DNA from: Syntrophobacteraceae bacterium
GTDB taxonomy: Bacteria; Desulfobacterota; Syntrophobacteria; Syntrophobacterales; Syntrophobacteraceae
NCBI GenBank assembly: GCA_031292215.1
Contig: JARLHO010000139.1
Location: 1-64,000 of the forward strand
Reading direction: 5' to 3'
Length of the DNA: 64,000 nt
Numbering within the stretch: the first letter of the stretch is position 1; the number at the start of each line of letters is the position of its first letter. This document shows positions 1 to 64,000 of the stretch, one piece after another. Position numbers and translations under genes: made by a program. A model generated the notes under the pieces. It ran no database searches. It had not been told where the DNA came from and saw only the letters and a list, made by a program, of their open reading frames with translations.

Positions 1-255
1 GGGAAAGCTCACATTACTCGCCCGTTTTGTCCGTTCGGGATCGAGGCCGGTGAAGAGGTCCATGACGCCCAATTCTTCGAGGAAATAAAAACACTCATCG
101 AAACGTCCGGCTTCACCCAGGCCGTAGATTTCGCAGATCTCTTTGCCCTCGGCGAGGTCTTTAGCAATTCCTGCCTGGTCCCTTGAAGAAGTACACCAGG
201 TCAGACGCTCAGCTATTCTTTGTGATGCTTGGGCTATCAGTTTCATTGGGGACAT
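1..255 (-). CDS. Partial unknown protein, 5' end only
   Basis: An open frame reads leftward from an ATG at 255 (second Met at 246) and runs off the window edge without a stop, giving 85 residues. It is a soluble, charged segment containing ICEIYGLGEAGRFDECFYF and LDPERTKRAS. The spacing of these blocks faintly recalls N-termini of some transposases, but I do not recognise the family and assign no function. There is no clear Shine-Dalgarno sequence before either Met. The continuation lies outside the window, so length and domain content are unknown. Confidence 0.5.
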   Translation of the reverse strand, partial: MSPMKLIAQASQRIAERLTWCTSSRDQAGIAKDLAEGKEICEIYGLGEAGRFDECFYFLEELGVMDLFTGLDPERTKRASNVSFP

Positions 256-723
256 TGTAGCACGGGCGCAGAGAGGCGTCAAATTGGGCCAAGCCGTAAC
301 TACTTGATATTACTACGAAAATAGTCTGCCAGATTTGCCTTTTGGGGCCATTTTTATTGAAAAATGAGGCCGGGATGCATCCCCGGCTCTAAACGGCCTC
401 AGCGGGCCAATTGTGCGCGTCTAGACCCCAATCCTGACGGTCGTCTCAGCTACGAAGTGAAGTGGATGAAATGCAGGTTCTTGGCAATTTTTCTGATTTT
501 TTTTATGACCCTGTTCTGCTTTGGTCGCTTTGGGCCGAGCGCTATATCGAATATCCAGAAGGAGGAAAGGAGGCGGCAGCGACCGGATTTGGTTCCGGGG
601 GCGGCTGTTTTCCGACACCGGGAAAGACCTCCCCGTCGGGGCGAGGCCTGGCCCGGTTGAAAACCACAGGAGGAACGCGTCCATGCTCTTCTTTGCGTCT
701 TACCCAAAGGAAATCATGTATCG
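256..723. other. Intergenic, no gene supported
   Basis: No convincing coding frame is present: the short frames here have no recognisable sequence and overlap on both strands. A GC-rich hairpin-forming stretch lies at 366-400, with arms GAGGCCG (366-372) and CGGCCTC (394-400). It could be a structured transcript end between the partial gene and ddl, but it lacks a T-run. Confidence 0.5.
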
Positions 724-1659
724 CTACTTCTCCAGCGCAAGCTCGATGAGCCTGTCGAGAAGCTGTGAAAACCCGATGCCGGCCTTTGCCGCGGCCTGCG
801 GGAAAAGGCTCGTGGCGGTCATGCCGGGAATGGTGTTTGTCTCCAGCAGGAAAAGTTCGCTTCCGGACAGGATCATGTCAGTGCGGCTGTAGCCCCTGCA
901 GTGGAGCGCGTTGTGAGCCTTGCGCGCGTAGTCCATGGCCATTTGGGTAAGCTCTGCGCAAATCCTGGCGGGGCAGATTTCATGGGTTGCCCCGGGCGTG
1001 TACTTGGCCTCGTAGTCGAAGAATTCGTAGCGCTTGTCCGGACAGATCTCGACCAGAGGTAGGGCCTGCAGTTCGTCGTTTCCAAGGACCCCCGCGGTTA
1101 GCTCAATTCCCTTTATGTATTTTTCGACAAGGCACCGTTTGTCGAAACTCCACCCCTTGTTTAGCGCCTCCTCGAGGTCTTGCTGTTTTCGTACGATTGT
1201 TAAACCTATGCTCGATCCTTCGTGTTCGGGCTTTATCACGAGAGGCAAGCCGAGCGCGCCCAAAATTTCGGAGGCAGGGGGGCGATCGGTTCTTTGGGCT
1301 ACAATGTAGGGAGGGGTGGGTAGCCCCGCCTGCACGTAGATCTGCTTAGTCAGAATCTTATTCATGGCGATGGCGCTCCCGAGCACCCCGCTGCCCTGGT
1401 AGGGGATTTCCAAGGATTGGAGCAGTCCCTGGATCGTGCCATCTTCTCCCATGCGTCCGTGGAGGATGATAAGGGCGACATCGATTGCCGAGGCCTCTTT
1501 GGCCAGCAGCGCAAGTTCTGTTGCCGGATCGTATCGCACCACGTTGTAGCGCGACTTATCGAGGGTCTGGAAAACCTGTTCGCCGCTCGCAAGGGAAACG
1601 TCGCGCTCAGCCGATTTGCCTCCGGCAAGCAGTGCTACTGTCAGCTTTTTTGTTCCCAT
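724..1659 (-). CDS. ddl: D-alanine--D-alanine ligase
   Basis: ATP-grasp ligase that joins two D-alanines for peptidoglycan precursor synthesis in the cytoplasm. The 311-residue length is typical. Visible family features are the N-terminal LLAGGKSAERDVSLASG nucleotide-fold segment, GRMGEDGTIQGLL, the substrate-loop region YQGSGVLGSAIAMNK, the VIKPEHEGSSIGL ATP-binding block, and the metal-binding C-terminal FLLETNTIPGMT. It begins 3 bases after the stop of the HD-domain gene, so the two are probably co-transcribed. The alanine dehydrogenase gene 3 kb away also touches alanine metabolism but is separated by other genes. Family assignment is secure. Confidence 0.96.
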   Translation of the reverse strand: MGTKKLTVALLAGGKSAERDVSLASGEQVFQTLDKSRYNVVRYDPATELALLAKEASAIDVALIILHGRMGEDGTIQGLLQSLEIPYQGSGVLGSAIAMNKILTKQIYVQAGLPTPPYIVAQRTDRPPASEILGALGLPLVIKPEHEGSSIGLTIVRKQQDLEEALNKGWSFDKRCLVEKYIKGIELTAGVLGNDELQALPLVEICPDKRYEFFDYEAKYTPGATHEICPARICAELTQMAMDYARKAHNALHCRGYSRTDMILSGSELFLLETNTIPGMTATSLFPQAAAKAGIGFSQLLDRLIELALEK

Positions 1660-1662
1660 AAA

Positions 1663-2232
1663 TCAGGTCACTTTTTCCGATATTAAAATAGTGATCCCCA
1701 TGATCTCGGGATCATGAGGCGCTATGGACAGGTGAGAAAAAATCGTGCTTTCGAGCGCGATATACAGATCGAGCTTTCCTCGAAGCATGCCCGCCTGGGT
1801 GGGTGATTTGGCGTAGCGCTCGATGAGGTCTTCGAAGCGCTCCCGAATCGAAACGACCCGGTCGTGTTTTACTCTCTTATCGGCATAGTTTACGATAAGA
1901 GATTCGGTGAGGGGACCCGCGGTTTGCGAGGCGTCCATATAGATGTGGTCTGCGACTATGCGGGCCACAGGCGCGGAAACGATTCCTTCGAGCATCCTGG
2001 CGCCAAGTTGGGCATGATTTTCCCCCGTTTCCAGACCGGGCTTTTTCCCTATGTCGTGCAGAAGGGCGGAAGCTTCGACCAGCCGCAGATCGAGCCGGCA
2101 ACTGTTGCGGTTCAACCGGGTTGAGATAAAGAGGGCGACTTCGGTCACCATGAGGCTGTGGCTGCGAATATGCAAAGGCATGTCATGCTGCCTCAGCAGT
2201 TCCAGACATTGGTCGCGGGAGGGAACAACCAT
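1663..2232 (-). CDS. HD-domain phosphohydrolase (HDIG type)
   Basis: A 189-residue HD-superfamily protein. The metal-ligand series is visible: H (RSHSLMV), HD (ALLHDIGKK), H (GENHAQLG) and a later H/D (ADHIYMD). This single-domain type is common beside core genes, where it is annotated as a metal-dependent phosphohydrolase of unknown substrate. The C-terminal third is helical and charged. It starts at an ATG at 2232 and is followed 3 bases later by ddl, which suggests an operon. A nucleotide or phosphate-ester substrate is a family inference; nothing in the sequence identifies it. Confidence 0.85.
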   Translation of the reverse strand: MVVPSRDQCLELLRQHDMPLHIRSHSLMVTEVALFISTRLNRNSCRLDLRLVEASALLHDIGKKPGLETGENHAQLGARMLEGIVSAPVARIVADHIYMDASQTAGPLTESLIVNYADKRVKHDRVVSIRERFEDLIERYAKSPTQAGMLRGKLDLYIALESTIFSHLSIAPHDPEIMGITILISEKVT

Positions 2233-2394
2233 TTTTTTCTACACGTTCCTTAAAGAGTTATAGCCGGGGTGGGCGGCTGGATCCATCTTTATTTATACCC
2301 TGATTTGCTTCTTTTTTAAACAGCTCTCGTTCGCCCCCACAAGCCGTGCCCGGGAAAAAATCCGCGCGATGCGGTCTGGCGGAGCTAAAAAAAT

Positions 2395-2862
2395 TTATCC
2401 CGCAGCAAGCCTTAAAATAATCAGCCCCAAAATATTTGCTCCGATACCCGCAAGGACATCATCGAGCATGATCCCTATACCTCCTGAGAGTTTCCTGTCG
2501 ACCGCACAGATCGGCCACGGCTTCCAGATGTCGAAGGCCCGGAAGAGCAAAAAACCTGTAAAAATGGATAAAAAGCTTACCGGGTGGCCCGCCATGGCGA
2601 TCAGATACCCGCAGAGCTCATCGATTACAACTTCGTGAGGGTCGCTGTGGCCAATCTCTTTTGCCGCCTCCCGGGAAAAATAGACGCCGACCGCAAAAAG
2701 GGCCAAAGCGATTGTCCACTGAATTTGCCAGGAAAAACGCCCTATGAGAAGGAAACAGGGGATGCCGGCCACAAGGGTCGCTACCGTGCCGGGGGCAAAA
2801 GGCGCTTTGCCCACCCCCAAAACGGTTGCAACCACGCAATATATCGAGGGAGCTTGTCGCAT
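2395..2862 (-). CDS. pgpA: Phosphatidylglycerophosphatase A
   Basis: Membrane enzyme that dephosphorylates phosphatidylglycerophosphate to phosphatidylglycerol. Family signatures are GKAPFAPGTVATL near the N-terminus, DPHEVVIDELCGY in the middle and FRAFDIWKPWP towards the end, followed by GGIGIMLDDVLAG. Four hydrophobic segments fit an integral membrane protein. I chose the ATG at 2862 (155 residues) because it lies just after the upstream gene's stop. An in-frame ATG at 2913 would add 17 polar residues and overlap that gene by 43 bases. The family is secure and only the start is uncertain. Confidence 0.93.
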   Translation of the reverse strand: MRQAPSIYCVVATVLGVGKAPFAPGTVATLVAGIPCFLLIGRFSWQIQWTIALALFAVGVYFSREAAKEIGHSDPHEVVIDELCGYLIAMAGHPVSFLSIFTGFLLFRAFDIWKPWPICAVDRKLSGGIGIMLDDVLAGIGANILGLIILRLAAG

Positions 2863-2870
2863 GGAAAAAC

Positions 2871-3506
2871 TCAAGTCAGTTCGATAATTTTTATTTCGAC
2901 TTCCCGCGCGCATTTCCTAAGGATTCGGGAAAGGCTCTCCAGGGGGACTCTTTGATTTGGGCTGCCCGGTGTAAGGGTTGCGGCGCATGCTCCGCAGATG
3001 TGAATTTCTATGTCCAACCGCGGCGGAATGTATTCGAATGAAACCCAGTCGCCTTCTTCGGAATAGGAAACCTCGAGGTAGACGCAGTTGCCCCTGTCGG
3101 TGGTGAAAAATCCCTGCCCATCTTTTATAAGCGGTTCAATAAATGATTTTTTTGTGGTTCCAAAAGGCGTCTGGGGCTCGGCGGCCATGTCGAGTTCTTC
3201 GCCGTCGGGGAGGGCGGCCACCCCCCGCTTGGGTCGAGACTGCCCAAGCCTTCGCAAAAATTCGACGACAGGGGGGTTAATCGACACTTCGAACTGTTCG
3301 GCGACATCGGGATAAAGTCTTAGGATATTTTCAAAATCGGCTCGCAATTCCGGGGGGAGCTCCAGCATGAGGTCCTGGAAATTGGACAGAAGAGGTCCGA
3401 GAATTTGCCTCACGGTATCGGCCGGGACTACTCCCAGCAGCATCCGTTTTCTAAAATTCGACAAAAGGATGTTGGGAAATTTTTCAAACAATTCTTCGGG
3501 ATTCAC
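2871..3506 (-). CDS. Conserved-looking hypothetical protein
   Basis: A 211-residue soluble protein that I do not recognise. The N-terminal half is helical and leucine-rich (residues 1-75). A low-complexity linker follows around residues 90-120, and then a beta-rich C-terminal part containing GNCVYLEVSYSEEGDWVSF and HICGACAATL with one CxxC. The last 20 residues are charged. It is directly upstream of pgpA with near-contiguous spacing, so it is probably in the same transcript. The CxxC could bind metal, but a single pair is weak evidence and no function is assigned. Confidence 0.7.
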   Translation of the reverse strand: MNPEELFEKFPNILLSNFRKRMLLGVVPADTVRQILGPLLSNFQDLMLELPPELRADFENILRLYPDVAEQFEVSINPPVVEFLRRLGQSRPKRGVAALPDGEELDMAAEPQTPFGTTKKSFIEPLIKDGQGFFTTDRGNCVYLEVSYSEEGDWVSFEYIPPRLDIEIHICGACAATLTPGSPNQRVPLESLSRILRKCAREVEIKIIELT

Positions 3507-3590
3507 TTCTATCTCCCTTGGGACATATACGCATATCGGCAGCCGGCGGGAACCGGAAACCCCGGGGCCTTCGACTCCAACAGATCGATC

Positions 3591-4433
3591 CTACTTGCAA
3601 AACATAGACATTACATGCACCAGAATGCACCTTCGGTGATCGGATAATAAACACCTGTTGACGTGCTCGATCTTGTTTTCCATGTTGAACTGGCGCCGTA
3701 GCTTGATGGCGAATTCCCTCCTGTCCTCCCCCTGGAGCCAGCCAAAGAGGGTCTTTTCCCATTTTCCGTCCTCAAAGCCGGGGCGCCTGGATTCTTCGTC
3801 GATTATGGAGCCATCGATGGTGCGATCGAGCAATTCCTTGAATTTATTTCTGAAGTACTCCAGGCCCTTGGAGCAGACAGCCTGTTCGGTCTTAACGATT
3901 TCTATGGCCAGGTAGATAAACCAGATCATCGATCTCAACCGCATCGTTCGGTCCTGGTCCGGGCGCTCTTCGGGCTTGGCGCGTGAAAACATGTGGAGAA
4001 AGCACAGGAGATCTTTTTGATCCGCCGCCTTTTCCCGGTGAAAGAGACACTGGATGATAATCTTTAGCGCCTCGTTTTGATGGGGGATGAGTATGTCGTC
4101 TCGATCTGCCATGCATTGGATTCCGTAGGAATCCTCAAGGATAACCTGCACGGTCTCGGTATCCCTGAAAATCGTGAAATGGTCGGATGTGATTTGGCCC
4201 GCCATCCGCTCGAGCGCGAAATTTATGAGAAACAATCGCACGGCATCTTGGGCGCCGGCGTCCCTTTTGGCTTGCCGCGCCGTGAGATCGAGGAGCTTTT
4301 CGACCAGGATATCGCGGTAAGTCCTAAGGATTTCGGCCATCGGCGCAAAAGAGGGAATAGAGGACCAGACGTAGATGTGGTTGTCGATAGTCGCATTTAT
4401 GCGGTTAATGCGGTTGGACATGGACATGCTCAC
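3591..4433 (-). CDS. Hypothetical helical protein
   Basis: A 280-residue, mostly alpha-helical cytoplasmic protein that I do not recognise. It opens with a repeated MSMSMSN stretch, so the precise start is ambiguous among three closely spaced Met codons. Blocks such as LVEKLLDLTARQAKRDAGAQDAVRLF and FLHMFSRAKPEERPDQD are charged and amphipathic. It has no transmembrane segment and no catalytic motif that I can name. The next gene downstream on the same strand begins 85 bases later. The long uninterrupted frame and base composition matching the neighbours support it being real. Confidence 0.7.
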   Translation of the reverse strand: MSMSMSNRINRINATIDNHIYVWSSIPSFAPMAEILRTYRDILVEKLLDLTARQAKRDAGAQDAVRLFLINFALERMAGQITSDHFTIFRDTETVQVILEDSYGIQCMADRDDILIPHQNEALKIIIQCLFHREKAADQKDLLCFLHMFSRAKPEERPDQDRTMRLRSMIWFIYLAIEIVKTEQAVCSKGLEYFRNKFKELLDRTIDGSIIDEESRRPGFEDGKWEKTLFGWLQGEDRREFAIKLRRQFNMENKIEHVNRCLLSDHRRCILVHVMSMFCK

Positions 4434-4591
4434 GCCCTTCCTCCCTTTTCAGGCAAGGAGGAATGCAGCCGGGATGGATTCAGCATCTTGGAAAAACAAA
4501 TATCTTAGCTAATAAACCAGGATTGATTTGGAAAATTTTTCTGTGCGAAAACATCCTATAGCAATCGAAAACCGCAGGCAAGTCATAATTC

Positions 4592-5719
4592 CTACCGGCT
4601 GCCCAGGGCCTCCCGGGCTGGTTTGTAAGACCCCTCCAGGTCGAAGGATTCGCAGACGGGTTTAAAAGTTATCCACCCGTTGTGGATATTTAGCCCCCTT
4701 AGCAATGCGGGTTGGCTAAGACAGCCGTTTTCAACGCCCATATCGGCCAGGAGCAGCCCGTATTTTCCGGTGCGGTTACTAAGAGCGAAAGTCGAGCTTC
4801 TGGAATAGGCGCCGGGCATGTTGGCCACGCAGTAGTGAACGACCCCGTCGACCAGATAGACCGGATCGCTGTGGGTGGTCGCCCGGGAGGTTTCCACGCA
4901 CCCCCCCTGGTCTATCGCAACATCGACGATGACCGATCCTGGCTTCATTAGCCCCAAGTGTTCGCGTTTGACTATCTTTGGGGCCCGGGCGCCGGTCACA
5001 AGGACTGCGCCGATGACAATATCGGCTTCTTTTAAGCCTTTCTCCAGGGTGTAGGCATCGGCGTGGATCGGAGAAACGTTTGCCGGCATGATGTTGCCGA
5101 TATGCTCGAGGGTATCGAGGTTAATGTCTAGCAAGGTTACTCTTGCGCCAAAGCCCGCGGCGACTTTTGCGGCGTTGCTTCCAACCGTTCCGCCTCCGAG
5201 TATCAAGACATTGGCTGGAGCTACCCCCGGGACGCCTGTTGGCAGCAGCCCCCGGCCGCCGAAGGGTTTTCCGAGGTAGAAGGCGCCCATAAGAGGCGCC
5301 ATTCTTCCGGCCACTTCACTCATGGGCTTTAGCAGGGGAAGCGAGCCGTCCTCTTCCTGGACGGTTTCGTAGGCGATGGCAGATATTTTTTTCTCAAGGC
5401 ATGCCAGGGTCAGCTTTTCGTTGGCCGCGAAGTGAAAATAGGTGTAGACGAGCTGGCCGGGCTGCATCAGATCGTGCTCCGAGGCGAGGGGCTCCTTGAC
5501 CTTTACGATCATCTGAGAGCCTTCCCATACCTCCCGGGCCGTCGCCACAATACGCGCTCCCGCCTGCTCGTATTGCTCGTCGGTTATCCCCGATCCCAGA
5601 CCTGCGCCCTGTTCCACGCTCACTTGGTGTCCGTGCTCGACATAGGCCTTTACCGCGGCGGGGATAAGCCCTGTCCGGAACTCCTGACTCTTGATTTCCT
5701 TTGGGCAACCGATCTTCAT
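4592..5719 (-). CDS. ald: Alanine dehydrogenase
   Basis: NAD-dependent enzyme interconverting L-alanine and pyruvate plus ammonium. Its 375 residues fit the family. Visible features are the N-terminal MKIGCPKEIK, the active-site region LVYTYFHFA, the Rossmann block VLILGGGTVGSNAAKVAAGFGA, and the C-terminal NMPGAYSRSSTFALSN block typical of alanine dehydrogenases. The gene is transcribed away from the ribosomal-protein operon, and a TATAAT-like element (minus strand, 5758-5763) lies about 40 bases upstream of the ATG. A good AGGAGG-like site precedes the start. The assignment is secure. Confidence 0.96.
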   Translation of the reverse strand: MKIGCPKEIKSQEFRTGLIPAAVKAYVEHGHQVSVEQGAGLGSGITDEQYEQAGARIVATAREVWEGSQMIVKVKEPLASEHDLMQPGQLVYTYFHFAANEKLTLACLEKKISAIAYETVQEEDGSLPLLKPMSEVAGRMAPLMGAFYLGKPFGGRGLLPTGVPGVAPANVLILGGGTVGSNAAKVAAGFGARVTLLDINLDTLEHIGNIMPANVSPIHADAYTLEKGLKEADIVIGAVLVTGARAPKIVKREHLGLMKPGSVIVDVAIDQGGCVETSRATTHSDPVYLVDGVVHYCVANMPGAYSRSSTFALSNRTGKYGLLLADMGVENGCLSQPALLRGLNIHNGWITFKPVCESFDLEGSYKPAREALGSR

Positions 5720-5831
5720 TGTGAATGCCTCCTGGCAGGAAGTGCGATTTTTTTGCTATTATACATGCTATCGAGCAAAAATACCTTGCTTGTCGCAGGT
5801 GGGACACGATTTTTCGATCCGAAAACGTTCG

Positions 5832-5860
5832 TTGACCGGCGCCGATAAAAAAGGTATAAG
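5832..5860 (+). promoter_or_regulatory. Probable sigma70 promoter of the rpsF operon
   Basis: TTGACC at 5832-5837 and TATAAG at 5855-5860 are separated by 17 bases, an optimal spacing. The predicted start site near 5867 lies about 65 bases before the rpsF start at 5933 and is oriented with the ribosomal-protein genes. It is sequence-based only. Confidence 0.6.
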
Positions 5861-5932
5861 GGCGTTTTTACCTGTCCAGGCTCCTTGCTCCTTCCCAAGA
5901 GATGGGGCGATTTAAGCCGAAAGGAGATCACA

Positions 5933-6379
5933 TTGCGAAAGTACGAAACTTTTTTCATTGTCGACCCGGAACTGCCTGACGAAACGAACTCGGTGCTCGA
6001 CAGCAAAATCCAGGCCATTGTCACCTCTAATGGCGGAGAGGTCCTGACCTATGTCCCGTGGGGCAAAAGAAAGCTTGCCTATGCCATCGGCAGGCGCACC
6101 CGGGGGCTCTACGTGCTGATGGAATACGCCGGCGGCTCCAAACTCGTGGCCGAACTGGAACGAAACCTTCGAATCGACGAACGGGTTATGAAGTTCATAA
6201 CCGTTATGCTCGAAGATCGGTTCGATCCGGAAAAGGAAAGGGAGCGTCTCGCTGCCCTGGCGGCGGCGCCGGTTGCGGAAGAGGAACGCTCCGCCACCCA
6301 GCCCGAGGGCGAGGAAGAGGCAATGCCCGAAGACATCGATGGCGAATTCGATGAGGAAGGCAAAGAAGAAGAGGAATAA
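5933..6379 (+). CDS. rpsF: 30S ribosomal protein bS6
   Basis: Small-subunit ribosomal protein that pairs with bS18 on the 16S rRNA platform. The family starts with a RKYETFFIVDPELP-type strand, seen here directly after a TTG codon at 5933. An AAGGAG site 6 bases upstream supports TTG as the start, in preference to the upstream in-frame TTG at 5885. Residues about 1-100 are the bS6 fold (GKRKLAYAI, GLYVLMEY). The C-terminal 45 residues form a strongly acidic Glu/Asp tail, common in deltaproteobacterial bS6. It is followed by rpsR in the usual order. Confidence 0.94.
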   Translation: MRKYETFFIVDPELPDETNSVLDSKIQAIVTSNGGEVLTYVPWGKRKLAYAIGRRTRGLYVLMEYAGGSKLVAELERNLRIDERVMKFITVMLEDRFDPEKERERLAALAAAPVAEEERSATQPEGEEEAMPEDIDGEFDEEGKEEEE

Positions 6380-6417
6380 GTTTCTAAATCACTACGATAG
6401 GGAAAGAGGGCTGAGAT

Positions 6418-6666
6418 ATGATAAACGTCAGGCGAAAAAGGCGCACATTCGCACGGAGAAAAATCTGCCGTTTCTGTGTGGATGCCGACCTGAAAATAGA
6501 TTATAAAGATTCGAAAACACTACGTTATTTTGTGACGGAACGAGGCAAGATAGTCCCTCGAAGGATTTCGGGCAACTGCGCGAAACACCAACGGGAGCTG
6601 ACCGTTGCGATAAAGAGGGCGCGCCAGGTTGCTCTTCTGCCCTACACCGTCACGCATATGCTTTAG
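6418..6666 (+). CDS. rpsR: 30S ribosomal protein bS18
   Basis: An 82-residue ribosomal protein that binds bS6 and 16S rRNA. The N-terminal [18 protein letters not shown] block, with its paired cysteines, and the C-terminal [21 protein letters not shown] block are diagnostic. It lies 38 bases after rpsF, as in most bacteria. Its TAG stop overlaps the possible GTG start of the next gene. The CxxC form is the zinc-binding type. Confidence 0.97.
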
Positions 6667-7655
6667 TGGGCGAACCGCTGCCGGAAATGAACGAGACAAG
6701 GGAAGATTTGCCTGTCCGGCGACAGGGGCCGGAGATAAAGGAAATCCTTTTACTGATCGTGCTATCGGTCAGTCTTTTCCTGTCGATCCTGTTCGTGCCG
6801 GTGGCGGGATTTTTTCTCTCCGCGCTGACCCCGGCGCCTACCGCCCTTTCGATTGTGAGGCGCGAGGGCGCAAAAGCGTGGATCGTGCCGGGCTGTTCAG
6901 CCGCCGTGGGTAGCCTGATACTTGTGTTGCTGGGCCTGCCGGAGAGTATTCCCTACCTGCTGGGGCTGGTTGCAATGGGGGCTGTTATCGGGTACGGGTT
7001 CCGGCTCGGTTGGTCGGCCAGTAAAATTGTCGGGTTTTCGAGCCTTCTGGTGGTCGGGTTAGCGGCGCTCTTGGCGCTCTTTGCCTATATCCGGACCAAA
7101 GGTCAGATGGTCCACCTGATCGAGCAGGACATCCGGGATGTTATCACGGCGGCTATGAAGCAGTTGAGCGCCGGGAGCTCGGTCGAGACCAAAGAGATGG
7201 AAAAGGGGCTGCTGGAGATGGTATCGCCTCTAGTGAGGATGATGCCGGGAATATTCATCTCCAGTATGCTTATGATTTCCTGGGTCAATTTGCTCGTTTG
7301 CCGCAGGTATTGCAGAGGACCGGCGGGAGGGGGGCAGGAACAGGAAAGACTCTGTCTTTGGAAGAGCCCGGAACACCTGGTGTGGTTGGTAATCGCCGGC
7401 GGCTTGATGCTCCTTTTGCCCTGGAGCGCTTTTAGTCTTCTCGGGATCAATCTGGTACTGGTCATGGGAACGGTCTATTTTTTCCAGGGGCTTGCCATAG
7501 TCGCCTTTTATTTTGAAAAGTGGAGAGCGCCATTATTTGTCAAGGGGTTCGTTTATGCCGTGTTTTTTTTGGAGCGGATCGCTTCCATGGCCGTTGCGGC
7601 GTTGGGGCTCTTTGACGTATGGTTCGATTTTCGAAGACATAATAAGCAGGCTTGA
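6666..7655 (+). CDS. DUF2232 (YybS-like) membrane protein
   Basis: A 329-residue polytopic membrane protein with about eight hydrophobic segments, for example ILLLIVLSVSLFLSILFVPV, IGYGFRLGWSASKIVGF and GLMLLLPWSAFSLLGINLVLV. Length, topology and position between rpsR and rplI match the DUF2232/YybS family, which often sits in this operon and whose function is unknown. A soluble loop at about residues 150-195 separates two membrane halves. The frame opens with a GTG overlapping the rpsR stop. A Met codon at 6687 is an equally plausible start. Confidence 0.85.
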   Translation: MGEPLPEMNETREDLPVRRQGPEIKEILLLIVLSVSLFLSILFVPVAGFFLSALTPAPTALSIVRREGAKAWIVPGCSAAVGSLILVLLGLPESIPYLLGLVAMGAVIGYGFRLGWSASKIVGFSSLLVVGLAALLALFAYIRTKGQMVHLIEQDIRDVITAAMKQLSAGSSVETKEMEKGLLEMVSPLVRMMPGIFISSMLMISWVNLLVCRRYCRGPAGGGQEQERLCLWKSPEHLVWLVIAGGLMLLLPWSAFSLLGINLVLVMGTVYFFQGLAIVAFYFEKWRAPLFVKGFVYAVFFLERIASMAVAALGLFDVWFDFRRHNKQA

Positions 7656-7738
7656 AGCCGCATCTGGTTAGCCTTGGTTGCGCATCGGCTCTGTACGGTA
7701 AATGGGCCGCTTTGGGCCCATCAAATAGGAGTTGCGAG

Positions 7739-8185
7739 ATGAAAGTGATTTTGACCGAAACCGTCGAATCGATGGGGCAAATCGGCGATCTGGTGAATGT
7801 GGCGCCGGGATATGCCCGCAATTTCCTTTTCCCCCAAAAACTTGCGATGGAAGCTACCGGCAAGAACGTGCGCGAGCTGGAACATAAAAAGCGCCTTCTT
7901 GCGCTAAAGCGCGAAAAGCATCGCCAGGAGATGGTTTCTTACGCCGAAAAACTCAGTGGCGCAAACGTGTCGATGCGCCGCAAGGTCTCGGAAGAAGACA
8001 AGCTCTACGGGTCGGTTACCACGGTGGATGTAGCCAAGGCGCTCGAACAGCTCGGCTTTGTTGTGGACCGCAAGAATATACTACTCGAGCAGCCGATCAA
8101 GCAGCTCGGGGAATATAGCGTGGTTGTCAAGGTCGGCGGCCAGGTAAATGCGACCATTCGCGTGGTGATCGAAAAAGAAGAGTAG
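7739..8185 (+). CDS. rplI: 50S ribosomal protein bL9
   Basis: A 148-residue ribosomal protein with two globular domains joined by a long helix. The N-terminal MKVILTETVESMGQIGDLV and GYARNFLFPQKLA are the bL9 signature. The connecting helix (about residues 40-75) and the C-terminal RNA-binding domain ending NATIRVVIEKEE follow. The ATG at 7739 is preceded by AGGAG 7 bases upstream. The same frame is open for 29 further codons upstream, but those residues do not belong to the family. dnaB starts 3 bases after the stop, the usual pairing. Confidence 0.97.
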   Translation: MKVILTETVESMGQIGDLVNVAPGYARNFLFPQKLAMEATGKNVRELEHKKRLLALKREKHRQEMVSYAEKLSGANVSMRRKVSEEDKLYGSVTTVDVAKALEQLGFVVDRKNILLEQPIKQLGEYSVVVKVGGQVNATIRVVIEKEE

Positions 8186-8188
8186 TTT

Positions 8189-9538
8189 ATGGAGGACGTA
8201 ACAGCGGAACTCCGAAAGATTCCTCCCCAGCAGTTGGAGGCCGAACAATCGCTGCTGGGGGGAATTATGGTGGATAGTTCCGGCCTGCCGGCGGCCCTTG
8301 AGGTTTTGAAGGGCGATGAATTCTATAAGGAAGCTCACCGGATTATCTTCACCGCAATCCAGGATCTGTTCGAACAAAACGAGCCGATCGATATCCTGAC
8401 CGTCACCAACCTGCTCGATCATCGCAAGCAACTCGAAGGCGTTGGCGGGGCGTCCTATATCGCCTCTTTGACCGACATCATGCCGACGGCCTCAAACGTT
8501 GGCGCCTACGCTAAGATCGTTAGCGAAAAGGCGGTGCTGCGAAAGCTCATACAGTGCGCCAACGAAATCATTGCCGCGGCCTACGGCGGGGGGAAAAGCT
8601 CCGATGAGGTCCTGGATAGCGCCGAATCGGCCATCTTTCGAGTCGCCGAGCGCCGAATCCGAAATTCGTACTTTCCGCTAAAAGAAATCATAAAGAAAAA
8701 CATCGAGGCCATCGAGCGCTACCAGGAATACCGGGAATCGGTTACGGGGGTTACGAGCGGCTACAAGGAGCTCGATAAGCTGACCGCCGGGTTTCAAAAA
8801 TCCGATCTCATCATCATTGCGGCACGGCCGAGCATGGGGAAAACTGCCTTTGCGCTTTGCGTGGCAAGAAACGCAGCGGTGGAAAGCGGGGTTCCGGTTG
8901 GCTTTTTTTCCCTGGAGATGAGCAAAGAGCAGCTTGCGATGCGTCTTCTGTGTTCCGAGGCAAGAGTTGATTCCCACAAAATCCGCTCCGGTTTTCTTAG
9001 CCGGCAGGAATGTGGCAAGCTCCTTCAGGCCGCAGGGCAATATATGGACGTGCCGATCTACATCGACGACACCCCGGGGATTTCTCCTTTGGAGCTCAGG
9101 GCGAAGGCTCGCAGGATGATGGCCGACCAGGGGCTTGGGATGGTCGTAGTAGATTATTTGCAGCTCATGAGGGGCAGGGACTCCGAAAGGCGCGAGCAGG
9201 AGATCTCCGATATATCCCGGTCGCTAAAGGGTCTGGCCAAGGAATTGGACATCCCGGTGATAGCTCTTGCCCAGTTGAATCGAAAGGTCGAGGAGCGCAC
9301 CGACAAAAGGCCGATGCTAAGCGATCTTCGTGAATCGGGCGCCATAGAGCAGGACGCCGACGTTATCGCCTTTATTTACCGCGATGAGGTCTACACCAAG
9401 CAGGCGTGCAAGGAGCCCGGTGTTGCCGAGATTATCATTGGAAAGCAAAGAAACGGGCCGGCGGGTGAGACCGTAAAACTCGCTTACATAAATACCTATA
9501 CGCGCTTTGAAAACCTTGCGCTTGGCCAAGGAGACTAA
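8189..9538 (+). CDS. dnaB: Replicative DNA helicase DnaB
   Basis: Hexameric 5'-3' helicase that unwinds DNA at the replication fork. The 449 residues comprise an N-terminal DnaB domain (PPQQLEAEQSLLGGIM), a linker and a RecA-like C-terminal motor. Walker A is ARPSMGKTAFAL, Walker B is VVVDYLQLMRG, and DLRESGAIEQDADVI is the motif H4/DnaB hallmark. No intein is seen: the Walker A region is continuous. It closes the ribosomal-protein run and is likely translated from the same transcript. Confidence 0.97.
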   Translation: MEDVTAELRKIPPQQLEAEQSLLGGIMVDSSGLPAALEVLKGDEFYKEAHRIIFTAIQDLFEQNEPIDILTVTNLLDHRKQLEGVGGASYIASLTDIMPTASNVGAYAKIVSEKAVLRKLIQCANEIIAAAYGGGKSSDEVLDSAESAIFRVAERRIRNSYFPLKEIIKKNIEAIERYQEYRESVTGVTSGYKELDKLTAGFQKSDLIIIAARPSMGKTAFALCVARNAAVESGVPVGFFSLEMSKEQLAMRLLCSEARVDSHKIRSGFLSRQECGKLLQAAGQYMDVPIYIDDTPGISPLELRAKARRMMADQGLGMVVVDYLQLMRGRDSERREQEISDISRSLKGLAKELDIPVIALAQLNRKVEERTDKRPMLSDLRESGAIEQDADVIAFIYRDEVYTKQACKEPGVAEIIIGKQRNGPAGETVKLAYINTYTRFENLALGQGD

Positions 9539-9604
9539 AGGTCCGTTTTTTGCCCGCGTGTGTGTTACAATATTGCGGAGTAGCCGCTTTAACGGAGGAA
9601 GCAT

Positions 9605-11281
9605 ACGAAAGTCGTTGGAAACCTCACCGGACTAAAGCCCGGTATTCGCCGGCGCCTGGAAGGCCTTAGCCGGCGAAAAATCCCCGCGCGCCAGGTGATT
9701 TCACCGGAACTTTCCCGAGACCTTGCACACCTGTCATTTGAATCCGGACGCCAGATTGGATTGCTGATTGGCCGCGACGGCGGAGTCGAGATGGTGCTGG
9801 TCGGCGGCCCCCGCTCTCTCTATATTCCCGATCTGCCCAAGAGTCGCGGCGCAAGAAGGCGGCTTCGAGGCCTTCGGCTGGTGCATACGCATCTGGGCGC
9901 CGAGCCGATTACCGAAGAGGACCTGATGGACCTTGTTTTCCTCAGGCTCGATTGTATCGCGGCGGTCTATGTCGATAGTAACGGTGGGGCAACGGAGCTG
10001 GAAGTAGCCCACATCCTCCCGCAGGCCCAAAGCGGGGGCAGGGGCTGGGAGGTGCTGGACCCCATGCCCTGCTATGATCCCGACCTTGATTTTCCGGCTC
10101 TCGTACGCCTTCTCGAAGACGAACTGGACCAAAACCTGCCCGCGGACACGGCGGGAAAAACCGGTGAAGACCGGGCGATACTGGTAAGTGTCACCGACTC
10201 CGAGCGCGGGAGCGCGAACATGTCGATGGCGGAACTGGTCGAACTTGCTCGGGCAGGGGGGATAATCGCAGTCGATACGGTGATCCAGAGGCAGCGTCAG
10301 AGAAACCCGAAGTATTTCATCGGCAAGGGGAAATTGAGCGAGATTGTCTTACGGGCGCTTCAGTGCGGGGTGGATTTGCTGATATTTGACCAGGAGCTAA
10401 ACCCCTCGCAGGTGCGATCGATTACCGATACGACCGAGTTGCGGGTAGTCGACAGGACCCAGCTCATACTCGATATTTTTGCCCAACGGGCCCAGAGCAG
10501 GGAAGGAAAGATCCAGGTCGAGATGGCGCAGTTAAAGTACCTTCTGCCAAGGCTCGGGGTAAAAGACGACGCTCTTTCCCGGCTTACCGGGGGCATTGGA
10601 ACCAGGGGGCCCGGAGAGACGACCCTCGAGATAAACCGGCGCCGTATCAAAGACCGCATCGGCCAGCTCGAAGACAGCCTGAAAAGCCTTAGCAAGAGGC
10701 GAACTCTTAGGCGGGGCAAAAGGACCAGGAAAGAGGTCCCGGTCATCTCCATTGTGGGCTACACAAACGCTGGAAAATCAACCCTTCTAAACGCCCTTAC
10801 CCACAGCACGGTTGTCGTTGAAGACAAGCTTTTCGCAACCCTTGATCCGGTTAGCCGCAGGCTCAGGTTCCCAAAGGACTTCGAAGTCATCGTCACCGAT
10901 ACGGTCGGGTTCATAAGGGATTTGCCAAAAGATCTCATCGAAGCATTCTCGGCCACCCTGGAGGAGCTCCAGGAGGCAGACCTTTTGCTCCACGTCGTAG
11001 ATATCGGAAACCCTCGGTTCGAAGAGCATATCGGGGCCGTTGAAAATACCCTGGCCGGGCTGGGTCTGGATCAAAAGCCTACGATAATGGTCTTTAATAA
11101 AATCGACCTGGTCGAGGCCGATTTTGCCGAGCAGAAAATAAGAAGGCATGGCGCAGTAGGCGTATCGGCGACAAACGCGCGCACGCTCCATCCTCTCATT
11201 TTGGCGATGCAGGATCGCATTGCGGGTTTTCCGGCAAGAGAGGTCGGACTGGGGGCCAATGCGGCAACCGTTAGCGAATAG
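9605..11281 (+). CDS. hflX: GTPase HflX, apparent non-AUG (ACG) start
   Basis: Ribosome-associated GTPase involved in rescue or splitting of stalled ribosomes. The protein has an N-terminal HflX domain, a glycine-rich GGIGTRGPGETTLEINRRR block, and a G domain with Walker A GYTNAGKST, DTVGFI and NKID. The first canonical start is a GTG at 9695, but the 30 codons before it (VVGNLTGLKPGIRRR and onward) read like the conserved N-terminus of deltaproteobacterial HflX. Between the in-frame TAA at 9590 and 9695 there is no ATG, GTG or TTG. A GGAGGA site at 9594-9599 points to the ACG at 9605. Family certain; start inferred. Confidence 0.9.
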   Translation, partial: TKVVGNLTGLKPGIRRRLEGLSRRKIPARQVISPELSRDLAHLSFESGRQIGLLIGRDGGVEMVLVGGPRSLYIPDLPKSRGARRRLRGLRLVHTHLGAEPITEEDLMDLVFLRLDCIAAVYVDSNGGATELEVAHILPQAQSGGRGWEVLDPMPCYDPDLDFPALVRLLEDELDQNLPADTAGKTGEDRAILVSVTDSERGSANMSMAELVELARAGGIIAVDTVIQRQRQRNPKYFIGKGKLSEIVLRALQCGVDLLIFDQELNPSQVRSITDTTELRVVDRTQLILDIFAQRAQSREGKIQVEMAQLKYLLPRLGVKDDALSRLTGGIGTRGPGETTLEINRRRIKDRIGQLEDSLKSLSKRRTLRRGKRTRKEVPVISIVGYTNAGKSTLLNALTHSTVVVEDKLFATLDPVSRRLRFPKDFEVIVTDTVGFIRDLPKDLIEAFSATLEELQEADLLLHVVDIGNPRFEEHIGAVENTLAGLGLDQKPTIMVFNKIDLVEADFAEQKIRRHGAVGVSATNARTLHPLILAMQDRIAGFPAREVGLGANAATVSE

Positions 11282-11332
11282 CTCCGGGGATCTCCTCAGT
11301 CCGGCTTTCATTTCTTATGGCGCAGCAGGGTA

Positions 11333-12274
11333 TCAGGAGTCGGAGACTTCTCTTTCGGCGAGGATCTTTTTTGCCTCGGCCACATCCCTTCCAATCTGCG
11401 CGGCCAGCTCGGCCGGGCCCGAAAAGCGTATCTCCTCTCGGAGCCGGTCGATAAACCTGATAGAGATGGTCTTTCCGTAGAGGTCCCCGTTGAAATCGAA
11501 AAGATGGGCTTCCAGGGAGAGTTCGGTGTTTCCAAATGTTGGATTATACCCCAGATTGGCCGCCCCGCCGTACGTTTTGCCTTCGACTTCGGCCTCGATC
11601 GCATAGACGCCCGTGGGCGGGCTGGCCATGGCCGGCATGCGGATGTTGGCGGTCGGAAACCCGAGGGTAATCCCCCTTTTCTGCCCCGTAATGACTTCGC
11701 CGGAAACTTCGAAAAGACGACCGAGGAGGTTATTGGCCTCCATTATCTGCCCGCCTGCGATCATCTGCCGGATCGCGGTGCTGCTGACCATCTTGTCGTC
11801 TATCCTGATGCCTGAAACGGTTTGGACTTCAAAGCCGTATTCGCTCCCAAGGCGCCTTAGAAAATCGATATCTCCTTCGCGGCTGTTCCCGAAGCGGTAG
11901 TCGTGGCCGACGACAATCGCTTTGGCGCCGATGTTTTCAACGAGAATGATCTCGACAAACTCTCGGGCGGACATGCGGGCGAAAATATGATCGAAGGGGA
12001 TCACAATGGTTGCATCGATGCCGCAGGCTGCGATGAGTTCCATCTTGAGCCGATGGCAGGTAATAAATCGCGGGGCATTTTCGGGGGAAAGCACCTGGAT
12101 GGGGTGGGGGTCGAAGGTCACAACCGCCGACTGCCCGCCCAGTTTTTGGGCCCATTGGCTTACCTTTTGGAAAAGGGCCTGGTGACCTTTATGGACGCCA
12201 TCGAAGTTCCCGATGGTGATGGCCGGATTTTTGAGCTTGCCCCTGACGGACTGAATTCCGTGAAACACTTGCAT
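11333..12274 (-). CDS. ribF: Bifunctional riboflavin kinase/FAD synthetase
   Basis: Converts riboflavin to FMN and FMN to FAD. The 313 residues divide into an N-terminal FAD synthetase domain (IGNFDGVHKGHQALF, with the HxGH nucleotidyltransferase motif, and VVGHDYRFG) and a C-terminal riboflavin kinase domain (GEVITGQKRGITLGFPTANI, GVYAI, HLFDFNGDLYG). It stands alone on the minus strand, convergent with hflX and upstream of the tRNA-Leu gene. The assignment is secure and the length is standard. Confidence 0.96.
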   Translation of the reverse strand: MQVFHGIQSVRGKLKNPAITIGNFDGVHKGHQALFQKVSQWAQKLGGQSAVVTFDPHPIQVLSPENAPRFITCHRLKMELIAACGIDATIVIPFDHIFARMSAREFVEIILVENIGAKAIVVGHDYRFGNSREGDIDFLRRLGSEYGFEVQTVSGIRIDDKMVSSTAIRQMIAGGQIMEANNLLGRLFEVSGEVITGQKRGITLGFPTANIRMPAMASPPTGVYAIEAEVEGKTYGGAANLGYNPTFGNTELSLEAHLFDFNGDLYGKTISIRFIDRLREEIRFSGPAELAAQIGRDVAEAKKILAEREVSDS

Positions 12275-12368
12275 AGGGTTTACGACATCCTTTGGAAAGT
12301 AAATTGAAACGCCTTGACAGGCAAAGACTTTTAGAATACGATACTGACAATGTTTTTACAAGGAAATT

Positions 12369-12452
12369 GCCGAAGTGGCGGAACTGGTAGACGCGCTAGG
12401 TTCAGGGTCTAGTGGCTTTACGGCTGTCGGGGTTCGAGTCCCCGCTTCGGCA
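12369..12452 (+). tRNA. tRNA-Leu (anticodon CAG)
   Basis: A class II tRNA. The acceptor stem GCCGAAG pairs with CTTCGGC (12445-12451) and the discriminator is A. The anticodon loop reads TTCAGGG on a stem CTAGG/TCTAG, giving anticodon CAG. A long variable arm and a GGTTCGAGTCC T-loop are visible. CCA is not encoded. It forms the left border of the accessory island. Confidence 0.95.
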
Positions 12453-12571
12453 ACCCCATGAAATGATTAGGGATTCAGCCTTTGGGCCGAGTCCCTTTTT
12501 TGGTTCTAAAATGACCCTTCCAAAGTGCCTCTCTTTCGATACGCATGGAATAACGCTTGACATTGTCACAA

Positions 12572-12718
12572 GTGGTCAAGATTGCAAAAAAGAAGAAGCC
12601 CGATCTGACAGATCCCCTGCTCCACCGGGGACATCTTCTCAAGTTCAAAGGCAAGAGCTATCGCCTCAAAGAGGCTTCCATCAGGTTGATGGAAAACAAG
12701 CAGAAATCTTCAGGATGA
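12572..12718 (+). mobile_element. Relic of an IS21-type IstB helper ATPase (C-terminus only)
   Basis: The reading from 12572 to the TGA at 12716-12718 gives 48 residues containing DLTDPLLHRGHLLKFKGK and SYRLKEA. This resembles the extreme C-terminus of IS21-family IstB ATP-binding proteins. No Walker motifs or istA sequence remain, so it is a remnant and not a functional gene. The nearby 31-bp repeat (12765-12795) may derive from the same element's end. The family call is from memory of IstB C-termini and is moderately confident. Confidence 0.55.
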
Positions 12719-12764
12719 AAAAGGTTGTTGGCAGGTTATTTCTCTACTGTCGCCCGGGGGCCCC

Positions 12765-12795
12765 GCCACAAGTGGGGGATTTTCAAGTGGCCCTC
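12765..12795 (+). repeat. 31-bp repeat, left copy (inverted relative to 19346-19376)
   Basis: This 31-base stretch beginning GCCACAAGTGGGGG is the exact reverse complement of 19346-19376. It contains an internal imperfect dyad (CCACAAGTGG and CAAGTGG). Its position after an IstB relic suggests the end of a decayed IS21-like element. Confidence 0.9.
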
Positions 12796-12987
12796 GAGCA
12801 AAAGGATTTTGCGAAGTAACCTTCGTTGCACTTCATTATGATGATATATAAAGGAAATTCTTTGCCAAAAAAATCCTTGATTTTTCTGTACCGTTCGAAA
12901 AAGTACGAATCTCCGCCGCTCTCCCGTATTGCGTGCCAATGAGGCTGTGGGGTGCGGGTAAAATTGTCACAGGGAGGAATGCCGGGA

Positions 12988-13926
12988 ATGAAAAGGAGCG
13001 ATGAGAGGGTGGTGGACCTGGTCCTCGATGAGGGTGGCCCCTTAATAATATGGAGGGAAGAGGATTCTCAGTTAAGACGCAGCGGCCTCTTTGTTACGGC
13101 CCTGATCTGTGACAACCCGGACTGCGAATGTCGCGACGTCAGGTTGCAAGCTGTGCTTATCGACGAACGATATACGAACATAGAGAACGACGGAAAGAGC
13201 TTCAAGTATACATTCGTTCCGAGGGCCGGTGAGTCCGCGGAACCGCCTCCCCTGAGGTCCCTGGGCGCGAGCTTTAACGTGGATTCGGGCCAGGTCGTTT
13301 TCAATTCCGCCGCATCCGCAGAACACCATGATCCTGAGCTGTTGGCCCAACTTAGAGAAGGACTGGGCCCGCATCACCTGGAAAGGCTCAATAAAAGGTG
13401 GCGGATGGTCAAGGGTGTTGACGTGGATGGGTGGCGACGCAGGGACTGGACTTGGTGGAAACCTGGAGGACTGGTCTCGTGGCTCGAAGTCTATCCCAAT
13501 GATTTCAACCTGATCTTTGAAATGGACGGCGCGGTATACTGGGCTGACGATATGTACTGCATTAATCCGGAATGCGATTGCAAAAAAGTCGGGTTGGCTT
13601 ATCACAGGGTGAGCTCGGAAGGAGTGGAATTCGTGGGCGCGATCGACGTCGCCATGCCATCATGGAAATACTCGAGCCTCATGGGCGAAGGAGGTGATGA
13701 AAAATTGCTCAGACGTCTCTGCAGCGCCATGCGGAGGCGCCAGGGGCTCTGCGCGACGCTGAAAGACAGGATGCAAAGGATAAAACCTGTGGGACAGGAA
13801 ATTGTGCGTCTGAGTGGGGCAAAGAATTCAACCAAAAGCGCTGTAGGGCTGCAGACAGGCCGTAACGATCCCTGCCCTTGCGGCTCAGGGAAGAAATTCA
13901 AGAAATGCTGCCTCGGGAGGAGCTGA
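12988..13926 (+). CDS. SEC-C zinc-motif protein
   Basis: A 312-residue protein ending in the SEC-C zinc-binding motif RNDPCPCGSGKKFKKCC, the short domain also found at the SecA C-terminus. Two further cysteine clusters (CDNPDCECRD and CINPECDCKK) sit at similar points of two weakly similar halves, suggesting an internal duplication of a CxxxxCxC unit. The ATG at 12988 has GGAGG 10 bases upstream. The function is unknown; SEC-C proteins often occur in accessory regions. It lies inside the segment bracketed by the 31-bp inverted repeats. Confidence 0.8.
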   Translation: MKRSDERVVDLVLDEGGPLIIWREEDSQLRRSGLFVTALICDNPDCECRDVRLQAVLIDERYTNIENDGKSFKYTFVPRAGESAEPPPLRSLGASFNVDSGQVVFNSAASAEHHDPELLAQLREGLGPHHLERLNKRWRMVKGVDVDGWRRRDWTWWKPGGLVSWLEVYPNDFNLIFEMDGAVYWADDMYCINPECDCKKVGLAYHRVSSEGVEFVGAIDVAMPSWKYSSLMGEGGDEKLLRRLCSAMRRRQGLCATLKDRMQRIKPVGQEIVRLSGAKNSTKSAVGLQTGRNDPCPCGSGKKFKKCCLGRS

Positions 13927-14073
13927 AAAACTATTTTTACATTAAAGCTGAAAATATCAAAGTGGGCCAAATCAAGTTGACGAAACCATTCCCCAACCGT
14001 TCTTGTCTTCTGTGCCAAAACACAGGATTGGACTCTGACTTACAAATGATCCCTGATAGTGCCATTGTTGGGG

Positions 14074-14334
14074 TTACCGTAAGTCGCCAGTGAGTATGAG
14101 GAGAGACCCATCCGATTCCATTAGGCCACCAGGATATTTCCGGCGCGCTTCCTCTTCAATGGCTGCCCTGTTCTCTCTGAATACGGCGAGCTTATCCCTG
14201 GCATCCCCGCCGAAATAGTCATCCAAAGCTTCTTTGCCGATTTCGCACCGCACGCGGGCTTCTCCATCCTGCCCCCAGAACACGACAACTTCGCGATCAA
14301 AAACATATCTCTCTTCCGTCGCCGGAAACCTCAG
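14074..14334 (-). CDS. DUF1488-like small protein, start overlaps Fic stop
   Basis: The last 86 codons of this frame encode RFPATEERYVFDREVVVFWG, then EIGKEALDDYFGGDAR and EEEARRKYPGG, resembling the DUF1488 family of small proteins of unknown function. A longer frame reaches 14607, but its first part is an arginine-rich antisense-like reading inside the Fic gene and is not credible. The family-like N-terminus falls at a CTG (14334) that overlaps the Fic TGA as CTGA, so translation may be coupled from a non-AUG codon. No ATG, GTG or TTG is suitably placed. Confidence 0.6.
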   Translation of the reverse strand: MRFPATEERYVFDREVVVFWGQDGEARVRCEIGKEALDDYFGGDARDKLAVFRENRAAIEEEARRKYPGGLMESDGSLLILTGDLR

Positions 14335-15557
14335 ATGCGCATATTCACCTTTTCGGGAAACAATCCCGGCATCCAGCGAGAGGCGAGCGCCGCCGGGAAG
14401 ACAAGGCGAAGCGGCGAGCGTTGACTCTCCGAGGCGAGCACCCCCCGCCGGATTAGCGCGGAGACAATACGGCGCGCATGGCGCTCGCCCGCACCCACAA
14501 CGCCTGCGGCATCGCCGCGGGGTAGCTCTCCACGGTAGAGCACAGCTTCGAGGATGCTGCCCGACGTGGGCGGCAAAGCATTGACCTTGATTTCTTCTTC
14601 GGCCCAAAGAAGGATGCGTGCCCGTAGGCGATCCGGCTGCATCAGGCTTTCCATGAATTCAACCTGGTCGATGCAGATTTCGAGAAAGAACCCTGTGAAT
14701 GCCGCGAGAGCCTCTTCGCTCAAATTACCGCGCCCATCAAGATCGTTGCGACGGGTGTTGTCACACGTTGCCAGGTGGCTCTTATACCCATCTACTTTGC
14801 GCGCCAAACCGCGCGCCACCGACCAGAGGGCGCCGGTATCGAGCGTCTCCCGCAGCATCGCATGGGACAGCAAGCGTGCAACACGTCCATTGCCGTCAAC
14901 AAACGGGTGAATCCACACGAGTCGATGATGCGCCGCCGCAGCGCCCAGGACCGAGTCCGTCTTGCCGAGGCTGTTGTAGACTTGCTCGAAGCGTTTCAAA
15001 AAGCGCGGCACGGCGCCGGGACTGACGGCGATATGCTGACCAACTCTAACGTCTTTCCTTCGCAGTTCGCCGGCGACAATTCGCACGCGTTCCTTCGTTT
15101 CCGGGTCCTCGACCCACAGCAGATCCTCGGGCAACAACTCGCAGAACCTGCGATGAATCTCCCGGATGCCATCGCTTGTGACCGCGCGCCCATTAAGGTC
15201 GCCATTGTCGATCCATTTTTGAACGGCGACATGCGCTTGTGCTTCGAGCTGTAGATCGCGTTTTTTAGCATCTTTGCTATAATCGTGTTTCAGTGCACGC
15301 TCGATATCGACCGGGTGAGTGTCGTGCCCTTCGATCAGGTTGCTGTAATAGCAGTTCATTGCGCGCACCAAATCGGCAAGCGACCTCAGCAGGCTCTCCG
15401 GCAGGCTGCGCCGCAACCCGGCAGATTTTTGCGCCAGCTCAAAAGCAAGATCTGTCAGGCTGCCGCGAAAACGCGAGTCTGTGCCGATGAGAAAAGGCTC
15501 CGCCAGTGAAATTGGCTCACCCCTATCTTTATGCGCCGCTTCAATGTCCGCTTCCAT
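14331..15557 (-). CDS. Fic-domain protein (probable AMP transferase)
   Basis: A 408-residue Fic protein. The catalytic loop HPFVDGNGR is at residues 217-225, with the flap region upstream (IAVSPGAVP). An inhibitory-helix motif S-x-x-x-E-G is present at residues 72-77 (SNLIEG), which in the family blocks ATP until relieved. The C-terminal third looks like a winged-helix domain (GERHARRIVSALIRRGVLA). Family knowledge says Fic enzymes AMPylate proteins; the target here is unknown. It diverges from the pglZ gene across about 100 bases, so the two could share control. AT-rich promoter-like sequence occupies the gap. Confidence 0.9.
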   Translation of the reverse strand: MEADIEAAHKDRGEPISLAEPFLIGTDSRFRGSLTDLAFELAQKSAGLRRSLPESLLRSLADLVRAMNCYYSNLIEGHDTHPVDIERALKHDYSKDAKKRDLQLEAQAHVAVQKWIDNGDLNGRAVTSDGIREIHRRFCELLPEDLLWVEDPETKERVRIVAGELRRKDVRVGQHIAVSPGAVPRFLKRFEQVYNSLGKTDSVLGAAAAHHRLVWIHPFVDGNGRVARLLSHAMLRETLDTGALWSVARGLARKVDGYKSHLATCDNTRRNDLDGRGNLSEEALAAFTGFFLEICIDQVEFMESLMQPDRLRARILLWAEEEIKVNALPPTSGSILEAVLYRGELPRGDAAGVVGAGERHARRIVSALIRRGVLASESQRSPLRLVFPAALASRWMPGLFPEKVNMRI

Positions 15558-15658
15558 AGCCTCGTTCCATATTTAGGTAAATGTATATATAGCACCGATT
15601 TATATGAGCTTCAAGTCGCATGATGTCCTTGAATAAGTCCGCTTAAAAGTCCGCTTGG

Positions 15659-17650
15659 ATGCACTATTTTCGAAGCCGCAATCAAGGCCGCCGAAAAGGT
15701 ATGCTTAGCCGGCAAAGGACTGTTGAAGTCTTCGGGCGGGTACGCGATGCGATGACAGCACAGGAGCCAAGCGGTAAGGCTCTGGTATTGCTGGGAATGC
15801 CCGGCTATCTTGCGTTGTTGATACCTGAGAACAAACGGGCTGCGATTTCCGCTTTACGCGAATGGGCGGATAGTACGTCTGGGCGGGAAGCGGTCTGCTT
15901 TTTGCGGAGCGATGACATCACGGACTTGCTACTAAAGGATGTTTTTGCAAATCCGCGCTACCGCCAGGGGAAGCAACTGATTGAAATTGATGCCGAGCAG
16001 GTGGTGCTTCAGTTCGAGGCGGGGCATACCGAGGTGATGCTGGTCGGGGAGGATTTGGCGCCCTTCATTCAAGAGGCGTGCGACACATTTCAAAAGTATT
16101 TGAAATATACCGAGGAGCATCCGAACGACAGATCTGACAGGCGCATTGTCATTGCCTCGAAAGGGCGGGAATTGGCGGGGCTCAGCGCCGAGGTGCGGCA
16201 GGTGGTGTGTCTCAGGGATTTCGCTCGCCTATTTTACGACGTAGTAGATGCGGGATTGTCCGAAGAGGCTTTGCGGTGGGTGTGTGAGCGGGGTAAGGAA
16301 GGCGCGGGGAAAACGCTGTCGGAAACACTCAAGACGCTCTTTTTCCCGGAAGGCGGAGTCGAAAAGCGCGTCTTGAGTGTGTTCGACGGGCGCAAAGGAG
16401 TGGAGCGCGAAGCGGTACTGTGGCTGTTTAAACATGCCGCATTCAGGGGAAGTTATCTTGAGTGTATTGCAAGGCAAGAGGGAGTTATCGCTGGCAACTT
16501 CCGCTCCGCATACGTCACGGGGGCGGCGGGTTTCCTGGATAAATCGGAAATGTATGCCAGCGAACGCAGGGATGCTATACGGGAAGCGGACGTCATAATG
16601 TCCGACGCGGACATTCGGCAGTTCATCGCGCGATGCGCGGGCGAATCCACGTCGCGAGTTGCGCCATGGCTGAATTGCGGGACGGGCGCGGAGCGGGCGG
16701 AATTACTGCGGCGCTGCGTTGGGGACGGCATTGTGTCCAATGCCGTAAAAGTCGTGTATCCAGAAGCGGCAACGTATTTAAACGCGGATCTCTTTTTCGA
16801 CGATAAGGCACTGGAAGAGTATTTCAGTGTATACCGCGAACTAAAAATGGTTGGACGCGTGACGCCCGAGTTTTGCGAGAGGGCGCAGTCGGCAGTTCTT
16901 CCGAGTTCGGTGCAGGCGAGGGATGCGATGGTGCAACGGTATGCTTCGGAAAATGAGGGCGCGTTGCTGGTGGTGGACGCGATGGGAGCGGACTGGCTGC
17001 CGATGTTGGTGGCGATGGCGCGCGAACGCAATATAGGCGTGGATTCGATTGGGATCGGCAAGGCGCATTTGCCGACATCGACGGAATTCAACAACATCTA
17101 TTGGCCAGATGCCGCGCGGCGATTGCCAGGCATCAAGCGTTTGGACAATATCGCGCACAAAGGCGTGGAGGCGCATGAGGCGCGAAGCGCGGAGGAAAAT
17201 CTGGCAGCGGCGCTGGATGTGATTGGCGATGAGGTGTTGCCGCGCGTAGCAGAGGGGCTGGCGCGATTCGAACGGGTGCTTGTCACAGCAGACCACGGTA
17301 GTTCGCGGTTAGCGGTGTTGGCGTGGCAATCCGAACCGAAACTGGCGCTGACCCTCGACTGCGAGGTTGGCGCAGAAGTCGCCGATTGGCGCTACCGTGG
17401 GCGGGCGATGCAAGGCGAATGTCCACCGGAACTGGAGGAAACGTTGGACGGCCAGCATTGGGTGGTGCGCGGATATAACCGGCTGCCCAAGAAGGGCGGC
17501 GGACAGGCCTTTGAGCTACACGGCGGGGCGACACTTGAGGAGCGACTGGTGCCGGTTGTGATTTTTTCGAGGACAGGACAGTTTGTGCCTAAGGCGGAGA
17601 CCGATGGTAAACGTGCGCAGATTATTGAGAAAGATGACTTTGATCTGTAG
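15659..17650 (+). CDS. pglZ: PglZ-domain protein, BREX-type phosphatase (type 4-like)
   Basis: A 663-residue PglZ/alkaline-phosphatase-superfamily protein. The C-terminal metal sites are visible as VVDAMGADWL (near residue 440) and VTADHGSSRLAVLA (near residue 543), the hallmarks of PglZ in BREX systems. The N-terminal half is a helical domain without recognised catalytic motifs. The ATG at 15659 lacks a good ribosome site; a Met at 15701 is an alternative. brxL follows 21 bases after the stop. Standard partners pglX, brxC and brxP are absent from the window. In BREX, PglZ is needed for defence, but its substrate is unclear. Confidence 0.85.
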   Translation: MHYFRSRNQGRRKGMLSRQRTVEVFGRVRDAMTAQEPSGKALVLLGMPGYLALLIPENKRAAISALREWADSTSGREAVCFLRSDDITDLLLKDVFANPRYRQGKQLIEIDAEQVVLQFEAGHTEVMLVGEDLAPFIQEACDTFQKYLKYTEEHPNDRSDRRIVIASKGRELAGLSAEVRQVVCLRDFARLFYDVVDAGLSEEALRWVCERGKEGAGKTLSETLKTLFFPEGGVEKRVLSVFDGRKGVEREAVLWLFKHAAFRGSYLECIARQEGVIAGNFRSAYVTGAAGFLDKSEMYASERRDAIREADVIMSDADIRQFIARCAGESTSRVAPWLNCGTGAERAELLRRCVGDGIVSNAVKVVYPEAATYLNADLFFDDKALEEYFSVYRELKMVGRVTPEFCERAQSAVLPSSVQARDAMVQRYASENEGALLVVDAMGADWLPMLVAMARERNIGVDSIGIGKAHLPTSTEFNNIYWPDAARRLPGIKRLDNIAHKGVEAHEARSAEENLAAALDVIGDEVLPRVAEGLARFERVLVTADHGSSRLAVLAWQSEPKLALTLDCEVGAEVADWRYRGRAMQGECPPELEETLDGQHWVVRGYNRLPKKGGGQAFELHGGATLEERLVPVVIFSRTGQFVPKAETDGKRAQIIEKDDFDL

Positions 17651-17671
17651 TTTCAAATAGGGAAATTAACC

Positions 17672-19129
17672 ATGGTCGATACGGTAAAATTGCGGGCGGC
17701 ATTTCCGGACACGACGGTCTTTAAGGATCCGAATATCGTAGCGATCTTCAAGGCGGCGTCGATACCGTCGTTTTTGCGGGATTGGATTCTGAAGCGCAAA
17801 GCGGAGTCTGACGGTAGAATCCACGATGCGGAGGCTTTACGAAAATCCATTTACGAAATCATCCCGCGTCGGGAGAATCTGCTGGAATTGAAGGACGCAG
17901 CTCGTAGTGAGGGGTGCTCCAAGAAGTTTCTGTCCAAGATTGAAATCCAATTCAGTGTTCGGTCCAACGAATACACGTTTGCGATTCCCGAATTGGGGCT
18001 TGGACACACTGAAACGCTGATCGAAGATTATGTCTGGGAGCGAATCAAAGAAGAAGTTGTAAAAACGGCTGGAGGCTGGGGGCTGGTACAACTGGGATAC
18101 CGCAGCCCGGACGGCGGGAATCCGCGAGGATGTTTCACTCTATTAGAGTACAAGAATTTCTGCCCGTACACCATTGATCTGGACGCCTATAGAGAGGCTC
18201 GCAGTCGGTTTAATGCAGAAGAGTGGATCGACGTTGTGCTGGGAGCAATTGATTACAACCCGGCGGGATACGAAGACTGGGTAAAGAAACACACGGTGCT
18301 CGCGCGCCTGCTGCCGTTCATCGAACCGCGCCTGAATCTGATAGAGCTGGCGCCCAAGGGAACTGGCAAGTCGTATATGTTCGGGCGGGTAGGGAAATAC
18401 GGCTGGTTGGTCAGCGGGGGGACGCTGACCCGGGCGAAGATGTTCGGCGATATCAATGGGAAGAGCCCCGGTCTGATAGCGTCGAACGACTTTGTCGCGC
18501 TGGACGAAATCCAGTCGATCAACTTCCACGACTCGAGCGAGAGGCAGGGCGGGCTTAAAGCCTACATGGAAAGTGGGGAGATAACGGTCGGCAAGAACCG
18601 TATCATTGGCGGGGCCGGTGTTATCCTGCTGGGGAACATTCCGCAAACAGAGATGGACGAAACCAAAGATATGTTTCAGAGGCTGCCGAAAGTGTTTCAT
18701 GAGTCGGCATTACTGGACCGGTTCCACGGTTTTATCCGAGGGCGCGACATCCCGCGCATGAGTGAGAACCTGAAAATCAACGGTTGGGCGCTGAACACAG
18801 AGTATTTTTCCGAAATCATGCATCTGCTGCGCCAGTCGGCGGAAACACTGATTTACCGGCATGTCGTTGAAAGGCTGGTGGATTATCCTGCCGGGGCGGA
18901 CACCCGCGACACGGAAGCGGTTTTACGGTTGTGCACGGCCTACCTTAAATTGCTGTTTCCGCATGTCACAGAACCGGACAGCATCGACAGGGGGGAGTTC
19001 AAGCGATATTGTCTGCGTCCCGCCGTGCAGATGCGAACGGTCATCCGGCAGCAGTTGCAGAATATAGACCCGCTTGAATACGGAGGGAAGAACGTAGCCG
19101 CATACACGTTACGCGAGGTAGAACAATGA
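17672..19129 (+). CDS. brxL: BrxL-type AAA+ protein without Lon protease domain
   Basis: A 485-residue BrxL-family protein. Residues 1-200 match a BrxL-like N-terminal region. The AAA+ core has Walker A APKGTGKS at 227-234, Walker B FVALDEI at 274-280, and a further ATPase segment GAGVILLGNIP. It ends soon after the ATPase lid, so the C-terminal Lon-like region of the roughly 680-residue type 1 BrxL is missing, as I recall for shorter type 4 forms. BrxL acts as a DNA-bound ring in BREX defence. Its TGA overlaps the next ATG (ATGA), implying tight coupling. Confidence 0.85.
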   Translation: MVDTVKLRAAFPDTTVFKDPNIVAIFKAASIPSFLRDWILKRKAESDGRIHDAEALRKSIYEIIPRRENLLELKDAARSEGCSKKFLSKIEIQFSVRSNEYTFAIPELGLGHTETLIEDYVWERIKEEVVKTAGGWGLVQLGYRSPDGGNPRGCFTLLEYKNFCPYTIDLDAYREARSRFNAEEWIDVVLGAIDYNPAGYEDWVKKHTVLARLLPFIEPRLNLIELAPKGTGKSYMFGRVGKYGWLVSGGTLTRAKMFGDINGKSPGLIASNDFVALDEIQSINFHDSSERQGGLKAYMESGEITVGKNRIIGGAGVILLGNIPQTEMDETKDMFQRLPKVFHESALLDRFHGFIRGRDIPRMSENLKINGWALNTEYFSEIMHLLRQSAETLIYRHVVERLVDYPAGADTRDTEAVLRLCTAYLKLLFPHVTEPDSIDRGEFKRYCLRPAVQMRTVIRQQLQNIDPLEYGGKNVAAYTLREVEQ

Positions 19130-19335
19130 GCGGAGGAAAACAAATCGATTGTGCCTATTGCGGCAACGAGAAGCTTTCCAAGAATGACATTGGACTTAAC
19201 AAGAAACTCATCCATCCGCAGATTGAACGGATGATGTGTCTGACGTGTATGGCCGAATATTTCGAGACGACGGAAGAGGATATGAAAGAGTTGATCGAAA
19301 GATTCAAGCGGCAAGGCTGTGCGTTATTCTTGTGA
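19126..19335 (+). CDS. 69-residue zinc-ribbon mini-protein coupled to brxL
   Basis: The ATG overlaps the brxL stop as ATGA. The protein has two CxxC pairs (CAYCGN near residue 9 and CLTCMAEYF near residue 38), the spacing of a small treble-clef or zinc-ribbon, followed by a charged amphipathic helix EEDMKELIERFKRQ. I do not recognise a named family. Translational coupling to brxL suggests a stoichiometric partner, perhaps an adaptor or nucleic-acid-binding subunit of the PglZ-BrxL module; this is inference. The 31-bp repeat begins 11 bases after its stop. Confidence 0.75.
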   Translation: MSGGKQIDCAYCGNEKLSKNDIGLNKKLIHPQIERMMCLTCMAEYFETTEEDMKELIERFKRQGCALFL

Positions 19336-19345
19336 GGCAGGCCTT

Positions 19346-19376
19346 GAGGGCCACTTGAAAATCCCCCACTTGTGGC
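19346..19376 (-). repeat. 31-bp repeat, right copy (inverted relative to 12765-12795)
   Basis: Exact reverse complement of 12765-12795, located between the zinc-ribbon gene and the methyltransferase-like gene. It ends the block containing the SEC-C, DUF1488-like, Fic, PglZ, BrxL and zinc-ribbon genes. The match stops abruptly on both sides. Confidence 0.9.
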
Positions 19377-19399
19377 CGGGTCAAAATCGAAAAGGGACT

Positions 19400-21484
19400 A
19401 TGGGCAGGTATTCGAATCCGGAGAAAAGCCGTTTCAACCGGGTGATCGCGAGCATGGCACAGGACGATCTGGCGCGCAGGATTAAGAGTTACCCAGCGGG
19501 AAAGAGGGTGAGAAACTCACTCTATATCTACCTGGAATGCATAGCGCTCTACGACACCGATTTAGCATTGGTTGTAGAGAAACTGCGGGTCCGCTACTCC
19601 ATCGGGTCCCATTTCAATGTTCTGAAAGCTGACGGCGGCAGTCTCAGGATCTCCTTCCTGGAGTACGCCGATTTTTTTACCGCCCCCCACCCTAGGCTCG
19701 TAGAGTCAGTGACGATAGACTTGGCCAGGGACAAGGTCGGCCGGCGTTATTATGCCAACTCTAAAAATCCACCGATTTTGCACCGCAAGGAAACCCTGGT
19801 AGGGCCGAAACATGTATCGTATCCTTCATGGAAAGCAATGACCGTAGAGGAGGAATCTGCAGGGCTTTACGAAAATCCGGAAACGATAGGATTCAAGGCC
19901 AATTGGGATTTTCTGTTATCACAAAAAGGTCTCGCATATAATGGGCACAAGTTGATAAGGACTGGACCGGAAAAGGAACCAGTCCATAACAAACGAGTTC
20001 CAGAGGTTCACCGCCATAAAACCGCCATCAAACGCTACGGCTTCTCGAGGCCGATTCAGACTGTTCTCGAGTACGGTCTGCTGACTCAAGGACAGTCGCT
20101 GCTCGATTACGGCTGCGGGAAGGGCGACGACGTGAAACAGCTCAAGGCCCTCGGCCATAACGCCTATGGCTGGGACCCCGTCCACCCCTCGGACGGTTCC
20201 AAGATGCCGGCGGATATCGTCAACCTGGGCTTTGTTCTGAACGTCATTGAGGATACCGCAGAGCGCGTAGAGGTTCTGCGGGAGGCTTTTGGCCTCACCC
20301 ATCGCTTATTGGTCGTTTCAACCTTGATCGCCACTTCCTCGACCGCGATCATCGGTCGTGCTTACAAAGACGGCATTCTCACAAACCGCAACACATTCCA
20401 GAAGTACTTTCGCCAAGATGAATTGCGACAATACATTGAAGACGTGATCGAGGTTCCACCCGTTGCAGTTGGTCTTGGTATTTTCTATGTGTTCCGTTCC
20501 GTTGAGGAGCAGCAAGCATTCCTTGCCAACCGCAATCGCCATGAAATCGACTGGTTGAAGCTCAGTAAGAAGCTTCACCCCCAGGCCAAACGCCCGCAGC
20601 GCGAACAAAAATTAAAGATCCCGCCGAAACCGAATATCTACGAACTGCATGAGGAACTGCTCGATGCATTTTGGGCCAGGATGCTGGACCTTGGGCGGCT
20701 GCCGCTCCAAAACGAATTCGAGCGATATGAGGAGCTGCTCTCTGCCGTGGGCTCACCGACAAAGGCGAGAGCGCTTTTCACGCGTCGCTTCGACAAGGAC
20801 ACACTCCCAAAGGCCTCAGAGGTGCGACGGAATGACCTCCTAGTCTATATGGCTCTCTCCAGTTTCAAGAAACCGGTGCCCTTCAAACATCTTCCGGAAT
20901 CCCTGAAAGCGGATGTAAAAACCTTCTTGGGTGGCTACAAAAAGGGTCTTGAGCAGAGCCTATCGTTGCTGTTCGCAGCAGGAAAACCAGAAACAATTGC
21001 CAGGCTTTGTGACGAAACTTCGTTTGGTTATCTCACCAGGAAAGCGCTTTTCGTCCACCGGTCACTCATGCCGCTACTCCATCCCATTCTGCGCATCTAT
21101 GTCGGCTGCGCTGAACTACTGGCAGGCGACCTCAGGGAAATAGATATTATTAAACTGCACAAGGCATCCGGTAAGGTCTCCCTGCTGCGCTACGATGATT
21201 TCGAAAACAAGCCTCTTCCTGAACTGGTCGAAAGAATAAAGATAAACCTGAGACAACAGTCTGTAGATGTCTTTGACCACCAATCGAGTGAACGGCAGGA
21301 AATCCTCTATTTCAAGGAGCGCTACGTTACCCATGAACATCCCGATAGAAAGACATGGGAATCATTCGGCATTAAATTGCAGGAACTCGGGTTTGATCTG
21401 AGCGCAGGCTTCGGTCCCACCAAGCAGGAGCTTTTAGCTGTTCTTGATACGAATCTCATTTCAGAGTTCTTCCTGAATCCGTGA
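19400..21484 (+). CDS. DNA phosphorothioation-associated methyltransferase-like protein
   Basis: A 694-residue protein resembling the family annotated as DNA phosphorothioation-associated putative methyltransferases, normally found next to dnd genes. The SAM-binding core includes HKTAIKRYGFSRP, LDYGCGKGDDVKQLKALG (near residue 235), GWDPVHP and DIVNLGFVLNVIED. A large N-terminal and a C-terminal domain of unknown role flank it. The ATG at 19400 follows an AAAAGGG site. No dndA-E genes lie in the window, so it is an orphan here or a component of the adjacent PglZ-BrxL cassette. Its substrate has not been established. Confidence 0.82.
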   Translation: MGRYSNPEKSRFNRVIASMAQDDLARRIKSYPAGKRVRNSLYIYLECIALYDTDLALVVEKLRVRYSIGSHFNVLKADGGSLRISFLEYADFFTAPHPRLVESVTIDLARDKVGRRYYANSKNPPILHRKETLVGPKHVSYPSWKAMTVEEESAGLYENPETIGFKANWDFLLSQKGLAYNGHKLIRTGPEKEPVHNKRVPEVHRHKTAIKRYGFSRPIQTVLEYGLLTQGQSLLDYGCGKGDDVKQLKALGHNAYGWDPVHPSDGSKMPADIVNLGFVLNVIEDTAERVEVLREAFGLTHRLLVVSTLIATSSTAIIGRAYKDGILTNRNTFQKYFRQDELRQYIEDVIEVPPVAVGLGIFYVFRSVEEQQAFLANRNRHEIDWLKLSKKLHPQAKRPQREQKLKIPPKPNIYELHEELLDAFWARMLDLGRLPLQNEFERYEELLSAVGSPTKARALFTRRFDKDTLPKASEVRRNDLLVYMALSSFKKPVPFKHLPESLKADVKTFLGGYKKGLEQSLSLLFAAGKPETIARLCDETSFGYLTRKALFVHRSLMPLLHPILRIYVGCAELLAGDLREIDIIKLHKASGKVSLLRYDDFENKPLPELVERIKINLRQQSVDVFDHQSSERQEILYFKERYVTHEHPDRKTWESFGIKLQELGFDLSAGFGPTKQELLAVLDTNLISEFFLNP

Positions 21485-21550
21485 GTTGAAATTGAGCGAG
21501 ACCTATCGTCTCTATTTTGAGACACATTTTCTATCTTTAAATGCAATGTC

Positions 21551-21802
21551 GTCTATGCGCTGGACGCATCCATCGTTGATTTGACACTATCCCTGTTTCC
21601 CTGGGCAAAATTTCGCAAGGCGAAGGGAGCCATCAAACTCCATGCCAAGCTGGATCTGCGCGGGAATATTCCGGCATTTCTTACCATCACGGACGGGAAG
21701 GTCCATGACGTCAAAGCCGCGCCCATGTTTCCGCCTTTAGGAAAGTCCTTGATCGTTACCCGGGAAAAAACTCCGAAGAGATGCGAGCGGGGTATGCGCT
21801 GA
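21551..21802 (+). mobile_element. IS4-family transposase fragment
   Basis: The reading YALDASIVDLTLSLFPWAKF followed by KGAIKLHAKLDLRGNIP and LTITDGKVHDV is the DDE-core segment of IS4-type transposases. Upstream sequence before 21551 lacks the N-terminal half. After about 21730 the protein no longer resembles the family and ends at a stop. No terminal repeats were seen. It is a dead fragment marking the right edge of the island, next to tRNA-Val. Confidence 0.8.
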
Positions 21803-21874
21803 CCCGAAAAGAACGCGGGGAGGCAGCACCGATTCCGCGCCTCCCCAAAAAGAGCGAAGTACTAGAATTTATCA

Positions 21875-21947
21875 TAGGCGGGAGAGGATTTGAACCTCCG
21901 ACTTCCACCGTGTGAGGATGGCACTCTCACCGCTGAGTTACCCGCCC
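21875..21947 (-). tRNA. tRNA-Val (anticodon CAC)
   Basis: Reading the minus strand, the acceptor stem GGGCGGG pairs with CCCGCCT (one G-U pair) and the discriminator is A. The D-arm is ACTC/GAGT and the anticodon stem CCATC/GGTGG carries loop CTCACAC, giving anticodon CAC. The T-arm contains GGTTCAAATCC. CCA is not encoded. It bounds the island on the right. Confidence 0.94.
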
Positions 21948-22147
21948 GCATGAAGTGCGGCAGCACCGCGAAACTTACGCTTTTTTATATCTGATCCACG
22001 CTTTTAACGCAATACTCAAATCCCTAAAATAAGCAAATCCGCGCATGTTGGCGATAAAGGGGAGGGCGCAAAAGCCGCAAAAAGCCTTGGGCCCCTTGTC
22101 GCAAATGAGCGGTTATAGAGGCTTGGGCGCGCGGGGTCGCTCTTTTC

Positions 22148-24238
22148 TCACTGTGTCTGCTCCGGGTTCCGGTCGCCGCTTTTCGAGCCTTTTTTCGGCG
22201 GCTTCGGCGGTTTGTGCGGCTTTGCAGCGGCCCCGCGCCCCACGGCTTTGGCTGGCGGTTTGGCCTTGGCCTGAGGCTTTGCCTTAGCCTCGGCTTTAGC
22301 CTTGGCCCGGGGTTTGCCCTTGGCTTTGGGGTCCGCCGCCTGGGGTTCCTTTTGCTCGCCCTTAAGGGAGCCGTGCTGTAACTGCTCGAGCTTTACTCTT
22401 TCGTAGTCCTGCTGCGCCTTCTTATCCTTAAAATCTATCTTTAGTATCGTCTGGAGTTGCCGGCCGGCCGCGTCGTAATTTCCCTGCTGCTCGTAGAGGT
22501 AAGCCGCAAGGCGGTGGTACTCCTTCTGCTGGGGCTGGAGCCGGATCAGTTGCTCGAGTTCCAGGAGCGCCGCCTTTTTGTCGCCAAGCTTTGTGGCGGC
22601 CTGGAGAAGATATTTGTGCACGTTGGCCAAATTGGGGTTTTTGGCGGCTATGGTGCGAAAGAAGGCCTGCATGCCCTTATAGTCATTCTTTACGGCAAAA
22701 GACCTGTAGATGGTGTCAAGGCTTGCCGGATCTCCCGGATTTAGCTCCGCCAACTGGAGGCTGACCCGGGCCGCGCCCTGGGTGTTATTTAGCTTCTGGT
22801 AGACGACAAGCAACTGTTTTCGGTATGGAACGTTTTGCGGGTCCAGGGAAACCAGGGCCTTCAGATGAGGGAGGGCCAAATTGTACTTTTTTTGTTCCAT
22901 GTAGAGCATCGAGACGTTGAACTGGTATTTGCGGTTACTCGGGTCGAGTCGAAGAAGATTTTCATAGGCCTCGATTTCTGCGGCCTTGTCGTTGGTTTTC
23001 TGAGAAAGGGCCACAAGGCTTGCGAGCGCCTGTTTGTCGCGCGGGTTTTTCTTGACCATCGACTGATAAATGGCTTTGGCCCGGGCGAATTTACCCCCTT
23101 TGACGCAGAGGTCGGCAACCAGCGCCAGGGTCTTGGCGTCACCAGGGTTTTTCTGCAGGTACCCTTCGAAGGCATCTATGGCGGCATCCGTTTTGCCGGT
23201 CCTCATGAGCGTTACGGCAAGGTTGTACTGGACATCCGAACTTTTTACGCCCGCCCTTTGGGCGTTTCGCCACGCCTGGGCCGCGCCCTGCCAGTCCTTG
23301 CGGGAGGAGGCCAGTTCGGCGATTTCCACCAGGGCCTGGGAGCGAAAAGACGCCGGAATGTCACGCTCGTGCCGTGCAAGAAAACTCTGGGCCTGGGCAA
23401 CGCTCTTTTTTTTCTTCAAATAGGAAAGAAAATCGGCAAACGTTTCCTGGTCGCCTGTCATGCTCATCAGGTCGAGGTAGGTGTCGAGCGCCTGGTCGGG
23501 CTTGTTCATCGCCTGGTAGATGAGCAGAAGCTTTTCGGAAATGTCCCGGGATTTTCCCGCCTGGTTTATTTCCCGATAGAGCCGTTCGGCCTCCTTGTAG
23601 TGTTTTATGTCGAAATAGAGTCCGGCAAGCTGCGTTTTGATCAGAATGTTTGAGCTGTTGTCGGAAAGCGCCTTTTGCAGGTATTCGATTCTGCGGTCCA
23701 GATCGGGAGTGGCGTTGGCCTTTTGAATCCAGTCTTTGTAGTCCAGTTGGATAAGAAAGGAGACCTTGCCTGCCTGCTTGCCCCACAGCAAAACGGTAAA
23801 ATTGAGGGTCTTGGGGTTTTCGAAGGATTCTCCGGAGAAAAGATCCCTTATTACCGAACCCGGAGGTGAGGTGACCGGTCGTATGTCCACCTCGTCGGAG
23901 ACCACCCTGGTCCCCCATTTGAGCCACCCGTCGGTTTTAACGGCCGCCAGTTGCAGCGTGTCCCTCGGGTTTACGACGACCTTCGAGTCGGGGAGCAGCA
24001 GCATTTCCTGGCCGTTATGCAGGAAGCTAAGAGCTATGAGTTTGGTTGGAAAAAGGTTTCCCCTGGCGACGAAAAAATAGAAGGCTCCTCCTGCAAGCGC
24101 CAAAACGAGCGCGCAAATTACTAAAGCGCGCCCATGTCCCGACGGCAGTGGCCTTTTTTCCTTCTCCTTTCGGGCGCCGTATAAGGGACCGGCAGATCCA
24201 TAAGGATAACCTCGCCTCGAATTCATCGTAAGCATCAC
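22148..24238 (-). CDS. Membrane-anchored TPR protein with Lys/Ala-rich tail
   Basis: A 696-residue protein with a short basic N-terminus, one transmembrane anchor (LVICALVLALAGGAFYFFVA, about residues 40-60), and then a beta-rich region. At least ten tetratricopeptide repeats follow from about residue 175 to 590, for example NAQRAGVKSSDVQYNLAV and ALPHLKALVSLDPQNVPYR. The last 80 residues are a repetitive Lys/Ala/Pro tail (AKAKAEAKAKPQAK) like a histone H1 or AlgP tail. It starts with an ATGA overlap with the rluB-type gene. It is probably a scaffold for an envelope complex; the partner is unknown. Confidence 0.82.
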   Translation of the reverse strand: MMLTMNSRRGYPYGSAGPLYGARKEKEKRPLPSGHGRALVICALVLALAGGAFYFFVARGNLFPTKLIALSFLHNGQEMLLLPDSKVVVNPRDTLQLAAVKTDGWLKWGTRVVSDEVDIRPVTSPPGSVIRDLFSGESFENPKTLNFTVLLWGKQAGKVSFLIQLDYKDWIQKANATPDLDRRIEYLQKALSDNSSNILIKTQLAGLYFDIKHYKEAERLYREINQAGKSRDISEKLLLIYQAMNKPDQALDTYLDLMSMTGDQETFADFLSYLKKKKSVAQAQSFLARHERDIPASFRSQALVEIAELASSRKDWQGAAQAWRNAQRAGVKSSDVQYNLAVTLMRTGKTDAAIDAFEGYLQKNPGDAKTLALVADLCVKGGKFARAKAIYQSMVKKNPRDKQALASLVALSQKTNDKAAEIEAYENLLRLDPSNRKYQFNVSMLYMEQKKYNLALPHLKALVSLDPQNVPYRKQLLVVYQKLNNTQGAARVSLQLAELNPGDPASLDTIYRSFAVKNDYKGMQAFFRTIAAKNPNLANVHKYLLQAATKLGDKKAALLELEQLIRLQPQQKEYHRLAAYLYEQQGNYDAAGRQLQTILKIDFKDKKAQQDYERVKLEQLQHGSLKGEQKEPQAADPKAKGKPRAKAKAEAKAKPQAKAKPPAKAVGRGAAAKPHKPPKPPKKGSKSGDRNPEQTQ

Positions 24239-24957
24239 TCCGTGAAAAGATTGGCTTCCTCGTAGATTGTGCGGATTTGCTCCGGGCTAAGCGGCCGATG
24301 CTTGCCCGGCGGCAACTTCCCGAGCTCGATCGGTCCATAGGCAATGCGTCGGATCTTTAAGACGGGATGTCCGACAGCAAGTCCCATGCGCTTTATCTGG
24401 CGGTTCCACCCCTGGTGGAGAGTAATCTGTAGCCAGGCCGAGCCTGGAAGACGCCTTATGACCTCGACTTGTGCCGGGGCGGTTACACCCTCCTCGATCC
24501 GGACTCCGTTTCGCAGTTCTTCTAGCGCTTTTTTGTCCGGAAGTCCCTTAATTTTTACTTCGTAGACCTTGGAGACTCCATACCGGGGATGAAGGAGCCG
24601 ATTGGCGAGTTCTCCATCGTTTGTGAGCAGCAAAAGCCCCTCGGCATCGTAGTCGAGCCTGCCCACCGGGAAGATGCGCATTCCGAAATCGGGAAAAAAA
24701 TCCATTACCGTCTTGCGCCCCTCCGGGTCGCAGACAGTGGTCACACAGCCAGAGGGCTTGTTGAAAGCGAGAACCACGCGGCGGGAGGCAAGGGCTACGG
24801 CTTTTCCGTCGACGCGAACACGGTCCTTGGAGGGGTCGACGCTAACGCCCAGTTCGGCCGGGTGACCGTTTACCTCCACCCGGCCCTGCCGGATCAGTTG
24901 CTCGGCGGCGCGCCTCGATGCAACTCCCGCCCCGGCCAGAAATTTTTGAAGCCGCAT
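24235..24957 (-). CDS. rluB: Pseudouridine synthase, RluB/RsuA family
   Basis: rRNA-modifying enzyme. The N-terminal S4 RNA-binding domain (MRLQKFLAGAGVASRRAAEQ) is followed by the RsuA/RluB/E catalytic domain. That domain has GRLDYDAEGLLLLTNDG with the catalytic Asp, KVYEVKIKG, and LHQGWNRQIKRM. I placed the start at the Met beginning the S4 domain (24957); the frame is open for nine more codons. RluB acts on 23S rRNA and RsuA on 16S. The sequence is closer to the RluB type as I remember it, but the paralogue is not certain. Confidence 0.9.
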   Translation of the reverse strand: MRLQKFLAGAGVASRRAAEQLIRQGRVEVNGHPAELGVSVDPSKDRVRVDGKAVALASRRVVLAFNKPSGCVTTVCDPEGRKTVMDFFPDFGMRIFPVGRLDYDAEGLLLLTNDGELANRLLHPRYGVSKVYEVKIKGLPDKKALEELRNGVRIEEGVTAPAQVEVIRRLPGSAWLQITLHQGWNRQIKRMGLAVGHPVLKIRRIAYGPIELGKLPPGKHRPLSPEQIRTIYEEANLFTE

Positions 24958-25011
24958 GACACCTGTGGCCTGTAGTTCCTGCATCGAGTCTTTCGTCCTC
25001 TCCCGTTCGCG

Positions 25012-26001
25012 TTAGATGCCTATGGCCCGACGGACAAGCTCCATGGTTGTCGCCGCCTCCAAAGAGGCCCTGGCGTTACCCTCGGCGATTACTGCCCGAA
25101 GCCCCTCGCTGTCGCTTTCAAGCCGTAAGCGCTTTTCTCGAATGGGGGCGAGCCGAGTTGAGACGTTTTTAATCAGTATCTTTTTGCAATCCACGCAGCC
25201 GATTCCCGCAGTGCGGCACCCGTTAGCCACCTCCTCGATCTCGGAAGGCGAGGAATAGAGCTTGTGGTAGGCGAAAACGGGGCAAACCTCCGGATCTCCC
25301 GGGTCGTTTCGCCGCACCCTCTGCGGATCGGTCATCATCTTCAATATTTTTTCGGCTATCTCTATTTCCGAGTCGCTTATGAAGATGCAGTTCCCGTAGC
25401 TTTTGCTCATCTTCCGCCCATCGAGTCCGGGAAGCACGGGGGATTCGGTAAGCAGGCCGTCGGGGACCGGGAATATCTCGGATTTATATAGGAAGTTGAA
25501 CCTGCGGGCGATTTCCCTGGTCAGCTCGATGTGGGGGAGCTGGTCTTTTCCAACGGGCACCCCGTTTGCGCGGTAAACGATTATGTCTGCTGCCTGGAGC
25601 ACCGGATAGCCAAGGAATCCGTAGGTCCCGAGATCCTTTTGGTCCAGTTGCTGCTGTTGTTCCTTGTAGGTGGGATTTCGCTCCAGCCATGCCAGCGGGG
25701 TGATCATCGCCAGCAGAAGATAGAGTTCGGCGTGCTCTTTTACGGCCGACTGGATAAATATCGTCGAGCGCTGCGGGTCAAGGCCCGCGCTCAACCAGTC
25801 GAGGACCATCTCGCGGCTGTTTCCGATTATGTCTCCAGGAGAGGCGTAGTCGGTGGTAAGGGCGTGCCAGTCGGCGACAAAGTAAAAACATTCGTATTGG
25901 TCTTGAAGATTCACCCAGTTTTCCAGGGCGCCGTGAAGGTTTCCCAGATGAAGGCGCCCGGTCGGGCGCATGCCGCTAAGTACTCTTTTCCTTTCAGCCA
26001 T
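25012..26001 (-). CDS. trpS: Tryptophanyl-tRNA synthetase
   Basis: Class I synthetase charging tRNA-Trp. The HIGH-type motif is GRLHLGNLHG near the N-terminus and the KMSKS loop is GRKMSKSYGN at about residue 195. The substrate pocket includes YPVLQAADIIVYRANGVPVG. The 329-residue length is standard. The C-terminal part has CxxC-like GCVDCKK, seen in some bacterial TrpRS. The M50 protease gene lies just upstream on the same strand (35-base gap). The matching tRNA-Trp gene is 9 kb away. Confidence 0.97.
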   Translation of the reverse strand: MAERKRVLSGMRPTGRLHLGNLHGALENWVNLQDQYECFYFVADWHALTTDYASPGDIIGNSREMVLDWLSAGLDPQRSTIFIQSAVKEHAELYLLLAMITPLAWLERNPTYKEQQQQLDQKDLGTYGFLGYPVLQAADIIVYRANGVPVGKDQLPHIELTREIARRFNFLYKSEIFPVPDGLLTESPVLPGLDGRKMSKSYGNCIFISDSEIEIAEKILKMMTDPQRVRRNDPGDPEVCPVFAYHKLYSSPSEIEEVANGCRTAGIGCVDCKKILIKNVSTRLAPIREKRLRLESDSEGLRAVIAEGNARASLEAATTMELVRRAIGI

Positions 26002-26035
26002 GGCAGGCCTTGTCTCCTTTAATTCTTGTCTCTTG

Positions 26036-26683
26036 TCAAATTTTCATGCCCAGGATCTGTAAAAAAACATATATAACCGGAGAAACCAGGTATCGCCACA
26101 TATCGGATACGACAAACAGCAGCACGAGAAGCATTCCCCACCTTTCGGTGCGCTGCAGGGGGATCGCCAATTTTTCCGGCAAAAGACCCACGGCGATCCT
26201 GCCCCCGTCGAGCGGAAGGATGGGCAACAGGTTAAATACCATGAGCACCAGGTTTATCAAAACCGAGTATTGGGCCATCACGTTGATCGGCACGACGACC
26301 GCTGCCGAAAAGCCGGCAGTACCCGCCCCGGAGGTGAGGTGAAAAAGAATGGAGCTAACCACTGCGAGCAAAAGGTTGGTGAGGGGGCCCGAAATCGCAA
26401 CCAGCGCCATGTCCCTGCGCCCGCCCCGCAAATTGCCAAAATTTACCGGCACCGGTTTTGCCCAGCCGATCAAAAAATGGGCCCCGGTCAGCAGAAAAAT
26501 GCCAGGGACCAGGATCGTGCCGAAAAGATCTACGTGCGAAACCGGGTTTAGCGTGATTCTACCCATCAGCCTGGCTGTGGGGTCCCCGAGCTTTTCGGCC
26601 GTCCAGCCGTGGGAAACCTCGTGCAGAATTACTGCCAGCATCAGCGGCAGTATCATAAGAACGATTGATTGAATATGGTTCAT
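26036..26683 (-). CDS. Site-2 protease family (M50) membrane metalloprotease
   Basis: A 215-residue membrane protein of the rhomboid-like S2P/M50 type without a PDZ domain. The zinc site HExxH appears as ILHEVSHGW in the first transmembrane segment. The second ligand motif is in the NLLPILPLDGGRI region, where LDG supplies the Asp. Several hydrophobic segments and a GPLTNLLLAVV block fit the family. The substrate is unknown. It is upstream of trpS in the same direction, a common arrangement in deltaproteobacteria. Confidence 0.92.
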   Translation of the reverse strand: MNHIQSIVLMILPLMLAVILHEVSHGWTAEKLGDPTARLMGRITLNPVSHVDLFGTILVPGIFLLTGAHFLIGWAKPVPVNFGNLRGGRRDMALVAISGPLTNLLLAVVSSILFHLTSGAGTAGFSAAVVVPINVMAQYSVLINLVLMVFNLLPILPLDGGRIAVGLLPEKLAIPLQRTERWGMLLVLLFVVSDMWRYLVSPVIYVFLQILGMKI

Positions 26684-26743
26684 GTAAACCTCGTGCTGCT
26701 ATCGGTTCCGATTTCTGTTTGTTAAAAACGATAGAGCCGCCGC

Positions 26744-26929
26744 AGTCTTTCCTGTTACATCGGGGTGCCCAAATCACGGAAAAGGGACCGGGGTGGGGCG
26801 CTGCTCCCTGCTCCTTGCTTCCCGCTTCTTTTCAGAAGTCTTTCCTGTTACCTCGGAGCGCCCAAAGCAATGAAAGGGTCCGGGGTGCGGTTCTTCTTGC
26901 TTCATGCTCCTCGTTTCCCGCTTCCCGCT
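26744..26929. repeat. Two diverged tandem copies of a ~93-bp unit
   Basis: The stretch AGTCTTTCCTGTTAC at 26744 recurs at 26837, and the following text (TCGG-G-GCCCAAA-CA-GAAA, then CCGGGGTG-GG and GCTTCCCGCTTCT) aligns with scattered substitutions. The two units fill the gap between the protease and the CCA-adding gene. There is no credible coding frame and no known element signature. Confidence 0.65.
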
Positions 26930-26979
26930 TCTTTCTCTGCGGTGGAATTTCAGATTGTTTGCCGCGTGCTCCCGCCAGT

Positions 26980-29649
26980 CTAACACAAGTTTTTCCAGTC
27001 CGGTCTCGTAGCCTTAGGGAAAAGCTCGGGCCATCGGGATACGAGGAAATCGATCTCCTCGCGACGATTGCCGATCTGTTTATTGAGCCTTGCGTCCAGA
27101 AGCTCGTCTAGCACCATGCGGTAAATCGGGCCGGGAACTATTCCCATAGCCTTCAAATCCCTGCCCTGAATCTCGGTCCGGGTGTTTCTGTACCGGTGAA
27201 AATAATGGCTTACGGCCTTTCGCGTCGATTCCTTGTCCGCTCTGCCCATAAGGAAAAGCAATTCCTCGGGCCTAAAGGGCAAAAGGGCCCGGTAGACCTC
27301 GCTTGCCTTTCGGCCGGACAACCCGGGGAAAAAGGACTGGAGCAGCCTGCCGGTGTTTTCCAGCGTCCAGAGCAACCGGTCGCGCTGGTTTTCCGACAAA
27401 AGGAGCCTGTCGCACGCCTTTGCCGCTTCCTCCGGGCCAAGGTTTGAAAAAAGGCCGAGAAGGTAAACGTGCCACCGTTCCAGCGGTTCGTCAAGGAAAC
27501 TCAGCCGGTACCAGGAAATAACCTCGCGGAGCCTTGCGAAAAGCTCCTCCATCTTCCTGTCGAAATTGATCTCAGCGCTTAGAGCGGGCATGACGGCAAA
27601 CTCGGCCATTCGGCGAAGGGCGGGCAGCGGGTCGTCTTCTTCCAAGATGAGCGTTACTTCATGAAAGAGGCGGCGGCCTCCGAGCTTTTGGATCAGCCCC
27701 AACCTAACGGCGTTACGGATAAGCGAGGCGCTCTGTTTGCCGATTTTAAATCCGAAGCGCTGTTCAAAACGGATCGCCCGCAAAATGCGTGTCGGGTCTT
27801 CGATAAAACTTAAGTTGTGAAGGACCCGTACTATTTTTTCTTTAATGTCTCGCTGTCCGCTGAAAAAATCGATCAACTGACCGAACTCGTCGGGGTTTAG
27901 CGCAACGGCCAGGGTGTTTATCGTAAAATCCCTGCGGTAGAGGTCCATTTTGAGCGAGCTAAATTCCACGATCGGCAGGGCGGCCGGGTGCTGATAATAT
28001 TCGAATCTGGCCGAGGCGACGTCCACGGTGTGTCCGTCGGGGAAAACGAGCATCGCCGTGCTAAACTTTCTGTGCAGTTTGACCTTTACCTGGTATTGCT
28101 CCGAAAAAGCCCGGGCAAATTCGATCGCATCTCCTTCAACGACGATGTCAAGGTCGAAATTGGTGCGGCGAAGGAGAAGATCGCGGACAAACCCCCCGAC
28201 CGCGTACGCCCGGTAGTCCATGGTTTCTGCCAGGCGGCCGAATTCCTTTAGCATTCCGATCATGCTCCTGGGGAGCTGTTCGGCCAGAACCGACTGGATG
28301 TTTTTCCTCTTCGACCAGTGGGCCAGCGCTTCCTCGTCGGTGGGCGCCTGTTCCTCGGTGTGGTCGCTTATCATGAAATCGAGCAGATCGCGCCGGGTGA
28401 TCACCCCCAGCAATTTGCCCTCTCCCACGACGGGCAGGATGCGTTGATGGCGCTCGACCAGGTAGGTCTGGATTTCAAGGAGGCTCGCATCGGGTCCGAC
28501 AGAGGCGAAATCGGTATTCATAAATTCGGCCACGGTCTGCCGGGTGAGGCCGTGGAAAAGCGCCTTCTCCAGCACCTGGCGCGAGATCAGTCCCACCAGG
28601 GCCCCGTTTTCCAATACGGGCAAGGCGTTTATGTTGTAGCGCACCATCGTAAGGTGGGCCTCGCCGATTTCCACGCCCGGCTCGGTGCCGATCGGCGGGC
28701 TCGTCATGAGGTTTTCGGCGGCCGGGTAGGGGTGGATGTGCTTTCGAAGCGCTTCCACAAGCTTCTCTTCGGTCTGGACCAGGGTGAGGTCCTTGATGCT
28801 CGCAGATGCCGCGGTCGAATGTCCGCCGCCTCCGAAAATCGATGCCACGGTCGCCACGTTCACCTCCGGGATGCGGCTTCTGGCCACCAGGTAGACGCGG
28901 TCGTCCATGCGGGCCAGGGCGAATACCACATCGAGGTTCTCAATGTCTCGCAGCTTGTGGACCAAAACGGCAAAATCTCCTACGTACCGGTCCACCGAGA
29001 CGGTGGTAAGACACACCTCTACGCCGTTGAAGCTATATTTTTTTGCAGACAGTATCAATTCGTTTAAAAGCGAGACCTGCTCGGCGCTCAGTTCCCGGGT
29101 GACCATGTCCGAGACTACATTCAGATTGGCCCCCGATCGCAGCAGGAAGGCGGCGGCTTCGAAATCCTCAGGGGTCGTGTTGCTAAACGTAAAGGACCCC
29201 GTGTCCTCGAACACCCCCAGGCTCATAATGGTCGCCTCTTCGGGCGAAACCTCTATGCCCCGCTCAACGAAGAGCCCAGCGAAGAGCGTCACCGTGGAAC
29301 CGACGTTTTTTACAATCGATTGGTCTGCCCTCACGTCGTCTTCGGCATCCGGGTGATGGTCGTAGACGTGGACTTCCATGCCGGGCTTATTTAAGATATC
29401 CGCAAACTTGCCGATCCTCGAAGACTGCCTGGTGTCGACGAGGATGAGGCGCGTCACCTGTTCTATGTCGATGTCTCGAAGCCGCTTAAAGCCGTAAATA
29501 TAGACCGTCGATCTGATGAAATACTCCCTGAGAGTGCGCTCCTGCGAACCGGGAAAGACCAGCAGCGCTTCGGGATAGAGCTTTTTTGCCGCAATCATCG
29601 AACCCATTGCGTCAAAGTCGGCGTTCATGTGGGTGGTGATAACTTCCAT
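26980..29649 (-). CDS. DHH-CBS-CCA-adding multidomain tRNA nucleotidyltransferase
   Basis: An 889-residue fusion. Residues 1-300 form a DHH/DHHA1 phosphoesterase (NADFDAMGSMIAA, VYDHHPDAEDD, GGGGHSTAASA). Residues about 310-440 form two CBS domains (MVRYNINALPVLENGALVGLI, QRILPVVGEGKLLGVI). From about 470 there is a class II polyA-polymerase/CCA-adding core (AVGGFVRDLLL, NFDLDIVVEGD, RRDFTINTLA, EDPTRILRAIRF). Such fusions, known in Aquifex-like and deltaproteobacterial lineages, act in tRNA 3'-end maturation, with A-adding activity reported for some. The role of the DHH and CBS parts is unclear. Confidence 0.93.
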   Translation of the reverse strand: MEVITTHMNADFDAMGSMIAAKKLYPEALLVFPGSQERTLREYFIRSTVYIYGFKRLRDIDIEQVTRLILVDTRQSSRIGKFADILNKPGMEVHVYDHHPDAEDDVRADQSIVKNVGSTVTLFAGLFVERGIEVSPEEATIMSLGVFEDTGSFTFSNTTPEDFEAAAFLLRSGANLNVVSDMVTRELSAEQVSLLNELILSAKKYSFNGVEVCLTTVSVDRYVGDFAVLVHKLRDIENLDVVFALARMDDRVYLVARSRIPEVNVATVASIFGGGGHSTAASASIKDLTLVQTEEKLVEALRKHIHPYPAAENLMTSPPIGTEPGVEIGEAHLTMVRYNINALPVLENGALVGLISRQVLEKALFHGLTRQTVAEFMNTDFASVGPDASLLEIQTYLVERHQRILPVVGEGKLLGVITRRDLLDFMISDHTEEQAPTDEEALAHWSKRKNIQSVLAEQLPRSMIGMLKEFGRLAETMDYRAYAVGGFVRDLLLRRTNFDLDIVVEGDAIEFARAFSEQYQVKVKLHRKFSTAMLVFPDGHTVDVASARFEYYQHPAALPIVEFSSLKMDLYRRDFTINTLAVALNPDEFGQLIDFFSGQRDIKEKIVRVLHNLSFIEDPTRILRAIRFEQRFGFKIGKQSASLIRNAVRLGLIQKLGGRRLFHEVTLILEEDDPLPALRRMAEFAVMPALSAEINFDRKMEELFARLREVISWYRLSFLDEPLERWHVYLLGLFSNLGPEEAAKACDRLLLSENQRDRLLWTLENTGRLLQSFFPGLSGRKASEVYRALLPFRPEELLFLMGRADKESTRKAVSHYFHRYRNTRTEIQGRDLKAMGIVPGPIYRMVLDELLDARLNKQIGNRREEIDFLVSRWPELFPKATRPDWKNLC

Positions 29650-29719
29650 GGCTGTCAGTGTCGCCTGTTTAGCGCAGTATTTTTTGTCGATCGCTCATCA
29701 CCGTTTACTCTTTCACTGG

Positions 29720-30604
29720 TCATGGCCTGGGGTGATACTTGGAGTGTATTTCCTTTAGCCGTTCCCTGGCGACATGGGTATAGATCTGAGTCGTAGAGAT
29801 ATCCGCATGGCCGAGCATTATCTGGAGCGAGCGAAGGTCCGCGCCGTTTTCCAAAAGGTGTGTCGCAAACGAATGCCTGAGCATGTGAGGGGTAATATTA
29901 CCAGTGATCCCCGCTTTTAGCGCGCAGCTTTTGATTATCTTCCAGATGCCCTGCCTGGAAAGACTCTCTCCCCGGGCATTGAGGAAGACTTCCCGGGCAA
30001 GGCCCTCATTTAACAATGGAGGTCGCCCGTTTTTTAAGTAGTACCGAAGGCTTTGCGCGGCAATTTCTCCCATCGGCACCAGCCGCTCTTTATCTCCCTT
30101 GCCACGCACGCGCACATAGCCGGGTTCCAGGGCGAGCTGGCTTATCTGCAGTTGGGCAACCTCACTCACCCTCAGACCGCACGCGTAGAGCAGTTCGAAC
30201 ATCGCCTTGTCTCTGCCGCCAAGGGGCCGGGAGACATCCGGCTGGGCAAGTAGACTTTCGATTTGCGCCGCAGTCAAGGTCTTGGGCAACTGGGGCCCAA
30301 GTTTTGGGAAATGGACCAGTGACGATGGATTGGACTGGGTTAGCCCCTCTTTTAGCAAAAAGCCGAAAAAAGTGCGCAAGGCCGCCAGCCTGCGAGCACG
30401 CGATCGAGGGGAAAAAGATGTCCCCATACTCTGAATATAGCCGCTTATGCTGTTTTGGGAAACTTCCCCCCAGTTTGAAACGGCTAAATCTTTCAGATAA
30501 TTTTGGAAATGGGCAAGATCGATGGAATAGGCCGAAATCGTGTTCGCGCTAAGTCCTCGCTCGACCGCAAGGTTACTGAGAAAAAGGTCGATTTCGTTTT
30601 CCAT
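29720..30604 (-). CDS. xerD: Tyrosine recombinase XerD/XerC
   Basis: Site-specific recombinase for chromosome dimer resolution. The ATG at 30604 gives 294 residues, the standard length. The N-terminal SAM-like core-binding domain (LSANTISAYSIDLAHFQNYL) precedes a catalytic domain with Arg in YACGLRVSEVAQL, Lys in RGKGDKERLVP, HMLRHSFATHLL, GHADISTTQIYTHV, and the nucleophile Tyr in the last motif. The paralogue (C or D) is not certain. No mobile-element border flanks it, so it is probably the housekeeping copy. Confidence 0.93.
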   Translation of the reverse strand: MENEIDLFLSNLAVERGLSANTISAYSIDLAHFQNYLKDLAVSNWGEVSQNSISGYIQSMGTSFSPRSRARRLAALRTFFGFLLKEGLTQSNPSSLVHFPKLGPQLPKTLTAAQIESLLAQPDVSRPLGGRDKAMFELLYACGLRVSEVAQLQISQLALEPGYVRVRGKGDKERLVPMGEIAAQSLRYYLKNGRPPLLNEGLAREVFLNARGESLSRQGIWKIIKSCALKAGITGNITPHMLRHSFATHLLENGADLRSLQIMLGHADISTTQIYTHVARERLKEIHSKYHPRP

Positions 30605-30749
30605 TTCCGCTCCCCGGGGGCGTCTGCTTCGAAAAGTTTTCTCGCGCGAAGGCGCGAAGACGGGAAGAAGGCCAAGAAGGCCAAGGTGGGCTGCGCTGCG
30701 CTTAGCCCACCCTACGCTCCCATTCACCCATTCACCTATTCACTACGCA

Positions 30750-32396
30750 CTATTCACTGCCTTTTTTGGTCTTGTAGCTCTGGAAGTGGTAGTCTACCAG
30801 AAATGAGGTCTGGACGCCGTCCGCAGTTTTGCGCGTCGATATGAGATCGATATTATGGGTCTTTCCGGCCTCGTCGGCAAAAGAGATTCGGGCGCCGTCG
30901 GCAAAACCTCCCTTATGAAACCAGACCTCGGGTGGCAGGAGCCATGTCTGACCGAAGCGCTCTTCAAATTGTATGAAATCGAGAGCGTCTCGTGGAAATT
31001 GGACGTACAGGCAAAGCTCTTCATTTGTCGCGGGCCGTTTCAGCTTCGATTCGAGAAGAAGACGCCGGGCTTTTAGGTCTTCGTCGGCGATGTCCTGCAG
31101 ACCGCCTTCCTCGATGAGAATTTCCCGCCAGGACTTGCCGTCGGTCCTGCCGCTTTCGAGCACCTTCTTTAGAATCCATTCGGGCGGATCGTAGAATGGA
31201 AAAGGCCCGTATCGACCGAGGAGCAGCCGTTTGAGATCGTCTGAGGGCTTTTCGTAGCGGCCGTTTAAAACGTTGCTCATGGCCGTTGACCAAAGGATCT
31301 GGCTGCCGGGAGTAACGACCCAGATGTTGCCCAGCTCCTTTCGAACCTCGATCACTTCGTTTAACAGGTCGTGGGTGCGCTCCAGGAGGCCGGCTTTTTC
31401 GGCCTGTTCCATGGCCAGGCTCAGTGCGCCTCCCGGGAGCTTGTGTCTTTTTACGGTCGGATCGAACCCGTGAAAGGGGCCGGTGAATGCTTCATAGAGC
31501 CTTCGTTCGCGCTGCAGGATATCGGAGGCGTCCAGGATGGGGGGGATGCTGAGTCCCGGGGTTTTGAAGCCGTAATCGTTTAGGTTCTGAATAGCGGTGA
31601 GCGCCGGCGCCTGGCTGTAGATGCCCCCGTAGCCGTGATCGGAGACCTCGACGATTTTCACCCCTTCCTGCACCGCGGCCACGAGGCGGGCGAGGTCGTT
31701 GCCGTCCGTGTTGTGGCCGTGATAGCAGAGCAGCAGTTCGGGAAACCTTTTTCGGATGGCGCAAACCAGGCTTGCGATACGCGCCGGAGACCCCAGCGCC
31801 GAATGATTCTTTATGCAAAGGATTATGTTTTCGCCAAGAAGCGATAACACCTCTTCGACTTTTTTGGCATAGTAATCATCGGTGTGTTCGCTCCCCGTGC
31901 TAAAGCAGATGCACGGCATGAGAAGCTTGCCTGCCTCCTTTACCGCGTTTGCCGCCACGACCAGGTTGGGAATGTAGTTTAAAAAATCGTACATCCTCCA
32001 GACGTCGATGTATTTGGAAAGAAGCCTGACTGTCATTTCCACCACGTTATCGGGGTAAGGCCGGTAACCAAAGAGGTTTTTCCCCCGGCAAAGACCCTGG
32101 ATAAGCGTGTTGGGCATGGCTTTTCGGACCAGCCGGAGCTTTTCGAACGGGTTTACCTGCTTTTTCATGAGATCCATGTGCACGGTGGCCCCGCCGAATA
32201 TCTCGAAGGCGAAATACCCCGTTGCGTCCCGATAGGGAGCGACCTTGAGGGTCGTCTGAGGCATGATCCGGCACATAAAGTCCGACTGGGAAAGGTCCCG
32301 CTCGTTGTTGGTAAGAAATACTCCGGGCGCGTTGCGCAGGAAATCGAGGATCTCCGCCGTCCGCATCTGTGGTGACACTCTTTGTCGCTCAGCCAT
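30750..32396 (-). CDS. Carboxyltransferase of the pyruvate carboxylase B/OadA superfamily, divergent
   Basis: A 548-residue DRE-TIM barrel related to pyruvate carboxylase subunit B and oxaloacetate decarboxylase alpha. Recognisable points are FEIFGGATVHMDLM, NVVEMTVRLL, IDVWRMYDFLN, a Lys in ILCIKNHSALG and the metal ligands in CYHGHNTDGND. The usual opening DxTxRDxxQS is altered to TNNERDLSQSDF, where the metal-binding Asp of the first motif is not obvious. The next gene upstream is a biotin carboxylase, so the pair forms most of a biotin-dependent carboxylase, but no biotin-carrier domain is seen in either. The substrate is unknown. Confidence 0.85.
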   Translation of the reverse strand: MAERQRVSPQMRTAEILDFLRNAPGVFLTNNERDLSQSDFMCRIMPQTTLKVAPYRDATGYFAFEIFGGATVHMDLMKKQVNPFEKLRLVRKAMPNTLIQGLCRGKNLFGYRPYPDNVVEMTVRLLSKYIDVWRMYDFLNYIPNLVVAANAVKEAGKLLMPCICFSTGSEHTDDYYAKKVEEVLSLLGENIILCIKNHSALGSPARIASLVCAIRKRFPELLLCYHGHNTDGNDLARLVAAVQEGVKIVEVSDHGYGGIYSQAPALTAIQNLNDYGFKTPGLSIPPILDASDILQRERRLYEAFTGPFHGFDPTVKRHKLPGGALSLAMEQAEKAGLLERTHDLLNEVIEVRKELGNIWVVTPGSQILWSTAMSNVLNGRYEKPSDDLKRLLLGRYGPFPFYDPPEWILKKVLESGRTDGKSWREILIEEGGLQDIADEDLKARRLLLESKLKRPATNEELCLYVQFPRDALDFIQFEERFGQTWLLPPEVWFHKGGFADGARISFADEAGKTHNIDLISTRKTADGVQTSFLVDYHFQSYKTKKGSE

Positions 32397-32449
32397 CTTG
32401 TAAAGCTCCTACACGCTTTATCGAGTTTTTAACGGGTCTCCGCCGCCTA

Positions 32450-33883
32450 TCAGGCATAGGGGTTGTAGCCGTAGGCGTTTATCTCCGCCACCAGGCTGGC
32501 CAGTTTGCCCAGCGGGGGAACTTCTTCCTGATAGTCGAGAAGCCGTGGATGTGTTTCAATGTAAGACGTATCAAAGTCCATGTTTATAAAGTCGGGATCG
32601 GTCACGATCTGTTTGTAATACGGGATGGTGGTCTTTACGCCCGCGATGAGGAAGCTGTCAAGGGATCTGCGCAGACGGTCCACGGCTTCTTTCCAGGTAA
32701 AGCCGTAAACGGTGAGCTTGGACAACATCGAATCATAATATCGTGGAATTTCATACCCCTGGTAGACCGCGCCGTCGATTCGCGTCCCATGGCCGCCAGG
32801 GGACTGGTATATCTCGATAAGGCCCGGGTCGGGCATGAAATTGCACTTGGGGTCCTCGGCCGTTATCCTCAACTCGATGGCCGCCCCCCGAAACGTCACG
32901 TCGTCCTGGGTAACCGAAAGGGGGCTTCCGGCGGCGACAAAAAGTTGTTCTCTAACGATATCTATGCCGGTAATCATTTCGGTTACCGTATGTTCCACCT
33001 GGATCCTGGTGTTAACCTCGAGAAAATAATAGTTGTCGTTTGGGTCCAGCAAAAATTCCACCGTCCCCGCACTCAGATAGTTGCAGGCGCGGGCGGCCCT
33101 GACAGCGGTCTGGCAAATCTCTTCGGTTAGCTCTTCGGGCAGAAACGCCGGAGCTATTTCGATCATCTTTTGATGCCGTCTTTGTATCGAACAGTTCCTG
33201 GTCCCCAGGTGGATGACATTTCCATGGCCGTCGGCCAGCACCTGGACCTCGATGTGCCGGGGGTTGGTCAGCCCCTTTTCAAGATAGACATCACCGTTTC
33301 CGAAGGCCATTTGGGCCTCCGAGCGGCCGATTTGGACAAACTTTTCCAGTTCGCCCATATTCTGAGCGGTCCTGATCCCTCGCCCTCCGCCTCCGGCAAC
33401 CGCCTTTACCATGATGGGGAAACGGTGTTTTTCGGCAAATCCGGTCGCAATCCTCTGGCCTTCCTCTCCCGGAGGCAGAACCGAGGTTCCGGGAATCGAG
33501 GGAATCCCAGCCTCCGTCATCACCCGGCGCGCTATCACCTTGCTGCCCATATCGATTATGACCTGCGGGGGAGGTCCCACAAAGACCAGGCCGGCTTCCG
33601 TGCACTGTTTGGAAAAATGGGGGTTTTCGGCAAGAAAACCATACCCGGGGTGTATGGCTTCGGCATGGGTTCTCTGGGCCGCCTGGATGATGCGTTCGAT
33701 GTTTAGATAATCGCGCCTGGGGCCGCTCCCGATGCAGACGGCTTCATCGGCCCGCATGATGTGCATCGAAGTCTTGTCCGTTTCCTCGTAGACGGCCACG
33801 GTCTTTATTCCGAGTTCCTGGGCGGATCTCATAATGCGGATGGCTATCTCGCCCCTGTTTGCTACAAGCAGCTTTTTGAACAT
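32450..33883 (-). CDS. accC: Biotin carboxylase (AccC/PycA type)
   Basis: ATP-grasp enzyme that carboxylates biotin on a carrier. The ATG at 33883 gives 477 residues beginning MFKKLLVANRGEIAIRIMRS, with GGAG upstream. Key motifs are IHPGYGFLAENPHFS, the glycine-rich loop VKAVAGGGGRGIR, HIEVQVLADGHGN, NCSIQRRHQKMIE and the catalytic EVNTRIQVEHTVTE. The C-terminus lacks a biotinyl domain. It is 53 bases upstream of the divergent carboxyltransferase gene, implying a shared complex. acc or pyc identity cannot be separated on sequence alone, so the symbol reflects the subunit type. Confidence 0.93.
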   Translation of the reverse strand: MFKKLLVANRGEIAIRIMRSAQELGIKTVAVYEETDKTSMHIMRADEAVCIGSGPRRDYLNIERIIQAAQRTHAEAIHPGYGFLAENPHFSKQCTEAGLVFVGPPPQVIIDMGSKVIARRVMTEAGIPSIPGTSVLPPGEEGQRIATGFAEKHRFPIMVKAVAGGGGRGIRTAQNMGELEKFVQIGRSEAQMAFGNGDVYLEKGLTNPRHIEVQVLADGHGNVIHLGTRNCSIQRRHQKMIEIAPAFLPEELTEEICQTAVRAARACNYLSAGTVEFLLDPNDNYYFLEVNTRIQVEHTVTEMITGIDIVREQLFVAAGSPLSVTQDDVTFRGAAIELRITAEDPKCNFMPDPGLIEIYQSPGGHGTRIDGAVYQGYEIPRYYDSMLSKLTVYGFTWKEAVDRLRRSLDSFLIAGVKTTIPYYKQIVTDPDFINMDFDTSYIETHPRLLDYQEEVPPLGKLASLVAEINAYGYNPYA

Positions 33884-33962
33884 CGCGCGCTCTCCGTTGC
33901 GGTTTGGTAAAGGGTGGGCCGCAAATTTTAGCGGACCCCACGGCAAAGGGAAAAAAGAATAC

Positions 33963-34049
33963 TCAGGAGCGACAATAATTAAAAAATTCACAATGCGATG
34001 CCGTTTGCTCACATGCTTCTCGCATTTTTTCACAATACTTAAATTTCAT
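33963..34049 (-). CDS. Possible 28-residue cysteine-rich peptide
   Basis: An ATG at 34049 opens a 28-codon frame with four regularly spaced cysteines (YCEKMREACEQTASHC then FNYCRS). It is positioned 79 bases upstream of accC on the same strand. The spacing could suit a metal-binding mini-protein or a leader peptide. There is no good Shine-Dalgarno sequence, and the frame is contained in a longer, non-credible one. Tentative. Confidence 0.3.
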   Translation of the reverse strand: MKFKYCEKMREACEQTASHCEFFNYCRS

Positions 34050-34476
34050 CGTCAGGGCGCCCGAGTCGTGAGGCGCTAGAAACCCTTGAACTTGATCGGG
34101 AACGGGGTGAATCGGCGCGCGTCGCCAGGGCCTCAGAACTAATAGATAAAACTCATTGGGGATGCAAGCAGTATATGCGAAGAAAGAAGGCGGGAAAAGA
34201 AAAAAGTAAACGGCAGGCAAGTATTGCGCGCCTCGTTTTGCGTTTACTTGGGGGGGACGGCTAACCTGCTCTGAAATGTAGCGGGAAGCAAGAAGGACAG
34301 CGTCCCCAATCTTTTGAAGGTTTGGGGGTGTGTCGAGCAAATCCCGTTTACAAAGGGGCGTGAATTGGCATCCGCCGTTTAGGTTACAGGGTAGCCCTTG
34401 GCGCAAACCTTTTGCCCGCCGCCCTCATTTTTTCTTTACATCGAAAAGCTAAAACAGTTATAAGGTTTCATCCTGC
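34050..34476. other. Intergenic between carboxylase operon and tRNA-Trp
   Basis: Apart from the small peptide frame, no gene-like reading is supported. The stretch contains purine-rich (AAGAAAGAAGGCGGGAAAAGAAAAAAG) and pyrimidine-rich segments. The long minus frame through it has no recognisable content. Confidence 0.5.
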
Positions 34477-34553
34477 AGGCCAGTAGCTCTAACGGTTAGA
34501 GCATCGGACTCCAAATCCGAGGGTTGGGGGTTCGAATCCCTCCTGGCCTGCCA
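34477..34553 (+). tRNA. tRNA-Trp (anticodon CCA)
   Basis: The acceptor AGGCCAG pairs with CTGGCCT, the discriminator is G and CCA is encoded (34551-34553). The D-arm is GCTC/GAGC and the anticodon loop CTCCAAA on stem CGGA/TCCG gives anticodon CCA. The T-arm is GGGGGTTCGAATCCC. Confidence 0.95.
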
Positions 34554-34565
34554 GGTAAAATCGAG

Positions 34566-34598
34566 GACTTAGCGGAATAGCCGTTAGGTCATTTTTTT
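34566..34598 (+). terminator. Rho-independent terminator after tRNA-Trp
   Basis: GACTTAGCGG (34566-34575) pairs with CCGTTAGGTC (34581-34590) as a 10-bp stem with two G-U pairs and a 5-base loop, followed by a run of seven T (34592-34598). It lies 12 bases after the tRNA. Confidence 0.85.
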
Positions 34599-34820
34599 CC
34601 TGCACGTCCTGTCCTTAAGTGCAATCTGAAGCCGTTTTTGCCCGTGAATCCTTCAAGCCTGGTAAATATGCTGGTCCATGTTCGAAATAACTTGTGGTGT
34701 GGCGATTTCGAGAACAGGCGCCGCTATTGTGCGGTTATCTCTGCCCCAAAGTCGTTTTTTATCATACTGCTTCCGAACTGGGTTTAAACCGGAAAATAAA
34801 GGCAATTTGAGCTATAATAA

Positions 34821-35561
34821 CTACTTGCCAGAGGCCACAATTGGCTGATACAAAGGGCTGCTGCAAGGTTCAAACCCCGCTGGCCAGGGCGCAACCAGAC
34901 GGCAAAGTAATCTGAGTTGTAAGGGTGCCTGCCTATTAACTTGTTCGACCTTCATCGTGATCGTTTGCGGATCACAAAGCGAGATCAGTTTATGAACGTC
35001 GTCATCGAGATAGCGTGGACAATAGCCTACGATGGTCATAGGATCAGAAGTTCGCAAAGCTAAGGCCTTAAAATCGTAGCTGTTCTGCAGGTCATGCATA
35101 ATAAAAAGCCTGCCGCCCGGGTCGAGACCATTCACTTTCTCGATGACATATTTATCAAGGTGGCTGATTCCATGGCTAAAAAATGAGATTTCGTAATTCC
35201 CATCCGCGGTCGGCGATGGGCAAGCGAACATTTCCAAGGAGTCTGTCGCACGAGCAGCTCCCGTGAGCGCAAGCATTTTTAATTGATTCTGTTCGCTCTT
35301 ATCCATTTTGAGCCAAGAGAGGAAATCGTTGTATTCCGGCCTCGTTTTCGTGAGCAATCTATTACTGAAAAGTGGAAATAACTCCTCGGACTCGTAGACT
35401 TCTTCAAGTCGCTTCATTTTAGGAAAGGGTTCAAAAATTGATGATTCAGATGCTCCCCTAGTATATGAAAATCGATATAGTTTCCCATCGAAGCTCAGCA
35501 TACCGACAGGAAGCCATTTTCTGGTACTTGGTTCCTGCCATGCCAAATACAATCTATTCAT
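34821..35561 (-). CDS. HIRAN-domain protein
   Basis: A 246-residue protein. The N-terminal segment MNRLYLAWQEPSTRKWLPVG and the central part resemble proteins that accompany HipA-like kinases. The C-terminal half carries a HIRAN-like domain (DPMTIVGYCPRYLDDDVHKL, VNRQAPLQLRLLCRL). HIRAN domains bind single-stranded DNA 3' ends in other proteins. Its start overlaps the end of the HipA-like reading by 4 bases (ATGA), so the two were co-translated. With that kinase broken, it may now be an orphan. The role is inferred. Confidence 0.72.
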   Translation of the reverse strand: MNRLYLAWQEPSTRKWLPVGMLSFDGKLYRFSYTRGASESSIFEPFPKMKRLEEVYESEELFPLFSNRLLTKTRPEYNDFLSWLKMDKSEQNQLKMLALTGAARATDSLEMFACPSPTADGNYEISFFSHGISHLDKYVIEKVNGLDPGGRLFIMHDLQNSYDFKALALRTSDPMTIVGYCPRYLDDDVHKLISLCDPQTITMKVEQVNRQAPLQLRLLCRLVAPWPAGFEPCSSPLYQPIVASGK

Positions 35562-36469
35562 CTTAATACCTCTCCCGCTTCCAGCATACGTTCCCGGTTC
35601 AATCTAAGCATCTCAAGAGCAAACCGTGTTTCCTCTGGTGAGATTAAGTCCATGCAGATCCTTTTAAAAATCGAATAATACTGAGCAACGGAGGTATCTC
35701 TAAGCTTGGCCAGCCATATCGGCGCAGCTTTGGGCCGCTTCTTGGCAGCCAGCCGGAACGCCTCAACCGTTGATATGCGCTTGCCTTCTTTATCAAAAAA
35801 TGCCGATTTCGCCCTCTTTACGTATGCTGACATGTCTCTTTGTTTGTCTCTGGTTGTGAGTCTGTCGACTCTGTTTTTGTTGTTTTCCGCTGCTCCTAAT
35901 GACGCCGCGTGATCAAACGTTGGAGCAAGGAATAGAGTTTTACCAGGCATCCAAATGATTCCCTAATTTTCGTGGTGCCGATCCTGATTTGCAATCAGCG
36001 CATCAAGCATTAGGTACCCCACAAAGATATCGAGCGCAGAGTTCAAATCTGCAGGAAAACCTTGTTGCATCGGCGGTTGTAGAGTGGGGATGCTCAGGAT
36101 TGCCAAGACATTAGTAAGCATATATTGGTTTACCCCTCTGAGTTCCTTTCGGGGATAATTTCCAACATGAACCGAGAGAAGTTCGTTCCCAAGGATTAAT
36201 CGTCCACCTGCGGGAACTACCGATCTTGTAACAACTCCGTTTATGCCGCGCCAAATGGCAAAGTGATAAGATGCATGTGGAATTTCCAACAAATTGCACA
36301 GCTCATCCGCGACTTTCTCAGTCCAGTTCTCGCCTGTATTTTCTCGTCCAACCTTGAAGAGCCGATTTGAATCAAACCAAAACTTATGCTTTGAACCTAG
36401 AGGCTCTGAGGTCTCCTGCTCGAATTCGGAAACATCAATAATATTGAATAAATTCGATACCAAGCCCAC
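35558..36469 (-). pseudogene. HipA-like kinase interrupted by one amber codon
   Basis: The reading from 36469 ends at a TAG (35965-35963) and continues in the same frame to 35558; together it is 303 codons. N-terminal features include KHKFWFDSNRLFKVG, which resembles an ATP-binding lysine segment. The catalytic block reads ANQDRHHEN, then TAG, then GIIWMPGKTLFLAPTFDHAA, matching HipA-type DRHxxN-W-G and the metal-binding Asp. The TAG falls where the family usually has Trp, so a single TGG-to-TAG change explains it. Without suppression the product lacks the metal-binding part. It is paired with the HIRAN gene. Confidence 0.78.
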
Positions 36470-36915
36470 TTTCCACTAAATCGATCTCGAATCCTGTTCC
36501 CAATTATAGTTCTTTTTTATATTTAGAGAATAGCATGTTCGGTAACCGAAGAGTACTGAAACGTGAAGCCTGGATCTGTATGATCGCTCAAGACCCCATA
36601 GTCAGGCACATCAAAATGAGATGGAATATCCGCTAAGTTCAAAATCTTGCGCTCCTGGAACCGACCAGTTCCCGGGGACAATATGCCATTGGAATCTCTG
36701 TTTTCCACCGTTTCTGGAATTGAATACATGGCAACGGACATATTCCGTCGCCTTGGGGTTGAGTCCGGAGCTGGTCGGGAGGAAAACGGATGCGGCAATA
36801 ACTCCACTGCTTTCAGCGATCTATCATTTTGAAGGACACGGGTATGGGTTGATATTACTTGAGCCATGGAAGATGCGGCGGCAGAAAATTATTTCTTCGG
36901 TTTTCCGTTTGCCCC
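36470..36915. other. Intergenic with no convincing gene
   Basis: Frames on both strands reach about 110 codons (for example 36523-36867 on the minus strand, which contains LADIPSHFDVPDYGVLSDHTD). None resembles a family that I know and they overlap each other. I leave the stretch unassigned. Confidence 0.4.
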
Positions 36916-38655
36916 TTATCTCCGTAGGGCTGGAAAATCCAGCATCGAAATAAACCTCCGGCTAAAATCGGGATGGGCCCCCAATTCCACCACCCGGATA
37001 ATGGATGCGAGGCGCTCCATATCGCGCAGCATCTCCTGGCTGCGCACGACCAGGGCGGCGCCCGAAAGAGAGGAATTTCCAACGAAGGCGACCGGCCCCG
37101 AATAGTCCTGCGGCAGCAGTCCTATCCGTTTGAGGCTTTCAGGATTCAAGTGATAGCCAAAAGATCCGGCAACCGTTATCTGCTGGAGATCCGAGACGGA
37201 GCGGCCCGCTTCCCCCAGAAGCGTTAGAATGGCGGTTATCGCCGCCCCCTTCGCGAGCTGGACCTGGCGGATGTCCTTCTGGCTAATAAAGACATTTTCC
37301 GTAAGGAAGTAGCGGTCCCCCCGCAGCCTGTCGGAAAACCGCCCCGCGCCCGTGGTAAATGCCCCGCCCGGTGCGACCGCGCCGGTGCAAAGTAGAGCCG
37401 CGACAAGATCGACCAGGCCCGATCCGCAAATGCCTATGGGGGGCAAGGCTCCAATTGTGGTAAACCGCAGTTCCCCGTCGTCGCCAACCGTTACCGAGTC
37501 AATGGCTCCCGGGACGGCCCGGCAGCCGCAGGAAATGTTCATGCCTTCAAGTGCTGGGCCCATCGCGCACGATGTTGCCACCAGCCGGTCCGGGCCCTCT
37601 ATCAAGACGATTTCCCCGTTGGTCCCGATGTCGATAAACAGGGTGCAGGGGGGGGCGGACCGGTAATCGATAGCCGTTAGGCCCGCGATGATATCCGCGC
37701 CTACATAGGCTGCGGCCCCCGGCAAGAGTACGAGCCGTCCCTGCGGGGCTATCGGAAGGCCGAAGCGTTGCGCATCCAGGACGAGGGGCTTTAAAAATGC
37801 GGGGCGAAAAGGCGCAAGGGCCAAAGACAAGGGGTTTACGCCCGCCAGGATGTGGAGCATCGTGGAATTTCCGGCAGCGCTCATCAAATAGACCTGGTCC
37901 CGGCCCAAGTTCTGGCCAAGAGTTTGGTCCAGCATCGCCCCCAGCTCTTGTATGAGGGCTAAACGCAGGACCGAGAGGCCATCTCGCTCCCTGCGGCAAT
38001 ACTCTATGCGCGTGATGACGTCGCCGCCGTAGGCCGTCTGGGGGTTTAGGGCCGAACTGCACCCGATGGTCTCTCCGGTATCCAGGTCGAACAGGCAAAG
38101 GGATAGACCCGTTGTCCCAACGTCCACTGCGGCCCCAAGGACCGGTTTGCCGTCGAATCGAACGTCGATGGCCTCGTCGCCAAAAAGGATGGCGGACGCA
38201 TGATTGCTGTTTGCGTCCCAGCCGGCGATTTTATCTAGAAGCTGCGGGTCGCGAAGCCGAAAGGGAAGGGTTTCGGCATAGGGAACGGCGCTGCTATCCT
38301 TTTCGGGCAAAACGACACGTTTTACGGGGCTCTCCAAGGCGACCTCGCGCAACCCGAAAGCGGATGCGGACTGAAGCCGCGTCCAGGAATCGCTAAGGGT
38401 AACGGCGATGTCGCCCGCGACTTTTGCCCTGCACGCCAGGCGGACCTTGTCTTCCTGCCCTTCCAGGAGTTTGCGCTCGATCTCGTCTGGCGGGCTCAAC
38501 TCGCCGTGCGCGCTCACGCGACACTTGCCGCACACCCCGCGCCCGCCGCAGGTGGACTCGGCTTTCAATCCGCTCCGCCTGATGCACGACAGAAGGGTTT
38601 CCCCCTGCTCGGCCTCTACGGAAAATTTACCGCCGTTAAAGGTTACTTTCGGCAA
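36916..38655 (-). CDS. Corrinoid activation protein, RACo-like (ferredoxin + ASKHA)
   Basis: An N-terminal 2Fe-2S ferredoxin domain (STCGGRGVCGKCRVSAHG, then RLACRAKV) is followed by a long ASKHA/DUF4445 ATPase-fold domain (AAVDVGTTGLSLCLFDLDTG, AAGNSTMLHILAG, LFIDIGTNGEIVL). This is the architecture of RACo-type reductive activators, which use ATP to return inactive Co(II) corrinoid proteins to Co(I). The TTG at 38655 with an AGGAGAG site is preferred, since the upstream gene stops at 38669. It lies divergent from hgcA. Activation of HgcA is a suggestion, not shown. Confidence 0.88.
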   Translation of the reverse strand: MPKVTFNGGKFSVEAEQGETLLSCIRRSGLKAESTCGGRGVCGKCRVSAHGELSPPDEIERKLLEGQEDKVRLACRAKVAGDIAVTLSDSWTRLQSASAFGLREVALESPVKRVVLPEKDSSAVPYAETLPFRLRDPQLLDKIAGWDANSNHASAILFGDEAIDVRFDGKPVLGAAVDVGTTGLSLCLFDLDTGETIGCSSALNPQTAYGGDVITRIEYCRRERDGLSVLRLALIQELGAMLDQTLGQNLGRDQVYLMSAAGNSTMLHILAGVNPLSLALAPFRPAFLKPLVLDAQRFGLPIAPQGRLVLLPGAAAYVGADIIAGLTAIDYRSAPPCTLFIDIGTNGEIVLIEGPDRLVATSCAMGPALEGMNISCGCRAVPGAIDSVTVGDDGELRFTTIGALPPIGICGSGLVDLVAALLCTGAVAPGGAFTTGAGRFSDRLRGDRYFLTENVFISQKDIRQVQLAKGAAITAILTLLGEAGRSVSDLQQITVAGSFGYHLNPESLKRIGLLPQDYSGPVAFVGNSSLSGAALVVRSQEMLRDMERLASIIRVVELGAHPDFSRRFISMLDFPALRR

Positions 38656-38668
38656 TGGGCTCTCCTCT

Positions 38669-39367
38669 CTAGACTCCGCCCTGGATGGAGGAAAGGGTGT
38701 CCGGGGAGCCAAAACACAGGTGAGTCAGATCGATTGTGGTAAACGGGGGAACGACGACGAAATAGTCCTCATCCCAGGGCCCTTCGAGAAGGCGCCGCAG
38801 GTACTGGTCTTTGCCCTGAAAAGTTACGAGCTCCAGCCGCAGAGTGGAGGAGATCTCGCGTAGCTCGGGCAGAAGACTCGGGATGTCGTAGGCGCCGGTG
38901 TCTATGAGGCCCAGAAATTTATAGTGTGCGAGCATTTTTCGGTAGACCCGCTCGGTTTTTTCCAGACCCATGCGCGCTACAGTCGCGTGGTATTCCTTCC
39001 AGATGTTTGCCTCCCCCTCCAGCCAGCCCCTGGTTAGGAAGTAGACTCCGCCGCCCTCAGCGCACCGCCGCTTGGCTTCCGCCGATCCAAGGAGCAAGGA
39101 GATGCAGTCGTCTACTCGCGGTATGACCAACTGGTAATCCCCCGTCTTTAACCCGGTAAGAGCCCCGCCGCAAATCCCGAATCCAAGAAGTACCCTCTCT
39201 TTGCCGTTCATCTTGTCCAGCTCTTCCTGCAGCCTCTGGCGCAGCGAACTGGTTACGAGGTGCAGCCCGGATTCGATCCATGTAAAAGGATAAGGACAGT
39301 TCGTTTCGAGTGCGGCCTTCTCAATTTCATCTCGAATAGTGTTGCATGCAAGAACTACGGTTTCCAA
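38669..39367 (-). CDS. DUF1638 protein
   Basis: A 232-residue protein starting at a TTG (39367) that follows an AAAGGGG site and gives LETVVLACNTIRDEIE as N-terminus. It contains VLLGFGICGGALTGLKTG, PRVDDCISLLLGS and FLTRGWLEGE, typical of DUF1638. That family is common beside corrinoid methyltransferase and activator genes in anaerobes and has no settled function. It is directly upstream of the RACo-like gene on the same strand, with an overlapping alternative frame, so the two are likely one operon. A longer frame opening at 39421 is less likely. Confidence 0.82.
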   Translation of the reverse strand: METVVLACNTIRDEIEKAALETNCPYPFTWIESGLHLVTSSLRQRLQEELDKMNGKERVLLGFGICGGALTGLKTGDYQLVIPRVDDCISLLLGSAEAKRRCAEGGGVYFLTRGWLEGEANIWKEYHATVARMGLEKTERVYRKMLAHYKFLGLIDTGAYDIPSLLPELREISSTLRLELVTFQGKDQYLRRLLEGPWDEDYFVVVPPFTTIDLTHLCFGSPDTLSSIQGGV

Positions 39368-39481
39368 CGGTATAGCCCCTTTGCTTCCTGATTGGCAGAT
39401 ATTGTAACCTACCTGGACCACGCGTGCAAAATAACATATCGCCGAAATGACTCTACACGCGGGCTTTTAGATTTGCATGGC

Positions 39482-39511
39482 TTGGAAAGCTTTTACATTA
39501 TAAGATATAAT
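39482..39511 (+). promoter_or_regulatory. Probable promoter of hgcAB
   Basis: TTGGAA (39482-39487) and a consensus TATAAT (39506-39511) are separated by 18 bases and face hgcA. Transcription from about 39518 would give a leader of roughly 245 bases before the GTG at 39765, unusually long. Confidence 0.5.
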
Positions 39512-39764
39512 AACGAAGTGTTTCATTGATTCTCCACCCTGCGCCGCCGACACTTCCGGACGGTGGCGGCTTCGCAAATCTTATCGCGTGAGGGACGCTC
39601 TTTTGAAAAAAATTGAAGAAAACGCTTGCTTGGAAAAGGCAGGGGAAAGCGCCGGGAGCCCTTTTACGGGACAGGCGGGTGCAAAGCCTTCCTGCTGAGC
39701 GCCCAAGCCGCTAAAGACCCGGGAGGGTCTTCCCCGTATCGAGCAGTCCTTCGTTTCAGGTTCT
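39512..39764 (+). promoter_or_regulatory. Long structured leader upstream of hgcA
   Basis: Between the putative promoter and hgcA there is no gene. A perfect 7-bp hairpin AAGACCC/GGGTCTT with GGGA loop lies at 39714-39731 and hides a Shine-Dalgarno-like GGGAGGG. Upstream is GGGTGCAAAGCC (39677-39688), which resembles part of the GEMM (cyclic di-nucleotide) riboswitch core. The rest of that motif is not evident, so the class is unassigned. Confidence 0.35.
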
Positions 39765-40790
39765 GTGGAAACAGACGCCGGCAAGGCGCCCCGTGTCGAG
39801 CCATGTTTGACTTGGCGGGACCGGCTTGGCGGCTGGAAAGTCCGGTGGTCCATTGGGCGCATGCGCTACCGGGTCGACCCCGGCCTCTACGCGCTGGGGA
39901 GCCCCGACCGGGATTCCCCGGTTTTTGCCTCCGCCAATTTCAAAATGAGCTTCGATTGCCTGCGTAAATCTTTGGGTCCCGGCAGAAGCGGTTGGATACT
40001 GGTCCTTGATACCGAGGGGATAAACGTGTGGTGCGCGGCGGGGAAGGGGACCTTCGGGACAGCCGAGCTGGTGAAAAGGATCGAATCGAGCGGGCTCGCC
40101 CGGGTGGTGAACCACAGAAAAATCATCGTCCCCCAACTTGGCGCCCCCGGGGTATGTGCCCGCGAAGTTAAAAAACTTTCCGGGTTCAAGGTGGTATTTG
40201 GCCCGGTTCGGGCCGAAGACCTTCCCCGTTTTTTGGCTTCGGGCATGAAAGCTGTGGCGGGCATGCGCATAAAGACATTTACGACCGGCGAGAGGATGTC
40301 GCTTGTCCCCGTCGAGATAGTGCATGCGATGAAGTCCTTCCTGCTGGTGCTGCCGTTCGTATTCTTTCTGAGCGGTTTTAGCGGGCGGGGAGGGTTCCTC
40401 TCTCATGCCTTAAGACTTGGCGTGGTGTCGGCTCTCGGCCTTCTGGCGGCAATAGCTGCGGGCGCGGTTATAACACCGATTCTGCTGCCCTGGCTTCCGG
40501 GAAGGGCCTTTTCGCTTAAGGGCCTCTGGCCGGGGATCGCCTTGGCGCCGGTTTTTCTCCTTTTGCGCAATGTGTTGTGGGGGCTTTCTCCGGCGGGATC
40601 CCTTGAGATTTGCGCCTGGATGCTGCTGATACCGGCCCTTTCGGCTTACCTCGCGATGAATTTTACGGGGTGCTCGACTTACACCTCGCTTTCCGGGGTA
40701 AAAAAAGAGATGAAGTGGGCTGTGCCGGCACAGATTGGCGCAGTGGGGCTGGGCGTGGTTTTCTGGGTGGCTTCGATTTTTATCGGATGA
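39765..40790 (+). CDS. hgcA: Mercury-methylation corrinoid protein HgcA
   Basis: Corrinoid-dependent membrane protein that transfers a methyl group to Hg(II). The diagnostic cap-helix motif INVWCAAGKGTF contains the cobalt-ligand Cys at residue 90 when counted from the GTG at 39765. The N-terminal corrinoid domain is followed by about five transmembrane segments from residue 185 (for example FLLVLPFVFFLSG, LGVVSALGLLAAIAAGAVIT), matching HgcA topology. The frame upstream of the GTG (SFVSGSVETDAG) also looks HgcA-like to me but has no usual start before the stop at 39696. hgcB follows 7 bases after the stop. Function from family knowledge. Confidence 0.95.
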   Translation: METDAGKAPRVEPCLTWRDRLGGWKVRWSIGRMRYRVDPGLYALGSPDRDSPVFASANFKMSFDCLRKSLGPGRSGWILVLDTEGINVWCAAGKGTFGTAELVKRIESSGLARVVNHRKIIVPQLGAPGVCAREVKKLSGFKVVFGPVRAEDLPRFLASGMKAVAGMRIKTFTTGERMSLVPVEIVHAMKSFLLVLPFVFFLSGFSGRGGFLSHALRLGVVSALGLLAAIAAGAVITPILLPWLPGRAFSLKGLWPGIALAPVFLLLRNVLWGLSPAGSLEICAWMLLIPALSAYLAMNFTGCSTYTSLSGVKKEMKWAVPAQIGAVGLGVVFWVASIFIG

Positions 40791-40797
40791 GGTTTTT

Positions 40798-41142
40798 ATG
40801 GGTAAACTGGTGTATCTAAAAAATGTGGCGACCCTGCAACTAAACGTTGGGGCCTGTTCCGGGTGCGGGATGTGCGCTGTGGTCTGCCCCCGGGGAGTTT
40901 TGGAGATAGCGGGCGGGCATGCCCGGATTTTCGACAGGGACTCCTGTATCGAGTGCGGTGCGTGCGCCCTCAATTGCCCCGAGGACGCTCTCACGGTTCG
41001 GACCGGTGTCGGATGCGCGTCCGCTGTGATATACAGCTCACTGGGCTTGAATTCCGGCTGCTGCTGTTCCATCGACCAATATGAAGCAAATGGGAAAAAT
41101 TCCGCGGGGAAAAGTTCTGCGGGAAAAGGAGAATGCTGCTGA
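40798..41142 (+). CDS. hgcB: Mercury-methylation ferredoxin HgcB
   Basis: A 114-residue ferredoxin with two CxxCxxCxxxCP motifs (CSGCGMCAVVCP and CIECGACALNCP), binding two 4Fe-4S clusters, and further cysteines near GVGCASAV and CCCS. The protein ends in a vicinal CC pair, as in characterised HgcB, proposed to pass Hg(II) to HgcA. It is placed 7 bases after hgcA with an ATG at 40798. HgcB supplies electrons to the HgcA corrinoid. The C-terminal linker has a GKNSAGKSSAGK repeat. The hgcAB pairing makes the identification firm. Confidence 0.95.
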   Translation: MGKLVYLKNVATLQLNVGACSGCGMCAVVCPRGVLEIAGGHARIFDRDSCIECGACALNCPEDALTVRTGVGCASAVIYSSLGLNSGCCCSIDQYEANGKNSAGKSSAGKGECC

Positions 41143-41143
41143 T

Positions 41144-41458
41144 ATGAAACTTATCGAAATATTTGAAAACGGATTTTCGGATCTTAACTTCAGGAATTTT
41201 CTCGTCCACGACTCGCCCTATTTTAAGATACTCAATTTCAACTTTAAAGCCGGGCAGGAGCTTCCGGTACATTCACACGACCTGGATGGGCAGGTGAGTA
41301 TCGTGATTCTGGAAGGTGAGGGGGAGTTTGTAGGAGAAAACGGCGCCGGCTTGCCCGCAAAGCCCGGGAGCGTGCTGGTTTCAGACATTAGCGAACCCCA
41401 CGGCCTAAAAGCCTTGACCGACATGCGAGCGCTAGTCACAATCGCCCCGCCGATTTGA
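41144..41458 (+). CDS. Small cupin-domain protein
   Basis: A 104-residue single-domain cupin starting at an ATG one base after the hgcB stop, with AAAGGAG nine bases upstream. Cupin features are HSHDLDGQVSIVILEGEGEF (two His of motif 1) and KPGSVLVSDISEPHGLKAL (motif 2 with His). It may bind a metal or small ligand. Position implies co-transcription with hgcAB. Whether it matters for mercury or is a bystander is unknown. Confidence 0.85.
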   Translation: MKLIEIFENGFSDLNFRNFLVHDSPYFKILNFNFKAGQELPVHSHDLDGQVSIVILEGEGEFVGENGAGLPAKPGSVLVSDISEPHGLKALTDMRALVTIAPPI

Positions 41459-41504
41459 AAGCGTTGGGCCGGCCGGGAGTGAGCGGTTTCACCGCCAGGT
41501 AGAG

Positions 41505-41584
41505 GCGCTACGGGATGCATGCGGCGAGCCCATACCTCGCCGCGGTTTCCAGGTAACCATTATCTCCCGGCCGTCCCGTAGCGC
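41505..41584 (+). other. Nested inverted-repeat structure (possible structured RNA)
   Basis: An outer 11-bp perfect stem, GCGCTACGGGA (41505-41515) with TCCCGTAGCGC (41574-41584), encloses an 8-bp perfect hairpin GCGGCGAG/CTCGCCGC (41521-41543) and a 4-bp hairpin GGTT/AACC (41544-41558). Together they predict a multi-branched fold 47 bases downstream of the cupin gene. More hairpins follow to about 41705 (for example CGACTCGGGAGTCG). There is no T-run, so it is not a simple terminator. Confidence 0.6.
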
Positions 41585-41787
41585 GCGAGTCACCCCATGA
41601 AATGGCTTTAACCGCCGGGATTTCGTGGTCGCGGGGTCGGGGTAACGGCTGCGTGCGACAAAAACCCGCCCGGTCAAAACGACTCGGGAGTCGCCCGCCG
41701 CCGAGTGGCTTAAAACTCCCGTTCTCCGCGAATTATTCTTACCCTGCCGTGCGCCACTCCCGGGTCGGCCACGATTGCGCGAAGATG

Positions 41788-41899
41788 AGAATGCGAACTG
41801 GAGGCGGCTCTTTTGGAAGCCAAGGCTGATCTGGTTGCGGGCCGAGTGATATCTGAGTCGGTAGACGACCATATCCGGCGAGTAATAGATGAAGTTTAG
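41788..41899 (+). pseudogene. Remnant of a type II antitoxin C-terminus
   Basis: The reading ECELEAALLEAKADLVAGR continues VISESVDDHIRRVIDEV to a TAG at 41897-41899. This resembles the C-terminal half of small antitoxins that precede relE genes. A TGA at its 5' side and absence of an N-terminus show it is truncated. The relE remnant follows 39 bases later. Confidence 0.45.
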
Positions 41900-41937
41900 A
41901 TTAATCTTCCCTGGAGAGCTACAACAGGAGGGCTCCG

Positions 41938-42172
41938 AATTTTTTCAAAAAACATCCTGAACCGATCGACATCGACGCAAAGGTCCTTCGACTGATTGAG
42001 GCAAATCCTTATCACCCATCGCTTCGGCTACACCCTTTATCTGGAAAATTATCCGGTTTGCATGCAGTGTCCCTATCCCTCAGTTACCAGGATCACCCTG
42101 GAGATGATCGTCGAAGAGCATGAAATCATCCTGGTTAACGTGGGTGATTACGATACCGTCTACAAGGCTTAG
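41938..42172 (+). pseudogene. RelE-family toxin, N-truncated and frameshifted
   Basis: The first frame reads FFKKHPEPIDIDAKVLRLIE then PYHPSLRLHPLSGKLSG and LHAVSLSLSY, the RelE/YoeB-like core. It is lost at 42088, where one extra C shifts the frame. The remaining RITLEMIVEEHEIILVNVGD YDTVYKA reads in the next frame to TAG at 42170-42172. No start codon precedes the first part, so the N-terminus is also missing. It is inactive as read. Confidence 0.8.
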
Positions 42173-42326
42173 AGAAAACCGGAGAACGGTCCCCCATGGT
42201 CTCCGTGATGGGGTAACCTTTTGGGGCTACCGGGCAGGTCCTGGACTTCGTGGCCAATGAGGTTTGACACGACCGACCGCATCTCATTTCCGCCAAGCGG
42301 GCCGCATTTTGATGTTTTACGAATCC

Positions 42327-42354
42327 TTGACAATGATATCGATAGTGATACTAT
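42327..42354 (+). promoter_or_regulatory. Promoter of hicAB with near-palindromic operator
   Basis: TTGACA (42327-42332), a 16-base spacer and TACTAT (42349-42354) lie six bases before the hicA ATG at 42361, so the transcript is predicted to be leaderless. An imperfect inverted repeat (TATCGATAGT at 42337 with ACTATTACGATA) overlaps the -10 element and may be the HicB operator. Confidence 0.6.
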
Positions 42355-42360
42355 TACGAT

Positions 42361-42621
42361 ATGGGAAGAGTTGAAGACATCCTTGAAGAAATGGCGCGCA
42401 ACCCGGCAGATATTCGTTTTACCGATTTGTGCAGGGTTTGCGAGCACTATTTCGGCAAGCCGCGTCAGGAAGGTACTGGCCATAGAGTGTATAAGACGCC
42501 GTGGCAGGGCGATCCACGGGTAAACATACAAAACAGGAAAGGAAAGGCCAGAGCGTACCAGGTGAGGCAGGTGCTTAAGGCTGTCGAGAGGTTAAGATTG
42601 GAAAATGCCATTGAAAAATGA
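42361..42621 (+). CDS. hicA: HicA-family toxin
   Basis: An 86-residue YcfA/HicA-type mRNA interferase. Family features are a short helix with DILEEMARNPADIRF, the GTGHRVYKTP strand region with the conserved His in GHRVY, and a VRQVLKAVERL helix. The ATG is the first codon after the -10 element, suggesting leaderless translation. It overlaps hicB by 17 bases. The toxin and its antitoxin both look intact. Confidence 0.85.
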   Translation: MGRVEDILEEMARNPADIRFTDLCRVCEHYFGKPRQEGTGHRVYKTPWQGDPRVNIQNRKGKARAYQVRQVLKAVERLRLENAIEK

Positions 42622-42934
42622 TCGTTACACTTACCGTGTTATGTGGTCCGATGAAGATAAGGAGCACTTGGGCTTGTGTGCGGAATTCCCTGGCCTGAGC
42701 TGGTTGGCACGCACTCCTGAGGCTGCTCTGCGAGGCATCCGCAAGGTGGTTGCAGAGGTCGTCAAGGACATGGAGGAAAACCATGAACCCCTGCCGGAGC
42801 CGATTTCTTCCAAACAGTTCAGCGGTAAATTCGTGGTTCGTGTCCCTCCTGAAGTTCATCGCAAACTGGCGGTACAGGCTGCCGAGGCTGGGGTGAGCCT
42901 GAACCGGCTTGTCAGTTCGAAACTGGCGCAGTAG
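42605..42934 (+). CDS. hicB: HicB-family antitoxin
   Basis: A 109-residue antitoxin with an N-terminal partial RNase H-like fold (YTYRVMWSDEDKEHLGLCAE, FPGLSWLARTPEAALRGIRK) and a C-terminal ribbon-helix-helix DNA-binding part (GKFVVRVPPEVHRKLAVQAA). It neutralises HicA and represses the operon in the family. Its start lies within the end of hicA, which favours coupled translation. Confidence 0.88.
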   Translation: MPLKNDRYTYRVMWSDEDKEHLGLCAEFPGLSWLARTPEAALRGIRKVVAEVVKDMEENHEPLPEPISSKQFSGKFVVRVPPEVHRKLAVQAAEAGVSLNRLVSSKLAQ

Positions 42935-43043
42935 CCCACCGAGGTGAAAAAAGATGAAGGTCGGAATAATTAAAAGCCAACTATCCTCTCGATTATGGGG
43001 TAACCTGCGGGAGGGCCATCCGGCATGGCGCCAAGCCCGGATT

Positions 43044-43340
43044 TTAGCATACAGATGCTATGCAATCTATACATCGCGTCAGGTCGGCTTGGTGATAAGC
43101 CTCCCACAGGTCGAGAGCGTTCTGGAGATTCAACCACATCTGTGGGCTTGTATTTGTGAACTTGCCAAGCCGCAAAGCCACGTCGGCGCTTATGCCCCGT
43201 TTTCCGTTTACAATCTCGTTTATGGTTCTTCGATGGACTTCGAGCCTGTCTGCCAGCGTCTGTTGGGTCAGGCCAAACTCCAGTAAGATGTCTTCCCTTA
43301 TAAATTCACCTGGATGTATCGGTTCGTGCTTCGGGAGCAT
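43044..43340 (-). CDS. higA: HigA-family antitoxin
   Basis: A 98-residue XRE helix-turn-helix antitoxin. The HigA signature HPGEFIREDILLEFGLTQQTLA is followed by the recognition helix region VHRRTINEIVNGKRGISADV. The best start is the Met at 43340, with IHPGEFI close behind it as in the family. In higBA the toxin precedes, as here, but the toxin is broken. It may now act only as a repressor. Confidence 0.88.
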   Translation of the reverse strand: MLPKHEPIHPGEFIREDILLEFGLTQQTLADRLEVHRRTINEIVNGKRGISADVALRLGKFTNTSPQMWLNLQNALDLWEAYHQADLTRCIDCIASVC

Positions 43341-43353
43341 CCTGAATCTCCTC

Positions 43354-43638
43354 TTATCGATGCTAGTCCTCAAAAAGAACATCCTCGGCTCTATCTCCCG
43401 ACCATTCGAAAGAGATACGCCACTGTTCGCTTATCCAAATCGAATATCGCATTGGACTGTGTCCCTGAAGTGCGTGCAGTTTATTCGATGGCGGGAAATA
43501 AAGGTCCTCTATCCTTGTAGCCGCCTCAAGCTGTTGCAAGTTTCCGTCTGGCTCGGTTATAAATTGACTGGTCCACTCGCCCAACCTTTTCTCTATCAAA
43601 AATTCGCTTGGTTGTACGGTCTTTGAAGAACCAGTCAT
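43354..43638 (-). pseudogene. HigB toxin with two compensating frameshifts and an amber
   Basis: The open frame from the ATG at 43638 is HigB-like only from QQLEAATRIEDLYFPPSNKL onward (LHALQG, YSIWISEQWRISFEW). The typical FFKDRTTKRIF followed by RARRKL is present in another frame between about 43630 and 43537. One base has therefore been lost just after the start and one gained at 43537, scrambling about 30 residues. The C-terminal DYH motif is also cut: TAG (43365-43363) replaces Tyr, with CAT CGA TAA following. The product is probably inactive. Confidence 0.75.
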
Positions 43639-43828
43639 CCTTTTATCTTCCTTTTGCGTGCTACATTGTAACGCACCATGTAACATAAATTAATAAATGA
43701 CTAAAGCCCGGTATCGTCGCGATCATGGAGTACGCACCAGGCATGAGCTTTGGCGCCTGCTTTCGGTCTGAACCCTGCTGAGTGTGGCGGCGGGCAACGT
43801 GGAGACCATGTTATGTGGAGACTGGCCG

Positions 43829-43857
43829 TTGACACGAAATTCGTGCGGCGCTAGAAT
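43829..43857 (+). promoter_or_regulatory. vapBC promoter containing a 13-bp palindrome
   Basis: TTGACA (43829-43834), a 17-base spacer and TAGAAT (43852-43857) form a strong sigma70-type promoter. CACGAAATTCGTG (43833-43845), a palindrome around one central base, lies between the boxes and is a likely VapB operator. The vapB ATG at 43864 is six bases after the -10 box, predicting a leaderless mRNA. Confidence 0.75.
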
Positions 43858-43863
43858 AGTGTT

Positions 43864-44094
43864 ATGAAAAATGTCACCATTACCCTTGAGGAAGAAGTCG
43901 CGCGGTGGGCTCGTCTTCGTGCTGCTGAGCGCGATACGAGCGTTTCTCGTCTTGTCGGTGAAATGCTGCGGGAGAAGATGATGGAGGAGCAGGCTTACGA
44001 GACGGCGATGCAGGTTTATCTTTCCCGGCCCCCAAAGCAATTGAAAGAGCCCGATCGGACGTATCCTTTACGCGGCGAACTCCATGAGCGATAG
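43864..44094 (+). CDS. vapB: VapB-type ribbon-helix-helix antitoxin
   Basis: A 76-residue antitoxin. The N-terminus MKNVTITLEEEVARWARLRA and the following SVSRLVGEMLREKM helix fit the ribbon-helix-helix fold. The C-terminal tail would wrap the toxin. It overlaps vapC by 11 bases and is controlled by the palindromic promoter just upstream. The pair appears intact. Confidence 0.85.
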   Translation: MKNVTITLEEEVARWARLRAAERDTSVSRLVGEMLREKMMEEQAYETAMQVYLSRPPKQLKEPDRTYPLRGELHER

Positions 44095-44536
44095 AGTTTT
44101 TGTCGATACAAACGTGCTGGTCTATAGCAGGGACAGTTCTGAACCTGTCAAACAGGCCAAAGCCTCCGAGTGGATGACACACCTCTGGAAGTCCAGAACG
44201 GGGCGATTAAGTTTTCAAGTGCTGCAGGAGTTTTATGTTACGGTTACTGCCAAGCTGAAACCGGGCCTTGATATCGACACGGCCCGCAGTGATGTGCGCC
44301 TGCTTCTTGCCTGGAAACCTGTTTTGACCGATCGGCAAATTCTCGAGAAAGCCTGGTTCATTCAGGATCGGCACGGGTTTTCCTGGTGGGACTCGATGAT
44401 TGTTGCCGCAGCCCTGGTGTCTTCCTGTCAATATCTTCTTTCGGAAGATCTTCAAGACAATTTTGAACTCGGCGGGCTGAGAGTCATCGGCCCGTTTGCG
44501 GTCCAACCTCCCTCGATGGGCCAGGGCCTCTTGTGA
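44084..44536 (+). CDS. vapC: VapC-type PIN-domain ribonuclease toxin
   Basis: A 150-residue PIN-domain protein with the acidic metal-binding residues in FVDTNVLVYSRD (first Asp), QVLQEFYVTV (Glu), and SWWDSMIVAAAL plus LLSEDLQDN (later Asp residues). PIN toxins cleave RNA. The length fits the family and no break is seen. It is translated with vapB (11-base overlap). Confidence 0.92.
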   Translation: MSDRVFVDTNVLVYSRDSSEPVKQAKASEWMTHLWKSRTGRLSFQVLQEFYVTVTAKLKPGLDIDTARSDVRLLLAWKPVLTDRQILEKAWFIQDRHGFSWWDSMIVAAALVSSCQYLLSEDLQDNFELGGLRVIGPFAVQPPSMGQGLL

Positions 44537-44828
44537 CATGCAAGCGCAATGTCCAAGCATGCGGTCGCCGGTGTGCGGCCCTTAAGAGCACCATGTGCTT
44601 TCCCGGATTAAATAGCCGGTATCCTCCAGGTCATTGAGAAATCCGGGGCGGGTGTTCCCACCAAAACTCAGGTGGCCCGGGCGAATAAGCGCATCATTTT
44701 TGACGACTATCCCACCCTTTCCATACCTTCCTGCGGCACGACCGTTTGTCCGGCGGACGCCCGCCGGTTGACCCCAACCGGGTTCCCGGCTACATTGGCA
44801 TCATGATGATTAGCTTAAGGACATCAAG
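44537..44828. other. Gap without a gene
   Basis: Nothing convincing is encoded here. Short readings recall scattered debris but match no family that I can name. A ribosome-site-like AAGGA precedes the next ATG at 44829. Confidence 0.5.
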
Positions 44829-45095
44829 ATGCGCACTACATTGACCATTGATGACGAAATTGCAATGTCGCTCAAGGATTGGGCTCATCGTAGCGGCAGA
44901 CCCTTCAGCCAGGTGGTTAACGACGCATTACGAAAGGGAATGCATGCGCTCGAAAATCCGGAAGCAAAGCCTTACCGGTTATCGCCTGCCTCCATGGGAG
45001 CGGTACGCCCCGGGATCAACCTGGAAAAGGCGTTGAGTCTGAGCGATGAGTTGGAAAATGGGGCAGTCGCTTTCAAGCTGGAAATGGGGAAGTGA
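44829..45095 (+). CDS. Second VapB-type antitoxin
   Basis: An 88-residue protein beginning MRTTLTIDDEIAMSLKDWAH, with SGRPFSQVVNDALRKG as the second helix of a ribbon-helix-helix fold, and a C-terminal toxin-binding tail. An AAGGA site precedes the ATG. Its natural partner vapC begins at the overlap with its stop (GTGA), but only a fragment of that toxin remains. It is an orphan antitoxin. Confidence 0.82.
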   Translation: MRTTLTIDDEIAMSLKDWAHRSGRPFSQVVNDALRKGMHALENPEAKPYRLSPASMGAVRPGINLEKALSLSDELENGAVAFKLEMGK

Positions 45096-45178
45096 TTCTG
45101 GTGGATGTGAATCTGCTGCTCGGTTTGTGCGCCTCTTCTCTGAAAGACGTGCTAGATATCAATGATTGCCCTAAATGA
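45092..45178 (+). pseudogene. Truncated vapC (first ~12 codons only)
   Basis: Starting at the GTG overlapping the antitoxin stop, the reading VILVDVNLLLGL is a PIN-domain N-terminus with the first metal-binding Asp. Similarity is lost within a few codons and the frame ends at 45178. On the opposite strand, the same DNA from 45152 belongs to a TPR-protein tail, which marks a rearrangement junction. Confidence 0.75.
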
Positions 45179-45289
45179 CTTATCCTCCCACAGGGTCTGG
45201 AAGTCCTCCTCCTTTGCTGCTATCGTTTTGAAACTGGAATCGAGTGTAACAGCTTCCTTTAATGCGGTCAGTGCGAGTCTTTTTTTCCC
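45152..45289 (-). pseudogene. C-terminal tail of a TPR-repeat protein
   Basis: Reading leftward, KKRLALTALKEAVTLDSSFK then KEEDFQTLWEDKSFRAIIDI runs to a TAG at 45154-45152. This is the common ending of TPR proteins (an AL-LDP-like helix, then a DF-L-ED-FR block). No start or upstream repeats are present: a TAA in the same frame lies upstream within about 60 bases. It is debris joined to the truncated vapC. Confidence 0.55.
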
Positions 45290-45336
45290 GAGTGGCTTCC
45301 CTCTTCCACGTTAAACCTTTTCCACAGCGACCTTCC

Positions 45337-45741
45337 TTAGCGGCTTTTTCCCATCTGCTCATAGCTCAGCTCGTATCGCGACAGTTTGTTGTGCCGCCAA
45401 ACGATGTTGCCCTGCCAATCGAACATCGGCGCCTGTTTGACATAGCCGCCCTCGTCCCGCTCCCTGTGGAAGCTGCCTGCCACCACCAGTTTCAACTGGC
45501 CCGACGGGTTGTGGTTGCGCAGGAACCGGCCGATTGCCGTCCTGGCGGCGGTCAAGATGGCCTCAATCAGGGTCCTTACATCGGAAAGGGATGGGGCAGC
45601 GGTTCGCACATTTCGAAGGGGTAACGTGCCCCGCTCGGTTCTCTCGTAGGCAAGCACATCCGGTCCAAAGCCGGAATCGTAGGGGGAAAGAGCAATGGTC
45701 AGGCTTTTGAGCGCTTTGCCGGAAGGTTCAAAAGACTGCAT
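45337..45741 (-). CDS. Hypothetical protein
   Basis: A 134-residue reading that I do not recognise. It has a helical segment (LSDVRTLIEAILTAARTAIG) and a C-terminal beta-like part (FDWQGNIVWRHNKLSRYELS). The upstream hypothetical frame overlaps it by 43 bases in another phase. The two could be separate genes or halves of one gene split by a frameshift. Codon composition fits the surroundings. Confidence 0.5.
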   Translation of the reverse strand: MQSFEPSGKALKSLTIALSPYDSGFGPDVLAYERTERGTLPLRNVRTAAPSLSDVRTLIEAILTAARTAIGRFLRNHNPSGQLKLVVAGSFHRERDEGGYVKQAPMFDWQGNIVWRHNKLSRYELSYEQMGKSR

Positions 45742-46028
45742 AGTCGGATCAATAGCTCGTATGTCATGAGCGCGGCCCGGGCCTCATTTCGAATCATTCC
45801 CTCAAGGCCGTGCAAGGCTGCGTCAATATCGAACGAATCCTCTCCCGCATCCAGGGCCATATCGGCGATGTAAGGTCCGATCGGGTTCTTTGTTGCGTGC
45901 AAGGTATCGTCCATGATGGTGCTTTCGAAAGGAAGAGCAACGTGGTAAATCGAGGCCAAAAGCTTGTAGGGGCAGTGAATGCCCTGAAAGAAGCAGACTC
46001 TTTTGAGGGTTGCAAGCAGTGTGGCCAA
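45699..46028 (-). CDS. Hypothetical protein, possibly N-terminal half of the next
   Basis: A 109-residue reading with a hydrophobic N-terminal segment and an acidic middle (DMALDAGEDSFDIDAALHGL), ending in MTYELLIRLCSLLN. It is unrecognised. Its 3' end runs into the 134-residue reading in a different phase, so a frameshifted single gene is possible. It has no known motif. Confidence 0.45.
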   Translation of the reverse strand: MATLLATLKRVCFFQGIHCPYKLLASIYHVALPFESTIMDDTLHATKNPIGPYIADMALDAGEDSFDIDAALHGLEGMIRNEARAALMTYELLIRLCSLLNLPAKRSKA

Positions 46029-46234
46029 AACGGGAAGACTCCATAAGAGATCGTGCCGCGTTTGTGGGCGATTAACCCCTATTACTCTTCCGGCGGCCCT
46101 GTCATAAAGATGTCCGCGCTACGCACGGAAATGGCAGGGCAGGGGGCCTGCCGGCGGGGGCTTTGCCCACCGGCCGGGGGGATGTTTTCGCGCCGTCGTC
46201 CTTGCCCATGGACCCGCTTAATCGCCTCCGCCCT

Positions 46235-46258
46235 AAGCCCCCCCCCGGGGGGGGCTTT
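46235..46258. repeat. Near-perfect G/C palindrome
   Basis: AAG, nine C, eight G and CTTT form a hairpin with essentially no loop, 13 bases beyond the stop of the radical SAM gene. It could act as a transcriptional barrier but has no T-run on either strand. The flanking 120 bases are also extremely G/C-rich. Confidence 0.6.
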
Positions 46259-46270
46259 GCGCCCCTCCCA

Positions 46271-47149
46271 TCAAAGAGCCCGCATCCATTCGGGTTTAAG
46301 GGCGGTTTCGCCCCGTAGCGCGGTATCGAGCATGGCTATCGCCTTAGCCTTGTCCGCCGGCATTTTTACCCGTAGCGGAAGGTAATTGGACGCATGGTTG
46401 GCAATGAAGATGCCGCGCGTCATGTTGGTGTGGACAAGCATCTCCCGCAGCTCTTCCAGCATCTCGCGGGGGTTTGGAAGTTCGAACCGGCCGGCTTTTA
46501 CCTGCTCTTCGAGCTCGGTGCCAGGGTGAATCATGAGGGTAAGGACCCCGGCGTAATTGGGGTCGATTGCTGAGAGGGCCTTTCCGGTTTCGCGGGCGTG
46601 TTCAAGAGACCTCTTGGGGCCGGCAAGACCTAAAATGACCATCGTTGAAAGCTTCATGCCGGCGGCCCGCACTTTTCGTCCCGCCTCAATCATGCGCTCG
46701 GGCGTCTGTTTTTTCCCGATGTCTTGTAGCACCTGCGCATCGCCGCTTTCGAGGCCGAAATAAACGATCCCCAACCCAAGCTCTCGAAGGGTTGCCAGTT
46801 CCTCGGCGGTTTTCCCGAGGATCCCCCTGGAGTCGCCGTAGGTCCCGACCCGTTGAACCCAGGGCATCTTTTCCCGGATTCGCGACAATATCCTCACGAG
46901 CCTTTGCTGGGGTATGACCAGGGCGTCGCCGTCGATTAAAAAAACCCTTCGGATAAAATCGAAATTTTTGGCAGCATAATCGATGTCCGCATCGATTGTC
47001 GCATCGTCTTTTATGGTAAAACGCTTGTCCTTGTACGACCCGCAAAAGGTGCACAAGTTGTGTGAGCATCCAAGAGTTACCTGGAGCAATATGCTGTCCG
47101 CTTCGCTGGGAGGGCGGATAATGAAGCCCTCGTAGTGCATTCCGTCCAT
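46271..47149 (-). CDS. Radical SAM protein
   Basis: A 292-residue radical SAM enzyme. The cluster motif is CSHNLCTFCG (cysteines spaced C-x4-C-x2-C) and FGLESGDAQVL lies in the barrel as in Elp3/HemN-like members. The ATG at 47149 is chosen because the family-like part begins there; a longer frame to 47335 adds an unlikely basic extension. The reaction is unknown. It diverges from the glycosyltransferase gene. The unusual C-x4-C spacing is worth noting. Confidence 0.87.
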   Translation of the reverse strand: MDGMHYEGFIIRPPSEADSILLQVTLGCSHNLCTFCGSYKDKRFTIKDDATIDADIDYAAKNFDFIRRVFLIDGDALVIPQQRLVRILSRIREKMPWVQRVGTYGDSRGILGKTAEELATLRELGLGIVYFGLESGDAQVLQDIGKKQTPERMIEAGRKVRAAGMKLSTMVILGLAGPKRSLEHARETGKALSAIDPNYAGVLTLMIHPGTELEEQVKAGRFELPNPREMLEELREMLVHTNMTRGIFIANHASNYLPLRVKMPADKAKAIAMLDTALRGETALKPEWMRAL

Positions 47150-47298
47150 TTTAAATCTCCGCGTGATCGGTGAGTGTAAGCTAAAAGAATATAGCCTCCT
47201 TAATGAAAATGGAATACGATCTTTTTTAAAATAGAGTCCCGAGGCAAGAAGGTTTTCTTTGCGCTCCACGCGTTTTCTTTTACGGGGAAAAATCGTTA

Positions 47299-48060
47299 AT
47301 GGATAAAATCCCTCTTTCCGTTGCGATAATCGCAAAAGACGAAGAAATAGATTTACCGGGCTGCCTGGAGAGTGTTTCGTTTGCAGCCGAAGTCGTGATC
47401 GTCGATTGCGGCAGTCGGGACCGGACAGAAGTTATCGCAAAAGAGTTTGGCGCCCGTTTTTTCGTCGAACCCTGGAAGGGGTACGGCCCTCAGAAAAACA
47501 GCGCTCTCGAAAAATGCGCCTGCGACTGGGTCCTGATACTGGATGCCGATGAGCGCATCCCCCCCGAGACGGCCGTAAAAATCGGGGAGTTGATAGCAGA
47601 CAAGGGTAGCGTCGACGCCTATTCGTTTCGGCGAAAAAACCTGTTTCACTCCAAATGGATCCACTCCACCGACTGGTGGCCAGACGAAGTCACAAGGCTT
47701 TTTAAAAGAGCGAGAGGCAGGTTTGAAGGGCTTACTCACGAAAAACTCGTAGTCGATGGCGTGACAAAAAGACTTACGTGCTGCATCGAACATTTGAGCT
47801 ACAATTCCTATTCGGAACTTTTTAAAAAACTAGACGACTACTCAACCGAACAGTCCGAGCAGATGTTTTCGGCGGGTAGACGAGCGGGACCGGCCGATGC
47901 CGTTTTCCGGGGCGCGTGGATGTTTTTTCGAAACTATTTTCTACGGCTTGGCTTTACCGCCGGCTTCGATGGCTTTGTCATATCGCTTTCGAAGGGAATG
48001 GGGACTTTTCTAAAATATGCAAAGTTGTATGAATTAAGGAATTTGCGCTCCAGGCAGTGA
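47299..48060 (+). CDS. Glycosyltransferase family 2 (LPS core type)
   Basis: A 253-residue GT-A glycosyltransferase. The nucleotide-sugar site starts with SVAIIAKDEEIDLPGCLES, followed by VIVDCGSRDRTEVIA and the DxD motif LILDADERI. WaaE/KdtX-like features (WKGYGPQKNSAL, WWPDEVTRLF) suggest addition of a glucose to the inner core of LPS. The C-terminal region has a hydrophobic segment likely to lie on the membrane. It stands alone. Confidence 0.9.
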   Translation: MDKIPLSVAIIAKDEEIDLPGCLESVSFAAEVVIVDCGSRDRTEVIAKEFGARFFVEPWKGYGPQKNSALEKCACDWVLILDADERIPPETAVKIGELIADKGSVDAYSFRRKNLFHSKWIHSTDWWPDEVTRLFKRARGRFEGLTHEKLVVDGVTKRLTCCIEHLSYNSYSELFKKLDDYSTEQSEQMFSAGRRAGPADAVFRGAWMFFRNYFLRLGFTAGFDGFVISLSKGMGTFLKYAKLYELRNLRSRQ

Positions 48061-48130
48061 ATCCTGCGTGCGAAAGGTTAAATTTAAGCCGTACCCCCGA
48101 TACTGGAGTCATGAACAGGGAGAGGGCGCC

Positions 48131-48685
48131 ATGGGCCCGGCAAAAGAGCTTGCAACCTATAAAGATCTTTATAGCATCCCTGAAGATACGATCGGCGAGA
48201 TTATTGGCGGGGAGTTGATTGCAACCCCCAGGCCTGCGCCAAGGCATAGTCACGTGGTGACAATTCTTAGTGAAGAACTGGGGCCGCCGTACCGCCGCGG
48301 CCGCAGCGGCCCCGGCGGATGGATTTTTCTCTACGAAACGGAAATCCGGTTAGGAGAAGATACCGTTGTTCCAGACCTTGCCGGCTGGAGGAAGGAGAGG
48401 TTCCCACCGCAGTTTGAACACAACTGGATTCCCGTTTCTCCCGATTGGCTATGCGAAGTGCTCTCGCCAGGCAGCTTTCGCAGCGACAAAGTAAAAAAGA
48501 TGCCCCTCTATGCTCGTCACGGCGTTGGATATATCTGGCTTATCGACCCCGTTGCCATGGCAATGGATGCCTTCAGGCTCGAATCCGGCAGATGGTCTTT
48601 GCTGGGAAGCTTTACGGAAAACGATAAAGTGCGGGTCGAGCCGTTCCAGGAGATTGAAATCGATCTCGGGGATTTTTGGGTCTAA
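48131..48685 (+). CDS. Uma2-family putative endonuclease (DUF820)
   Basis: A 184-residue protein with the PD-(D/E)xK-like Uma2 fold: YKDLYSIPEDTIGEIIGGEL, DTVVPDLAGWRKER (conserved VPD), and WLCEVLSPGSFRSDKVKKMP (ExLSP). It starts at an ATG at 48131 after a GGGAGAGGG site. The family is widespread in cyanobacteria and many other bacteria and its role is unproven. It follows the glycosyltransferase but has its own ribosome site. Confidence 0.88.
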   Translation: MGPAKELATYKDLYSIPEDTIGEIIGGELIATPRPAPRHSHVVTILSEELGPPYRRGRSGPGGWIFLYETEIRLGEDTVVPDLAGWRKERFPPQFEHNWIPVSPDWLCEVLSPGSFRSDKVKKMPLYARHGVGYIWLIDPVAMAMDAFRLESGRWSLLGSFTENDKVRVEPFQEIEIDLGDFWV

Positions 48686-48755
48686 TTGGAAGTAACCCTT
48701 GAAAATAGCCCAATTCTCCTACTCTTGCGGCAAGACCTGCGGCAGGAAGGCTCAT

Positions 48756-49427
48756 TTACTCCCGGTTCGCAGTCGATTCGAAGCTACGAAAACTTTTCCC
48801 CACGACCGCGCCGATTACCGAACCGATGATCGCACCGGCGACAAATTCCGAAAACCAGTGGATGGTGATCGAGACGCCGACTCCGATATAGATGGCGTAT
48901 AGAATCGCAAAGTAGCGAATAGCCCGGCTTTGAGGATATAACTCCCAAATCGCGGCAGACATTGCAAACGCTACCGTCGTATGCGAAGACGGCCACCCCC
49001 AAAACATTCCCCCGCGCAAAAAACCGAGGCGAAATCCGTGGCTGCTGTCGATAAGACTGCTGTGGGAAAAGGCGTGAGGCGGCGCTATCCTGCCGGTAAA
49101 AACTTTATAAAGAGAAGAGACAACAAGGCCCGATAGGGCCGCTTGCCCCAAAGCAAAAGCCGTGGTTCCGATTTTGGGAAATCCGCATAGCGAGCCCGCC
49201 GCCAAAAGGATCAAAGGAACCAACACAGGAAGCACCATCCCGAGCCTCACAGCCGAAAAGGCAAATCCATGCAATGCCTCCAGACGTGTGGCAAGGAAGT
49301 AGCGCCAATCCAATCCGCTCGCTACGATCAAATAGGTAAGAACGATGGCCAGAGCATGCCAGAGCAGATTATAGCCCTTGAAGCATTGGAGGAGATTCCG
49401 GGGCAAACGATAAAAAAATCCGCTCAT
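48756..49427 (-). CDS. PAP2-family membrane phosphatase
   Basis: A 223-residue membrane phosphatase. The three PAP2 motifs are present: KVFTGRIAPPHAFS (K-x6-RP type, degenerate), GWPSSHTTVAFA (PSGH type) and VGVSITIHWFSEFVAG (the SR-x5-H-x3-D type, degenerate). Several hydrophobic segments fit. The substrate is probably a lipid phosphate, such as undecaprenyl diphosphate or phosphatidic acid, which is inference. It lies 25 bases downstream of metF. Confidence 0.83.
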   Translation of the reverse strand: MSGFFYRLPRNLLQCFKGYNLLWHALAIVLTYLIVASGLDWRYFLATRLEALHGFAFSAVRLGMVLPVLVPLILLAAGSLCGFPKIGTTAFALGQAALSGLVVSSLYKVFTGRIAPPHAFSHSSLIDSSHGFRLGFLRGGMFWGWPSSHTTVAFAMSAAIWELYPQSRAIRYFAILYAIYIGVGVSITIHWFSEFVAGAIIGSVIGAVVGKSFRSFESTANRE

Positions 49428-49452
49428 GGATTCCTATAGAGCTTCCCGGGTC

Positions 49453-50385
49453 TCAATTCACATCGGGCCGGGGATAGAGACCCGCGCGCTCGACGATTTC
49501 AGGCACCTTTTCTTCCCATTCGATGGCCATGATGTGGAAGCCCCGGATTCCAGGGCACTCCTTTAGTTCCTGAATCTGTTCCACCGCGATGTTTATCCCC
49601 TCCCGGGCCACGTCTTCTTTTGCCACTCCCTGGAGCCGCTTGATAATGGAGTCCGGAACGTCCATGCCGGGGACCCTGCTCTTCATGTATTTGGCCATGC
49701 CCACCGATTTCATGGGCGTTATTCCGGCAAGGATCGAAACCTTCTCATTTAGCCCGTGGTCAACGACCTGCCCCATCCACAATTTGAATTTTTCCATATT
49801 GTAGATGCACTGCGTCTGAATAAACTGGGCGCCGGCAGCGACTTTTTTGGCAAGACGAAGCACTCGGACCTCGAAGGGGTCGGCAAAAGGGTTTTCCGCC
49901 GCTCCGATAAACATCTGAGGCCGCACGTCCATCTCGTGGCCGCTAAGCAGCTTCCCCTCATCGCGCATAAGCTTTACCGTCTGGATGAGTTGAGTCGAGT
50001 CCAGGTCGAAAACGTTGGCCGCTCCGGGGTGGTCGCCAAACCTTTGATGATCGCCCGTCAGGCAGAGCACGTTGTTTATGCCGAAAGCGCCCGCCCCGAG
50101 AATATCGCTCTGGAGTCCTATGCGATTGCGGTCCCGGGTCGTCATCTGGAGCACCGGTTCAAAGCCCAGTTGCTTTATACGGATGCACGAGGCCAGGCTC
50201 GACATGCGAACTACCGCCGTCTGGTTATCCGTAACGTTAATGACGTCGATATAGGGGCCGACAATACGGGCCTTTTGGTCTACGAGCGCTCCATTGGCGC
50301 TTCGCGGGGGGCCGCATTCGGAGGTTACGGCCAGGTGGCCGGCAGCCAGAATTTTTTCCAATTTGCTGGGCGTCATGGCGCTCAT
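49453..50385 (-). CDS. metF: Methylenetetrahydrofolate reductase catalytic subunit
   Basis: A 310-residue flavin-dependent MetF-fold protein that forms methyl-H4folate. Landmarks include HLAVTSECGPPRSANGALVD, the DNQTAVVRMSSLASC block, CLTGDHQRFGDHPGA and FIQTQCIYNMEKF. It lacks a C-terminal NADH domain, as expected of the multi-subunit type. The ATG overlaps the metV stop (ATGA). In anaerobes with a Wood-Ljungdahl pathway MetF partners with MetV. It could supply methyl groups for corrinoid proteins such as HgcA (inference). Confidence 0.93.
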   Translation of the reverse strand: MSAMTPSKLEKILAAGHLAVTSECGPPRSANGALVDQKARIVGPYIDVINVTDNQTAVVRMSSLASCIRIKQLGFEPVLQMTTRDRNRIGLQSDILGAGAFGINNVLCLTGDHQRFGDHPGAANVFDLDSTQLIQTVKLMRDEGKLLSGHEMDVRPQMFIGAAENPFADPFEVRVLRLAKKVAAGAQFIQTQCIYNMEKFKLWMGQVVDHGLNEKVSILAGITPMKSVGMAKYMKSRVPGMDVPDSIIKRLQGVAKEDVAREGINIAVEQIQELKECPGIRGFHIMAIEWEEKVPEIVERAGLYPRPDVN

Positions 50386-51050
50386 AGCCGGGATTCCTCC
50401 TTGGTCATTTTGCGCGGGCCGCCCTCTCGACTCGAAATCCAGTCTTTGGGGGGCGTGGGTTGTTCGAACCGCTTGAGTTCCCCCAGCCCTTTTAGCCGTT
50501 CATAGATCAGTTGCCATCCGCAGGCAACTTCCTTGTCGATTTCGCATTTTCCCTTCGAAGAGCCGCCGCAGGGCCCGTTCAAAAGCCGTTTGGAGCATCT
50601 GGAGATCGGGCAGATGCCCCCGGTGGTGGCCAGGAGGCATGAGCCGCAGGCCTGGCACCGCTCGCTCCAAACACCCTTTTCATCGGTCACCCCGATAAAG
50701 CACGTATCCACGCCCGGGAAAATCCGCATCTTGTCGTAGGTCTCGGTCATAAACTGCACACCGGCGCCGCAGGCCAGGGACACAACCGCGTCGTAGTCTC
50801 CCACCCGGTCGCGTAATTCCCCGAGGTACTCCCTGTCGCACTGCCGGGTCAGGCTGACTTCGCCCACCTCCATTTTTTTGTGCTGCCTGGCAAAATACAT
50901 TCGTAGGGCCGATGCCAGAATCTCCACCTCTTTTAAGCCGCCTGCCTCGCAAACCGCAACGCATCCGTTGCAACCCGCCACGAGGACCTTATCCAAATCC
51001 TTTATCTCCCGGACGATTTCTTCGATTGGCTTAGGTCTTGCCATTATCAT
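50382..51050 (-). CDS. metV: MetV-type methylenetetrahydrofolate reductase partner
   Basis: A 222-residue cysteine-rich protein. Segments such as VLVAGCNGCVAVCEAGGLKE and CQACGSCLLATTGGICPISR with CGGSSKGKCEIDK match the MTHFR C-terminal/MetV family, which binds zinc or a cluster and is needed by MetF. It overlaps mvhD (upstream) and metF (downstream) by ATGA, so three genes form one tightly coupled unit. The role of MetV is known from acetogens. Confidence 0.92.
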   Translation of the reverse strand: MIMARPKPIEEIVREIKDLDKVLVAGCNGCVAVCEAGGLKEVEILASALRMYFARQHKKMEVGEVSLTRQCDREYLGELRDRVGDYDAVVSLACGAGVQFMTETYDKMRIFPGVDTCFIGVTDEKGVWSERCQACGSCLLATTGGICPISRCSKRLLNGPCGGSSKGKCEIDKEVACGWQLIYERLKGLGELKRFEQPTPPKDWISSREGGPRKMTKEESRL

Positions 51051-51484
51051 GCGGCTTTCTCCTTTTCCACCCCCTTGATTCGTATCGGATTGGGACCGAG
51101 CATTCTGACCTTCTCGGTCATCTCGCGGCTGATTTCGGCAAATCGGGGCCCTTCACCCGAGGACATGTTGTACATGGCGACCCGATCGGGCTCAAGACCT
51201 ATGGTGGCGAGCAGTTTCCGTACGTATTCGACCCGCTTCCTGGCCCGTATGTTGCCCAATTGATATTTGCAGTCCCCTTCCATGCAGCCGGCGACAAAAA
51301 CGCCGTCCGCCCCCTTCTCAAGAGCCCTTAGAAGATGTATGACCGCCACCCTGCCGGTGCACGGCACCTTGACGATCTTTATGCTGCTGGGATACGTGAG
51401 TCTCATCGAACCTGCCAGGTCCGCCGCAGCGTAAGCTCACTGGGTGCAGCAGAAGGCAACCACAATCGGTGAAAAGTTTTCCAT
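51047..51484 (-). CDS. mvhD: MvhD-type hydrogenase/heterodisulfide iron-sulfur subunit, selenocysteine form
   Basis: Gene-callers would start at 51406, but the same frame extends to an ATG at 51484 with an AAGGAG site nine bases upstream, interrupted by one TGA (51439-51437) at codon 16. The reading FCCTQ-UGA-AYAAADLAG lines up with the N-terminal cysteine cluster of MvhD, where Cys or selenocysteine is normal. Later motifs VPCTGRVAV and GCMEGDCKYQLGN confirm the family. Full length with Sec is 145 residues. MvhD transfers electrons to Hdr-type complexes; here it is fused by overlap to metV-metF. The Sec interpretation is strong but needs selA-D outside the window. Confidence 0.9.
51407..51423 (-). 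promoter_or_regulatory. Candidate bacterial SECIS hairpin
   Basis: Reading the minus strand, CGGACCT and AGGTTCG form a 7-bp stem (one G-U) with loop GGC, 13 bases after the in-frame TGA of mvhD. The placement fits a bacterial SECIS, whose loop lies roughly 16-37 bases from the UGA. Loop length is small compared with the classical E. coli form. Confidence 0.5.
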
Positions 51485-52006
51485 CGTGTCAGTCTCCTTA
51501 AAAAAAACATCGACCGGAAATGCGATCGGCTCACCGGAAAAGCCGCCGGGCCGGCTCTGTTCGCACAGACATTGAAAAGCGCAGAGGGGCGACAAGAGGG
51601 AAACCGCGCCCCCGGATCGTTTATAATGGGGTAAAAACGCTCTCAAGGCGCCAAACCAGGCGCTTATAATGGCTCTTAGTCAAAAAAACGTGTGGGGATT
51701 GGAGCCAAGCGAACCGGAGGAGGAAAAAACAGCGTTAGGATAGCTCCCGGAAAACTCCCTTAACAGGTGCTAAATATAGTTTAAAACCATTGTTTTGAAA
51801 AGAAAAAAACGTGTCGGGGGTTCACATGGCCAAAGCCTCTATTTCTTGGTGCAATACCTGTCGATTGCGCCTCCTGTCTTGACAGTCCGGCTCCGAGGTG
51901 GGAAAAGTAAGGGGAAAATATCTTATGAGGAAGCGCGAAAGTCCGGCGGCGGGTGCACGAGGCCCCGGGTTGCTTGCTCCTCTTTTTACGCAAAAGGATT
52001 GCGATT
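51485..52006. other. Divergent intergenic region between mvhD and cbiF
   Basis: It is about 520 bases without a credible gene. I looked for a cobalamin riboswitch before cbiF and did not find its conserved box. Inverted and purine-rich stretches occur (for example around 51700-51790) but no recognised class. It probably contains the promoters of both transcripts. Confidence 0.5.
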
Positions 52007-52792
52007 ATGAAAGATCCTGTAAGATTTGTCGGGGCGGGTCCGGGGGACCCCGAACTCATTACGGTAAAGGGGATGCGGCTGCTCCAGGAGGCCGATCGCG
52101 TCGTGTACGCCGGCTCCCTGGTTCCGAAAACTTTGCTGCAGTATTGCAGGGAGAATGTCTTGGCCTTTGACTCCGCTTCCCTGACACTTGCCCAGACTCA
52201 TGCGCTCCTAAAGGAAGGATATATTGCGGGGGAAAAGGTCGTGAGGCTCCATACGGGAGACCCGGGCCTCTACGGCGCGCTCCACGAACAGATGGCGCTG
52301 TTGCACCGCGACAATATCGCCTACGAGATCATTCCGGGAGTGAGCGCAGCTTTTGCCGCAGCCGCCGCCATGAACCGGGTGCTAACCATCCCGGAGCTCT
52401 CCCAGACCGTTATCCTGACGCGCCTTGGCGCGAGGACCCCTGTTCCCGGACGTGAAAAGCTGGCCGATCTTGCCGCGCACCGCGCCTCCATGGTCATATA
52501 CTTAAGCGTGCAGCGCATCGAAGAGGTCGTGGGGCAACTGCGCGAGCATTACCCGGGAGATACTCCCGCAGTGGTGGCCTACCGCGTGGGGTGGCCGGAC
52601 CAAAAGTTCCTCCACTCGACCCTGGACGCTATCGCGGCCCGGGTGCGCGTTGAGCAAATCGGGCGCCAGGCGCTCATACTCGTTGGCGACGTGTTTGGAG
52701 AAAAGGCGCTGGACGGCGAAGGGATCAAAAGATCGAAACTCTATGACGAATCCTTTAGTCATCAGTATCGAGATGCCGAAAAAACCGGGTAG
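52007..52792 (+). CDS. cbiF: Cobalt-precorrin-4 C11-methyltransferase
   Basis: Tetrapyrrole methylase of the anaerobic cobalamin pathway; it methylates C11 of cobalt-precorrin-4. Features: VRFVGAGPGDPELITVKGM, VVYAGSLVPKTLL, VVRLHTGDPGLYGALHEQM and IIPGVSAAFAAAAAMN. The ATG at 52007 follows an AAAAGGA site; an upstream Met at 51953 is not needed. Its stop lies inside the cbiG start region, so the genes are coupled. Confidence 0.94.
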   Translation: MKDPVRFVGAGPGDPELITVKGMRLLQEADRVVYAGSLVPKTLLQYCRENVLAFDSASLTLAQTHALLKEGYIAGEKVVRLHTGDPGLYGALHEQMALLHRDNIAYEIIPGVSAAFAAAAAMNRVLTIPELSQTVILTRLGARTPVPGREKLADLAAHRASMVIYLSVQRIEEVVGQLREHYPGDTPAVVAYRVGWPDQKFLHSTLDAIAARVRVEQIGRQALILVGDVFGEKALDGEGIKRSKLYDESFSHQYRDAEKTG

Positions 52793-53834
52793 AGAGAAAA
52801 CGGCGATTTTCGCCCTTACCCGCAAGGGGGCCGAACTGGCCGAGCGGATTTCGAGGCGGATGCCGGGGAGCCCCTGTTTTTGTCTCGAACGCTACGCGCA
52901 AAAACCGGGGATGATTGCCTTTGCCCGCCTCTCGGATGCCTTTGGCTCCGCATGGCGAGAGTATGACGGGCTCGTCTGCATTATGGGCTGCGGTATCGCG
53001 GTCCGCATGGCGGCCCCCCTGCTAGCGCACAAGACCTGCGACCCCGCGGTCGTAGTCGTCGACCAAAACGGCGCCTTTGCCGTAAGCCTTCTTTCGGGCC
53101 ATTTGGGCGGGGCAAACGAACTGGCCCGAAAGGTCGCAGATATTACCGGCGGCAGGGCCGTCATTACCACTGCCTCCGACATCCAGGGAAAGCTCGCAAT
53201 AGACCTTGCGGTTAAAAGCGCCGGCCTGCGGATCGAAAACCTGGCGATGGCCGCAAGAATCCAGGCGGCCATTCTCGATGAAGAACCCCTGTGGATATTT
53301 GATCCCGACGGGCTCCTTTTGAGATATCTTCCGCCCGATCACGGTCTTCAGGTGGTCGAGGCGCCGGGAGATAGCGCTGCGTTTTCGGCAAGTCCCGGTA
53401 TATGGGTCTCCGAATTGCTAGCCCCCATGGGGGGGGAATGTCTCGAAGTCCGCCCGCAGAACCTGGTGGTCGGAGTCGGCTGCAACCGGGGGACGAGTTC
53501 GGAGGAAATAGTCGGGTTTATTAAAGAAAAACTTAAACAAAGCGGGCTTTCGCCCCAATCTATCAGAAATTTCGCAAGCCTGGACTTAAAGGCCGACGAG
53601 CGCGGGCTTTTGGAGGCGGTAAAAGTGTTTGACCGTCCCATTTATTTTTGCGCCCGCAGGGACATCGAGGACATTTTGGTCCCCAATCCGTCGGAAACGG
53701 TTGCCCGGCATGCAGGAGTTAAAAGCGTATGCGAAGCGAGCGCTCTTTGGAGTGCGGGGACGCGGGAATTGCTCGCGCCCAAAAGGAAAGCGGGCAACTG
53801 CACGATGGCGGTCGCCAGGGTAAGCTCTCGATAA
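52743..53834 (+). CDS. cbiG: Cobalt-precorrin-5A hydrolase
   Basis: Opens the lactone ring and releases acetaldehyde in anaerobic cobalamin synthesis. Family blocks are GLVCIMGCGIAVRMAAPLL, FAVSLLSGHLGGANELARK and GGRAVITTASDIQGKLAIDL, and a C-terminal domain with VVGVGCNRGTSSEEI. Its start is either the ATG at 52743 or that at 52773, both inside cbiF. Its 3' end overlaps cbiH by 106 bases. Confidence 0.93.
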   Translation: MTNPLVISIEMPKKPGREKTAIFALTRKGAELAERISRRMPGSPCFCLERYAQKPGMIAFARLSDAFGSAWREYDGLVCIMGCGIAVRMAAPLLAHKTCDPAVVVVDQNGAFAVSLLSGHLGGANELARKVADITGGRAVITTASDIQGKLAIDLAVKSAGLRIENLAMAARIQAAILDEEPLWIFDPDGLLLRYLPPDHGLQVVEAPGDSAAFSASPGIWVSELLAPMGGECLEVRPQNLVVGVGCNRGTSSEEIVGFIKEKLKQSGLSPQSIRNFASLDLKADERGLLEAVKVFDRPIYFCARRDIEDILVPNPSETVARHAGVKSVCEASALWSAGTRELLAPKRKAGNCTMAVARVSSR

Positions 53835-54658
53835 TCGGACTGGGTCCGGGGGCGCGGTCCTACATGGCCCCGGAGGCCCTTGGCGCGCTGGGCGCCGCGC
53901 AAATCGTTCTGGGCTATAAGACCTACCTGGAGCTGGTAGGAGACCTTCTGCACGACAAAACCGTGGTTGCCGGCGCAATGAGAAAAGAGGTCGAGCGCTG
54001 CCAGGCCGCCATTGACTTTGCCCTGGCCGGCAAAAACGTCGCCTTGCTCTCCAGTGGCGACGCCGGTATTTACGGGATGGCGGGGCTAGTTTTAGATATC
54101 TGCAGGCAAAAAGGCATCGATGTCTGGGAGTGGGATACGGACTTGAGCGGCGAGGCGCAACAGGGCGCAGAAGAGCAATGCGCGGGTGAGGCGCCCCGGG
54201 GCGCTCGCGGTTTTTTCCTGCGGGTGATTCCGGGGATTGCCGCCTTCAACGCGGCGGCCTCCATCCTTGGCGCCCCCCTCATGCATGACTTTGCCGCAGT
54301 CAGCCTAAGCGATCATCTAACACCGTGGGAAGTCATCGAAAGACGGCTGCACGCGGCCTCAGAGGCCGACTTCGTCCTGGCGCTCTATAACCCCAGGAGC
54401 AAGAGCCGGCCGGATTTACTCGAAAAGGCAAGGCAGATAATTCTTCGCAGCCGTTTGGCGCAAACTCCGGCAGGGATCGTTGGCAAGGCGATGCGCGAGG
54501 GGCAGTGGAGGCGTCTTTGCACCCTGGCAGATTTGCCCGTGGAGGAAGTGGACATGCAGACCGTAATAATTGTTGGAAACAGCCAGACCTATGTCTGGAA
54601 GGGCTGGATGATTACCCCCAGGGGATACCTCGACAAATATGCGGTGGACGAGTCCTAA
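53729..54658 (+). CDS. cbiH: Cobalt-precorrin-3B C17-methyltransferase
   Basis: Ring-contracting methyltransferase (CobJ/CbiH). Conserved blocks are LSIIGLGPGARSYMAPEAL, QIVLGYKTYLELV, ALLSSGDAGIYGMAGLVLD and LSDHLTPWEVIERRL. The ATG at 53729 lies in the cbiG coding region. The first 32 residues look dispensable, so a TTG at 53747 or a later start is possible. A charged insertion around residues 135-160 (DLSGEAQQGAEEQ) is extra relative to the usual form. Confidence 0.93.
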   Translation: MRSERSLECGDAGIARAQKESGQLHDGGRQGKLSIIGLGPGARSYMAPEALGALGAAQIVLGYKTYLELVGDLLHDKTVVAGAMRKEVERCQAAIDFALAGKNVALLSSGDAGIYGMAGLVLDICRQKGIDVWEWDTDLSGEAQQGAEEQCAGEAPRGARGFFLRVIPGIAAFNAAASILGAPLMHDFAAVSLSDHLTPWEVIERRLHAASEADFVLALYNPRSKSRPDLLEKARQIILRSRLAQTPAGIVGKAMREGQWRRLCTLADLPVEEVDMQTVIIVGNSQTYVWKGWMITPRGYLDKYAVDES

Positions 54659-55629
54659 ATACCGGCGGGGTCAGCCCGTAGAGTTTCCTCTACCTCGGAG
54701 AGTATTTTTTCGATCCGCTCGGGGGTAAGGCCAAGGGCCTTAAGGCTTTTCACCCGGGTAAGGTCGAGGTCGGGCTTTTTTGTCGGACCCACCGACAGCT
54801 TGTGGCAGAGGCAGTTGGCCGCGCTGACTATTTGGGTCAGTTCGGCCGGGGAGGTGGCCGCATCCAGTTGGTGGTGATCGGCTATGGCCTCCTCTATATT
54901 GGCTGCAAAACGCCATTGGTTGGTTATCGCCCCGCCCACCAGCGCATGATTGAAGCCAAACATGCGCTGTTCGAGCTCAAAGAAGTCTGTCCCCTCGTTA
55001 TAGACATCCTCCATAATTATCCCCATGGCCTCGGGGGCATGCAAAAAAAGCGCCGTTTTGCCCACATCGTGCATGAGCCCGGCGAGGTAGGCTTCCTCTC
55101 TTCGCCGGTAGCGGATCTCCTGGGCTATTTTTCTGGCCGCAAGTCCACAGCCCACCGAATGTTCCCACAGGAGCTTTTCGGCCAAGCCCACTTTCGAATA
55201 GATGCCCTTTAACACCGCAGTCGTAATAAGAGATCGGATGGATTCAAATCCCATGAACACGATGGCGTCATTTAACGTCGCGATCGAGCGGGAAGCTCCA
55301 TAGAAAGGTGAGTTGGCAACCTTTAGCACCCTGGCGGCAAGCGCCTGGTCCTGGGTGATCAGTCGATTGATTTCCCGGGGATTGGAATCGTCGTCGGAGA
55401 GAAGACCCAGTACCTGGGAGGCTATATGGGGCATAGCGGGAAGGTCTCCGATCACTTCGGCCACCTTTGCCGCCGAAGACATCCCCGAGTCAAGCGGGGG
55501 TAACTTTCCCCGCTCTACAATATTACGCTGACCCTCGGAGGACGGTTTGCCGGATTCCACCGGTTTGGCAGGCCTTTTCCCGTTAGCCGCGAGTTTGCCT
55601 GCGGCAACTGCACTCGTTTCAGGCTTCAT
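54655..55629 (-). CDS. HDOD-domain protein
   Basis: A 324-residue protein. The N-terminal 60 residues are low-complexity and basic; then the HDOD domain runs from LPAMPHIASQVLGLLSDDDS through FYGASRSIATLNDAIVFMGF, with a partly conserved HD motif (YLAGLMHDVGKTALFL). HDOD proteins act in signalling and stress responses and lack clear catalysis. The ATG at 55629 has an ACGGAG site six bases away. The gene converges on cbiH with an ATGA-like end overlap on the opposite strand. Confidence 0.88.
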   Translation of the reverse strand: MKPETSAVAAGKLAANGKRPAKPVESGKPSSEGQRNIVERGKLPPLDSGMSSAAKVAEVIGDLPAMPHIASQVLGLLSDDDSNPREINRLITQDQALAARVLKVANSPFYGASRSIATLNDAIVFMGFESIRSLITTAVLKGIYSKVGLAEKLLWEHSVGCGLAARKIAQEIRYRRREEAYLAGLMHDVGKTALFLHAPEAMGIIMEDVYNEGTDFFELEQRMFGFNHALVGGAITNQWRFAANIEEAIADHHQLDAATSPAELTQIVSAANCLCHKLSVGPTKKPDLDLTRVKSLKALGLTPERIEKILSEVEETLRADPAGI

Positions 55630-55724
55630 CGCAACTCCGTCTTTATCCGTTTTAAGCTCTGGTCGTCCAGGCCAACCATTCGGCATAAGTTGGGAAAAGG
55701 TTAAGACATTTTTTTACCCCGGCC

Positions 55725-56066
55725 TCAGGTTCCGGTTCCGGACTCGGGCGCATGGGAAGGGGCGGGCTGGGAGGGCGCGGGCTTTTGAGAAAACGCCGCC
55801 TGAGCCAGTTCTTTTTCTATCCGTTCGCGCTTTAGGCTGCGGCGGGTCTTGAAATGAAATTTCAGTAGGACCGTCAGACCCATAAAAAATCCCACCAGAA
55901 GCGAGATCAGCACGAGTAGATAGATTTTAACGCTCAGGGCCTTCGCGACAAAATAGAGATTGTACTTCAACGGGAGCGTTTGATTCAAGATCTCGAGGTT
56001 TTGATAAACGAAAACGCCTAGCAGGCTGAAAATTATCAGAGTTATGATCAGCTTAAACAGCCTCAT
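55725..56066 (-). CDS. LapA-family (DUF1049) membrane protein
   Basis: A 113-residue protein with two transmembrane segments (LFKLIITLIIFSLLGVFVYQ and IYLLVLISLLVGFFMGLTV) and a basic cytoplasmic region, then a Pro-rich tail. This matches the LapA/DUF1049 type, which in E. coli supports LPS-transport assembly. The Met at 56066 overlaps the HIT gene end by 14 bases. Function is a family inference. Confidence 0.82.
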   Translation of the reverse strand: MRLFKLIITLIIFSLLGVFVYQNLEILNQTLPLKYNLYFVAKALSVKIYLLVLISLLVGFFMGLTVLLKFHFKTRRSLKRERIEKELAQAAFSQKPAPSQPAPSHAPESGTGT

Positions 56067-56553
56067 CAACGCTCTCCTTCCTGAACAGGGGTAGAAGTTT
56101 GGAGTAGGACTGCTGAATATGTTCGGGAATGCTGCGAATATCGGCAATGGCGGCCATAAAGTTCGTATCTCCGCGCCACCTGGGCACGATATGAAAATGA
56201 AGATGCTCCTCGTAGCCCGCTCCGGCTTCCCGACCGATATTTAGGCCGATGTTGAAACCGTCGGGGTGCATGACTGAGCGCAGAATGCGCGTGGACTTTT
56301 TTACCAGGGACATGAGGGCTAGCTCTTCTTCCGCGGTAAGTTCGTCCAGGCTCGACAGGTGACGCACGGGAGAAACCAGCAGGTGCCCGTTGTTATAGGG
56401 AAACTTATTCATCATCACCGTTATGAGACCGCTCCTGTAGAGGATAAGACGCTCTTCGTCCGACTGAGCATAATAATCCTTGCAAAAAATGCAACCGGGC
56501 GGCTTCTTGCCTAAGATATATTCGACGCGCCATGGCGCCCAAAGATTATGCAC
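56053..56553 (-). CDS. HIT-family nucleotide hydrolase/transferase
   Basis: A 166-residue HIT protein. The histidine triad is EEHLHFHIVPRW, in the middle of the protein. Residues such as CIFC near the N-terminus (PPGCIFCKDYY) and FNIGLNIGREAG are typical. Members hydrolyse dinucleotide or AMP-conjugated substrates; which one is not evident. It starts at an ATG at 56553 and overlaps the LapA-like gene. Confidence 0.93.
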   Translation of the reverse strand: MHNLWAPWRVEYILGKKPPGCIFCKDYYAQSDEERLILYRSGLITVMMNKFPYNNGHLLVSPVRHLSSLDELTAEEELALMSLVKKSTRILRSVMHPDGFNIGLNIGREAGAGYEEHLHFHIVPRWRGDTNFMAAIADIRSIPEHIQQSYSKLLPLFRKESVDEAV

Positions 56554-56718
56554 CTCTTATCCGCTCCTTTATCTTCCAGGCCCGGTTGGCGCAAATCGCA
56601 GACAGGCGACCCGCAGCGCAACTCACCCCTTGTGCGTTCTAGCAACCTAAGTCCTAAAAGGTTACGTGGACAGACGACGGACCCGCAGGCGCTCAGACGT
56701 TCATTTTTCCCGCGGCCC

Positions 56719-57207
56719 TCAGAGCTCGATAATTTCGCCCTCGATTTGCTCGTTTATCCTAAGTAAACCGATTGACTTACGGCAGTTTGCCCGCCCCCAA
56801 AAAACGGATCCCGGATTAAACCAGAGCACGCCGTTTTCCCGTGAAATCCGCGGTTGATGCGTATGGCCGAAAAGAACCGCATCCACGCCGCTTACCTGTT
56901 CGCCTATCCTTTGACAGATCCCCTCGGGCGGACCCCATCCGTGGGTGATCGCCAGGCGAAACCCGCCCGCCTTCACTATCTTTTGGGCCGGGAGCCTCTG
57001 TTTTATAGAATAATCATCCATATTCCCGGATACGGCTTCCAGCGGATACCGCTCCAGGTAGTTCAACACGCCGATTTTGTCCCAGTCTCCCAGGTGAATC
57101 ACCATATCCGCGTCGTCGCAGAATCGGGAACAAATGGATTTAAATTCTTCGGTTGGTTCCCCCAGGTGAGTATCCGACATCACCACTATCTTTAACTCGT
57201 TTGGCAT
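56719..57207 (-). CDS. YfcE/MJ0936-type metallophosphodiesterase
   Basis: A 162-residue calcineurin-like phosphoesterase. The metal-binding series is visible: VVMSDTHLG, IHLGDWD, SGNMDD, LAITHGW and FGHTHQPR. The ATG at 57207 precedes MPNELKIVVMSDTHLG directly; the longer frame to 57285 adds an unrelated segment. Such enzymes hydrolyse cyclic or phosphodiester substrates in vitro. The substrate is unknown. Confidence 0.92.
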   Translation of the reverse strand: MPNELKIVVMSDTHLGEPTEEFKSICSRFCDDADMVIHLGDWDKIGVLNYLERYPLEAVSGNMDDYSIKQRLPAQKIVKAGGFRLAITHGWGPPEGICQRIGEQVSGVDAVLFGHTHQPRISRENGVLWFNPGSVFWGRANCRKSIGLLRINEQIEGEIIEL

Positions 57208-57545
57208 GCCGTCCTCGTGGCTCACGGGCAAAGACCCGGTATGGTTCCAAAATGGGCAATATACCAATAGAGACTGAAAAGACAAGTATTTTCAGTGTGG
57301 GTCCGGGCAAGGCGGCTGGAAATTCGGTCCGCCTGGCGCTGGCCGGTAAATTTGTTCCGATGCCGTTTTGCCTTTTCTGGTTGCCTTTTCTATTTCCTCT
57401 TCATATTGCCGTTTCTCGTTGCCGTTTGGCGGGAGTATCGGACCGTGGTATATGGCTGACAACTGAAGGATCAGGGGGCCTGGACATATGTGATTGCCAG
57501 GGGATGTTCATTGTTGACAATTTGCAGGACTGGGGATTTTGCATT

Positions 57546-57821
57546 ATGGGTGCTCCGATGAATTTACCGGCAGTTCCGCCCGTGTGGGCCCGGTTTGCGA
57601 ATGCGCGGATGCCCAGAGATGGCGCGATTCAACTCGCAGCAGCCGGGGATATTCCATGTCAAGGCTGTCCAAATGGTGGCAGTTATGGCAGCACTGGAAT
57701 GTATCTCATTGGTGGCAAAGTTTTGTGCTATGATTGTGCGGTCAAAATGCTCGGGATCGCGAACATGGACTCTGCTCAAAGGGCGCCAATCATGGAACGC
57801 TATCTACTAGGGGGAAATTGA
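57546..57821 (+). CDS. Hypothetical small zinc-ribbon-like protein
   Basis: A 91-residue unrecognised protein with a CxxC (IPCQGCPNGGSY) and a second CxxC about 20 residues later (VLCYDCAVKM), a pattern suited to a zinc ribbon. A weak GGGGA site lies nine bases before the ATG at 57546. It ends three bases before the next gene, so the pair is likely one operon. Function unknown. Confidence 0.55.
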   Translation: MGAPMNLPAVPPVWARFANARMPRDGAIQLAAAGDIPCQGCPNGGSYGSTGMYLIGGKVLCYDCAVKMLGIANMDSAQRAPIMERYLLGGN

Positions 57822-57823
57822 GG

Positions 57824-58207
57824 ATGGCTGATCGCAAGTCATTACTCAGTAACTTGGCTGAGGGTGATATTTTTCACGCTGAGAGTCCAAATGGGGCAAA
57901 GCTAATTTGCCTCGTGACGTCTGTTTCCAAAACCATTATTCGGGCAAGGACTGTAACCACTCAAATTCGTTTCCAATTTGATCGACAAACTGGCATTGGC
58001 AGGGGAAGATGGGGCGATGTGTCAATCATGGGCGCCATAAACTGTGTGGCGCCCCTTCCAGAGGAGATTCACAATGTGATGTTGGGAATTGATCGGAAAT
58101 TTGGGCAGGAGCAAGATCCTGACGATCCGGATCGATTCAAATTAAACGATGCAGAAATACGAGCCTTGATATATGTCGACTCGCACTGCGCTTCAAATCC
58201 TCTATAG
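57824..58207 (+). CDS. Hypothetical protein downstream of the zinc-ribbon-like gene
   Basis: A 127-residue unrecognised protein. The first half is beta-rich (GDIFHAESPNGAKLICLVTS, RTVTTQIRFQFD) and the second half helical. A GGGGGAAATTGAGG site precedes the ATG. Its last 71 bases overlap the 3' end of the mqsA pseudogene on the other strand. No family is known to me. Confidence 0.6.
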   Translation: MADRKSLLSNLAEGDIFHAESPNGAKLICLVTSVSKTIIRARTVTTQIRFQFDRQTGIGRGRWGDVSIMGAINCVAPLPEEIHNVMLGIDRKFGQEQDPDDPDRFKLNDAEIRALIYVDSHCASNPL

Positions 58208-58603
58208 GCCTGTCTTCGAGCTCCCGTGAAAACGGCTCGAGAACCTTGAGCAGTTTAACCAGGGGCAGCGGCGGTTTTGTCTTGCCGTTTTCATAGCGTG
58301 AAAAGGCTTTGACGCCGCCGCCAAAAATCTCGCCAGCTTCGCGCTGGTCAAGAGAAAACTTCTTTCGCACCCTCGCAATGAATATCAGATCTACAATCGA
58401 AGCATTGACGTGTTTTGTGAACTCACGCATCAGCGCACTGGTGCGCCGGGCCTCGTTTACGCCCAAAACCGCCTCGTCGCACTCCGGACAGAAGTCCCTG
58501 TTACCGCTGTAATGACGGTCGCCTCACCCTTATAAGTGTAAGGCATGTCCCGGGTGTCGCGCACCAGATTGGCCCGCCCGCAGGATGGACACTTCATCTT
58601 CAT
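58137..58603 (-). pseudogene. MqsA-family antitoxin with a one-base deletion
   Basis: From an ATG at 58603, MKMKCPSCGRANLVRDTRDM then PYTYKGEATVITAVTG is an MqsA zinc domain. Near 58496-58498 the reading loses one G (GGG-ACTTC instead of GGGGACTTC). The second CxxC (FCPECDEAVLG) and the helix-turn-helix domain (DQREAGEIFGGGVKAFSRYE) continue in the next frame to 58137. No MqsR toxin gene lies beside it. The downstream half could still be translated from a Met in the helix-turn-helix part. Confidence 0.83.
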
Positions 58604-58637
58604 GACTCCTTAAAGGATACTATGTGTTCAACGACAT

Positions 58638-58660
58638 AGGTTAAAGTAACCTGCCTGGTT
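58638..58660. promoter_or_regulatory. Overlapping palindromes resembling an MqsA operator
   Basis: AGGTTAAAGTAACCT (58638-58652) and AACCTGCCTGGTT (58648-58660) overlap, 35 bases upstream of the mqsA start. The second differs at one position from the MqsA box AACCT-N3-AGGTT as I recall it. An autoregulatory site is likely to have survived gene loss. Confidence 0.55.
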
Positions 58661-58789
58661 AAAATGGCTTGTGGGTTGATCTCAAGTGGCTGCCATAAAA
58701 AGGTTGGTCGGTATATTCGGGTGGGGAAGAGCTGCAGCCCTATGAGATTTTTTCAGTGCGGGGGGGGGAGCGCACACTGGCCGGGAATT

Positions 58790-59536
58790 TCAAACCGGGG
58801 CCAGTTCCACATTGCCCCAAATCCCGATTTTATCTTTTATCGCGATGAGAACCCCTTCAACTGTCGGGATGGAGGGGGCAAGGGCCAGGGCCTTGTCGAT
58901 ATCGGCCCTGGTTTTTACCATGTTGCCAAGGCGGGTGGCCGCGGCATCGGCAAGGGGGGCGTTTTTCGAAATGACGGTCACCGCATCCGCATTGCCAAAG
59001 CTTAAAGACGGGCCAACGGTTGCCGAAGAGGTGCAAACGCCAAGCGGGAAGCGCTCCGGGCGAAGTTTTATGGCAATTTTACCGGTAAACGGGGAATTAG
59101 GTCCGGCAAAGAGGCCCACCGTGGTCTCCTCGCGCATGTTAAGGTAGCAGTCCCCGCCGTTTTCAACGATTACCGAATCGGAGTAGCGCTCCAGGGAAAC
59201 TCCGACCGCCTCGGCGATTGCGCCCGCAATGCTTGCCATGGGTCCCACCCCGGCCGCGATCGCAGCCCCCAGCATGCGCCGGGCGATCGGCGGAGCGAAA
59301 GGGTCGTCTGGCAGCGGCCAAAGCGTGCGCAGGAAATCCTCATGGGAGGCGATGTATGTTTCCAGTTGGAGCCGGCATGTAAGGACCGCCTCCATCGCTT
59401 GGGCCTCGAGGTTTACCCGGGCGCGGACCCACAGGTCGGTTTCCCTGTATGTTACCCGGAAGCTCTCCCACCCCTGCGGCTTTCGATGCTGGTACCGGTA
59501 GAAGCGGTGGGTTTCGCCAAAATGTTCTACTCCCAT
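58790..59536 (-). CDS. UPF0280 (ApbE-like) protein
   Basis: A 248-residue member of UPF0280. Recognisable stretches are [50 protein letters not shown] and [20 protein letters not shown], the last resembling ApbE-type flavin-transferase signatures. The actual reaction is unproven. It overlaps the end of guaA by ten bases and follows guaB-guaA in the same direction. Confidence 0.9.
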
Positions 59537-61080
59537 TCAATCGTGCTCGGCGGCTTGGAGGAAATATCGTAGACCACGCGGTTTACGCCTTTTACCTCAT
59601 TTATTATCCGGTTTGAAATCTTTGCCAAAACCTCGTAGGGAAGCCTTGACCAGTCGGCCGTCATGGCGTCAACAGACTCCACCGCCCGAAGGGCGATCAC
59701 CTGGTCGTAGGTGCGCTCATCTCCCATGACGCCAACCGATCGTACCGGGAGTAAAACCGCAAATGCCTGCCAGACGTGCTCATACCAGCCGCAGGCCTCG
59801 ATTTCCTCCTGTATCACCGCATCGGCTTCGCGAACGATTTCGAGATTTTCAGCGCTTAACTCCCCGATTATCCTGATAGCCAGGCCCGGGCCGGGGAACG
59901 GGTGGCGCATGATGACCCTCTCAGGCAGCCCGAGCTCCCGTCCAACCATCCGCGCCTCGTCTTTAAAAAGCTCCCGAAGCGGCTCGATCAGCGCGAGCTT
60001 CATCCTTTCGGGCAACCCCCCCACATTGTGATGGGTCTTAATCGTCGCCGATGGGCCCTTAAACGAAACCGATTCGATCACATCGGGGTAGAGCGTTCCC
60101 TGGGCAAGCCAGCGCGCACCGCTTATTTTTGCGGCCTCCCGCTCGAAAATCTCTATAAACAGGTTACCGATTATCTTTCGTTTCCGCTCGGGGTCCGAAA
60201 CGGTATGCAACCGGTCGAGGAACTCGGCCGAGGCATCGATGGTAATCAGGTTCATTTCGAAATGATCGCGAAATACCCGCTGAACGGTTTCCGCCTCACC
60301 CTTTCGAAGAAGCCCGTTATTTACGAAAATGCAGTGCAGTCGCTCGCCCAGGGCCTGGTGGAGAAGAACGGCCACAACCGAGGAGTCTACTCCTCCGCTA
60401 AGGGCGCATATCACCCTGTCGTTTCCCACTTTTTTTCGAATCGAGTCGATTTCGGATTCGACAAAGGATTTCATCGTCCACACGGGGCGGCAGCAGCAGA
60501 TACGAAACAGGAAATTTTCCAGTATGTCTTTTCCGCATGGCGTGTGGGCGACTTCCGGATGAAACTGCACCCCGAACATCCGGCGATTGGCATCCCCCAT
60601 GGCTGCTGCCGGGGAATTGCCGCTGTGGGCCATTGTGACAAAACCGGGGGGAAGCTCCAGAATGCGGTCCCCGTGACTCATCCAGACCCGGGCGCCAACG
60701 GGATCGATATCGTTAAAAATGTCTCCCGGCAGGTCGATGTCAATGTCTGCCGGGCCGTACTCGCGCCTTTTCGCCTTTTCTACCGCCCCCCCCATCTGGT
60801 GGGCCATGAGTTGCATGCCGTAGCAGATGCCAAGCAGCGGGACTCCGAGCGAAAAGATCTTCGGGTCGGCAAGGGGCGCGTTTTCCTCGTGGACGCTCGA
60901 CGGCCCCCCCGAAAGTATTATCCCCTTGGGCCGGAAGTCTTCGATCTGCTCGATCGACATATTGAAGGGGTGGATTTCACAGTAGACGTGGCTTTCCCTT
61001 ACCCTTCGGGCGATCAACTGAGTTGTCTGGGAGCCGAAATCGAGGATCAGCACCCGCTCCTGGTGCAAATTGTCGAACAT
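59527..61080 (-). CDS. guaA: GMP synthase (glutamine-hydrolysing)
   Basis: Converts XMP to GMP using glutamine. The N-terminal class I amidotransferase domain has the catalytic Cys in [14 protein letters not shown] and His/Glu in [11 protein letters not shown]. The ATP-pyrophosphatase domain has [18 protein letters not shown] and the C-terminal dimerisation domain ends [18 protein letters not shown]. The length of 517 is standard. It follows guaB with a 23-base gap. Confidence 0.97.
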
Positions 61081-61103
61081 GTCTTATCCGTTTCCTGCGA
61101 CCC

Positions 61104-62621
<1,518 letters not shown>

Positions 62622-62634
62622 CTAAACAGGGCCT

Positions 62635-63693
62635 TTATCTCTTCGGGCGCCGCCATGTCAAGTCTGTTCTTAGACCGGGGGCGACTTCGCCAGGGTTTCG
62701 GTCTTCCCGCTCGGCAATCTCGATCACCAGCCCCTCGAGAAGGCCGGCATCGGATACGGTGCAGCTCTTGGCGCCAAAGCAAAAGAGTATTTGTGAAACT
62801 ATAACCGCCCCGGCAAGGATTATTTCTTCGCGTCCCGGCTCAAGGCCCGCGATCTTTCGCCGCTCGGACCGGGGCAGGAGGGAAATCTCCTCGATGGTGC
62901 GCAAAATCCAGTCCAGAAAGAGTTCCGCCCCATTTACCCGGTGAGGCTCATAGCGATTCATCCTAAGTTTTATCGCCGCAAGGGTTGTGAGCGTTCCGGC
63001 AGTTCCCGCAAGCATTAGCTCTTTTGAAGGTAGTATTTTACCGTTTTTGTGTAAATTTTCATACAACATCTCTTTAGCCGCTTCGATTTGCCTTCGGGCC
63101 TCAAGCGTCGCAAGGTTTACGGCACCGGCGCCCGGCGGATCGGCGGCAAGGTACGCCTCGGTAAGCGTTGCCGCCCCGATGGGCCGGCTGGCACTCGCAA
63201 CCCAATCGGGGGATCCGGGAAGTATGAACTCTGTGCTTCCCCCGCCCACATCGAAGAAAAGAGGCGCTTTTGCGCCCGGGTCGATCGCGCTGAGGATGCC
63301 CTTTGCGGAAAGCCTCGCTTCGCTATCTTCCGATAGAATTTTGCAATCAAGGCCCGTCTCGGCGGCTATTCGCCCGAGAACTTCAGGAAAGTTTTGAGCC
63401 CGCCGGACCACTCCGGTCGCTCCGCAGGATACCCCGACCACCTCGAACTCCCCAAGGATTGAGGCGTATTCCTTTAACGCCTCTATGTTTCTTCGTTGCG
63501 CCTTCTCGGAGATAGCGCCCGCGTGGTTGAAACCCTCGGCAAGACGAGTCACCCGTCTTTCGGAACGAAGCGCAACCAGGCTTTGCCCCGATTTTTCGGC
63601 AATCAAAAGGCGCGTGGTATGAGAGCCGATATCGAGTCCGGCGAAACAGTTTTCCGAAATTGCCTTGTTCACAACGGTTTCCTCACTTGACAT
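62635..63693 (-). CDS. Ppx/GppA-family phosphatase
   Basis: A 352-residue ASKHA-fold exopolyphosphatase/guanosine pentaphosphatase-like protein. Features: LDIGSHTTRLLIAE at the N-terminus, GATGVVRRAQNF, APLFFDVGGGSTEFILPG, and a late glycine-rich segment. The length is that of the short bacterial form. Substrate could be polyphosphate or pppGpp. It is divergent from the Sua5/YrdC gene. Confidence 0.9.
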   Translation of the reverse strand: MSSEETVVNKAISENCFAGLDIGSHTTRLLIAEKSGQSLVALRSERRVTRLAEGFNHAGAISEKAQRRNIEALKEYASILGEFEVVGVSCGATGVVRRAQNFPEVLGRIAAETGLDCKILSEDSEARLSAKGILSAIDPGAKAPLFFDVGGGSTEFILPGSPDWVASASRPIGAATLTEAYLAADPPGAGAVNLATLEARRQIEAAKEMLYENLHKNGKILPSKELMLAGTAGTLTTLAAIKLRMNRYEPHRVNGAELFLDWILRTIEEISLLPRSERRKIAGLEPGREEIILAGAVIVSQILFCFGAKSCTVSDAGLLEGLVIEIAEREDRNPGEVAPGLRTDLTWRRPKR

Positions 63694-63849
63694 CGCCTTT
63701 CAGTTGCCATTATTTTTGTTTACCTTGCCGGGTTAATCGCCTTTCCCGGAATCCGCTCGAAGGGGCCGTTCACCAATTTTGCTGAAAACTTTACAGAGAG
63801 TGGATATGCGACTATGGAACTACAATCTATTCCGGGAGACGAATCGCAA

Positions 63850-64000
63850 ATGATTCAGGAAATAAACCCAAACCACCCTGAGCCTCGAAAAATTAAAAAA
63901 ATCGTTGAAGTGCTGGAAGCCGGCGGCATAATAGCCTACCCCACCGACACCTATTACGGCATCGGGTGCGACCTGTTAAATAAAGCCGCCATAGAAAAGA
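63850..64000 (+). CDS. Threonylcarbamoyl-AMP synthase (Sua5/YrdC), 5' part only
   Basis: Fifty codons, cut off by the window edge, begin MIQEINPNHPEPRKIKKIV and contain GGIIAYPTDTYYGIGCDLL, the YrdC ATP/bicarbonate-binding signature. The enzyme makes the precursor of the tRNA modification t6A. Two in-frame starts are available, 63814 and 63850; I prefer 63850 because the family usually begins near IQEI. The remainder is outside the window. Confidence 0.9.
   Translation, partial: MIQEINPNHPEPRKIKKIVEVLEAGGIIAYPTDTYYGIGCDLLNKAAIEK

Follow-up and report, generated by a model that had tools for sequence, protein, structure and literature searches.

A stretch of DNA of 64,000 nucleotides from a Syntrophobacteraceae bacterium (GCA_031292215.1 JARLHO010000139.1:1-64000; the whole stretch is called the window here) carries genes for PglZ, BrxL, a zinc-ribbon protein and a DndMT-like protein, and raises the question of whether these form a new minimal defence system. 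The original prediction described a minimal PglZ-BrxL cassette joined to a phosphorothioation-associated protein, and offered as readings a reduced or different effector module or a remnant that depends on distant Dnd genes. In the present study, we found that the locus is very probably a 5'-truncated, decaying remnant of a BREX type 4 operon and not a new minimal defence system. Of the original readings, that of a remnant was the best supported, by the truncation and the missing genes.

Gene content of the locus

The predicted order and common direction of the four genes were borne out (all on the plus strand; Table 1), with matches to NF033445, PDLC02550, PDLC02505 and TIGR04096. PglZ scored 154.5 bits against NF033445 (cutoff 140) and 1111 bits against the PADLOC profile PDLC02550, of which positions 62-700 of 700 were covered. 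These matches, together with the operons of relatives described below, confirmed the proposed kinship with BREX type 4. The catalytic-region motifs VVDAMGADW, TADHGSSR and HGGATLEER were conserved; an AlphaFold2 model of the intact PglZ had a mean pLDDT of 45. BrxL contained Pfam BrxL_N and BrxL_ATPase with both Walker A and Walker B, matched PDLC02505 at 744 bits (positions 6-480 of 482) and was about 90% identical to its relatives. It had no C-terminal extension, and the Lon part was absent as predicted, but this is the usual type-4 form and not a reduction, since type-4 BrxL normally lacks the C-terminal (Lon/protease) domain (PMC12839542). A small zinc-finger protein is likewise a known BREX type 4 neighbour (PMC12839542). 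PglZ, a BrxL without C-terminal protease and the small protein are features that the window shares with this type. The 69-residue protein also gave a weak match to the restriction-alleviation protein Lar (Pfam E = 0.02, below cutoff).

The DndMT-like protein matched TIGR04096 at 589 bits (cutoff 150). A GTG start at 19319 was rejected as mechanical; its first 27 codons run through the 38-bp repeat at 19343-19380, and the apparent overlap with the zinc-ribbon gene was an artefact of this start. The true start is probably the ATG at 19400, which agrees with the homologues; the one in genome G017 starts at about residue 19 of the version beginning there.

Table 1. Features of the locus and its surroundings (window coordinates)
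Feature	Position	Strand	Remark
istB (IS21 helper ATPase), C-terminal remnant	12572-12715	+	
IS21-type terminal repeat, left copy	12761-12798	+	just 3' of the istB C-terminal fragment
Protein with C-terminal SEC-C motif	12952-13926		within the segment bounded by IS21-type ends
Fic-family gene	14331-15557		intact HPFVDGNGR motif; divergent from the PglZ remnant
PglZ ORF	15659-17650	+	type 4 by NF033445 and PADLOC PDLC02550
ORF leader, 22 residues	15659-15724	+	no counterpart in relatives; junction with the lost operon part at ~15720
5'-truncated type-4 PglZ	15725-17650	+	codons 62-709 of the intact protein
BrxL, type-4 form	17672-19129	+	485 aa, intact
Zinc-ribbon-like protein	19126-19335	+	69 aa, two CxxC
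IS21-type terminal repeat, right copy	19343-19380	-	38 bp; inverted copy of 12761-12798
TIGR04096 (dnd_rel_methyl, DndMT-like)	19400-21484	+	694 aa, intact
IS4-family transposase fragment	21581-21802		right island edge; adjoins tRNA-Val

Intact operons in relatives and the 5' truncation

Previous work has defined BREX type 4 as BrxP-BrxC-PglZ-BrxL (PMC12839542). Among 395 genomes of the phylum, PDLC02550 identified one other carrier (G211), and GTDB contigs scanned with a three-homologue alignment yielded 11 further loci. IMG/VR contributed one locus (L033), and a class-wide search added L075 and L074; matches in G470/L073 were the same as L035 and were counted once, giving 15 related loci in total. 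A single-sequence PglZ query returned no match in genome contigs or plasmids, and single BrxL or zinc-ribbon protein queries against viral contigs returned nothing.

The intact order was a RAMA-like gene, BrxP, BrxC, PglZ and BrxL, followed in most loci by the 69-residue protein. BrxC lay directly 5' of a full-length PglZ in 12 of the 15 loci assessable upstream of PglZ, and BrxP with the RAMA-like gene was also seen in 11 of these 12; in the twelfth (L037), the contig end cuts inside BrxC. In G211, PADLOC matched BrxP (960 bits), BrxC (2646), BrxL (748) and also PglZ. The BrxP of relatives comprised a PAPS reductase, a ferredoxin motif and a C-terminal part. The zinc-ribbon gene stood 3' of BrxL in most BREX-4 relatives of the subfamily, with a cysteine desulfurase gene after it in three. 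Gene order and homology identify PglZ-BrxL-zinc ribbon as the 3' end of a BREX type 4 operon, and the supposed minimal cassette is the truncated end of a longer one.

Several features of these operons were noted in passing. The RAMA-like first gene (L019:7040-8155 and L033:1332-3467) encoded 371 aa in G211 (PADLOC PDC-S57, 66 bits); in L033, Pfam RAMA fell below cutoff and the C-terminal domain occurred three times in tandem. A RAMA-like reader of modified DNA at the operon head would be of interest. L033 (IMGVR_UViG_3300037044_000263) is a viral-classed contig with a BREX type 4 operon comprising a RAMA-like gene, BrxP, BrxC and PglZ. In L075 (5397-9565), the operon was complete except that BrxC was divided near 8243 into two overlapping frames, possibly by a frameshift.

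Nucleotide homology between the window and its relatives started at 15720 or 15725 in most cases (range 15712-15752). It ended a few bases from the zinc-ribbon stop, at 19347 at most among relatives keeping the zinc-ribbon gene; in L035 and L074, which are the closest, it ended at 19341. The PglZ N-terminus of about 61 residues (MxLxEYCEYIRNPLAEAKARV...LPMPDEVF) was found in all relatives with the region, and the window lacks it; its type-4 PglZ is not full-length. No promoter-like site was found 5' of PglZ. As PglZ starts at most ~20 bases from the BrxC stop in intact operons, the truncation would remove upstream transcription as well.

The window genome is a draft of 177 contigs, 97% complete. 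Whole-genome protein searches of it were negative for BrxP and for BrxC, each with G211 as positive control, and gave no second type-4 PglZ piece, indicating that BrxP and BrxC are likely absent from the genome. The model of DUF4007, the domain that accompanies the PAPS reductase in BrxP, had no match in the window genome; the control genomes likewise gave none. DndC was not found, and the PAPS-reductase family (PAPS_reduct), detected in three other genomes and in 14 of 14 controls, had no detected member; the sulfurtransferases, including any DndC- or SspD-type PAPS reductase as used by Dnd and Ssp systems, are likely absent. The predicted lack of BrxC, BrxP and DndC extended to the searches of the whole genome. 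The absence of BrxHII was no sign of reduction, as it belongs to type 3 and not type 4 (PMC12839542). Dependence on distant Dnd genes was not supported, since no PAPS reductase, DndC, BrxP or BrxC was detected. Unlike intact BREX type 4, the window lacks BrxP, BrxC and the PglZ N-terminus, and its genome has no detected phosphorothioation enzyme.

Comparable truncations were observed in two other loci. L039 (7610-13920) lacks BrxP, BrxC and about 17 PglZ codons; a HipA-like gene precedes it, and the cysteine desulfurase gene is retained on its 3' side. At the same junction, the sister locus L037 (100% bootstrap) still has BrxC, so the L039 truncation is recent and independent. In G506, locus L074 (6906-9328) keeps only PglZ codons 396-709 and complete BrxL and zinc-ribbon frames; this remnant is more decayed than that of the window. 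The window grouped with G506 in the tree (79/84 support), and the two have different breakpoints and flanks without similarity. The BrxL and zinc-ribbon frames were open in all three truncated loci, and in the window the PglZ frame was open too. The mean dN/dS of the window BrxL was 0.068 against intact relatives, compared with 0.035-0.067 among the intact ones, which shows strong purifying selection. Polarised changes gave no significant relaxation (Fisher p = 0.06 for BrxL and 0.20 for PglZ); in a second dN/dS run, PglZ sites were saturated. The selection and frame data fit a recent truncation.

Probable insertion sequence ends and the TIGR04096 gene

The 38-bp inverted repeats are 95% complementary and bracket the BREX-4 segment. 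Their core occurs in exactly two copies in the genome and in none of 19 relatives, and a similarity search against plasmids gave chance-level matches only. Over about 30 residues, the istB fragment was 58-69% identical to annotated istB of IS21, and it matched Pfam IstB at E = 0.006. Since the left copy follows this fragment, the repeats probably represent IS21-family ends. The right repeat begins where BREX-4 homology stops, and the DndMT-like gene starts 19 bases behind it. The PglZ cassette is not joined to this gene as predicted: an IS21-type end stands between, and no relative has the arrangement. The junction of zinc ribbon and DndMT is best explained by IS activity, judging from these positions. 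To account for the orientation of DndMT, an inversion between the IS ends was considered and rejected; it would bring the SEC-C gene, instead of the zinc ribbon, next to DndMT. The whole segment belongs to a variable island (~12460-21870) between tRNA-Leu and tRNA-Val. Nine genomes of the same genus share the trpS-rluB-TPR block, which tRNA-Val follows in eight, and in none of the nine were island genes found beside this block.

The closest TIGR04096 copy found, 57% identical to that of the window, was in G017, where it is the last gene of an operon with SspD-, SspH-, SspB- and SspC-like genes; this upheld the predicted association with phosphorothioation. The Ssp-type operon of this same-family genome (L026:233-19956) runs in the order PAPS reductase, a 1542-aa protein with kinase-like repeats, a 541-aa protein, an SspH/DndH-like HerA ATPase, SspB-like, SspC-like and TIGR04096. 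In contrast, the window contains no Ssp genes, and its DndMT-like gene lies behind the IS21-type end. Two complete BREX-4 operons, L036 and L040, have a convergent TIGR04096 gene within a few hundred bases on the 3' side of the zinc-ribbon gene (656 bits at 12900-14936 and 318 bits at 13074-14162, respectively), whose proteins are 36-41% identical to that of the window; the L040 copy looks broken. From these matches, TIGR04096 is phosphorothioation-associated, and its adjacency to BREX-4 occurs. The convergent gene may be a recurrent accessory of this BREX-4 subfamily, of which we found no description. On the same strand beside the zinc ribbon, TIGR04096 was found in none of the other 15 loci; the four-gene same-strand order is not conserved, while PglZ-BrxL-zinc ribbon is.

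The original prediction also invoked Pbe systems as linking PglZ/BrxL to phosphorothioation. This comparison is mistaken: PbeA-D are an HKD-SF2 helicase, a small protein, a CxC ABC ATPase and DndE (PMC10853773), and PbeABCD includes neither PglZ nor BrxL (PMC10853773, PMC6459918). The window shares only the general phosphorothioation theme with it, and the HKD-SF2 helicase, CxC ABC ATPase and DndE were absent among the four genes and the scanned neighbours. With type I BREX, the window shares homologous PglZ and BrxL families, but its cassette lacks BrxA, BrxB and PglX, and its BrxL lacks the C-terminal Lon-like domain.

Proposed origin and function of the locus

Intact BREX-4 places a phosphorothioate mark on host DNA and is antiviral without a restriction endonuclease (PMC11931770, PMC12839542). 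Judging by the protein families, BrxP and BrxC would make up a marking half, with PglZ and BrxL acting against unmarked DNA. We propose that a deletion or rearrangement took the RAMA-like gene, BrxP (the phosphorothioation PAPS reductase), BrxC and the first 61 PglZ codons. IS21-type elements would once have flanked the remnant, and the TIGR04096 gene would have become its neighbour by chance when the right IS body was lost. No self-marking complex could form in the absence of BrxP and BrxC, and with the marking half gone the cassette could not run the BREX-4 cycle. Because BrxP and BrxC are missing, the native start and the N-terminal segment of PglZ are lost and no promoter-like site was detected, the remnant most likely provides no BREX defence and is decaying, with BrxL and the zinc-ribbon gene still open. 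The intact frames and the strong purifying selection on BrxL run counter to decay, and relaxation of BrxL or PglZ was not demonstrated.

We considered whether the 3' half of the operon persists as an effector, which appears unlikely. Three loci truncated at the 5' side (at PglZ codon 62 in the window, ~17 in L039 and 396 in G506/L074) keep full-length BrxL and zinc-ribbon frames, BrxL stays constrained, and the sister position of the window and G506 would allow a shared older truncation; PglZ of type I systems has nuclease activity by itself (PMC12205998). However, G506 has lost over half of PglZ, open frames are to be expected in L039 given its recent truncation, flanks and breakpoints differ among all three loci, and PglZ has no detected promoter. 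Type I systems lose defence as well as methylation when pglZ is deleted (PMC12205998); an incomplete set would therefore not be expected to function. Slightly less probable still is the broader idea that loss of the modification half is a recurrent event in BREX-4 operons, and that selection keeps the remaining PglZ-BrxL-zinc-ribbon or BrxL-zinc-ribbon units as independent anti-phage or regulatory modules that work without modification.

That all four genes form one functional unit, with the TIGR04096 protein supplying a replacement DNA mark, is highly improbable. Its position directly after the zinc-ribbon gene in the complete operons L036 and L040 and at the end of the Ssp-type operon in G017 speak for such a unit; yet the L036 and L040 genes are convergent and more distant than the Ssp-linked copy, the IS21-type end intervenes, and none of the other 15 loci shows the same-strand order. 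In addition, G020 carries its TIGR04096 gene and its only PAPS reductase on different contigs, and we know of no DNA-modifying activity of TIGR04096 proteins. An assembly artefact, in which a BREX-4 operon end was joined to unrelated DNA at ~15720 and the rest is missing from the bin, has an equally slight chance of being correct. The fragmented draft leaves a small residual possibility of genes missing from the assembly or of a chimeric junction, but the genome-wide searches recovered neither BrxP, BrxC nor a second PglZ piece, and the two comparable truncations come from independent assemblies.

Collectively, the results on this remnant indicated that a truncated BREX type 4 operon can mimic a minimal PglZ-BrxL system, which is relevant to counts of defence systems based on PglZ or BrxL matches. 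The comparison also yields the 3' layout of the subfamily, namely BrxL, the zinc-ribbon gene and, in some cases, a gene for a cysteine desulfurase or a TIGR04096 protein. Should the recurrent 5' truncations prove to be selected, the role of BrxL and PglZ without self-marking would become the question.

Follow-up and report, generated by a model that had tools for sequence, protein, structure and literature searches.

A canonical hgcAB locus of an uncultured Syntrophobacteraceae bacterium and its putative selenoprotein HgcA

Does this bacterium carry a working gene pair for the conversion of inorganic mercury to methylmercury, which is toxic, and where does its hgcA gene begin? The window analysed here is a stretch of 64,000 nucleotides from a Syntrophobacteraceae contig, in which an hgcA reading frame starting at GTG 39765 had been paired with an adjoining hgcB. 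In published HgcABs, HgcB reduces the corrinoid, which takes up a methyl group (in vitro, from SAM) and donates it to Hg(II); Cys93 of HgcA, and Cys73 and the terminal Cys pair of HgcB, matter to the process (PMC7305189, PMC11588087). The reading favoured here, at a probability of about 0.88, is that HgcA and HgcB of this locus make up a functional-looking mercury-methylation complex, with HgcA as a selenoprotein.

Identity of the gene pair

The HgcA protein scores 440.9 bits in a search with the curated NCBIfam equivalog NF040863 (cut-off 275). Scores with models of related families are far lower: 180.3 bits with the HgcAB-like fusion model (below its cut-off of 285), 75.8 bits with the AcsC-type model PRK04165 (cut-off 306), which places the protein outside the CdhD/AcsC group, and 50.4 bits with Pfam CdhD. 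The cap-helix motif INVWCAAGKGTF conforms to the pattern N(V/I)WCAA(A/G)KG and includes the corrinoid-ligand Cys, whose codon lies at 40032-40034 on the plus strand (motif NVWCAAGKG; residue 144 of the full-length protein, residue 90 of the GTG form). This Cys is invariant across 24 aligned HgcAs. Hydrophobic segments follow in the sequence, and the AlphaFold model turns them into five long C-terminal helices.

The hgcB gene (40798-41142, plus strand) adjoins hgcA and encodes 114 amino acids. Its product narrowly passes the NCBIfam model NF040864 (101.4 bits, cut-off 99) and is the sole protein of the source genome to do so. It is an intact dicluster ferredoxin, with two [4Fe-4S] motifs of the form CxxCxxCxxxCP at residues 20 and 50, Cys73 and a terminal Cys113-Cys114. 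Selenocysteine in HgcB was considered and rejected, as codon 73 is TGC and the TGA at the end of the gene appears to be a normal stop codon. The initial annotation had described a complete hgcAB pair between 39765 and 41142, with the cap-helix motif, Cys at residue 90, a five-segment membrane domain and an HgcB carrying both cluster motifs and the terminal Cys pair. Both reading frames lie where it placed them, and each of these features is borne out; the pair is real and canonical.

The HgcAB of Pseudodesulfovibrio mercurii ND132 (PMC7305189, PMC11588087; model 9a0b) shares with the present pair the corrinoid domain, the cap-helix Cys, five membrane helices, and Cys73 and the terminal Cys pair of HgcB. 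The large subunit of the corrinoid iron-sulphur protein, AcsC/CdhD (2ycl), shares the corrinoid-binding Rossmann domain but has neither the membrane domain nor, according to PMC7305189, the cap-helix Cys, both of which are found in HgcA. The source genome carries an AcsC-like gene as well, distinct from hgcA.

Might the pair nevertheless be a paralogue with another methylation substrate, or one that shuttles corrinoid methyl groups, mercury not being its natural substrate? Its role in mercury methylation is read from sequence only, which gives this alternative some room. All residues needed for methylation in ND132 are present, however, and the profile scores set HgcA apart from both AcsC and the family of HgcAB-like fusions, so the paralogue reading is very unlikely. 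Mercury methylation by this organism is the best inference, because all residues important in the published HgcABs have counterparts here. By analogy with those proteins, HgcB would reduce the HgcA corrinoid to Co(I), the reduced corrinoid would accept a methyl group and transfer it to Hg(II), and Cys73 and the terminal Cys pair of HgcB would handle mercury.

An hgcA frame that extends through a TGA codon

The initial annotation began hgcA at 39765. The coding frame, however, runs 54 codons further upstream, through an in-frame TGA, to a TTG at 39603; 39765 is therefore not the hgcA start, and the earlier reading frame is a truncated hgcA. The full-length gene would occupy 39603-40790 on the plus strand (395 codons and a stop), as judged from the NCBIfam HgcA score and from relatives in which the frame stays conserved across the TGA. 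The TTG start itself is inferred; a Shine-Dalgarno-like GAGGGA (39590-39595, same strand) stands 7 nt before it. Further upstream is a promoter-like TTGGAA-N18-TATAAT (39482-39511, plus strand; 10 of 12 consensus matches), one of 7 such sites in a consensus scan, where shuffled versions of the region would give 0.9, a count that is not evidence of function.

How is the region between 39603 and 39765 to be read? In alignments of the upstream DNA with that of relatives, conservation continues past GTG 39765. From the TGA to 39765, variation is greatest at the third codon position (0.525, versus 0.373 and 0.295 for the other two), and the same is seen inside hgcA. A riboswitch had been suspected here from the stretch AGGGGAAA...GGGTGCAAAGCC, but Rfam gave no match and the sequence turned out to be coding.

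The TGA (39696-39698, plus strand) directly follows a TGC codon, so that a Cys31-Sec32 pair would be encoded. Among 74 non-redundant hgcA loci, the first in-frame upstream stop is a TGA situated 20-26 codons before the point equivalent to 39765 in 51, and the TGA comes directly after a Cys codon in 45. Other HgcAs lack a stop at this place and have Cys-Cys instead (e.g. KPPCCGPP in L023, compared with KPPCUGPP in L022); it is Cys, not TAA or TAG, that replaces the TGA in homologues. Over the 110 hgcA loci sampled across the phylum, about 43 are of the Sec form (a script gave 41; inspection by eye removed one and added three with the order Sec-Cys) and about 37 have Cys-Cys in the tail. Variants of the motif occur in L012-L014, L119, L130 and L159, with Gly-Sec or a reversed Sec-Cys in place of Cys-Sec.

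Downstream of the TGA lies a putative bSECIS element. The SECIS-like hairpin (39714-39731, plus strand) starts 15 nt after the TGA and has a 7-bp stem, 39714-39720 pairing with 39725-39731, and a GGGA loop. The single window sequence folds into this hairpin, yet with a stability no greater than that of shuffles. Over 42 sequences, 89.7% of cells are paired, compared with 17-64% when the hairpin partner is slid along as a control. Two-sided changes number 23 against a shuffled mean of 8.7, and none of 500 shuffles reached as high a value. In a second group of relatives the hairpin is another one and lies closer to the TGA.

The source genome also has the means to decode such a codon: SelA (614 bits), SelB (362), SelD (384) and tRNA-Sec (74) all score over their cut-offs. 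The SelD gene (L070, G000:C53:69730-70644) has an in-frame TGA of its own and probably encodes a selenoprotein too. No SelB over the cut-off was found in the fragmented assembly of the close relative G001, despite its TGA-form hgcA; tRNA-Sec was found there, and the missing SelB is for this reason read as an assembly gap. Co-occurrence of Sec-form HgcA with SelB is weak evidence, because only 6 HgcA-positive genomes lack SelB; none of the 6 has the Sec form, counting L185 as Cys-Cys by eye where the script called it Sec.

Could HgcA instead be an ordinary protein begun at GTG 39765, the TGA being a true stop in a leader? The curated HgcA profile starts near this GTG, and the published structural model begins at about full-length residue 60, both as would be expected of such a protein. 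But upstream of 39765 both frame and residues are conserved throughout the order and outside it, the TGA keeps its position behind a Cys codon and gives way to Cys rather than to TAA or TAG, the hairpin downstream of it covaries, and the GTG has no clear Shine-Dalgarno sequence; a leader with a true stop is thus very improbable. The TGA after a Cys codon, the covarying hairpin, the alternation of TGA and Cys in relatives, and SelA, SelB, SelD and tRNA-Sec in the genome together argue that HgcA is a selenoprotein of 395 residues that bears a Cys-Sec pair near its N terminus.

Is such a protein new? A list in PMC13188914, after Haft & Gwadz (2023), a work also cited in PMC11588087, includes HgcA as a selenoprotein with the motif 'CU' and HgcB with 'GVGU'. 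The listed form (NF040863) shares with the present HgcA the family, the Cys-Sec motif and one Sec per protein, and nothing in that listing distinguishes the two. A selenoprotein HgcA with a 'CU' motif is, going by these entries, an already described kind, to which this locus adds another member.

The N-terminal arm

A start at GTG 39765 would remove the whole Cys-Sec arm. The AlphaFold model of HgcA (mean pLDDT 81.7) has a Rossmann-type domain followed by the five long helices, at residues 235-257, 265-297, 303-325, 333-352 and 363-394. A strand is predicted at residues 51-57, and the 39765 start, at residue 55, would cut through it. Residues 1-37 are mostly of very low confidence. The modelled fold corresponds to that of the published HgcAB model 9a0b (Z of 19.2, from residue 60 on) and to that of CFeSP 2ycl (Z of 16.5; 30% identity, 122 residues). 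Given the low-confidence N terminus and a match to 9a0b that begins at residue 60, the Cys-Sec pair is probably carried on a flexible arm. The present HgcA has about 60 additional N-terminal residues, with Cys-Sec, that are absent from the ND132 model; in the published model the HgcB Cys pair likewise sits on a probably flexible arm (PMC7305189).

What might the arm do? Selenium binds mercury very strongly, and this makes the Cys-Sec arm a suspect in mercury handling. As a conjecture, it might bind or relay Hg(II) or methylmercury or have a redox role, and might act as a counterpart to the C-terminal Cys pair of HgcB. A wider proposal is that HgcAs in general have a working arm at the N terminus, with Cys-Sec or Cys-Cys, that handles mercury or redox chemistry and complements the HgcB Cys pair; this arm would have been largely overlooked, being absent from the published model and from many gene calls since translation was assumed to begin after the UGA. 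This proposal is tentative and somewhat more likely wrong than right. With selenocysteine in HgcA, annotations and expression constructs made from the standard start miss the arm, and in organisms of this kind the methylation of mercury may hinge on how much selenium is available.

Distribution and relatives

The initial annotation had regarded hgcAB as rare among bacteria. This fails in the present lineage: of 395 genomes sampled from the phylum, 114 have an hgcA over the cut-off, as do most members of the genus. The nearest named relatives are the uncultured Deltaproteobacteria MAGs DX1.bin82 (79%) and BP6.bin57 (75%). The presence of hgcAB is a marker of probable methylmercury producers, and this uncultured lineage should be listed with them.

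Mapping the Sec label onto the HgcA tree requires no fewer than 10 changes, and well-supported branches force 6 of these. The Cys label in this mapping came from a loose pattern, and the Sec label of one Bacteroidota row (L048) is probably an error. With so many label changes, the Sec and other forms have interchanged repeatedly. Genus member G007 has a diverged hgcA (L022, G007:C82:16365-17315; 51% identity) that belongs to another branch of the tree and sits elsewhere in its genome; the G007 locus that matches the window is without hgcAB. This suggests a loss of hgcAB followed by replacement through transfer.

Neighbouring genes

Do adjacent genes take part in the hgcAB system? Divergent from hgcA are a RACo-like corrinoid reactivator gene (36916-38712) and a DUF1638 gene (38669-39421), beside which no methyltransferase gene was recognised. 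They might belong to the hgcAB system as reactivators of the HgcA corrinoid: the pair is a divergent neighbour of hgcA in the source genome, G001 and G005, and RamA-like and DUF1638 proteins elsewhere reactivate B12 for methionine synthase (PMC5764234). Adjacency is patchy, however, and the pair was not retained as part of the system. The other genus members examined do not have it next to hgcA, the adjacent DUF1638 gene of G005 is fragmentary, G007 has the pair at the same locus with hgcAB absent, and in G003 the pair heads a methyltransferase operon with pterin-binding, B12-binding and UroD-type genes. A single system is unlikely. The two genes probably serve other methyltransferases; a dedicated role in HgcA reactivation is possible but unsupported.

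A small cupin gene (41144-41458) starts 2 nt after the hgcB stop codon. It is 91% identical in G001, a conservation above that of hgcA and hgcB themselves, and occurs also in genomes without an adjacent hgcAB. As an hgc gene it was rejected on finding a 92% identical copy in G009, which has no hgcA over the threshold; it is likely a passenger.

Other features of the surroundings may be mentioned. Three minus-strand ORFs at 34821-36469 resemble, by eye, pieces of a HipA-type gene. Radical SAM and family-2 glycosyltransferase genes (46274-48057) lie close to hgcAB in several members of the genus as a conserved pair, which is retained where hgcAB is absent (G009, G007). The radical SAM gene directly adjoins hgcAB or cupin genes in G003, G004, G006, G008 and G009; in the window the stretch between it and the cupin gene (42169-46028) holds a PIN-domain gene (44084-44536) along with further short ORFs that look like toxin-antitoxin genes.
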